Origin: a virus
Reading direction: 5' to 3' (one strand)
Length of the DNA: 25,859 bases
Virus record (IMG/VR): IMGVR_UViG_3300022843_000061
Coordinates: 1 to 25,859 of that record
Shown here: piece by piece, positions 1 to 25,859 of the stretch
Layout: each line of letters begins with the position of its first letter
Numbering within the stretch: position 1 is the stretch's first letter
Made by a program: the position numbers and the translations under genes
The notes under the pieces: generated by a model
Database searches by the model: none
Told to the model about the DNA's origin: nothing
The model's input: the letters and a program-made list of their open reading frames with translations, nothing else

Positions 1-1023
1 AGGCTTGGGACAGGGGTAGAACTTTTCGAGGTTCAGGAAATCATCTGCGCGGTCGAGAACGTCATTGGTGTAGCCTTCACACCACCAGATTACCTCACCA
101 GATTGCTTGTTCTGGATTTCCCAAACCATAGTGGTGTCGAACGGGCTCTTTGTCAGCGCGCCGGTCTCGGTATCAGCGATCGAGGCTGTGTTGCGGTTCC
201 GGTCATCATCCCCAGGCGCGCGGCTGGCATCGGTCAGGCCCTTGGTGTCGAAAGATATGTTCGCGGCCTTTTCCTCACCAAACCGATCCTCGATATCCTT
301 GCGCGTCATCGGGTTCTCAAACGCAAGCCATGGCATTTTAACCCACGACGATGCGGGCGCCAGAAGCGTGCGCTCCCATGGCGAATAGTTGACCGACACG
401 TCTTCGCTGGTCTTGACCTCCAGCGCGACAGGCTGGCCGGTCGTCGGGTCGGTGATCTCGATATCGGCGAACTCTGCGGAATAACTGACGCGCACGCCAC
501 CACGTCCTGCGATCAACCAATCATCACGCGCGCCCATCATCGCATTGTCGAAGTCGCTGGTGTCGATGAAGAATTGCGCCATGCGCTGCCCGACCTCTGC
601 CGACATCATGGCGGTGTGGTCGGTACTGTTGCCATCGCCCCGGAACCGGCGCCGGATCAGCGGTTGCGGCGTGTCCGAGTAAACCAGCGGGCGTAGAACG
701 TCGACGGTCGCGTGGATCAGGCTGACCTTATCGTCAATCTTGTCCAGCGTGCTGATGTCGGTGTTTCGGTTGCCGTCGTCATTGTCGGGGCCAAAATACA
801 TCTTTTCGCTGGATTGCGCCTCTTTGCGAAACCGGCGTTCATGCACGAGTGCCGCGGCAAGTTGCTTATTCCAGAACTGCCACGCCTCAGATGATCCACC
901 TTCCTGCGCTTCCTGATCTGTCTCGGGTGCGTCCTGAATGTTGTCGCGGACCGGCTCATACGGCACGGTTGGATCACCCTCGCGCGCGGCGGCAGTCGAC
1001 GGGACGGTCTTGCGGGTGTCCAT
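1..1023 (-). CDS. Phage portal protein, N-terminal 341 residues (runs off the window)
   Basis: An uninterrupted frame from ATG at 1023 to the window edge gives 341 residues with no stop, so the gene is incomplete here. The start lies seven bases after the terminase stop, behind a CAGGAT sequence that can act as a ribosome site. The product is acidic and hydrophilic at its N-terminus. Features include VHERRFRKEAQSSEKMYFGP near residue 60, a stretch DKVSLIHATVDVLRPLVYSD near 95, and WCEGYTNDVLDRADDFLNLE near the visible end. This pattern, together with the position directly downstream of the large terminase, fits a head portal (dodecameric DNA entry ring). Portals of this style are commonly found in podovirus-like phages, but the morphology is not shown by this sequence. 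Confidence 0.85.
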   Translation of the reverse strand, partial: MDTRKTVPSTAAAREGDPTVPYEPVRDNIQDAPETDQEAQEGGSSEAWQFWNKQLAAALVHERRFRKEAQSSEKMYFGPDNDDGNRNTDISTLDKIDDKVSLIHATVDVLRPLVYSDTPQPLIRRRFRGDGNSTDHTAMMSAEVGQRMAQFFIDTSDFDNAMMGARDDWLIAGRGGVRVSYSAEFADIEITDPTTGQPVALEVKTSEDVSVNYSPWERTLLAPASSWVKMPWLAFENPMTRKDIEDRFGEEKAANISFDTKGLTDASRAPGDDDRNRNTASIADTETGALTKSPFDTTMVWEIQNKQSGEVIWWCEGYTNDVLDRADDFLNLEKFYPCPKP

Positions 1024-1029
1024 CTGTGC

Positions 1030-2589
1030 TTAATCCTGATCCTGCTGGCTCTCGTGGCGAGAGAATAGCTCATTGAGGGTCTCCCCGTGCGGCGATTTCT
1101 TCTTATCTGGACGCTTTCCGGCAATGATCCGGTTCAGAAACCGTCCAAACAGGGTGGCAGTATCTACCGTGTCATCGTGGCGGCCACCGGGGAATTGCAG
1201 CAACTCTTTTTCGAATGCCTCCATGTCGGCCAGCAATTCGGGCCCGACCTCAGTGGGCTTGGGCAGGAACATCTTGCCCATGGCCGCCATTCCGAGCAGG
1301 GAGTGCGCGCGCTGCTCTTTCGATGTCGAACTGGTCATCTGGACGCGGTTCACGAATACCGCTTCCTGCCGCAACTGGATTTCGAGGAAGGGACCGACCG
1401 ATCCAATGATTTGCCCGGCTTCTTCCACGGCGCGCAGTGGGTTCCACTTTTTCACAAGAGCAATGAACGCATCCACCCACTTGTTCGACTCCGTGCGCTT
1501 GCGCCACATATCGAGCAGATAAATATTCCAGTCCTGATCCACACCCCAGACCATATGAACGGTGTAATCGGGATCGGGCGCGCCCGCTTCGTCCTTCGTG
1601 GCATAGTCCGATGCCGTGTAGATTTGCAGCGCGGTCAGGTCGAGGCTAGCTTTGGAGTAGCGTTGGATGTGGTCCCGATTGAACATCAGGCCTTCGTCGG
1701 GGCTGGGTCGCTGCTGGAACAGAGACGCCCAAATATACCCGCCGCGCTTTCTGATTCCGCCCCAAGCCGTTTCACCCCACATCGACGGCCAGAGCCATTC
1801 GCCAATCTTGCGACCGACCGGATCATTGTCGTATTCACAAAGCGCAGGAATGCTGAGAACGAACCATTTTTCGCCTGTCTCGCGGTCCCGATACCAACCG
1901 GTCTTGCCGTCGTAATCCTCCGGCAGAATGCGACCGGCCGGATCGTCTGGATGCCATCGAGTCATTACCAATAGTTGCTTTCTGCGCCCTTGCAGGCGGG
2001 TGAGAAGGTCGGCCCGGTACGTTTCCCACGCCTCATCCCGCATGTGCGGTGATTGCGCCATCTTCCGGCCTTTGATCAGGTCATCCATAAACAACCATGA
2101 CGCCGGGTTGCCGTGTGTAGACCCGCCCATCAGGCCAAAACCATTGTATTCGCCGCCCTCCGTTGTCGCCCATTGGCTTTTGGCCTGACTGTCGGCGGCC
2201 AACTGCGTCTCAAACGGATAGAGCGGCGATCTGATCAGGTTCCTGACAATCTTGCCCATCTTGTCAGCGAATTTTTGCGTGTGGACGCCAGACATCAGAT
2301 ATTCTTTGGGATATTTGCCGATAAGCCATGCTGGGAATAGCTGGGAACAAAGCACACTCTTTGCCATTCGAGGCGGCAGAAACACCATCGCCCGGTCGAC
2401 CTTATCCTCCTCCATAGACTGGAGCAGCCGACATATCACTTTGTGGTGCGGCTCGGGCTCAAACCTGGTCATCCGCATGTAAAAGGCTAGAAACGATTCC
2501 TGTGCCCGCTCGATGTCCTGTTCTTCCAATAGGGCAAGCTGCCGGGCGCGCAGTGCGGCGATCTGAGCGTCGGGGGGCATGGCGTTCAT
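1030..2589 (-). CDS. terL: Terminase large subunit (ATPase/nuclease packaging motor)
   Basis: A 519-aa protein that drives DNA into the prohead and cuts the concatemer. Visible motifs: a Walker-A-like PPRMAKS at about residues 73-79, a Walker B WLFMDD at 165-170, and a coupling-type TRWHPDDPAGR near 210-220. An RNase-H-fold nuclease aspartate sits in TASDYA near 328 and a late GGRHDDTVD near 470. The frame is open further upstream to a TTG at 2649. I chose ATG at 2589 because it overlaps the stop of the preceding small gene as ATGA and leads directly into MNAMPPDAQ. It sits between the small terminase cluster and the portal, the usual packaging order. Confidence 0.95.
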   Translation of the reverse strand: MNAMPPDAQIAALRARQLALLEEQDIERAQESFLAFYMRMTRFEPEPHHKVICRLLQSMEEDKVDRAMVFLPPRMAKSVLCSQLFPAWLIGKYPKEYLMSGVHTQKFADKMGKIVRNLIRSPLYPFETQLAADSQAKSQWATTEGGEYNGFGLMGGSTHGNPASWLFMDDLIKGRKMAQSPHMRDEAWETYRADLLTRLQGRRKQLLVMTRWHPDDPAGRILPEDYDGKTGWYRDRETGEKWFVLSIPALCEYDNDPVGRKIGEWLWPSMWGETAWGGIRKRGGYIWASLFQQRPSPDEGLMFNRDHIQRYSKASLDLTALQIYTASDYATKDEAGAPDPDYTVHMVWGVDQDWNIYLLDMWRKRTESNKWVDAFIALVKKWNPLRAVEEAGQIIGSVGPFLEIQLRQEAVFVNRVQMTSSTSKEQRAHSLLGMAAMGKMFLPKPTEVGPELLADMEAFEKELLQFPGGRHDDTVDTATLFGRFLNRIIAGKRPDKKKSPHGETLNELFSRHESQQDQD

Positions 2590-2750
2590 TCGGGTGGGTA
2601 GTGGTGGTAACCCACGCGCAGCGGACCGAAACATGCCAGCGTTAAGCAAAGATAACTGCCGCCATCGCCGTCTAGGCTTTCAATCCGTTCAAAGTCGATA
2701 TCCCATTTGACCGGATTCCATAGCCACACGATTTGCCAATGCCCGATCAT
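2586..2750 (-). CDS. Small hypothetical protein (54 aa) before terminase
   Basis: A short frame starting at ATG 2750 behind a purine-rich GGGGGAAGAAGTG ribosome site. It begins MIGHWQIVWLWNPVKWDID and ends HHYPPE. Its start shares one base with the upstream gene's stop (TGATG), and its stop overlaps the terminase start as ATGA, so it fills the gap exactly. The sequence is rich in tryptophan and aromatic residues. I do not recognise a family. The two overlaps are the main evidence that it is translated. Confidence 0.65.
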   Translation of the reverse strand: MIGHWQIVWLWNPVKWDIDFERIESLDGDGGSYLCLTLACFGPLRVGYHHYPPE

Positions 2751-2947
2751 CACTTCTTCCCCCTGCTAGACCGCAATAACTGCACGACATACCCTGTCGT
2801 CGTTCTGGTGCTGAGATCCGTGCCGTTCAGTGGCTTGGTTTCCCTGTGATCAGTGACGCCGTATTCCGAACAGAGCGCGCATTCGCCGTATTGGTGATTC
2901 CGGCTACCTGTGCCTAGATCCCAGATATGTTGCGCAGGGTGCTTCAC
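2750..2947 (-). CDS. Small hypothetical protein with CxxC pair (65 aa)
   Basis: Starts at GTG 2947, overlapping the previous stop as GTGA, and ends by sharing one base with the next ATG. The N-terminal half reads HPAQHIWDLGTGSRNHQYGE followed by CALCSEYG, a single CxxC pair with neighbouring histidines that could hold a metal ion. The C-terminal tail is basic (RSSRGKK). No family is recognised. Position in the packaging cluster and end-to-end overlaps support it; the GTG start is the less certain part. Confidence 0.6.
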   Translation of the reverse strand: MKHPAQHIWDLGTGSRNHQYGECALCSEYGVTDHRETKPLNGTDLSTRTTTGYVVQLLRSSRGKK

Positions 2948-3087
2948 TTCACCACCTTGAAATTGTCGCCATGCGGCGCCGGTTTCATTTTGATCGGGTC
3001 CACATCGGCCAGACGGAAGGTCGCGCCTTCCTCCATGGCTTTGCGCAGGCGGTCCTTGATGGACAGGCTGTTCTCATGGTCGGTCAT
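2944..3087 (-). CDS. Small hypothetical protein (47 aa)
   Basis: ATG at 3087 overlaps the stop of the preceding gene as ATGA. A GAAGGAGAGAAG ribosome site is embedded in that gene's last codons. The protein begins MTDHENSLSIKDRLRKAMEE, a likely amphipathic helix, followed by DPIKMKPAPHGDNFKVVK. The frame is open upstream to 3195, but the overlap and strong ribosome site favour this start. Function unknown. Confidence 0.65.
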   Translation of the reverse strand: MTDHENSLSIKDRLRKAMEEGATFRLADVDPIKMKPAPHGDNFKVVK

Positions 3088-3419
3088 GTCTTCTCTCCTT
3101 CGTTTGCCAACGCCTGCAGCGCGCCCTCGGCTTTTGCCAGTCGCGTCCACGTCTCTGGCGATGCTGGGATCGCGTCCTTGCGGGCCACGGACCATTCAGC
3201 GAGGGCGGCGTTCAGGCGGTCGATGTGGTCGGCTCCGGTTTTCATCGTCTCGATCCAGCCCTCCATTTGAGCGTGCTTTGGCCAGAACGGCACAGGCAGC
3301 GACATGATTGCGGTATCGCCATCAGTCGATAGGCGCTCTTTTGATCGGCTTACTGAACTCCAGTCCAGCCATTCCTTTATGAGATCTGCGATGAACCGCA
3401 GCCCGCTTGGATTTGCCAT
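3084..3419 (-). CDS. Hypothetical protein in packaging cluster (111 aa)
   Basis: ATG at 3419 shares a base with the terminase small subunit stop (TGATG); a GTG one codon upstream is an alternative. It begins MANPSGLRFIADLIKEWLDW and contains PVPFWPKHAQMEGWIETMKT and a helical C-terminal half (DRLNAALAEWSVARKDAIP). The last five residues, EGEKT, are the same as those of the preceding protein, because both genes embed the next gene's ribosome site in these codons. I recognise no family. A role in packaging or head assembly is inferred only from position. Confidence 0.75.
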   Translation of the reverse strand: MANPSGLRFIADLIKEWLDWSSVSRSKERLSTDGDTAIMSLPVPFWPKHAQMEGWIETMKTGADHIDRLNAALAEWSVARKDAIPASPETWTRLAKAEGALQALANEGEKT

Positions 3420-3940
3420 CACGTCTTCTCTCCTTCATGTGCGCGCCGAATCTTTAGCGCCTCGATCTGCTTTTCGATGTCGTCTAGTTCTGCCGATCGG
3501 GTGTCACCGATGGCGGCGGCGGGTTCTGTTCCTGGTGCGGGAGGCGGTGGGTCGTTGCGGTGCTTGAAGCCCTCAGATGTCAGGTCTGGGGTCAATCCGA
3601 ACGTGCTAGGCATCCGGCGCCGCAGTTTTTCCATGAACATGGAGTTCTTAAAGTTGGGGTTGCTCAGGTTCTCACGCCATTTCTTTGCCGCCCATGCGTG
3701 GAGTATCTCCCAAGCGTTCTCGACGGCTTCTTCAAACTCCGGGTGCGTGTTGCACCACTCATAGAGCGTACTGCGCACAATCCCGAATTCGACCAGCCAT
3801 TCCTCGGGCCACATGCCCTTTGCGGCCATCTCCATCACGCGGAGTGGTTGGGTTCCATCATACTTCTGACGATTGCTGCGCTTTTCCACGACAACGACGG
3901 GCAGATTATAATTGGTGCTGCTGTCCGATTGAGGGTCCAT
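3419..3940 (-). CDS. terS: Terminase small subunit-like DNA-binding protein
   Basis: 173 aa. Residues about 30-75 (LRVMEMAAKGMWPEEWLVEF, then GIVRSTLYEWCNTHPEF) form a helix-turn-helix of the type found in phage small terminase subunits. Next comes a stretch that helps oligomerise in such proteins (AWAAKKWRENLSNPNFKNS). A proline-rich linker follows, then a C-terminal coiled segment (LDDIEKQIEALKIRR). Small terminases recognise the pac or cos site and feed DNA to the large subunit. Position four genes upstream of the large subunit supports the call. The family match is by eye. Confidence 0.85.
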   Translation of the reverse strand: MDPQSDSSTNYNLPVVVVEKRSNRQKYDGTQPLRVMEMAAKGMWPEEWLVEFGIVRSTLYEWCNTHPEFEEAVENAWEILHAWAAKKWRENLSNPNFKNSMFMEKLRRRMPSTFGLTPDLTSEGFKHRNDPPPPAPGTEPAAAIGDTRSAELDDIEKQIEALKIRRAHEGEKT

Positions 3941-3958
3941 GTCATACTTTACCTGTCA

Positions 3959-4486
3959 TCAGATCAACCCATGCCATCCGCAGGCACAGGTCGCATTGCA
4001 CATCACATCGGTATAAGGCCCCAGACTGCCGGTCCACTTCAATTCGTTGGCCTTGCACGTCGGGCAGATAATGCCGGATTTCTTCGCCGCTTCCCGCTCG
4101 ACCTTACGTTCAGCGCGGAATTCATCAACGGTTTTCAGTTGCGATAGGCGCATCTTGATCCACCCGATACCTGATTTCCACTCCATATCCTTAATCTCGA
4201 ATTCCGAGATGACATCGCAGTGCCCGCGCTCGTATAGGTCTCTTTCGCGCTCCATCTTGTCCAGATCAAGGTCAGGATATCCGGACCGCGCATTCACATG
4301 GTTCCATTTGAACTCGATCGATGGTTCGTCACCCATCTGAAAAACAAACTCTGGATCATCGCCACGCAGACGCTCGATCTCATCCAGAACTTCGGCCAGG
4401 TGCGCAGGCGGATATTCACCGCGGACATAATTTTCAGCCTTGGATATCTCGCGGAGTTGAATGTAGCGCTCAGGTGTCATCGTCAT
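3959..4486 (-). CDS. Hypothetical protein with C-terminal zinc-ribbon-like motif
   Basis: 175 aa, started by ATG at 4486 behind AGGAG eight bases upstream. The N-terminal two thirds are acidic and helical (HLAEVLDEIERLRGDDPEF). The last 40 residues carry CPTCKANELKWTG, then CNATCACGWHG, a four-or-more-cysteine arrangement resembling a zinc ribbon. It lies between the methyltransferase and the small terminase. Function is not recognised; nucleic-acid binding through the ribbon is plausible but unproven. Confidence 0.8.
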   Translation of the reverse strand: MTMTPERYIQLREISKAENYVRGEYPPAHLAEVLDEIERLRGDDPEFVFQMGDEPSIEFKWNHVNARSGYPDLDLDKMERERDLYERGHCDVISEFEIKDMEWKSGIGWIKMRLSQLKTVDEFRAERKVEREAAKKSGIICPTCKANELKWTGSLGPYTDVMCNATCACGWHGLI

Positions 4487-4528
4487 TTGGGGGTCTCCTG
4501 ATTATGTTCTCTTGGATTGGTGGGGCAC

Positions 4529-5506
4529 TCACAACTCAAATCCCATCTGTTCCGGTTGCGTTGTCTCGGTCGGCGGTTCCCAAATCCACGGGCCCGAGAC
4601 CGTGGGCAGTTGCCAGATCACGCCACGCATTTGCTGCTGCCAGTGGATGTACTCCGTTTCCCAGCAGTTTGAGAGCGCGTGTCCGCTGGGCCATCCCATC
4701 AGCCATCCCACAAATCCGGGATTGAGCCTCGCCTTCCGCCAATTCCCCGCGCGCAACCATCGTCGCAAAGTGGTCGCAGGCACGTTTGATATCGCGGAGT
4801 GAAATAGCTGGCGCGAGATCGGGCGAGTGACTAAGGACGGCGGCCCATGCGGCGCTGTCTCCAGGGCCGGGTGGTGAAACGTATGGGCGACCCTTGGAAG
4901 TTGATCCTCGCGTTTCCTTGTCGATCCGTCTGGATTGGTCGCCTCCAAAGCCATCCCCGGTGTGTCTTTCCAATCCCGTGCCGCCGCGGTAGGCCACGCA
5001 GAACCACCGCAGCCGTTCGTGCGCCGCGCCAGTTTCAGCCGCTGAGAATGCGCCCACCGAAGACGTGTAGCCCATGTCTCGTAACTCTCGCAGCACGGAC
5101 TCGGCGCCGAGGGAAATGTGCCCGGCGACATTCTCCAGAAAAACCCATCGGGGCTCGACCTCTTGGATAATCCGGGCAACGTCGGGCCAGAGGTGTCTGT
5201 CGTCGTCGTGGCCCTTACGCTGTCCTGCGGCGCTGAACGGTTGGCATGGATATCCGGCGAGGATAGTGTCGCAGATGCCGCGCCAAGGCTTTCCGTCGAA
5301 GGTGGTAATGTCGTCCCAGATCGGGGCAGGGGCAAAGTATCCGGCGCGTTGGGCTGCGATGATTGCGTCTTGAGGGGCTTTTTCCCACTCGACAAAGCAT
5401 CGGGTTTCAAATCCGGGTTCTGCGAGTTGCAATCCCATGTCGAGCCCGCCTGCTCCAGCACAGAGGGATAACCCGGCAGTTGGTCCGGTTTGAATATCCA
5501 TGTCAC
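4529..5506 (-). CDS. Second open frame overlapping the C5-methyltransferase, with LNPGFVGWLMGWP motif
   Basis: In another frame of the same strand an open stretch covers the entire methyltransferase gene. Its start is unknown; GTG 5506 is the best in-frame candidate near the methyltransferase start, and the frame stays open to 5950. From about 5160 downstream it reads like a real protein: SSPDGFFWRMSPGTF, SAWPTAAARDWKDTPG near 4998, RKREDQLPRV, LNPGFVGWLMGWP at 4726-4688, and SGPWIWEPP near 4597. From memory, the WPTPxARDWKD / DQLPR / LNPxFVEWLMGWP pattern occurs in phage and prophage proteins found with or next to C5-methyltransferases, function unknown. The N-terminal half has no recognisable feature. 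Whether it is translated separately cannot be told here. Confidence 0.5.
   Translation of the reverse strand: MTWIFKPDQLPGYPSVLEQAGSTWDCNSQNPDLKPDALSSGKKPLKTQSSQPNAPDTLPLPRSGTTLPPSTESLGAASATLSSPDIHANRSAPQDSVRATTTTDTSGPTLPGLSKRSSPDGFFWRMSPGTFPSAPSPCCESYETWATRLRWAHSQRLKLARRTNGCGGSAWPTAAARDWKDTPGMALEATNPDGSTRKREDQLPRVAHTFHHPALETAPHGPPSLVTRPISRQLFHSAISNVPATTLRRWLRAGNWRKARLNPGFVGWLMGWPSGHALSNCWETEYIHWQQQMRGVIWQLPTVSGPWIWEPPTETTQPEQMGFEL
4536..5501 (-). CDS. DNA C5-cytosine methyltransferase
   Basis: 321 aa. It transfers methyl groups from S-adenosylmethionine to cytosine C5, probably to modify phage or host DNA against restriction. Family motifs in order: SAM site SLCAGAGGLDMGL (about 12-24), catalytic loop AGYPCQPFSAAGQ (about 82-94, nucleophile in PCQ), WVFLENVAG (about 119-127), ERLRWF (about 162-167) and LLGNGVHPLAAA (about 279-290). 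The target recognition segment between the last two is about 110 residues. ATG 5501 follows the upstream stop by one base; ATG 5528 is an alternative with a somewhat better spaced GGA. The gene is crossed by a second open frame (separate entry). Confidence 0.95.
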   Translation of the reverse strand: MDIQTGPTAGLSLCAGAGGLDMGLQLAEPGFETRCFVEWEKAPQDAIIAAQRAGYFAPAPIWDDITTFDGKPWRGICDTILAGYPCQPFSAAGQRKGHDDDRHLWPDVARIIQEVEPRWVFLENVAGHISLGAESVLRELRDMGYTSSVGAFSAAETGAAHERLRWFCVAYRGGTGLERHTGDGFGGDQSRRIDKETRGSTSKGRPYVSPPGPGDSAAWAAVLSHSPDLAPAISLRDIKRACDHFATMVARGELAEGEAQSRICGMADGMAQRTRALKLLGNGVHPLAAANAWRDLATAHGLGPVDLGTADRDNATGTDGI

Positions 5507-6360
5507 AGTGCCATCCTTTTCGCCGCATCGCTCAATTCCATCCCCTTGCCGACCTCGGCCGCAACAACCAGCTTTCGCTTCTTCAGCCCGTCGAGGATTG
5601 CGTTTGCGGTCTTTTCCGGCACGGCCAATCCATAGCGCAGGGCGCGGGCCGCTGACATATCGGCGGATCGGAGAATGATGATTTTGAGGGCCTGGTAGTC
5701 GATCGCGGTGATTTTGCCGTTGAGGACATACTTGGGGGCCCGGCCTCCACCGGTGCGAACGGCGGTGTATGCGATCTGCCTGCCTGCGACGATTGGAATG
5801 CTGTGCTGACCTATCGAAACGAATTGATGTTCCTGGAATAGCCCGACTGTCTGGGCGAGCAGGTCGAGGTCCGCGCTCTTGCTGCGGTCGAATCCGATCT
5901 GTCCGAGATGATAAATGCAGACGTTCCCGCTTTGTGCGTGCTTTGCCCACTCCAGAAACTCTCTGACGCCGTTGATAGCGGTTCCGAACGCATCACGGAC
6001 CACTGAGGAATGCGAGAGGCCACGTTTTTTTTGTTCGTATGGTAGGCGTTTTGCGTTGTCAGGGTCTTTTTGTCCATTAAATTCAATGGCGCGCTGCACT
6101 TCATAGATTGCTGGCAGGCCCGGTCCTTTGGCGTGACAGGCCGTGCGGACGGCACCTTGATCCGCCAAGGCTGAGATAGCCCGGCGCACGGTGCTGAGAT
6201 CGACACCCACCGCCTCTGCGATGTCGGCGCCACCGGCTTGGATCAGTCCATCGGGATCCGCCATTGCCGACAAGTGGAGCAGAACCGCGAGCTGCGCACC
6301 CTTGAAGCCTTGGAAGTCGACGCCAGCCGCTCGTCCGCTTGTGATCCTGTCAGCCCGCAT
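5503..6360 (-). CDS. Winged-helix DNA-binding protein, probable replication or regulatory role
   Basis: 285 aa, ATG 6360 directly abutting the previous stop. Residues about 20-80 (LAVLLHLSAMADPDGLIQAG, DIAEAVGVDLSTVRRAISAL, DQGAVRT) form a classic winged helix-turn-helix. A central region of about 100 residues (GLSHSSVVRDAFGTAINGVR onward) ends in a beta-rich part. The C-terminus has another helical segment (EKTANAILDGLKKRKLVVAA) that looks like a second DNA-binding wing. Phage replication initiators and helicase loaders often have this layout, but no specific family is identified. It lies in a run of three such proteins. Confidence 0.8.
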   Translation of the reverse strand: MRADRITSGRAAGVDFQGFKGAQLAVLLHLSAMADPDGLIQAGGADIAEAVGVDLSTVRRAISALADQGAVRTACHAKGPGLPAIYEVQRAIEFNGQKDPDNAKRLPYEQKKRGLSHSSVVRDAFGTAINGVREFLEWAKHAQSGNVCIYHLGQIGFDRSKSADLDLLAQTVGLFQEHQFVSIGQHSIPIVAGRQIAYTAVRTGGGRAPKYVLNGKITAIDYQALKIIILRSADMSAARALRYGLAVPEKTANAILDGLKKRKLVVAAEVGKGMELSDAAKRMAL

Positions 6361-6762
6361 TCAGGTGGCCTTCCACTTCGCTAGTGCCTTTTTCCCATCC
6401 TCTGTGATGTGCATCTTGATAATCCGGCCTTCCTTCTCGGTCTCCACAAGCCTGGCAGTGATTAGACCGGCGCAAAAGCTGTTGATGCTGGATCGACCGA
6501 CACCCACAGCGGCAGCGAGAGCCCTGTTACGGATCACGCCCGCAGGGTTTGACGCCAATGTCAGAACATGGGCCTCTATGGCGCTGATGTTGCCCGTGCG
6601 GGCTTTTGCGTGTGGATTATTCCATGAGGCGGCAACGTATTTTTTGGGCTTTTCCACGCCTTTCACCATCGCCCTGCGCACGGCATTTTCGAAGGCTGGG
6701 ATGGGGGCCATGTCGCGTGGCCAGTGGTAGGCAACGGCGAGTTGGGCTGCGGTGATGTTCAT
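6361..6762 (-). CDS. Winged-helix (MarR-like) DNA-binding protein
   Basis: 133 aa. ATG at 6762 overlaps the DnaA-like gene's stop as ATGA. The N-terminal 50 residues include PRDMAPIPAFENAVRRAM and KPKKYVAASWNNPHAKARTG. Residues about 60-125 (ISAIEAHVLTLASNPAGVIR, ALAAAVGVGRSSINSFCAGL, ARLVETEKEGRIIKMHITED) form a winged helix with a beta hairpin and an end helix (GKKALAKW), as in MarR-type regulators. Target unknown. Its place between two other DNA-binding proteins suggests control of the replication operon or a replication cofactor. Confidence 0.8.
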   Translation of the reverse strand: MNITAAQLAVAYHWPRDMAPIPAFENAVRRAMVKGVEKPKKYVAASWNNPHAKARTGNISAIEAHVLTLASNPAGVIRNRALAAAVGVGRSSINSFCAGLITARLVETEKEGRIIKMHITEDGKKALAKWKAT

Positions 6763-7103
6763 GCTGTGCGTCCTGAAATAAACGTGGGGCGACCTCTCCA
6801 GATAAATCCTCGCTTCGGTTTCGCTGCGGTTTTTGCGATAAGGCGATCATGCATTTCCGCGAATCCCTCGTGATTCTTGCGCAGAATGTCGATCCGGTCG
6901 AGGGCGCTTGAAACGGTTGATCGCTCACGATTGAAGGCTGCTGCGATCTGAGAATGACTTAAATTCAGGTCTTTGTCGATGATATCCATCGCCATGTGGC
7001 GGGCTGCGCAGATATCGGCGGCGTGGCTGGGACCGATCAGGTCGGCTACCGGCATCTGGTGGGCACGGGCAACGCGGCGGATGATTCCCTCGGTTCTGGT
7101 CAT
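6759..7103 (-). CDS. DnaA domain IV-like DNA-binding protein
   Basis: 114 aa. It resembles the isolated C-terminal DNA-binding domain of bacterial DnaA: AARHMAMDII helix, then LNLSHSQIAAAFNRERSTVSS (about 47-66), where RSTVSSA replaces the DHSTVxHA signature. The AAA+ ATPase part is absent, so it cannot open an origin alone; it may bind DnaA boxes or phage origin repeats. ATG 7103 has AGGAG seven bases upstream and overlaps the preceding stop as ATGA, so it is preferred over the frame's opening at 7127. The basic tail (KPKRGFIWRGRP) may add DNA contacts. Confidence 0.85.
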   Translation of the reverse strand: MTRTEGIIRRVARAHQMPVADLIGPSHAADICAARHMAMDIIDKDLNLSHSQIAAAFNRERSTVSSALDRIDILRKNHEGFAEMHDRLIAKTAAKPKRGFIWRGRPTFISGRTA

Positions 7104-8005
7104 AAACTCACTCCTGCTGATTTGCACTGGTCAGGCGTCACGAGGTCGGCCGCTACCAGCTGGGCGGCGCGACTGGCGGTGATCGAGCGGCAAAGATAAT
7201 CCTTACCGGATTTAAGGTTTTTCACGTCGACGGCCTGCTGCTCATCCTCGGTCAGGCGAGTTGCACCGTTTTTTGGCCGGGCAGCGCTCATCGCAGCATC
7301 GAGAGCTTGGGGCGTGGCTGGTGGGTCTGGGTGTATCTTTCGGCTGGCCTTCGCAACCTCGATGATCTGGGCAGCGCTCAGACCTGATTCAAGCCATGCG
7401 ATGATTGGGGGGGCGTTCGGTTCCCAAGCCTTCGGAAGTTCGTCGTGATCTGTGAACCCGAGGGCGGTCACCAAATCTTCAAAATTCTCATCTGAAAAAC
7501 CACCGCCATTTGCAGGTGGTGGAATAATAGATTTATCTATTATTTTACCACCCTCTTCCTCTACTCTACTCTTCTCTGCTTGCTTTTTGCTTGAAGCGGT
7601 TGCTTCATCTAAGTCGTTGTTTTCGTTATTGACGTCACCCCCATTTCGACGTGAAACCCCGCTGGAAATACCGCCAATTCGTCCCGTTTCCGCTCGGGTT
7701 TCACTCAGGTTCCGTCGCGTTTTCGCTTCGTTTCCAGCGCGTTTATTGGTCAGCATGTCGCCGGTTTTGGTGATTTTCCCCATGCCAATCAGGTCATCAA
7801 TCGCACGCCTGGCCGCCGCTGTTCCTATGTCTGAAAAGTGCCCGGCCACATACTGCGGTTCATGAGGTGTCTCGCCTGCGCCCTCATAGATCAAGTCTAT
7901 CAGTAGATCGTAGACAGCCGCCTGCCTGCAGGACATCTTCGCGGCCCGTTTAGCGTCAATAATCGCTCGGGGCTCGCGCTTGTACCATTCGAGGCCATGC
8001 TTCAT
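7100..8005 (-). CDS. DUF1376/YdaU-like phage replication protein
   Basis: 301 aa. The first 100 residues (WYKREPRAIIDAKRAAKMSC, then VYDLLIDLIYEGAGETPHEP, AARRAIDDLIGMGKITKTGD) match the layout of the DUF1376 (YdaU-type) domain found in phage replication proteins. A basic low-complexity middle follows (NKRAGNEAKTRRNLSETRAE), then an acidic linker around EEEGGKIIDK. A C-terminal helical part has APPIIAWLESGLSAAQIIEV and LTEDEQQAVDVKNLKSGKDY. The ATG overlaps the previous stop as ATGA. The linker region is AT-rich compared with its surroundings. The family call is by pattern; the exact replication step is unknown. Confidence 0.8.
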   Translation of the reverse strand: MKHGLEWYKREPRAIIDAKRAAKMSCRQAAVYDLLIDLIYEGAGETPHEPQYVAGHFSDIGTAAARRAIDDLIGMGKITKTGDMLTNKRAGNEAKTRRNLSETRAETGRIGGISSGVSRRNGGDVNNENNDLDEATASSKKQAEKSRVEEEGGKIIDKSIIPPPANGGGFSDENFEDLVTALGFTDHDELPKAWEPNAPPIIAWLESGLSAAQIIEVAKASRKIHPDPPATPQALDAAMSAARPKNGATRLTEDEQQAVDVKNLKSGKDYLCRSITASRAAQLVAADLVTPDQCKSAGVSL

Positions 8006-8178
8006 ATGAAAAATCCCACATTGGCGGGACCAAAGGGCTTGCTGTTCTGGCTATTCATGGGTAATCTGCCTTTGTGAATCCTGAACAGTTTCACTGTGCC
8101 GCACCCTCGGTAACAAATCAAGGTCTCGGTGGAAACGCTGGGGCCTTCGATCATTTTGGGATTGCGCGTGTAGGTCAT
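8002..8178 (-). CDS. Small hypothetical protein (58 aa) with CxxxC
   Basis: A frame beginning at ATG 8178 and ending at 8002 that fills the gap between two larger genes. Its start overlaps the upstream stop as ATGA and its stop overlaps the next start as ATGA. The protein begins MTYTRNPKMIEGPSVSTETL and has ICYRGCGTVKLFRIHKGRLP in the middle, where two cysteines lie four residues apart. No family recognised. The double overlap is strong positional evidence. Confidence 0.7.
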   Translation of the reverse strand: MTYTRNPKMIEGPSVSTETLICYRGCGTVKLFRIHKGRLPMNSQNSKPFGPANVGFFI

Positions 8179-8396
8179 GCCATATTTCCGACAATTTCAA
8201 ACTTTGGCCGCCATTTGATCGCAATTAAATCACCGCCAGCCCTACTAAAACAGTGCAGCCTGTTCCTCTCCCAGAACCGACACTCAGTCCAATGTTTTGG
8301 AATTCGCGTTTCACGTATCAGCCCGGTCACAGTTTCGACCTCAACCCAGATACCGCGCGGGATTGTCTCAATGGAACGCCATACTGGCTTCTTCAT
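8175..8396 (-). CDS. Small DUF551-like protein (73 aa)
   Basis: ATG 8396 overlaps the upstream stop as ATGA, so it is preferred to the GTG three codons earlier. The protein begins MKKPVWRSIETIPRGIWVEV and ends AIKWRPKFEIVGNMA. The pattern W-x-S-I-E-T-x-P near the N-terminus and a late xxWRP recalls the small DUF551-type phage proteins, whose role is not known. Strongly basic and aromatic. The family link is tentative. Confidence 0.75.
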   Translation of the reverse strand: MKKPVWRSIETIPRGIWVEVETVTGLIRETRIPKHWTECRFWERNRLHCFSRAGGDLIAIKWRPKFEIVGNMA

Positions 8397-9145
8397 TGTG
8401 CCCACCTGACCAGATCGGACAGTTTGCGCGGCAGGTCCATCGCAGATCCCTTTGCCGCACGGACGCCCTGCAACAGCGCGACCGCCTCATTGACGGACTG
8501 ACAGCCTAGTGCCTCGACAGTTGGTGCCACAGATCCGCTATGCTCGGCGCGGAACCATAGCAGGGGCGCGTCATCTGGGGCTGTTGCCACTCCCGCGGCG
8601 GTCAGCAGGCGGCCCACGTCATCCTGGGGGAAGCATTGAGGGATGAACTGCTGCCCCACCACCTCTAAAGCAGGGGTGGGGCAGGGTGGTGCGGTGGCGA
8701 AATCTATTGCCGCCAGCCATGAATCATCACGGTCCGTGCCGCGCCTGGCGGATGCGGTTCCATCTTCGTCCACATCGACAACACCGACCATGGTTTTCCA
8801 AGTGTAATCCTCGGGCGGCGGTGGCTCGCTGTCTATTTTGTCCACTTGTGCGGACATATTCTGTTCTGGTTCTGTCCACCCTAAATCACCCCTCACAACC
8901 TCATACATTGCTGGGTGATCGCGCCCGCCACCCTCGGTAATGACACGTAAAGCGCCCACATCAATTAGGCGATTTACGATCTTCGAGGCGTTTGATTTGC
9001 CCATTGCCGTGAAGTCTGCAATCTTCCGGTTTGATATCGCAACACGGCCTTGCCAATCGGCGCAGGCAGCAAGGACCACCAGCACCATTCGATCAGTGCC
9101 TTCCGTGTCTGAGGTCTCAAGGACGGCGTGCAGGGTACGGTTCAT
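8393..9145 (-). CDS. Winged-helix replication-type protein
   Basis: 250 aa. ATG 9145 overlaps the previous stop as ATGA. Residues about 15-80 (TDRMVLVVLAACADWQGRVA, NRKIADFTAMGKSNASKIVN, LIDVGALRVI) form a winged helix like that in phage replication initiators and helix-turn-helix loaders. After an acidic, proline-rich linker (SEPPPPEDY) comes a region unlike any family I recognise, ending LPRKLSDLVRWAQ. A 10-bp perfect inverted repeat lies inside the gene at 8651-8684. Probably part of the phage replication machinery, judged by domain and neighbours. Confidence 0.75.
   Translation of the reverse strand: MNRTLHAVLETSDTEGTDRMVLVVLAACADWQGRVAISNRKIADFTAMGKSNASKIVNRLIDVGALRVITEGGGRDHPAMYEVVRGDLGWTEPEQNMSAQVDKIDSEPPPPEDYTWKTMVGVVDVDEDGTASARRGTDRDDSWLAAIDFATAPPCPTPALEVVGQQFIPQCFPQDDVGRLLTAAGVATAPDDAPLLWFRAEHSGSVAPTVEALGCQSVNEAVALLQGVRAAKGSAMDLPRKLSDLVRWAQ
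8651..8684. repeat. Perfect 10-bp inverted repeat inside coding sequence
   Basis: CTGCCCCACC at 8651-8660 is the exact reverse complement of GGTGGGGCAG at 8675-8684, separated by 14 bases. It could form a hairpin in the mRNA of the winged-helix gene or serve as a protein site. It codes for a Pro/Cys-rich stretch (APPCPTPALEVVGQQ), so it may simply reflect codon content. Confidence 0.5.
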
Positions 9146-9492
9146 TTTGTGGGCCTCACATCTGGCTTAATCAGGACGCATTTCGAATAGAAATTTCGCT
9201 CGACATGAAAGTCGCTCAGGATCGTGACCGGCGCGCCCAGATCGTGATCGAATATGACGCCGAACTCTGTCCCGCCGATGTCCATCATCCAAAGGCGCCG
9301 GTCCTTGTTCAGAGTGCGGCCCCTGAAGCGCATCACCGCAGGCTCACCGCTGTTGATGTCGGCGATGATATTGTCAAACAGCCAGCGGGCGCAGACATGG
9401 TGTAGGGGCTCCACCCGTTCCTGAACGCGCTTCTGAAAGTGCTGAAAGGCGCGGGCGAGATGCCTGGATTTAAGGCGGGATCGGCGGGTCAT
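9142..9492 (-). CDS. Hypothetical protein (116 aa)
   Basis: ATG 9492 overlaps the adenine methyltransferase stop as ATGA, and the end overlaps the next start the same way. A basic helical N-terminus (MTRRSRLKSRHLARAFQHFQ) is followed by a beta-rich part (AVMRFRGRTLNKDRRLWMMD, EFGVIFDHDLGAPVTILSDF). I recognise no family. The arrangement suggests a small nucleic-acid-associated protein, but that is a guess. Confidence 0.75.
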   Translation of the reverse strand: MTRRSRLKSRHLARAFQHFQKRVQERVEPLHHVCARWLFDNIIADINSGEPAVMRFRGRTLNKDRRLWMMDIGGTEFGVIFDHDLGAPVTILSDFHVERNFYSKCVLIKPDVRPTK

Positions 9493-10112
9493 TCGTAATC
9501 CCCCGGTCTTTCGTAATACTTACGGCATGGAGCGATCCAACTGAATTCTGTCCCATCATGCGGCTGTTTAGGATGTTTCCAGACCAGCCAGCAATAGGCG
9601 GTTGCGGTTGATCCCTTGGCCGACAGCTTGCCTTTGTGCATCACTACGCGCTCAGAGAATTGCATAATGTCCGTTGGCGGTGTCACGCTGAACAGGTCGT
9701 TATAGCGCCCGATTCCCTCCAAGAAGGCAGACCGAACAATAACCGCCACGCCGCGCTCAGATGTTGCAAGTGCGCGATCAATAAATTGGTGCGCCAGCCG
9801 GAAAGGCGGATTGGTGATAGTCCAATCAACAGTAGACGGCAGCGGCCCGAAAAGGTAATCTTGGACTGGAAAACCAGCGCCGTAATCGTGGATATCAGAC
9901 GCCTCGACTTCGCCGAAGAATTCCCGCAATGGCATGAACATATGCCCCCGATTGGCAGCAGGTTCCCGGCACGTCATCCCGCCGGAATGCGCGGGGCTTT
10001 CAATGCGCTCGCACAGCGCCCTAGTTGCCCAAGGTGGCGTGGGGAAGTCGTCTAGGCTGTTGTGCGGTTCAGAGCGTTGCTGCATTACCGCTGAACTGGT
10101 GTTCTGGGTCAT
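9489..10112 (-). CDS. N6-adenine DNA methyltransferase-like protein
   Basis: 207 aa. The N-terminal DDFPTPPWATRALCERIES (about 21-39) is a signature seen in phage adenine methyltransferases. CREPAANRGHM (about 48-58) fits a SAM-binding motif and the catalytic motif NPPF is at 101-104. The C-terminal YCWLVWKH is also typical. It would methylate adenine N6 in phage DNA. ATG 10112 is chosen because GGAGG lies upstream and the previous stop is one base before; the frame is open further to 10313 but that part overlaps the PcfJ-like gene. This is the second DNA methyltransferase in the operon. Confidence 0.88.
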   Translation of the reverse strand: MTQNTSSAVMQQRSEPHNSLDDFPTPPWATRALCERIESPAHSGGMTCREPAANRGHMFMPLREFFGEVEASDIHDYGAGFPVQDYLFGPLPSTVDWTITNPPFRLAHQFIDRALATSERGVAVIVRSAFLEGIGRYNDLFSVTPPTDIMQFSERVVMHKGKLSAKGSTATAYCWLVWKHPKQPHDGTEFSWIAPCRKYYERPGDYE

Positions 10113-10113
10113 A

Positions 10114-10980
10114 TCACCGCCCCCTCCGTTCATATGCTTGCCGCGCCCATCCGGCGGCCTTTTTGCAATCATCACTAACCTCGGTATTCGAGAAGGCGGC
10201 AACCTGAATGCCACGCTCGCCGATGCGCCACGAGGCGGTTGCACGCTCCGCGCCCTCAATCCGCAGAACAACCTCTTTGCCATCACGGCATTTCGCGGCG
10301 TAACTGCGAACACAGTGACGTTGGAGTGCGCCCTCCATCATCAACTCACTCTCCGATTTCAGCAGCGAAAAGGTGAAGTCACCGACATCGTGGAACCAAG
10401 ACTTCGCCCACGGTGTCGGATCTGCCTTGTCCATCATTTTTTTCATAACGAGAGCTTCATGCTCGCGCTTTAACCTCTTGCGACCCCATGTTTGATCGAG
10501 CGTGCCGCCCATGCGCTGAAGATCTTCCGCCAATATCAGTTGGGCCTGTAGGTCGTTGGCCCTTGCAGCCAAACGGCAGGCTAACAGCATCGCGGACTTG
10601 CTGCGCCGCAAAAACCCCTTGGCGCGCTTTCTCTCTTTGGCTGGAAATATCAGGGCTTCTTCGAACGTCCAACCCCCCAAGAGGCATAGAACGAGACGGT
10701 CCACATTGGTTTTTTTCGAAGATCGGTGAACCATCTTCCACGCCTCGCTTCCAACTCGACGCTTGATATCCTGCGGGGTCCTGTTGAATTTCACGATGAT
10801 CGGCGAGATATTCGATAGCCCGTCAGCCTCGGCTTGTTGCCAGATCGGCGCGGACGCGTAGACACGCCCCACGAGGGCCGCGTTTTTCCTGAGACCATAC
10901 ATCTCAACCCAAGACGGAAGCATCACGCGCGGTCCTGACCAATCAGGATAGAGTGACGATGAAAAACTTCTTTCTGACAT
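10114..10980 (-). CDS. PcfJ-like domain protein
   Basis: 288 aa. The C-terminal third (LMMEGALQRHCVRSYAAKCR, about 213-232, then EVVLRIEGAERATASWRIGE) matches the core of PcfJ-like proteins, which occur on conjugative plasmids and phages; their biochemical role is not established. The N-terminal part is helical and basic (KRRVGSEAWKMVHRSSKKTN, ERKRAKGFLRRSKSAMLLAC). ATG 10980 shares a base with the upstream stop (TGATG). It sits immediately before the adenine methyltransferase, suggesting joint expression only. Confidence 0.8.
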   Translation of the reverse strand: MSERSFSSSLYPDWSGPRVMLPSWVEMYGLRKNAALVGRVYASAPIWQQAEADGLSNISPIIVKFNRTPQDIKRRVGSEAWKMVHRSSKKTNVDRLVLCLLGGWTFEEALIFPAKERKRAKGFLRRSKSAMLLACRLAARANDLQAQLILAEDLQRMGGTLDQTWGRKRLKREHEALVMKKMMDKADPTPWAKSWFHDVGDFTFSLLKSESELMMEGALQRHCVRSYAAKCRDGKEVVLRIEGAERATASWRIGERGIQVAAFSNTEVSDDCKKAAGWARQAYERRGR

Positions 10981-11153
10981 CACCGCCCCCTCCGTTTCAA
11001 TTCATCCCTGCGGGCGTTCATGGCCTCGCGCTCGGTCACATGCGGCCGTCGTTGATCCCAGAGGCCCTTGCGAAAGCCGTCCATTTCCTCGGTGCTGGTG
11101 ATGCTGGCCAGCTTCTTGGCGAAATGCCGATCGGGGGATTCGAGGCGGTTCAC
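10980..11153 (-). CDS. Small basic hypothetical protein (57 aa, GTG start)
   Basis: Starts at GTG 11153, overlapping the DUF4326 gene's stop as GTGA, with GGAAG upstream. It stops sharing one base with the PcfJ-like start. Protein: NRLESPDRHFAKKLASITST near the start, EEMDGFRKGLWDQRRPHVTE in the middle, then EREAMNARRDELKRRGR. Highly charged and probably helical. No family recognised. The GGAGG in the last codons doubles as the next gene's ribosome site. Confidence 0.7.
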   Translation of the reverse strand: MNRLESPDRHFAKKLASITSTEEMDGFRKGLWDQRRPHVTEREAMNARRDELKRRGR

Positions 11154-11539
11154 GATTTCTTCCCGCGATCTGGAATCACGAACTTATTCAGGCACCCACT
11201 GCTACCGTCATTCACAAAAGCCAGCAGAACGTCGGCATGGCAGGGTTTTCCTGCATGACACCAACAGCCAAGGTTTTTGCCGCGCATCTGGGCCCTATAT
11301 GCTTTGACATAAACCAGCGCCGTTTTTTGGTCTTCTAAGGTCGCTTTGCACGTCAAGCAGAGATATCCTGCCATCAACAACGCGTAGTGGTGAACGCAGT
11401 CGGCAGCAGTTCCGTCGATACCGGTGCGGAAGGGATTGCCGCGTCCGTGGTACTGGGATCTATCGCACTTCAGGGTGTTCTCCGGCATTCGCCACCCTTT
11501 GGCGCGTCTCAACTGGATGCGCTTAGGCATTTTTGTCAT
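11150..11539 (-). CDS. DUF4326 domain protein
   Basis: 129 aa. PKRIQLRRAKGWRMPENTLK at the N-terminus, HGRGNPFRTG (about 31-40) and RGKNLGCWCHAGKPCHADVL near 85-105 match the conserved blocks of the DUF4326 family: an R-x-x-GWR-P start, GRG-NPF and GCWC-x-x-x-x-CHAD. An extra CLTC lies between them. Function unknown; the cysteines and histidine look metal- or nucleotide-binding. ATG 11539 overlaps the nuclease stop as ATGA, so it is favoured over the ATG four codons earlier. Confidence 0.88.
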   Translation of the reverse strand: MTKMPKRIQLRRAKGWRMPENTLKCDRSQYHGRGNPFRTGIDGTAADCVHHYALLMAGYLCLTCKATLEDQKTALVYVKAYRAQMRGKNLGCWCHAGKPCHADVLLAFVNDGSSGCLNKFVIPDRGKKS

Positions 11540-11934
11540 CTTGATCTCCATTTCTCAATAATATCTTCGGCCTCTTTGACCGATCGAACGACAGCCCAGC
11601 GCCCGCCCGCGCGCACAATGTCGAGCCCGCACTCCGTTTGCTCCGTGGTTGGGTGTTTTTTCGGGGCCTTGACCTCCAGTGTCCAGAACTGGCCTTGGTA
11701 AAGGATCTCCAGATCAGGCCAGCCCTTGCGCGTGCCGTTCCACCGCTGCTTGGAGATCGCGCGCGCCACGTTGGCACCCTTAAGGTCAACCTCATTCGGG
11801 GAGTGATGTACCACGGCGTCTGGCAGCAACTCTTTTACCCTGGCGAGGATGTCGCGGTGAATTGGCCCCTCGATGTCTCGCCATGTGCGCTTGGCTGTCA
11901 GGCGGAATGCGGCGGCGGTCATGCGTTGGGTCAT
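11536..11934 (-). CDS. VRR-NUC domain nuclease
   Basis: 132 aa, the length of a stand-alone VRR-NUC (PD-D/ExK superfamily) enzyme. Visible catalytic pattern: H43-H44-S-P-N-E, RWNGTRKGWPDLEI with the acidic residue at about 74, LEVKAP at about 86-91 supplying E and K, and EQTECGLDIVRAGGRWAVVR after it. Such nucleases act on Holliday junction-like or other branched DNA in phage replication and recombination. It starts two bases after the gapR stop; a second ATG four codons in is an alternative start. Confidence 0.9.
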   Translation of the reverse strand: MTQRMTAAAFRLTAKRTWRDIEGPIHRDILARVKELLPDAVVHHSPNEVDLKGANVARAISKQRWNGTRKGWPDLEILYQGQFWTLEVKAPKKHPTTEQTECGLDIVRAGGRWAVVRSVKEAEDIIEKWRSR

Positions 11935-11936
11935 AG

Positions 11937-12242
11937 CTACATGCCCAGCGCTTCCTTATACATCTCCAACACCGCCTCTTCTTCAGCGATATCGTCCTTG
12001 TCACGCTTGCGCAGCGCGATCACCTTGCGCAGGACGCGGGTGTCATAGCCACGGGCTTTGGCCTCGGCCATCACTTCTTTTTGAGCGTCGGCGGCGTCCT
12101 TTTTCTCGGCCTCGAACCGTTCGAATCGCTCAATGAAGGCGCGCAACTCCCCGGCGGCGACACGATACACGCCATCCTTGACCTCACGGTCGGCGTCGGT
12201 TTCCTTCATGCGGGGCTGGTCGCTGGATTGTTCATCAAGCAT
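11937..12242 (-). CDS. gapR: GapR-family DNA-binding protein (DUF2312)
   Basis: 101 aa. VAAGELRAFIERFERFEAEK, KEVMAEAKARGYDTRVLRKV and EEEAVLEMYKEALGM match closely what is known of GapR. In Caulobacter and other alphaproteobacteria GapR clamps overtwisted DNA ahead of polymerases and assists topoisomerases. The chosen ATG 12242 has GAAGGA seven bases upstream; an upstream in-frame start at 12278 lacks this. A later ATG (MKETDADREVKDG) would give a protein closer to the host length. A phage copy could aid replication or rewire host nucleoid structure; that is inference. Confidence 0.93.
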   Translation of the reverse strand: MLDEQSSDQPRMKETDADREVKDGVYRVAAGELRAFIERFERFEAEKKDAADAQKEVMAEAKARGYDTRVLRKVIALRKRDKDDIAEEEAVLEMYKEALGM

Positions 12243-12290
12243 GTCGGGTTTCCTTCTTCGATATGCCGTGAACCCCACGGCTGGGATTTT

Positions 12291-12800
12291 TCAGACGCCG
12301 CGAGACTTGGCGCGACCCTGCGCGGCGAGACTACTGACGCCAGGATTTGGAGCGGCAGCCCCAGCGCGCGCAGGCCCCGGAAATGCTTCGGCCATCTTGC
12401 CGCCAACACCAGAGGGCTTGCAGAACGACGGCAGCGTCAGGATCAACAAGCTTTCGGTGGGAGCCTCAAACACCGTGCATGACGCCGCCGGGCGCTTCGA
12501 CTTCGGCAGTAAATCCCACGATGCCATATAGATCGAGGCGCTGCCCTTGATGGTGGGCTTGGCCTCAAGGTCACCATCATCATTCATCACCAGCCGCAGC
12601 TTGCCTTCATCGACGCCGCGACCGGCCTGCGCGCTGAACTTCTTACCCGCAATCGGGCCGCCGAAATATTTGACCTGCTGGTCGGCCCTAATCGTAATAC
12701 GAACCGTGGATCTACCATTGGCTCCAACACGTAGCGAGAACGATAACCCGGTTCCGGGCGGTAGTGGTGCTGGAACGGCGGCAATGTCGGTGAAGGGCAT
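12291..12800 (-). CDS. Hypothetical protein (169 aa)
   Basis: Begins one base after the TSCPD gene's stop, with GAGGAAACC as the ribosome site. The N-terminal two thirds look beta-rich (LSFSLRVGANGRSTVRITIR, FSAQAGRGVDEGKLRLVMND, DLEAKPTIKGSASIYMASWD). The end is Ala/Gly/Pro-rich and basic (EAFPGPARAGAAAPNPGVSS). I recognise no family. A structure with two beta layers is suggested by the alternating pattern only. Confidence 0.78.
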   Translation of the reverse strand: MPFTDIAAVPAPLPPGTGLSFSLRVGANGRSTVRITIRADQQVKYFGGPIAGKKFSAQAGRGVDEGKLRLVMNDDGDLEAKPTIKGSASIYMASWDLLPKSKRPAASCTVFEAPTESLLILTLPSFCKPSGVGGKMAEAFPGPARAGAAAPNPGVSSLAAQGRAKSRGV

Positions 12801-12801
12801 T

Positions 12802-13104
12802 TCAGGTTTCCTCTTTGGGGTGAAAATCCACCAGTGCGCCGACCACCGCAGATATCGCGGTCACGTCGGACAGGCTCTTGCTGATGTCTCGGGGCGTGGC
12901 GCCATGCTGTAGAAGCAGGGAAACCAGCACACAGGCGTCTTGCACCGTGTTGCGCAGATCCGTGCCTTCTTTCATACCATCGCTGTAGAAAACTTCCATC
13001 GGTCGCCCGCCGTCCAATCCGATGGTGATGTGGAACTTGCGCTCCCCCCATGTGACGCGCTGGGTGATTGAAGGGCGGCGGTCTGGGAGGGTGCGGCGGC
13101 TCAT
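12802..13104 (-). CDS. Stand-alone TSCPD domain protein
   Basis: 100 aa. RRTLPDRRPSITQRVTWGER, then DGGRPMEVFYSDGMKEGTDL and ACVLVSLLLQHGATPRDISK reproduce the TSCPD domain that normally ends some class II ribonucleotide reductases. Here it stands alone with no reductase nearby. ATG 13104 overlaps the RHH gene's stop as ATGA. Single-domain versions occur in alphaproteobacterial phages. Whether it binds a host reductase or has another role is unknown. Confidence 0.88.
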   Translation of the reverse strand: MSRRTLPDRRPSITQRVTWGERKFHITIGLDGGRPMEVFYSDGMKEGTDLRNTVQDACVLVSLLLQHGATPRDISKSLSDVTAISAVVGALVDFHPKEET

Positions 13105-13265
13105 GGGCGCTCGCTTTGCTGCTTTTTCTCGACCTGCTTGGTCAGCCGATCAAGAGATGCGCGCACAACCGTGGATAGGTCGCGCCCGGTAGTCGCGATT
13201 GCCGCGTTCCAACGATCCCGTTCTTCGGGCGTGGTGCGAACGCGGATAAAGTGTTCTTTTGCCAT
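13101..13265 (-). CDS. Ribbon-helix-helix transcription regulator (54 aa), first gene of leftward operon
   Basis: MAKEHFIRVRTTPEERDRWN then AAIATTGRDLSTVVRASLDR: a short beta strand followed by two helices, the size and pattern of Arc/MetJ/CopG-type RHH regulators, which bind paired palindromic operators as dimers. It begins at ATG 13265, only six bases after a TATGAT box, and its stop overlaps the next start as ATGA. An in-frame GTG at 13280 would add five residues but lies in the promoter. The inverted repeat just upstream is a likely operator, suggesting autoregulation. Confidence 0.85.
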   Translation of the reverse strand: MAKEHFIRVRTTPEERDRWNAAIATTGRDLSTVVRASLDRLTKQVEKKQQSERP

Positions 13266-13271
13266 GACGGC

Positions 13272-13299
13272 ATCATACACAAGTCACGTGGCTACGCAA
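13272..13299 (-). promoter_or_regulatory. Leftward promoter, possibly leaderless
   Basis: On the minus strand TTGCGT (13299-13294) and TATGAT (13277-13272) are separated by 16 bases. Transcription would begin at or near the A of the RHH gene's ATG at 13265, and no Shine-Dalgarno sequence precedes that codon. A leaderless mRNA is therefore likely. The operator arm at 13287-13296 overlaps the -35 box. Confidence 0.55.
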
Positions 13300-13340
13300 T
13301 ATCTAACCTGCCTGAAACCCGACTTGACAACGTAGCCACG
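13287..13340. promoter_or_regulatory. Inverted repeat operator pair between divergent operons
   Basis: CGTGGCTACG at 13287-13296 and its exact reverse complement CGTAGCCACG at 13331-13340 flank 34 bases. One arm overlaps the leftward -35 box; the other lies directly after the rightward TTGACA. Placed next to an RHH gene, they are good candidate binding sites for that protein, controlling both directions. Confidence 0.65.
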
Positions 13341-13353
13341 CTATGGCCTTATC
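13324..13353 (+). promoter_or_regulatory. Rightward promoter candidate
   Basis: TTGACA at 13324-13329 is a consensus -35 box. The -10 box is weaker: CTTATC at 13348-13353 (18-base spacing) is the best choice. It would serve the rightward early operon beginning at 13381. An operator arm occupies the spacer right after the -35 box. Confidence 0.5.
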
Positions 13354-13380
13354 GTGACGAACAAACGAGAGGATGAGACG

Positions 13381-13548
13381 ATGAGCAAGAAGGGACCAAC
13401 CATGTCGCACACTAAGGCGCAGCGCAAACTTTGGCACGCTGGAATGCGTAAAACGCGCACCAACGTAAGGTGGGTGGGTGCGTACCTCAGGAATGACGGA
13501 TCAGACGTGGCTGGCTGCAAGAAGCAGAGCGCGCCCCGGCGGGGGTGA
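13381..13548 (+). CDS. Small basic protein, first gene of rightward operon (55 aa)
   Basis: ATG 13381 has GAGAGGATGAGACG before it. MSKKGPTMSHTKAQRKLWHA, then GMRKTRTNVRWVGAYLRNDG, ending CKKQSAPRRG. It is strongly basic, so nucleic-acid binding is possible. The frame is open upstream to 13354, but that part is promoter-proximal leader. A second ATG (MSHTKAQ) is possible. Function not recognised. Confidence 0.7.
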   Translation: MSKKGPTMSHTKAQRKLWHAGMRKTRTNVRWVGAYLRNDGSDVAGCKKQSAPRRG

Positions 13549-13552
13549 ACTG

Positions 13553-13768
13553 ATGACCACCACACCCTACATCATCGACCCATCCGACTTCTGCCGAGCG
13601 CGCTGCAAAAATGGCGTGGTATTTGAGCCAAGCTCAACGCCCGGCGTGACTATCGCTGCGCCCTGCCCGGATTGTAGTGGGTCTGGATGGCGGTCGGTTC
13701 GCGTGTCGCAATCTCGCATTGATGCTGATCTGCTCGACGCCGCCGAACTGGCGAGGGCCAGCCAATGA
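13553..13768 (+). CDS. Small CxxC protein (71 aa)
   Basis: ATG 13553 lies four bases after the previous stop, near GGCGGGGGTG. MTTTPYIIDPSDFCRARCKN, then APCPDCSGSGWRSVRV. The two cysteine pairs (CxxxC and CxxC with GSGW) resemble the zinc-binding knuckles of DnaJ-type or small zinc-ribbon proteins. Stop overlaps the next start as ATGA. The frame is open further upstream to 13478 but overlaps the previous gene there. Confidence 0.75.
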   Translation: MTTTPYIIDPSDFCRARCKNGVVFEPSSTPGVTIAAPCPDCSGSGWRSVRVSQSRIDADLLDAAELARASQ

Positions 13769-13920
13769 AAGATCACTCCCCTGCTCCGGGTCTGCCGACC
13801 GTAGAGCAGCAACTTGCCGGGGGCGTGTCCCTCGCTCCCGGCCTTTTTATTCTCGTGGTCTCGGGTATTTGCCTGACGACTATCGTAATCGCACACATCG
13901 TTTTCACTGCTTTAACCTGA
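13765..13920 (+). CDS. Small single-pass membrane protein (51 aa)
   Basis: Begins at ATG 13765, overlapping the previous stop as ATGA. After about 24 soluble residues (MKDHSPAPGLPTVEQQLAGG) comes a long hydrophobic stretch, LAPGLFILVVSGICLTTIVI, then AHIVFTALT. It would cross the inner membrane once. No family recognised. Confidence 0.65.
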   Translation: MKDHSPAPGLPTVEQQLAGGVSLAPGLFILVVSGICLTTIVIAHIVFTALT

Positions 13921-13931
13921 GAGGAAAGATC

Positions 13932-14156
13932 ATGCCGCTTCCACTTCACGCCCGCCCCGGCCACCGCCCGCCCTGCGTCATCTTCACCGCCGACGAGATG
14001 GCGAAGGCCCGCGCAACACTGCATCATCCGCAGGATTACTTCGACCCTGAGTTGGAAATGGCGGCGAATACGCTGCTGACCAGCCCTGACTCCTGTGATG
14101 CGCGCTTGGCACGTGATTGGTTGGACGTGCGCCAACTGGAGCAAGCCAATGCGTGA
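13932..14156 (+). CDS. Hypothetical protein (74 aa)
   Basis: ATG 13932 has GAGAGGAAAGATC immediately upstream. MPLPLHARPGHRPPCVIFTA, DEMAKARATLHHPQDYFDPE, then EMAANTLLTSPDSCDARLAR. Mostly helical, acidic in its second half. The frame continues upstream to 13677 in a region taken by other genes, so the ribosome site decides the start. No family recognised. Confidence 0.7.
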   Translation: MPLPLHARPGHRPPCVIFTADEMAKARATLHHPQDYFDPELEMAANTLLTSPDSCDARLARDWLDVRQLEQANA

Positions 14157-14295
14157 TCCCTTATCCTACGCCAAGCCCCGGCCCACAGATCCCGGCAATG
14201 ACCCTATAGACGCATTGGGCGTGGTCGCGCTGTCCGTTCTCTGCATTTTTGCGTTGATCGGGATTGGTGTGGTCGCGCTTGTGGTGCTGACATGA
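14149..14295 (+). CDS. Small single-pass membrane protein (48 aa)
   Basis: ATG 14149 overlaps the end of the previous gene by eight bases. After MRDPLSYAKPRPTDPGNDPI comes a hydrophobic helix of about 25 residues (LGVVALSVLCIFALIGIGVV, ALVVLT) that reaches the C-terminus. It is the second tiny membrane protein in this operon. Its stop overlaps the next start as ATGA. Function unknown. Confidence 0.68.
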   Translation: MRDPLSYAKPRPTDPGNDPIDALGVVALSVLCIFALIGIGVVALVVLT

Positions 14296-14474
14296 CCGCC
14301 GCTCGGTTTCAAAATATGCTCCGCATCATGCACGGCCTAGACGAGGTTGACACCGTGCTGGACCGCCCCGCCACCGCTGAATTCCACCGCGATCCGATGC
14401 GCGCCGCCTTGCGGATGGACGCGCCTACATGGGCGAAGGTTTTCGCGCTGATTGAAAACAGGCAACCGAAATGA
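14292..14474 (+). CDS. Hypothetical protein (60 aa)
   Basis: ATG 14292 overlaps the previous stop as ATGA, and its own stop overlaps the next ATG. MTAARFQNMLRIMHGLDEVD, TVLDRPATAEFHRDPMRAAL, then RMDAPTWAKVFALIENRQPK. Entirely helical in appearance, with no cysteine. No family recognised. The overlaps on both sides support expression. Confidence 0.72.
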   Translation: MTAARFQNMLRIMHGLDEVDTVLDRPATAEFHRDPMRAALRMDAPTWAKVFALIENRQPK

Positions 14475-14851
14475 ACGAGCCCACCCCAGATGACACCATG
14501 TACGCATGGCACCGCTCCGCCCTTCTGGACGACAGAACGCCCCGCTACGAGGGCGAACCACAACCGGGATGGTACAGGCGGCGCATGGTCAAGAACGGCC
14601 CGTGGGTGCCTGTCCGCATCTTTCTGACGCAGGATGTCGACCCAGACACCGGCAAGTTGCAGTCCGACGAAGTTCTGGCCGCCGAGACCAACGGCGCGCC
14701 ATCGAACCCCATCTGGATTTGGACCTACTGCCAGCCGATCAGCCAAGAGGACTATGACGCGCTTGTTGATCTGCACCGGACGGACGCGGAAATGGCTGCG
14801 ACACACGCATCAATCGACTTATCGCTGAAACCCACCCGACCAGGAGCATAG
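14471..14851 (+). CDS. Hypothetical protein (126 aa)
   Basis: MNEPTPDDTMYAWHRSALLD then PGWYRRRMVKNGPWVPVRIF, LTQDVDPDTGKLQSDEVLAA and PIWIWTYCQPISQEDYDALV. The W-Y-R-R-R-x-x-K-N-G-P-W-V-P-V stretch is one I associate with small phage proteins of unknown role in alphaproteobacterial phages; that is from memory. ATG at 14471 overlaps the previous stop. It lies just before the recombination genes. Confidence 0.75.
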   Translation: MNEPTPDDTMYAWHRSALLDDRTPRYEGEPQPGWYRRRMVKNGPWVPVRIFLTQDVDPDTGKLQSDEVLAAETNGAPSNPIWIWTYCQPISQEDYDALVDLHRTDAEMAATHASIDLSLKPTRPGA

Positions 14852-14854
14852 ACG

Positions 14855-15616
14855 ATGACCGACCAAGACCCCCTCGCCACGATTGGCGACAACAACCCTC
14901 CACCATATGATCCCGCCGAGGTCGAGCGCCTGAACATCGAGGCTGCGCAATTCCTCGACGCCGCGGCTGAATGGCTTGAGGCTGGCCCGATCACTACCGA
15001 GGATCAGGCCGCCAAGTTGAACGACTTCATCAGCGGCACCAAGAAGCGCAAGACCGCGACCGATGAAGCGCGCAAGGTGGCGAAGAAGCCGCACAATGAT
15101 GCCGGTGATGCCGTGCAGGCCGCATATGTCCCGATCATCGACAAGATGCTGCGCGCCGTCACGAAGGTCACACCGTTGCTCTCCGCATGGCTGATTGCCA
15201 AAGAGACCAAACGGCTGGCCGAGGTTAAACGCCAGCAAGACGCCGCTAGAGCAATGCAGGTCGAGGCTGACGAAAAGGCCAAGCAGGCCGCCGCGCGCAA
15301 TGATATCTCAGGCGAGATCGACGCCGAGGCCGCGACGAAAGCCGCCGAGAAGGCCGCAGCAGACGCGCAACGGCTGGCTAAGACCACCAGTAAGGTGTCG
15401 TCATCCAGTGGTGGCGGCCGCACCGCAGCCCTGCGCCCCGTGATCGAGGTCACCGTGACGAACCCGCGTGTGCTGTTCATGCGCTACCAGGAACACCCCG
15501 ACCTTCTGGAGTGCCTGCGCAACCTCGCAGCCCGCGAAGCGCGCACCAAAGACTTCGACGCCAAGGTCGATAAAATCCCCGGTGCTAAAATCACCGTAAC
15601 CATGAAGGCTGTATGA
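14855..15616 (+). CDS. Coiled-coil phage protein upstream of RecT
   Basis: 253 aa, three bases after the previous stop. The N-terminal LATIGDNNPPPYDPAEVERL carries an IGxNxPP motif seen in many alphaproteobacterial phage proteins. The middle (about 50-190) is Ala/Lys/Glu-rich and clearly helical (LAEVKRQQDAARAMQVEADE, KAKQAAARNDISGEIDAEAA), probably a coiled coil. A basic C-terminal part follows (TNPRVLFMRYQEHPDLLECL). It could be a recombination accessory factor like the small coiled proteins that accompany RecT in other phages, but no family is assigned. Confidence 0.8.
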   Translation: MTDQDPLATIGDNNPPPYDPAEVERLNIEAAQFLDAAAEWLEAGPITTEDQAAKLNDFISGTKKRKTATDEARKVAKKPHNDAGDAVQAAYVPIIDKMLRAVTKVTPLLSAWLIAKETKRLAEVKRQQDAARAMQVEADEKAKQAAARNDISGEIDAEAATKAAEKAAADAQRLAKTTSKVSSSSGGGRTAALRPVIEVTVTNPRVLFMRYQEHPDLLECLRNLAAREARTKDFDAKVDKIPGAKITVTMKAV

Positions 15617-15617
15617 T

Positions 15618-16760
15618 ATGAACACCGCAATTGCAAAAAAGCCTCTGCGCCAGTGCGGCGATGTCCGCGAGTTACTACAGAACGATCAGGCGCGCGAGCA
15701 ACTGGCCGCCGTTGCCGCTAAACACATGAGCCCCGAGCGGTTGATGCGCGTCACCGCCAATGCGATCCGCACGACACCCAAGCTGCAGAACTGCGAACCT
15801 CTGTCGTTTTTGGGTGCTCTAATGCAGTGCGCGGCCCTCGGATTAGAGCCGAATACGGTTCTTGGGCATGCGTATCTGATTCCGTTCGACAATAGCCGTA
15901 AGATCGACGGCAAGTGGGTGAAGATCCCCGAGGTTCAAGTCATCATTGGATATAAAGGTTTAATCGACCTTGCGCGCCGCTCCGGTCACATCACCAGCAT
16001 CTCCGCCAACATCCACTATGATGACGATGAGATGTGGAAGTACGAGGAAGGCACCGAGGCCCAACTTCGCCACATTCCCGGCCCGCAGGACGGCAAACCC
16101 CTGCACGCCTATGCCATCGCCAAGTTTGTCGAGGGCGGCCATGCCTATGTGGTCCTGCCGTGGGCGCGCGTGCTGAAAATCCGCGATGGGTCGCAAGGTT
16201 GGCAATCTGCTGTGAAGTTCAACAAGACCCAGAACAGCCCATGGTTCACGCATGAGGACGCGATGGCCAAGAAAACCGCAATCCGCGCGCTGGCGAAGTA
16301 CCTGCCCCTGTCCGTCGACTTTAAGGATGCGGTTTCAATCGACAACGACGGCGACCGCCATGTGGATTACGCCAAGTTTGCCATGAACCCCCATGAGGGC
16401 GCCACGATCGACGGATCCGTCGTCACCGAGGATGAGGATGACGGGCCGATCGAGGACGAAGCCAAGGCGAAACCTGAACCTGAACCCAAGAAGAAGGCCG
16501 AACCAAAGCCCCGCGAGAAGGTCGACTACAATCCTGATGACGAGAGCCCCGCCGAGAAGAAGCCAGAGACCAAGACGGCGGAGAAGTCGAAGGGTGACAA
16601 CGCGACCACGCCGCCGTTCTTCGCTGCCCTGCGTAGTGATCTGGAAGATGGTGCGCCTGTCGATGCAACGCGCAACTTCTACGCCGAGAAGATCGACGCG
16701 CTGGACGAGGCCGACACGAAAGCCCTTGAGGCGCTGTTCGCCGAGTTTGAGCTTGAGTGA
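15618..16760 (+). CDS. recT: RecT-family single-strand annealing protein
   Basis: 380 aa. The RecT core is plain: PERLMRVTANAIRTTPKLQN, PLSFLGALMQCAALGLEPNT, LGHAYLIPF, VQVIIGYKGLIDLARRSGHI, then EDAMAKKTAIRALAKYLPLS. RecT pairs complementary single strands during phage recombination. After about residue 265 comes a long acidic and Lys/Pro/Glu-rich tail (DEDDGPIEDEAKAKPEPEPK) and a helical end; such tails usually bind partners or SSB. No RecE- or YqaJ-type exonuclease was seen beside it, so a host or off-window enzyme may supply the resection step. Confidence 0.93.
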   Translation: MNTAIAKKPLRQCGDVRELLQNDQAREQLAAVAAKHMSPERLMRVTANAIRTTPKLQNCEPLSFLGALMQCAALGLEPNTVLGHAYLIPFDNSRKIDGKWVKIPEVQVIIGYKGLIDLARRSGHITSISANIHYDDDEMWKYEEGTEAQLRHIPGPQDGKPLHAYAIAKFVEGGHAYVVLPWARVLKIRDGSQGWQSAVKFNKTQNSPWFTHEDAMAKKTAIRALAKYLPLSVDFKDAVSIDNDGDRHVDYAKFAMNPHEGATIDGSVVTEDEDDGPIEDEAKAKPEPEPKKKAEPKPREKVDYNPDDESPAEKKPETKTAEKSKGDNATTPPFFAALRSDLEDGAPVDATRNFYAEKIDALDEADTKALEALFAEFELE

Positions 16761-17302
16761 TGCGAACCTCCGACCTGATCCGCTGCGTCTACACCGGCCA
16801 GTCACTTGTGCCAGATGGGAACTATTCCACGGCGCAGCTGGCTGACCGGCTGGGCGAGGGCGAGGTTGTCGCGGTGGATCTTGACCCCGATCGGTCGAGC
16901 AAGTCGCACAGGCACGCCTTCGCTTTCGTAGGGCAGGCCTGGTACAATCTGCCAGAGAACCTAAGAGGCGCGCCCTACGCCGTGAGTGCACTAACCCTGC
17001 GCAAGCACGCGCTGATCGCAACAGGCCACTGTGACGTGAGCATGATCGCCCTGGGGTCCGAGTCCCGTGCCGAACGTGTCGCAGCCTTTGTCGACCAGAC
17101 CGCGCGCAGACTGAGCGGGTATGCTATCACCACCGTAGAGGGGCCGGTTGTCTACTGCTCGACGCCTCACAGCCAATCCAATGCTGCGATGGGCGCCGAA
17201 ACCTTTCAGAAGTCCAAGCAGGACATTCTCGAATGGCTGGCCGACCTGATCGGAGTTGAGCCCGAGGAATTGGCTAAGATGGGTCAGAAGGTCTCAATAT
17301 GA
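16760..17302 (+). CDS. Hypothetical phage protein of a recombination cassette (180 aa)
   Basis: ATG 16760 shares its first base with the RecT stop (TGATG). Contains DLDPDRSSKSHRHAFAFVGQ, AWYNLPENLRGAPYAVSALT, LRKHALIATGHCDVSMIALG and PHSQSNAAMGAETFQKSKQD. From memory this SHRxxFAxVxxAWxNLPE layout belongs to an unnamed family common in alphaproteobacterial phages next to recombination genes. Function unknown. The TGATG junction indicates coupled translation with recT. Confidence 0.82.
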   Translation: MRTSDLIRCVYTGQSLVPDGNYSTAQLADRLGEGEVVAVDLDPDRSSKSHRHAFAFVGQAWYNLPENLRGAPYAVSALTLRKHALIATGHCDVSMIALGSESRAERVAAFVDQTARRLSGYAITTVEGPVVYCSTPHSQSNAAMGAETFQKSKQDILEWLADLIGVEPEELAKMGQKVSI

Positions 17303-17451
17303 CAGAACTCGTTGAACTCCCAAGCGGTCGGCTTGTTCGTGGTGTCGTTATCGAGCGCACGCACGGATACGGAACTATCATTAATTGGGCTGGGCTGGTC
17401 GTGACTGGAAAACCGTTGATGCCCTACGAGATTGCGAGAATCGAGGCATGA
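17299..17451 (+). CDS. Small hypothetical protein (50 aa)
   Basis: ATG 17299 overlaps the previous stop as ATGA, and its own stop overlaps the HNH gene's start the same way. MTELVELPSGRLVRGVVIER then THGYGTIINWAGLVVTGKPL, an all-beta pattern like a small barrel. No family recognised. Confidence 0.7.
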   Translation: MTELVELPSGRLVRGVVIERTHGYGTIINWAGLVVTGKPLMPYEIARIEA

Positions 17452-17774
17452 GTCGCGCTGAGTTCTCGGTAGCCACCCAGAAGGCCGCGTATGCACGAGC
17501 GGATGGAATCTGTGAGTGCGGCTGTGAACAACCTTTTACTGAACATCCAAAGGGCAGGCCCGAATATGACCACGCCATTGAAGACGCCCTACGCGCTGAT
17601 AACAGCCTCGAAAACTGTCAGTGCATCCGTTACGATTGCCACAAGATAAAGACAAAGGAACGCGCGCCCGTGCTGGCCAAGGTGCGCCGCGAGGAAAATC
17701 GCCGCATGGGCATCGCGCCAAAAAAGCGGGGAATGTCCTATCGTCGCTTCAACGACGATCCGGTTTGGAAATAG
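17448..17774 (+). CDS. HNH endonuclease domain protein
   Basis: 108 aa. AARADGICECGCEQ-type start (here AAYARADGICECGCEQPF), then the HNH core: PEYDHAIEDALRADNSLENC with D41-H42, N52 and N56, and CIRYDCHKIKT with H65. Cysteines at 22-26, 58 and 64 probably hold the structural zinc. The basic C-terminus (KAKVRREENRRMGIAPKKRG-type) may bind DNA. Small HNH nucleases of this kind in phages act in replication, packaging or homing. It is the last gene of the tightly coupled part of the operon. Confidence 0.9.
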   Translation: MSRAEFSVATQKAAYARADGICECGCEQPFTEHPKGRPEYDHAIEDALRADNSLENCQCIRYDCHKIKTKERAPVLAKVRREENRRMGIAPKKRGMSYRRFNDDPVWK

Positions 17775-17911
17775 GCGGGCTGTAATAATTCCGATCAGAA
17801 GCCGCTCCCTCAAGTGGTGTTCGGTTTGGCGAAAATTTGCGGTCGAGACGCGGTGCAATGCTCCCACTGCCCGGTAGGATATCCCATGGTTTGGCACCAG
17901 ATAAGCCACCC

Positions 17912-17946
17912 CCCACACTTTCTGTCGTCGAAAACTGGAGTGTGGG
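17912..17946. repeat. Hairpin in leader of the small gene at 17980
   Basis: CCCACACT (17912-17919) pairs with AGTGTGGG (17939-17946) across a 19-base loop. Flanking C and G runs extend the stem with one mismatch. It lies 34 bases before a ribosome-site-bearing start, in a 205-base gap without a recognised gene (17775-17979). It may be an attenuator, operator or mRNA-stabilising stem; no T run follows. Confidence 0.5.
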
Positions 17947-17979
17947 AGGCGGTGTCACTGTCCATAAAGGAGAATCACT

Positions 17980-18135
17980 ATGGACAATCTCGAAGCGCGC
18001 TACATCTACCGCGCGTCAATTCGCCTCCGTAATGGGAAGCGTATATTTGCTAGGCAGTACGGCCTTAAGGCCTTTCGAATCAAGGTGAAGCGGGATGAAG
18101 GCCCGCAGCAACTTGAACTGCCAAACCTCGGCTGA
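17980..18135 (+). CDS. Small basic protein, last gene of rightward operon (51 aa)
   Basis: ATG 17980 has AAAGGAG seven bases upstream. MDNLEARYIYRASIRLRNGK then RIFARQYGLKAFRIKVKRDE, ending LPNLG. The YIYRASIRxxNGKRIxARxYGLKAFRI layout recalls small phage/prophage proteins of unknown role (from memory). Strongly basic, so nucleic-acid binding is possible. A GC-rich hairpin follows at once. An opposing frame on the minus strand over the same bases is regarded as a shadow. Confidence 0.72.
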   Translation: MDNLEARYIYRASIRLRNGKRIFARQYGLKAFRIKVKRDEGPQQLELPNLG

Positions 18136-18141
18136 GGCTTT

Positions 18142-18165
18142 CAGGGGGCGGCAAGCCGCCCCCTG
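18142..18165. terminator. Strong GC hairpin after the rightward operon
   Basis: CAGGGGGCGG (18142-18151) and CCGCCCCCTG (18156-18165) form a perfect 10-bp stem with a CAAG loop, seven bases after the last stop. There is no T run, so it may act as an intrinsic terminator only weakly or stabilise the 3' end. The bases from here to 18311 show no gene or further pattern I can support. Confidence 0.65.
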
Positions 18166-18311
18166 TCGTGAGAATGGTAGACACAGTTCAGACGAACCGC
18201 CTTGCAGGGATTTATCTGCCAAATTCCACAACTCCATAATGAACTAGATTCGTTTACGTGGAAGAAAAGATTGCCGTAACGATTCCGCGACCCTCAGCGT
18301 TTTTACTTTTT

Positions 18312-18476
18312 CTAATTTGCGTAGGTAAGTCGCTTGCCCACAACGGATTTTAAGGCGCGTCCCGCACGGGCGCTGTCATCCACGCCATTTGCTAAGCGAT
18401 TATTGTAGCGAAATTCAAACTCAGCCGCATAGCGATGAAGGTGCTTTTTGGAGCAATGCTGGTAGACACCCTTCAT
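18312..18476 (-). pseudogene. IS1595/ISXO2-type transposase remnant (C-terminal 54 codons)
   Basis: ATG 18476 opens MKGVYQHCSKKHLHRYAAEF, then EFRYNNRLANGVDDSARAGR and ALKSVVGKRLTYAN. This is the end of an ISXO2-like DDE transposase: the GMKGVYxHxSxxHLHRYLAEFxFRYNNR block and the final GKRLTY are family hallmarks. A TGA codon lies three codons upstream in frame and the rest of the gene is missing; a phage gene occupies that place. No terminal inverted repeats were found. AGGAGG stands directly before the ATG, too close to be an efficient ribosome site. The frame itself is intact, so a domesticated peptide cannot be excluded. Confidence 0.8.
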
Positions 18477-18501
18477 GCCTCCTCAGAGTGGTTGTGTGGT
18501 T

Positions 18502-18771
18502 TCAAGCGACGTACAAGACCTTGCCGTCGCCATCCTCCTTAATCCGCGCAGTGATCGACGCAAGGTCTTCCGCTAGTTCGGCGCAGTCCCGCATTTCGCC
18601 GTCACCTTTACCGGCTTCGACAAGTTCCCGATATTGCCGCTGCACATCACTGTAGTTTGGCGCATGTTCCTTACAGAGCATAATGCCGTCAGTGCAGGGG
18701 GCGTATTGATCGCCTTCATGGATTGGCTTAGAGCAGCTTTCGCAGATTCCGACCGGCTCGATATCGTCCAT
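18502..18771 (-). CDS. Small zinc-finger-like protein (89 aa)
   Basis: MDDIEPVGICESCSKPIHEG then DQYAPCTDGIMLCKEHAPNY: C-x2-C, C and C-x2-H spacing of a treble-clef or LIM-like zinc site. It is followed by a helical, acidic part (SDVQRQYRELVEAGKGDGEM). Its start at 18771 is served by a TGAAGGAG unit that also ends the preceding gene. The role is unknown; zinc-bearing accessory proteins in phages are often protein or nucleic-acid binders. Confidence 0.78.
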   Translation of the reverse strand: MDDIEPVGICESCSKPIHEGDQYAPCTDGIMLCKEHAPNYSDVQRQYRELVEAGKGDGEMRDCAELAEDLASITARIKEDGDGKVLYVA

Positions 18772-18783
18772 CGTCTCACTCCT

Positions 18784-18984
18784 TCAAGAACTGTTCGGTT
18801 TGGCGATTTCCGCCGTGGCATGGTCGTCCTTGACGCGGGAAAGCACTTCGTCGATAGGCAAGCCTGCGTCAGAAGCGGCGAAGGCGAGCGCAGAAGCCAG
18901 GATACTCGTAGCCCCTTCGCCATCACCGCCCGCCTTCAAAGCCGCCTGCCATGATGCCAGCACTAAACCTGTAAATTCAGCCAT
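18784..18984 (-). CDS. Hypothetical protein (66 aa)
   Basis: ATG 18984 has AAGGAGG five bases upstream; an earlier in-frame ATG at 19020 lacks a ribosome site. MAEFTGLVLASWQAALKAGG, then ATSILASALAFAASDAGLPI and DEVLSRVKDDHATAEIAKPN. Mostly helical. The end of the gene, KPNSS and TGA, continues directly into AAGGAG for the next gene. No family recognised. Confidence 0.7.
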   Translation of the reverse strand: MAEFTGLVLASWQAALKAGGDGEGATSILASALAFAASDAGLPIDEVLSRVKDDHATAEIAKPNSS

Positions 18985-19047
18985 CAGTTCCTCCTTAGAA
19001 TGGTTGTTTAGTTTTCCCATATGACCAGCAATGGGTTGACCCTATCA

Positions 19048-19248
19048 TCAAACACGTTCTTTCGATTTAAGAGCGCCAACAGCCATAGCCGCTTGCCGCA
19101 TAGTCCCGTAGGTCATAGTAACGCCATCCGACGGCTGGCTCCATTCCAGAGCATCGTCGTCATCGCCTATCACATCGTCAACAGCGCCATCCTCCTGCGC
19201 CGCCTCAAAGAAGGCAATAAGGGCCTGTATCGCATATTCTTTCGTCAT
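19048..19248 (-). CDS. Hypothetical protein (66 aa)
   Basis: ATG 19248 is preceded by AGGAG with eight-base spacing. MTKEYAIQALIAFFEAAQED, then GAVDDVIGDDDDALEWSQPS and TMTYGTMRQAAMAVGALKSK. Strongly acidic centre, helical ends. It overlaps the end of the upstream helix-turn-helix gene by 44 bases. No family recognised. Confidence 0.68.
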   Translation of the reverse strand: MTKEYAIQALIAFFEAAQEDGAVDDVIGDDDDALEWSQPSDGVTMTYGTMRQAAMAVGALKSKERV

Positions 19249-19594
19249 TTGGTTTGCTCCTATTTTTCTGTGTGCGCTTCGAACGGCCATCTCGCAAAGA
19301 AATGCCGCGCGCACGGCACGCAATCCTAACGCTTTCATGTGATACACCAAGCGCCCGCGCCACACTTGCGACAGTTGCCCCGAGAGACCGTGCCCGTTCC
19401 AATATTTGCGTCAGTTCTGGGTTGGGCTTGAACGGGATTCCGACACGGCCATTTCCAACGACACGGAATCCCATTGGCCCGTGCCGCTGATCGGCGCGCG
19501 TCACAGAAACCTTGGAGACACCTAGACGCCGCGCGGTTTCAGCTTTGGTAAGGCCCAACTTTGCGCATTCTCGGTACTCATGTTCCGCTGGCAT
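19205..19594 (-). CDS. Helix-turn-helix protein with two HTH units (129 aa)
   Basis: ATG 19594 has GGAGG seven bases upstream. Residues about 8-35 (RECAKLGLTKAETARRLGVS, KVSVTRADQRHG) and about 70-98 (ARSLGATVASVARALGVSHE, SVRIACRARGI) are two helix-turn-helix units joined by a basic linker (GNGRVGIPFKPNPELTQILE). Such tandem HTH proteins bind direct DNA repeats. The end is basic (KRTQKNRSKPNDER). Its last 44 bases overlap the next gene. Target unknown. Confidence 0.78.
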   Translation of the reverse strand: MPAEHEYRECAKLGLTKAETARRLGVSKVSVTRADQRHGPMGFRVVGNGRVGIPFKPNPELTQILERARSLGATVASVARALGVSHESVRIACRARGISLRDGRSKRTQKNRSKPNDERICDTGPYCLL

Positions 19595-19607
19595 TCGATT
19601 CCCTCCT

Positions 19608-19793
19608 TCATGGATTGTTCGGCTTTGGGTGGCTGCCGATCAGAACGAGAGCGCCGGTTAAATAAACCCCGGCAAGTATTTTCGCCTCGCCTGGGGTCAT
19701 TGATGCCCAACCAAGAAACCCATCCCACTCCGGCCAAAGACGGGTCGCAATCGAAAGCGACCCCAGAAGTATTGCAAACATCATTCGTGTCAT
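19608..19793 (-). CDS. Small membrane protein (61 aa)
   Basis: ATG 19793 has GGAG seven bases upstream. MTRMMFAILLGSLSIATRLW and EAKILAGVYLTGALVLIGSH are two hydrophobic segments separated by PEWDGFLGWASMTPG, so the protein probably spans the membrane twice. The frame continues upstream to 19892 over another gene. Its stop is part of TGAAGGAGG, the ribosome site for the HTH gene. Function unknown. Confidence 0.68.
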   Translation of the reverse strand: MTRMMFAILLGSLSIATRLWPEWDGFLGWASMTPGEAKILAGVYLTGALVLIGSHPKPNNP

Positions 19794-19806
19794 CTCATCA
19801 CTCCAA

Positions 19807-20022
19807 TTATGGTTTGTGCGCTTCAAGCGCATCGGCGTAGTCGGAAACGAACTTCGGAAAATCGGATTGGCTTTTGCCATTCCAGTTTTCATTCCTGTGC
19901 GTCACAAATTTCATGTGTTGATCATATCCGCATATATCTGTCGGCCATGAGAACGCCCCATGTGGCTTCGCAAGCCATGTTCGTATGTGGGCGGCTGTTT
20001 CTGCGTCGGTCATATCTGGCAT
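19807..20022 (-). CDS. Hypothetical protein (71 aa)
   Basis: ATG 20022 has GAAGGAGCC eight bases upstream; a second ATG three codons later is possible. MPDMTDAETAAHIRTWLAKP, HGAFSWPTDICGYDQHMKFV and SDFPKFVSDYADALEAHKP. Aromatic and acidic; no family recognised. About 80 bases between it and the GIY-YIG gene hold no supportable gene. Confidence 0.65.
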   Translation of the reverse strand: MPDMTDAETAAHIRTWLAKPHGAFSWPTDICGYDQHMKFVTHRNENWNGKSQSDFPKFVSDYADALEAHKP

Positions 20023-20100
20023 CAGTCAGGCTCCTTCATTCCAAAGTTCTGTCATCGGGATTGCGGCTGTAGTTGCAAACCCGGTTTGCCTGATTGCGGT

Positions 20101-20634
20101 TTACGTTATCACCATGCGGATGCCGTCAAGCATCGCGCCGTCTATTTCGCGATCTGAAACCGCAACGCGCGGGTCAACGTAGATCACATCGCCAGCACGG
20201 CAGACTTTAATTGCCAGATCAATAGAGGCGGCGTCACAATCAAACATTCGGTTCGGTGGGACAGTCGGCGGCTTAAAGTCTGGTAAACCAACCGAGTATG
20301 TGTAGCCCTGAATAGGCCCCTGAAACGGCGGCAGATGCGGCCCCATGTTGGCGTAGACCTTACGGACCTTGGGCGCGGGTGGCGAAACGGCAAGTCTGCG
20401 CGGCGTGTGCGTCATCGCCCTGTTGTGCCGAGGGCGCTCACGATCAATGGCAATCATCTCTGCCGTGGCCGCATCGTCGCGGTTGTCCAACCACTCGACC
20501 TCCATGTGCCGCACGTCATAGTACCAAGCCGCGCCTACATGCCCCTTAGAGCGGCGGAACGGGCATTGCGACATGCCGACATAGAGCAAGGCGTCATCCT
20601 CGCCGTAGAAGCGGTAAAGGGCTGTCTTAGTCAT
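20101..20634 (-). CDS. GIY-YIG nuclease-like protein
   Basis: 177 aa. TALYRFYGEDDALLYVGMSQ, then FRRSKGHVGAAWYYDVRHME and AATAEMIAIDRERPRHNRAM fit the GIY-YIG fold: the LYRFY/LLYVG pair stands for GIY/YIG, followed by an arginine and histidine, a W-Y strand, the catalytic glutamate in TAEMIAI, and a final asparagine in RPRHN. The remaining 100 residues are a proline-rich linker and an acidic tail. The ATG overlaps the end of the RHH-like gene by eight bases. The fit is by pattern and the motif is degenerate, so catalysis is not certain. Confidence 0.75.
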   Translation of the reverse strand: MTKTALYRFYGEDDALLYVGMSQCPFRRSKGHVGAAWYYDVRHMEVEWLDNRDDAATAEMIAIDRERPRHNRAMTHTPRRLAVSPPAPKVRKVYANMGPHLPPFQGPIQGYTYSVGLPDFKPPTVPPNRMFDCDAASIDLAIKVCRAGDVIYVDPRVAVSDREIDGAMLDGIRMVIT

Positions 20635-20767
20635 CAATCCGCCTCGCCTTTTCCAGCGCCGCAGACTTGCAGTATTGGGGGATGGTTTGGCCCAGCGCGT
20701 CCGCCGCTTTTTGCAGGCGGTCATGCTGTTCATCGGTCCAGTTAACCACGGATCGTTTGGTTGCCAT
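20627..20767 (-). CDS. RHH-like small protein, first gene of region C (46 aa)
   Basis: ATG 20767 has GAGG eight bases upstream. MATKRSVVNWTDEQHDRLQK, AADALGQTIPQYCKSAALEK, then ARRIDD: strand plus two helices, the pattern of CopG/RHH regulators and antitoxins. It opens a leftward cluster and stands beside an inverted repeat, exactly as the larger RHH gene at 13101-13265 does. Autoregulation is inferred from this placement. Confidence 0.72.
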   Translation of the reverse strand: MATKRSVVNWTDEQHDRLQKAADALGQTIPQYCKSAALEKARRIDD

Positions 20768-20790
20768 TTTCAACACCTCATGTTTCAGCA

Positions 20791-20820
20791 CTTATGCGTG
20801 CGTCTACATGGTGCTGTCAA
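20791..20820 (-). promoter_or_regulatory. Leftward promoter of region C
   Basis: TTGACA (20820-20815 on the minus strand) and CATAAG (20796-20791) are 18 bases apart. Start would fall about 15-20 bases before the RHH-like gene's ATG. One inverted repeat arm lies in the spacer. Confidence 0.55.
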
Positions 20821-20877
20821 GGTGCTGATTTGTGATTGCAACCAGGTGCTCAATAGCCTATTATCGAACGTGTAGAC
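20802..20877. promoter_or_regulatory. Inverted repeat and GGTGCT direct repeats between divergent clusters
   Basis: GTCTACA (20802-20808) and TGTAGAC (20871-20877) are exact inverted arms, one in the leftward promoter spacer and one just downstream of the rightward -10 box. GGTGCT also occurs at 20810, 20821 and 20845. These are candidate operators for the RHH-like protein. Confidence 0.5.
20836..20864 (+). promoter_or_regulatory. Rightward promoter of region D
   Basis: TTGCAA (20836-20841), 17 bases, then TATTAT (20859-20864): close to a sigma-70 consensus with ideal spacing. It serves the five-gene rightward run starting at 20908. Confidence 0.65.
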
Positions 20878-20907
20878 AGAATAGAACACCAACCGAGGGA
20901 CCAGATT

Positions 20908-21090
20908 ATGCCACGCCCCGCATGGGATAACCAATTCAGAGAAACGCTACAGGAACGCGCTGAGCGCCTGCGGGCCAGCCTGAGACAGCAAGAGGCGCAG
21001 AAGGTTTGCAAACACTCATACCAGGGCGTTCCCGGCACCACAGCCTATCTAAAATGCTCCAAATGCGGTGCCCGCACTTCAAACGATTAA
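20908..21090 (+). CDS. Small zinc-ribbon-like protein (60 aa)
   Basis: ATG 20908, with GAGGGACC upstream. MPRPAWDNQFRETLQERAER, LRASLRQQEAQKVCKHSYQG, then TAYLKCSKCGARTSND. The helix-rich front half is followed by C-x-H and C-x2-C-G, a plausible zinc ribbon. It opens the rightward small-gene run. Role unknown. Confidence 0.72.
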   Translation: MPRPAWDNQFRETLQERAERLRASLRQQEAQKVCKHSYQGVPGTTAYLKCSKCGARTSND

Positions 21091-21101
21091 AGGACGCCAT
21101 C

Positions 21102-21320
21102 ATGGATACACTGACCGACCAGATCAGACCGCACGTTGACGCGATTGTGGCGGACGCGAACGGCGGATGCCTTAACGCCAAGGCGGTCATCAGCTTTCAT
21201 AAAATGCACGTTTCGGCCCCCGGTGACAACGCCGCAAAGGTGTTCTGCCAAGACGCTTTCGATGTTTGGCTTGACCGAAATTCACGCCACGAAATCCTTG
21301 CCAACATGCAAGCCACGTAA
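21102..21320 (+). CDS. Hypothetical protein (72 aa)
   Basis: ATG 21102 follows a TAAAGGAC unit in which the preceding stop TAA is fused to the AAGGA ribosome site. MDTLTDQIRPHVDAIVADAN, GGCLNAKAVISFHKMHVSAP, then AFDVWLDRNSRHEILANMQA. Helical; no family recognised. The frame is open upstream to 21006, but the ribosome site decides the start. Confidence 0.68.
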   Translation: MDTLTDQIRPHVDAIVADANGGCLNAKAVISFHKMHVSAPGDNAAKVFCQDAFDVWLDRNSRHEILANMQAT

Positions 21321-21330
21321 AGGACCGTCC

Positions 21331-21570
21331 ATGAAACCTGACCCCGACATGATGCAACAGGCAATGTCTAAAGCGTCCCGTGCCTTAGAGGCTGTCGCCC
21401 GGTTCCAAGTGCGAGCTAGCTTCCAGTTCGGTATTGATGCCTCACACGTCAGCGCGTTCCAAAATATCCGGGATTTGGCTGATGAATTGCAGTCAATCGG
21501 AGCGAAGTTGCACCACGTCACTTTGGACGCTGACGAGCGGCTAACGCCCGCCGCAAGAATTCAACCGTAA
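21331..21570 (+). CDS. Hypothetical protein (79 aa)
   Basis: ATG 21331, again after a TAAAGGAC stop-ribosome-site unit. MKPDPDMMQQAMSKASRALE, RASFQFGIDASHVSAFQNIR, then LADELQSIGAKLHHVTLDAD. Helical throughout, no cysteine. No family recognised. Confidence 0.68.
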   Translation: MKPDPDMMQQAMSKASRALEAVARFQVRASFQFGIDASHVSAFQNIRDLADELQSIGAKLHHVTLDADERLTPAARIQP

Positions 21571-21584
21571 AGGACGCCTAGAAA

Positions 21585-21872
21585 ATGCGCAGGATACTAT
21601 TAGCAGGAGCGGCAGCGATGGCCCTGGGTGGGTTGGCTGGCATCGGTCATAACCTGCCGCCTGCGCCCACGTCTCAGCCCGCACCACATAACCAAGCCAT
21701 CCTCCCGAAGCGGATCTTTGACGAAAATCGGCGGAACCAAAAACTGAAACAAAAGCTGCGCCGCGCCAAGCGACGGCAATACCGTCAACGCTACACTCGC
21801 GCACAGCGGAAATCCCTACAATTCGGAGCCGGATATCGCCCCGGAAAGTTGTTCAAGGGACACCGGATTTAA
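21585..21872 (+). CDS. Basic exported or membrane-anchored small protein (95 aa)
   Basis: Start ATG 21585 behind TAAAGGAC with eleven intervening bases. The N-terminus MRRILLAGAAAMALGGLAGI is a signal peptide or anchor. It is followed by the IGxNxPP motif (IGHNLPPAP), also seen in the coiled-coil protein at 14855. The rest is extremely Arg/Lys-rich (KLKQKLRRAKRRQYRQRYTR), so it should bind acidic surfaces or DNA. No cysteine for lipidation. Function unknown. Confidence 0.68.
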   Translation: MRRILLAGAAAMALGGLAGIGHNLPPAPTSQPAPHNQAILPKRIFDENRRNQKLKQKLRRAKRRQYRQRYTRAQRKSLQFGAGYRPGKLFKGHRI

Positions 21873-21893
21873 CTATCACGTAAAGGACCGACC

Positions 21894-22079
21894 ATGCCCG
21901 TATCCGACATAAGCGACGAAGACCTATTGCGCCGCGCCGTGGCCAACGCACGGCCACGCCAACGCAGGCAGGTTCGGTGGGCCATCATCATGGATTTGTT
22001 CGGTTTAGGGTCAACATATTCGCAGGAACTTTGCGCCCGGTTCGACCTCAATCCAGATGATGAAATCAAAGTTAGATAA
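21894..22079 (+). CDS. Hypothetical protein with helix-rich sequence (61 aa)
   Basis: ATG 21894 behind GTAAAGGACCGACC. MPVSDISDEDLLRRAVANAR, RRQVRWAIIMDLFGLGSTYS, then QELCARFDLNPDDEIKV. The second half (DLFGLGSTYSQELCARFDLN) resembles a helix-turn-helix recognition stretch. Another TAAAGGAC follows its last codons, with no gene behind it. The role is not known. Confidence 0.7.
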   Translation: MPVSDISDEDLLRRAVANARPRQRRQVRWAIIMDLFGLGSTYSQELCARFDLNPDDEIKVR

Positions 22080-22081
22080 AG

Positions 22082-22127
22082 GACGCTTCCCCCACGCCCG
22101 GTCATCGCAAGCGTGGGGTTAGGCGTC
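22082..22127. terminator. Bidirectional hairpin between convergent genes
   Basis: CCCCACGC (22090-22097) pairs with GCGTGGGG (22111-22118); GACGC (22082-22086) and GCGTC (22123-22127) extend the stem. It lies between the end of the rightward run (22079) and the end of the tail spike gene (22119), the usual site for a shared terminator. Confidence 0.65.
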
Positions 22128-24782
22128 TTCGACAAGTATATCAAGGATAGAGAAATATCCGGGGTCCATAGCCGTAGTTCCTCTGCGCCGTACCGTTATA
22201 TAGAGGGATGTGCCGCTGGCGGTAATAGTGTCGGTTACCTCCATAGTGATGTCCTGAAAGATACGATCAGCACCGGCTAAGAGTTCAAAGCCGCCCACCG
22301 TAGTCCCGTAAACTACATCGAGACTAGGCGCGGCCTCACCCAATATATCGTCATTCCTGATATTGAGTGTGCAAAGGTAATCCTGCCCGCTAACGACTGT
22401 GATTGCCGCAGAATTGCACACACCCTCAAATGAAGTTGCCGATGGGCTAAACCTTAATGCGGTCCCGCCAGAGTCATACGCAATTGTACCCGTCGAAGTG
22501 GCCTCAAAATCACCCGTGTTATCGGTGCTGAAATCTTCGGAATAGATGAAAGCGGCGGCGGTCGTGATTGACCATGTGTCGTATGACCTACCGGCCCTCA
22601 CAAAAACATCTGTTTGCGTGGACGCACTGCTTGACGATGTGTCTCTGACCCAAAGGTACTCGTTTGCTTCGATCACTGCGGGTGCAGTCTGCCAATCGGT
22701 GATAACCGTAGAACCCCCGACATCAGACGTAATGCGTAATTCTGGTGCCCCACTACCGCCCTGCACAGATGCGAGCACTCCATAGCTAGAGGCCCCTCCT
22801 GCGCTGTTGAGAGGACTGGTGATCTGCACCGGCCCTTGCGTCGTCAGGGTGCTGACCACTGCCCCTGTGTCGTCAGTGAATGCAGGCATGGTGCAAGTAT
22901 TGATCGACGGCATATCGTAAGTTCCAGCGTCGTAATCCACAACACCATCCAAGTCATTGCGGATATACCTTGATACAAACTCGTCAAAGGTCGTTGGCGT
23001 GTAATCACCTGTGCCGCCGCTAAAGTAACCACTCGCGCTTTCGCCACCTGATGCAACCGTCTTATTTGTTCCTGTACCTGTGCCTGAGTTATCGAATGAC
23101 TGTCCGATATTATTGTGAAACAAACTTAAAGACGGTGCTGCTGTAAAATGGGTTTTAATAGACGTAGTTGGGGAGGAAGTTGCGGAGGCGTCCTCAACAG
23201 TCAGGTTGTCACTTAGAATACCTCTGATTGACGCATAGAGCCATATGCCTTGGGCAACACCACCATACATCCGATTGAGGGCTACGATTGGATCATTACG
23301 CCAATTATCTGCGCCGCTGCCAGCGATATCCTCAAGGAAGATCATCTGCATCCAAACACCATCTTGGTTAGCCTCTGAGAAGATATCGTTACCTATAATT
23401 TCCCAATCGTCGACTACCTTACCGACCTGATAAGCCTGCAAGAAGTCGGCGTGAGCCGGTTCCACTCTGACATAGACATTTGATCCCGAACTTGTGATAT
23501 TTTCAACTAGCGAGATGATCGTCTCGCCGCTACCTACTGATACAATCGTCGCTGTGTAGTCGTTTGCACCACCCACGCCGGGGTAGTTAAGGCCCGCAGG
23601 GATTGTTGTCGTGCTCTCCGATAGGTTCAATAGGAATGTATCCGTTGCAGCACCGAACTTATCACTATTCAGCGTCATCTGGTCTGTGCCAGTGTCTATT
23701 GAGATAACGGAAACTTCCGGGGGCGTGATGTTGCGCGGCGTGTGCATCTTATTAAAATTGAACTTTGAACCATTAGGATGTGCCCCGTCGAACCTTGCAA
23801 AATCCTGTGTGAACTGCGTGAAAGTATTATGCTCAAATACCATCTTTCCAGTCGTGCAGTCCCACAAAGACAAGCCGCGCGACGCATCTTTGAATGTGCA
23901 GTTCGTGACTGTGAATGTTCCGGCACAAACCGGGCCAGAGTTGGCTCGCATGAGGTGTCCACCCCATTTACTGTCAAACGCAGCGCCGTGTTCCGCATAG
24001 ATGGCTGACAGACCACCATCAAAAATACAGTCGTTGAAGGTCACATCGCCGATAGTACCGCGAAAGTACAACCCACCCGCATTATCTGGATCACTGCCAG
24101 TCCTAGTTCCATCCCCGTTGAGGGTTCCGGGTTCAAACTGAGCCAACCAGTCTACGCCCTCGAAGTGTAAAAATTGGATGTCTAGTAATGTCTTTGTGTT
24201 AGCATCTGAGCCGGTGCCGATAACCATGCGCGGTCGGGACGTTGTGTCTTCGTACGTTACCGTCATAGTGCTAGTCAAAGCGTAATTAGTACGCCCCGAA
24301 ACCTCCGTAAACTCCCCCGCCCATAGCTGGTCACCGCCTGCGCGAGCTTTGACTGAGTAGCCGTCCCAATACCCTCCGGCCTTCGCTATAACAGCGGTTA
24401 TAATCTCCCCGAGTTCTCCAGATGCGGTTGCATCCGGCACCCAATACCAAACACTTGCCTCGGAATTTATCGTAGCATTGAACTGCTTTCCGGTTGTGGT
24501 GGTGCATTGTAGAACAGCCGCATCGGGCGCACCGTCAGCGCCGGTAAACTCCAAACGGCCAGAGACAATAACCGGCGTGTGTGAACCAAGCGAACCACTA
24601 ATGAGGCTATCGTACGAAGATAAGGCAACTCGAAATCCTGTCGCATCAACCGGACGCCATCCACCAGTACCAACAGGCTGTGTCGTGCCCATGTCAGCCG
24701 ATTGGTTAGCTACAGTAGCAGCTACTCCACCACCTACCCGGTTGATGCCGATTTTCATGTCGCCGGATATGCCCATGCTCAT
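22119..24782 (-). CDS. Tail spike / tail fibre protein with beta-helix
   Basis: 887 aa. It binds and possibly degrades the host surface polysaccharide at the virion tip. The N-terminal 50 residues (GDMKIGINRVGGGVAATVAN) are probably the tail-attachment part. From about 200 to 350, short repeats with Asn/Cys-x-Phe turns, such as DVTFNDCIFDGG, FTVTNCTFKDAS and MVFEHNTFTQF, indicate a right-handed parallel beta-helix. The middle continues with DDWEIIGNDIF and GIWLYASIRG. The C-terminal 170 residues (FIYSEDFSTDNTGDFEATST onward) look like a beta-sandwich carbohydrate-binding domain. ATG 24782 has GAGGA seven bases upstream. Base composition is more AT-rich than its neighbours, as expected for a freely exchanged host-range gene. 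Confidence 0.88.
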   Translation of the reverse strand: MSMGISGDMKIGINRVGGGVAATVANQSADMGTTQPVGTGGWRPVDATGFRVALSSYDSLISGSLGSHTPVIVSGRLEFTGADGAPDAAVLQCTTTTGKQFNATINSEASVWYWVPDATASGELGEIITAVIAKAGGYWDGYSVKARAGGDQLWAGEFTEVSGRTNYALTSTMTVTYEDTTSRPRMVIGTGSDANTKTLLDIQFLHFEGVDWLAQFEPGTLNGDGTRTGSDPDNAGGLYFRGTIGDVTFNDCIFDGGLSAIYAEHGAAFDSKWGGHLMRANSGPVCAGTFTVTNCTFKDASRGLSLWDCTTGKMVFEHNTFTQFTQDFARFDGAHPNGSKFNFNKMHTPRNITPPEVSVISIDTGTDQMTLNSDKFGAATDTFLLNLSESTTTIPAGLNYPGVGGANDYTATIVSVGSGETIISLVENITSSGSNVYVRVEPAHADFLQAYQVGKVVDDWEIIGNDIFSEANQDGVWMQMIFLEDIAGSGADNWRNDPIVALNRMYGGVAQGIWLYASIRGILSDNLTVEDASATSSPTTSIKTHFTAAPSLSLFHNNIGQSFDNSGTGTGTNKTVASGGESASGYFSGGTGDYTPTTFDEFVSRYIRNDLDGVVDYDAGTYDMPSINTCTMPAFTDDTGAVVSTLTTQGPVQITSPLNSAGGASSYGVLASVQGGSGAPELRITSDVGGSTVITDWQTAPAVIEANEYLWVRDTSSSSASTQTDVFVRAGRSYDTWSITTAAAFIYSEDFSTDNTGDFEATSTGTIAYDSGGTALRFSPSATSFEGVCNSAAITVVSGQDYLCTLNIRNDDILGEAAPSLDVVYGTTVGGFELLAGADRIFQDITMEVTDTITASGTSLYITVRRRGTTAMDPGYFSILDILVEDA

Positions 24783-24792
24783 GTCGTGTTCC

Positions 24793-25011
24793 TCAAGTTG
24801 GCTGGCCAAGGACCGCCGTGAAGTATTCTAACGCTGGCCGTCCCGCGCCCTTGCCCGTGAATAGCACACAAGTCAGGCCCAACCCATCACTTCCGGTTAG
24901 CGTCCATGTTTTACGTTTTGGATTGGCCCAAACGCGCAGACCAATGCCGCTGAGAATATGCGCGTCTTGAACAACCTCAGCGAACCGGCCCTTGAGGGTG
25001 AATTCGATCAT
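24793..25011 (-). CDS. Small exported-type protein (72 aa as read; N-terminus lost to a frameshift)
   Basis: As sequenced, ATG 25011 opens MIEFTLKGRFAEVVQDAHIL then VWANPKRKTWTLTGSDGLGL and TCVLFTGKGAGRPALEYFTA. No ribosome site precedes it. The same frame continues upstream with ILAAAFAVVATQADAQSIEC, a signal peptide with an ADA-Q cleavage site and a second cysteine, but it lacks a start. The likely full protein is about 100 aa, secreted to the periplasm, with the two cysteines forming a disulphide. From memory, this ECG...WTLT...G..C layout belongs to small exported phage proteins near lysis genes. It lies between the holin region and the tail spike. Confidence 0.75.
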   Translation of the reverse strand: MIEFTLKGRFAEVVQDAHILSGIGLRVWANPKRKTWTLTGSDGLGLTCVLFTGKGAGRPALEYFTAVLGQPT

Positions 25012-25094
25012 GTTTGTCGGGCCGCATTCGATTGATTGTGCGTCGGCTTGTGTTGCGACTACCGCGAAAGCAGCCGCCAGGATATTTTGAACAT
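25012..25094 (-). other. Out-of-frame signal peptide segment of the exported protein
   Basis: AAGGA lies seven bases before ATG 25094, but that frame codes only MFKISWRLLSR and stops at 25059. Adding one base in the A4 run at 25085-25088 would give MFKNILAAAFAVVATQADAQ, in frame with the 72-aa protein. The shift is therefore a sequencing slip, a real inactivating deletion, or a site of programmed slippage. Confidence 0.7.
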
Positions 25095-25104
25095 TGGGGA
25101 TTCC

Positions 25105-25272
25105 TTATTTCAGTTTCGCGCGCAAGCGGTCAACTTCCGCCTGCCAATACGCGGCCCGCCCTTCAGCAGCGACCAGACGAATCCGGCGCATTTCGTCGTC
25201 TAAGCGGGGGTCAGGTGTAAATTCGTCCGGTTTAGGACTGCGCCAGAATCTCAAGACATCCGGGCTATACAT
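25105..25272 (-). CDS. Small helical protein in lysis segment (55 aa)
   Basis: ATG 25272 to TAA at 25105. MYSPDVLRFWRSPKPDEFTP, DPRLDDEMRRIRLVAAEGRA, then AYWQAEVDRLRAKLK. The second half is a coiled, charged helix. Its stop TAA is followed at once by GGA, so the end supplies the AAGGA ribosome site for the exported protein. The start has no clear ribosome site. A spanin-like or lysis accessory role is only suggested by position. No family recognised. Confidence 0.62.
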   Translation of the reverse strand: MYSPDVLRFWRSPKPDEFTPDPRLDDEMRRIRLVAAEGRAAYWQAEVDRLRAKLK

Positions 25273-25323
25273 ATCCGCATCATAGCGCGCCTTGCGGTTG
25301 TGTCTACTGTGCTATCGTCGCAG

Positions 25324-25692
25324 TTACCGGCGGGCAAACCGTGTCAGCCCAGCCACGCCAAAGATTGCAATGACAATCTGCGCTGACCATTCATCCAACG
25401 GAGGTGGCAGGGCTGCTACAGTCCACGCTTGCGGAAACGCGCACCCTGCGCACCAAAAAACCGAGTAGACGCACACAGCGGCGAACCAGAAGGCCAGCGG
25501 GGCCGCAAATAGCAGCATAAGCCAGAAGCCCCCGGCCTGCATGAACCCGGCCCGCGTGGCGTAGTGAGTTTTGATAATGTCGGCTTTCAGCTTATCCCGG
25601 TCCATCCCGGCCTCGGTTTTCTTGTCAACCGTGTCCAGAACGCGGGAAAGCGGGCCTTTGAATAAACCGAAGATGATGTTGAGCCAGCCCAC
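25324..25692 (-). CDS. Holin (3TM type)
   Basis: 122 aa starting at GTG 25692, which shares a base with the previous TAG. MGWLNIIFGLFKGPLSRVLD and a charged segment (KKTEAGMDRDKLKADIIKTH) lead to hydrophobic stretches GGFWLMLLFAAPLAFWFAAV, CVYSVFWCAGCAF and WSAQIVIAIFGVAGLTRFAR. This layout resembles the three-helix holins of Rhodobacterales gene transfer agents and phages, which perforate the inner membrane to release endolysin. No endolysin is complete in the window. The two central cysteines are unusual. Confidence 0.82.
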   Translation of the reverse strand: MGWLNIIFGLFKGPLSRVLDTVDKKTEAGMDRDKLKADIIKTHYATRAGFMQAGGFWLMLLFAAPLAFWFAAVCVYSVFWCAGCAFPQAWTVAALPPPLDEWSAQIVIAIFGVAGLTRFARR

Positions 25693-25859
25693 TAGCCCAT
25701 TGCCCCGCGCAGTCCAATCCCGGCCAAGCCCATGTTGATCAAGACAGGCGCAGTCATGCCGGTGCCGGTGCGGATGGAATCGGCGATGCCTACAGCACCG
25801 TGCAACCCGTCAGTCGCCAAGAATAGGCCAGCGAGCAAGGGCGCGATTGATGCCCACCA
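25692..25859 (-). CDS. C-terminal 55 residues of a membrane-associated protein (runs off the window)
   Basis: The frame enters from the window edge with WWASIAPLLAGLFLATDGLH and ends LINMGLAGIGLRGAMG at the TAG 25694-25692. It holds one or two hydrophobic segments. A leading WWAS... followed by a hydrophobic helix can mark the membrane anchor at the end of phage endolysins of this host group, or a second holin; the visible part cannot decide. It is translationally coupled to the holin by TAGTG. Confidence 0.6.
   Translation of the reverse strand, partial: WWASIAPLLAGLFLATDGLHGAVGIADSIRTGTGMTAPVLINMGLAGIGLRGAMG

Follow-up and report, generated by a model that had tools for sequence, protein, structure and literature searches.

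A single gene in the 25,859-nucleotide window (the whole stretch of viral DNA analysed, IMG/VR record IMGVR_UViG_3300022843_000061) very probably encodes the two subunits of one C5-cytosine DNA methyltransferase (MTase) that is split between two overlapping frames with twin starts; the chains would assemble into one methylating enzyme. Two selected frames, a partition of the MTase motifs between them, homology of the second product (beta) to MTase C-terminal halves and the start architecture can all be read directly from the sequence. The MTase frame, designated A, is an ORF of 330 aa at 4536–5528 on the minus strand. An earlier note on this DNA had described a second frame of 325 codons lying across the C5-MTase gene; this frame, designated B, is present at 4529–5506 on the same strand, in phase +1 relative to A, and runs from GTG 5506 to a stop at 4529. 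Its stop-to-stop span is 487 codons, with 4529–5950 (minus strand) uninterrupted. Every motif quoted for it in that note was found in frame B; SSPDGFFWRMSP coincides with the ENV codons (5158–5123), and frame B is still open beyond the LGNGV codons (4664–4644). The features of the locus are:

4536–5501, minus strand: frame A, proposed alpha subunit, C5-cytosine methyltransferase of 321 aa from ATG 5501 (330 aa from ATG 5528); PF00145, phrog_363 and AF2 model, start taken from relatives.
4529–5506, minus strand: frame B, proposed beta subunit of 325 aa from GTG 5506, +1 to A; phrog_27243 and phrog_1008, +1 in 173 of 174 loci, omega_B 0.17.
5499–5506, minus strand: twin start site GTGACATG; from the sequence, with offset starts in 98 relatives.
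5514–5518, minus strand: Shine-Dalgarno-like AAGGA; from the sequence.
5241–5249, minus strand: frame A motif IV, catalytic PCQ; invariant in the 38-sequence alignment A4.
5127–5135, minus strand: frame A motif VI, ENV; E and N invariant in alignment A4.
5123–5158, minus strand: frame B SSPDGFFWRMSP, overlapping the ENV codons; from the sequence, B being weakly constrained in segment IV–VIII.
5007–5021, minus strand: frame A motif VIII, HERLR; R165 invariant in alignment A4.
4955–4996, minus strand: frame B WPTAAARDWKDTPG module, proposed target-recognition core between motifs VIII and IX; W, T, D and K at least 90% conserved, omega_B 0.09.
4682–4726, minus strand: frame B LNPGFVGWLMGWPSG, proposed as motif IX; conservation of at least 90% at LNP, LMG and P, hhalign 95.2% to actinophage MTases.
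4644–4664, minus strand: frame A motif X, LGNGVHP; G281 invariant in alignment A4.

Elsewhere in the window, an 896-codon ORF (22119–24809, minus strand) has no PHROG match; the rest of the record is that of an ordinary phage, with terminase, RecT-like and replication genes.

Frame A encodes the catalytic chain. It matches PF00145 (Pfam, E=1.5e-33) and phrog_363 (5e-58, residues 20–308) and contains motifs I–VIII and X, including the motifs I, IV (PCQ), VI (ENV) and VIII and the catalytic fold that mark a C5-cytosine MTase. Similarity to solved MTases stops at residue 186, after motif VIII. The AF2 model of A (pLDDT 73.5, pTM 0.68) comprises a confident catalytic domain, disorder from about residue 176 to 233 and a helix at the C-terminal motif X, and no small (recognition) domain is seen in it; Foldseek aligned this model with M.HaeIII and M.HhaI (E 1.4e-13) over only ~171–177 columns. 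Frame A does not combine its catalytic domain with a target-recognition region (TRD) and motif IX, and among 173 loci motif IX was found within frame A in a single case.

A search with the 325-residue product of frame B returned phrog_27243 (4.9e-29) and phrog_1008, labelled 'DNA methyltransferase' (1.5e-16); the latter was matched by all 41 members of the B alignment (A2). The idea that B belongs to a known family accompanying phage MTases holds, and the earlier note had missed the recognition region and motif IX within it. Two blocks are conserved in B: WPTPxxRDxKDTPG...DQLxR, at the position of a TRD, and LNPxxVEWLMGxPxGW, the counterpart of motif IX, which resembles motif IX of M.HhaI. Searches of Pfam and NCBIfam gave no family match for frame B, Pfam and PDB profiles did not recognise its motif IX, and profile searches with B and the actinophage C-terminal halves against PDB sequences gave no MTase match. 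By hhalign (95.2%), B is joined to the EWMMGWPxGW motif IX region of actinophage MTases, both single-chain and split. Homology also links the B family to the IX–X end of mycobacteriophage Tweety gp72 (phrog_1008, 3.9e-51), where the IX block lies between the catalytic domain and motif X; LittleB, Dylan, Lilbooboo and Twister carry the block too, in downstream +1 genes that all end with motif X, and Tweety gp72 and these halves all match phrog_1008. Most likely, judging from these sequence relationships, the blocks of B supply the small DNA-recognition domain that is absent from A; the WPTP modules are proposed, by their position, to be the target-recognition region. Modelled alone with 41 homologues, B gave a poor AF2 model (pLDDT 54.8, pTM 0.26) and no Foldseek match, so a small-domain fold for B is putative.

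The label 'unknown function' for phrog_27243, the missing Pfam match and the unpredicted fold would fit a different role for B, as a separate protein (for example in anti-restriction or regulation) overprinting an MTase that is complete in A. We regard this as very unlikely, since A is without a small domain and motif IX, the core of B shares homology with the C-terminal half of MTases of both the single-chain and the split type, and the partition of motifs is systematic across loci. B holds the recognition region and motif IX that are missing in A, and the pair is thus probably one enzyme. Complementation between MTase fragments is well documented (PMC3404938), which makes assembly of A and B in trans plausible.

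In relatives, frame B contains from 1 to 8 WPTP-type modules (for example at L083:2960-4090, L012:2998-4209 and L068:2017-3213), and the same DNA read in frame A is a hydrophilic low-complexity linker. These runs are reminiscent of the multispecific MTases of Bacillus phages, which have TRDs in tandem. Mixed forms were also observed: Tweety gp72 (L226:1565-2677) and MidnightRain gp84 (L227:1741-3195) have motifs IX and X in the catalytic frame and a run of PTP modules in the +1 frame. Most of their PTP modules lie in +1, so these genes are not purely single-frame, and the coding frame of the recognition region has switched more than once. The families phrog_1008, phrog_27243 and phrog_26627 apparently consist mainly of frame-B products; their labels, 'DNA methyltransferase' or 'unknown function', probably come from choosing one of two overlapping frames.

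The arrangement is conserved across relatives, which were collected in three ways: by searching viral contigs with B alone, by searching viral contigs with A alone, and by searching bacterial genomes (mostly Rhodobacterales) with the B alignment. Where both matches were present, B was +1 to A in 173 of 174 loci, and A and B overlapped by at least 300 nt in 169 (median 1,043 nt). The second frame is not broken by stops in homologous MTase genes: it is usually open along the whole gene, and the B profile was matched in the +1 frame by 207 of 207 A genes, including 33 fetched with A alone and without a B tblastn match. Motif X lies in A and not in B in 148 of 173 loci, and the combination of motif X in A with an IX-like block only in B occurs in the window and in 135 loci; in two loci (L008 and L013) frame B ends with motif X. 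Named phages show the same phase relation: in each of the 12 records examined, the annotated MTase CDS overlaps the B core, and the core is +1 to it. The hosts include Paenibacillus, Mycobacterium, Escherichia, Salmonella, Klebsiella, Pseudomonas, Burkholderia, Bacteroides, Lacticaseibacillus and Microbacterium. Annotators give A (RcMcLean), B (Cr-LKS3, Tunturi_1) or both (Arcticfreeze gp56/gp57), and genome annotation usually lists one of the two frames. Rare loci (L042, L035, L044, L055 and L212) depart from this arrangement, in that B shares the phase of A, A is interrupted early, or A holds motif IX; these are candidates for assembly errors or recent decay. In Ochi17 (gp73/gp74, L215:1534-2293) annotation divides the MTase into two pieces (I–VI; VIII and X) that lie in different frames and do not overlap, and the match to the B core is in phase +1 relative to gp74; this gene is possibly broken or misread.

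A stop-free +1 frame arises with P=0.013 when the synonymous codons of A are shuffled. Scored against a B profile built without the window sequence, the real +1 frame reached 240 bits, compared with 85 +/- 13.5 bits for 2,000 shuffles (maximum 139; z 11.5). That shuffled genes still score ~85 bits indicates that part of the similarity to B is inherited from A.

Both frames are under purifying selection, as judged from sequence divergence between relatives. In 32 close pairs, omega_B given an A-nonsynonymous change was 0.17 (p ~3e-114), and omega_A given a B-nonsynonymous change was 0.16. Across 48 pairs (15,105 codons), differences at A codon positions 1/2/3 numbered 2123/1017/2319. When relatives are compared pairwise, changes in A do not fall mainly at third codon positions as they do in neighbouring genes, and synonymous-site variation is reduced: in the pair L083/L086 the counts were 43/19/32 in the MTase and 20/12/54 in a flanking gene with the same protein identity, and in L115/L121 they were 11/5/9 in the MTase and 18/9/66, 4/4/40 and 7/3/34 in neighbouring genes. 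Constraint on the two frames varies along the gene, with A dominating in I–VIII and B in VIII–IX. From the start to motif IV omega_B was 0.48 (p 2e-5); in IV–VIII it was 0.71, which is not significant and leaves little amino-acid constraint on B; in VIII–IX it was 0.09, compared with 0.42 for omega_A; and from IX to the end both were strongly constrained (omega_B 0.12, omega_A 0.05). The frames thus take turns, A in the catalytic half and B in the recognition half, with both tight at the end. Within IV–VIII, 39 non-redundant loci contain one stop in the B frame, compared with 54.6 expected, while the +2 control frame contains 131, compared with 127.1 expected.

These results bear on whether B is a by-product, its frame kept open by base composition and its conservation inherited from A. 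The ~85 bits reached by shuffled genes count in favour of such an account, but it has a negligible probability given the 240 bits of the real frame, the low omega_B conditional on A, the stronger conservation of B than of A in VIII–IX and the lack of stop avoidance in the +2 frame; the shuffle, omega and stop-avoidance tests refute it. A chance ORF is likewise rejected by the +1 conservation, the conditional omega, the shuffle scores, the avoidance of stops and the profile matches in all 207 genes. The earlier suggestion of a true dual-coding gene rather than a chance open frame is borne out by the shuffle test, the +1 conservation and the selection on both frames.

Turning to translation, the window has twin starts 5 nt apart, the GTG of B at 5506–5504 and the ATG of A at 5501–5499; relatives place the start of A at this ATG and not at ATG 5528. 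The TGA of an upstream ORF (5505–5503) overlaps the GTG of B, and AAGGA lies 7 nt before this GTG and 12 nt before the ATG of A. The starts of A and B are nearly coincident in 98 relatives, the start of B following that of A by 4 nt or preceding it by 2 or 5 nt, and the N-terminus of B is conserved as M[STA]W or MWI[LI]P. In other clades, the start of B lies inside A. Among the 98 twin-start relatives, the stop of an upstream ORF falls within -25 to +12 nt in 79, and a Shine-Dalgarno-like 4-mer is present within 18 nt in only 27; together these counts suggest reinitiation after the upstream gene, and coupling to that gene may matter more than a Shine-Dalgarno sequence. That B is kept free of stops in the weakly constrained IV–VIII segment points to its translation from upstream of that segment.

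The same observations weigh against a programmed +1 frameshift, by which ribosomes starting in A would slip into B after motif VIII to make a single chain, B having no start of its own. Constraint on B that is concentrated after VIII and weak in IV–VIII agrees with such a shift, and Tweety gp72 is an example of a fused chain in which motif IX falls between VIII and X. However, stops in B are avoided upstream of any shift site while the +2 frame is at expectation, the start of B is conserved with near-coincident start codons in 98 loci, the shifted chain would be without motif X, which sits in A and is strongly constrained, and the split actinophage MTases use separate start codons for the downstream half. 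A frameshift fusion is therefore unlikely, and is mostly rejected by stop avoidance, start conservation and constraint by segment.

Returning to two subunits encoded by one gene, alpha (frame A) would provide SAM binding and chemistry through motifs I–VIII and X, and beta (frame B) would provide the target-recognition region and motif IX. Ribosomes would initiate at either the beta GTG 5506 or the alpha ATG 5501, probably reinitiating after the upstream ORF. We infer that beta is translated, that alpha and beta assemble as a heterodimer and that this heterodimer methylates the phage DNA, most likely as protection against host restriction. More speculatively, these genes could represent a large and mostly unrecognised class: phage enzymes that have both subunits of an obligate heterodimer overprinted in one gene, with a shared start that ties their expression together. 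With its varying number of WPTP modules (1 to 8), beta would then be an exchangeable cassette for multi-specific recognition, its evolution bound to stay compatible with the alpha frame. We consider this broader proposal possible, though somewhat short of an even chance.

Long same-strand dual-coding genes with evidence of selection have rarely been documented in DNA phages. Conserved in phages of Paenibacillus and Bacteroides, in coliphages and in Rhodobacterales prophages alike, this gene family is a strong natural model of gene overprinting. It probably also reveals, in the +1 frame, the location of the missing recognition half of many annotated phage C5-MTases. Public records give either frame under one name, and cloning or synthesis from the annotated frame alone likely yields an inactive enzyme.

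In the open-access literature we found no description of an overlapping split-MTase arrangement in phages. Out-of-frame coding within phage methylase genes is known from the hidden HNH endonuclease of the ShiLan domain (PMC11855218); that case involves a homing insertion whose HNH nuclease has no relation to the domains of the methylase itself, unlike the gene described here, and an insertion of this type was rejected for the present locus, which has no insertion and no HNH. Paenibacillus phage Arcticfreeze has both overlapping frames (gp56/gp57), each called DNA cytosine methyltransferase in GenBank, but its B begins within A and not at the start of A; the available text of the 48-genome paper (PMC6070908) yielded no discussion of this overlap.

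Among characterised enzymes, M.EcoHK31I has its small chain encoded in another frame within the gene of its large chain, and the locus here likewise consists of one stretch of DNA read in two frames, both under selection. According to PMC3404938, which cites Lee et al. 1995 for the enzyme, the large chain of this YGGCCR C5-MTase carries motifs I–VIII and X and a predicted TRD, with motif IX alone in the small chain. The window and 135 loci share the two chains, with I–VIII and X in the large one and IX only in the second. Compared by description only, M.EcoHK31I differs in that the recognition-like WPTP module here lies in the second chain (as the segment VIII–IX omegas indicate) and not in the large one, that the second chain here spans nearly the whole gene from a shared start site, and that the present family occurs in phages of many hosts. 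M.AquI (CYCGRG C5-MTase, alpha/beta) is a natural split in which beta holds the distal recognition region and motifs IX and X (PMC3404938); it resembles our pair in combining a catalytic chain with a chain bearing a distal recognition region and motif IX, and differs in the location of motif X, which here is in frame A except at L008 and L013. Finally, in the split actinophage methylases (LittleB gp79/gp78, Dylan gp7/gp6, Lilbooboo gp32/gp33, Twister gp79/gp78) the second gene is also in +1, with PTP modules, an EWMMGWPxGW motif IX and a phrog_1008 match, but the two genes overlap by only 32–209 nt and motif X is in the second. Compared at the sequence level, MTase arrangements grade from fused genes, by way of partial overlap, to complete overlap.
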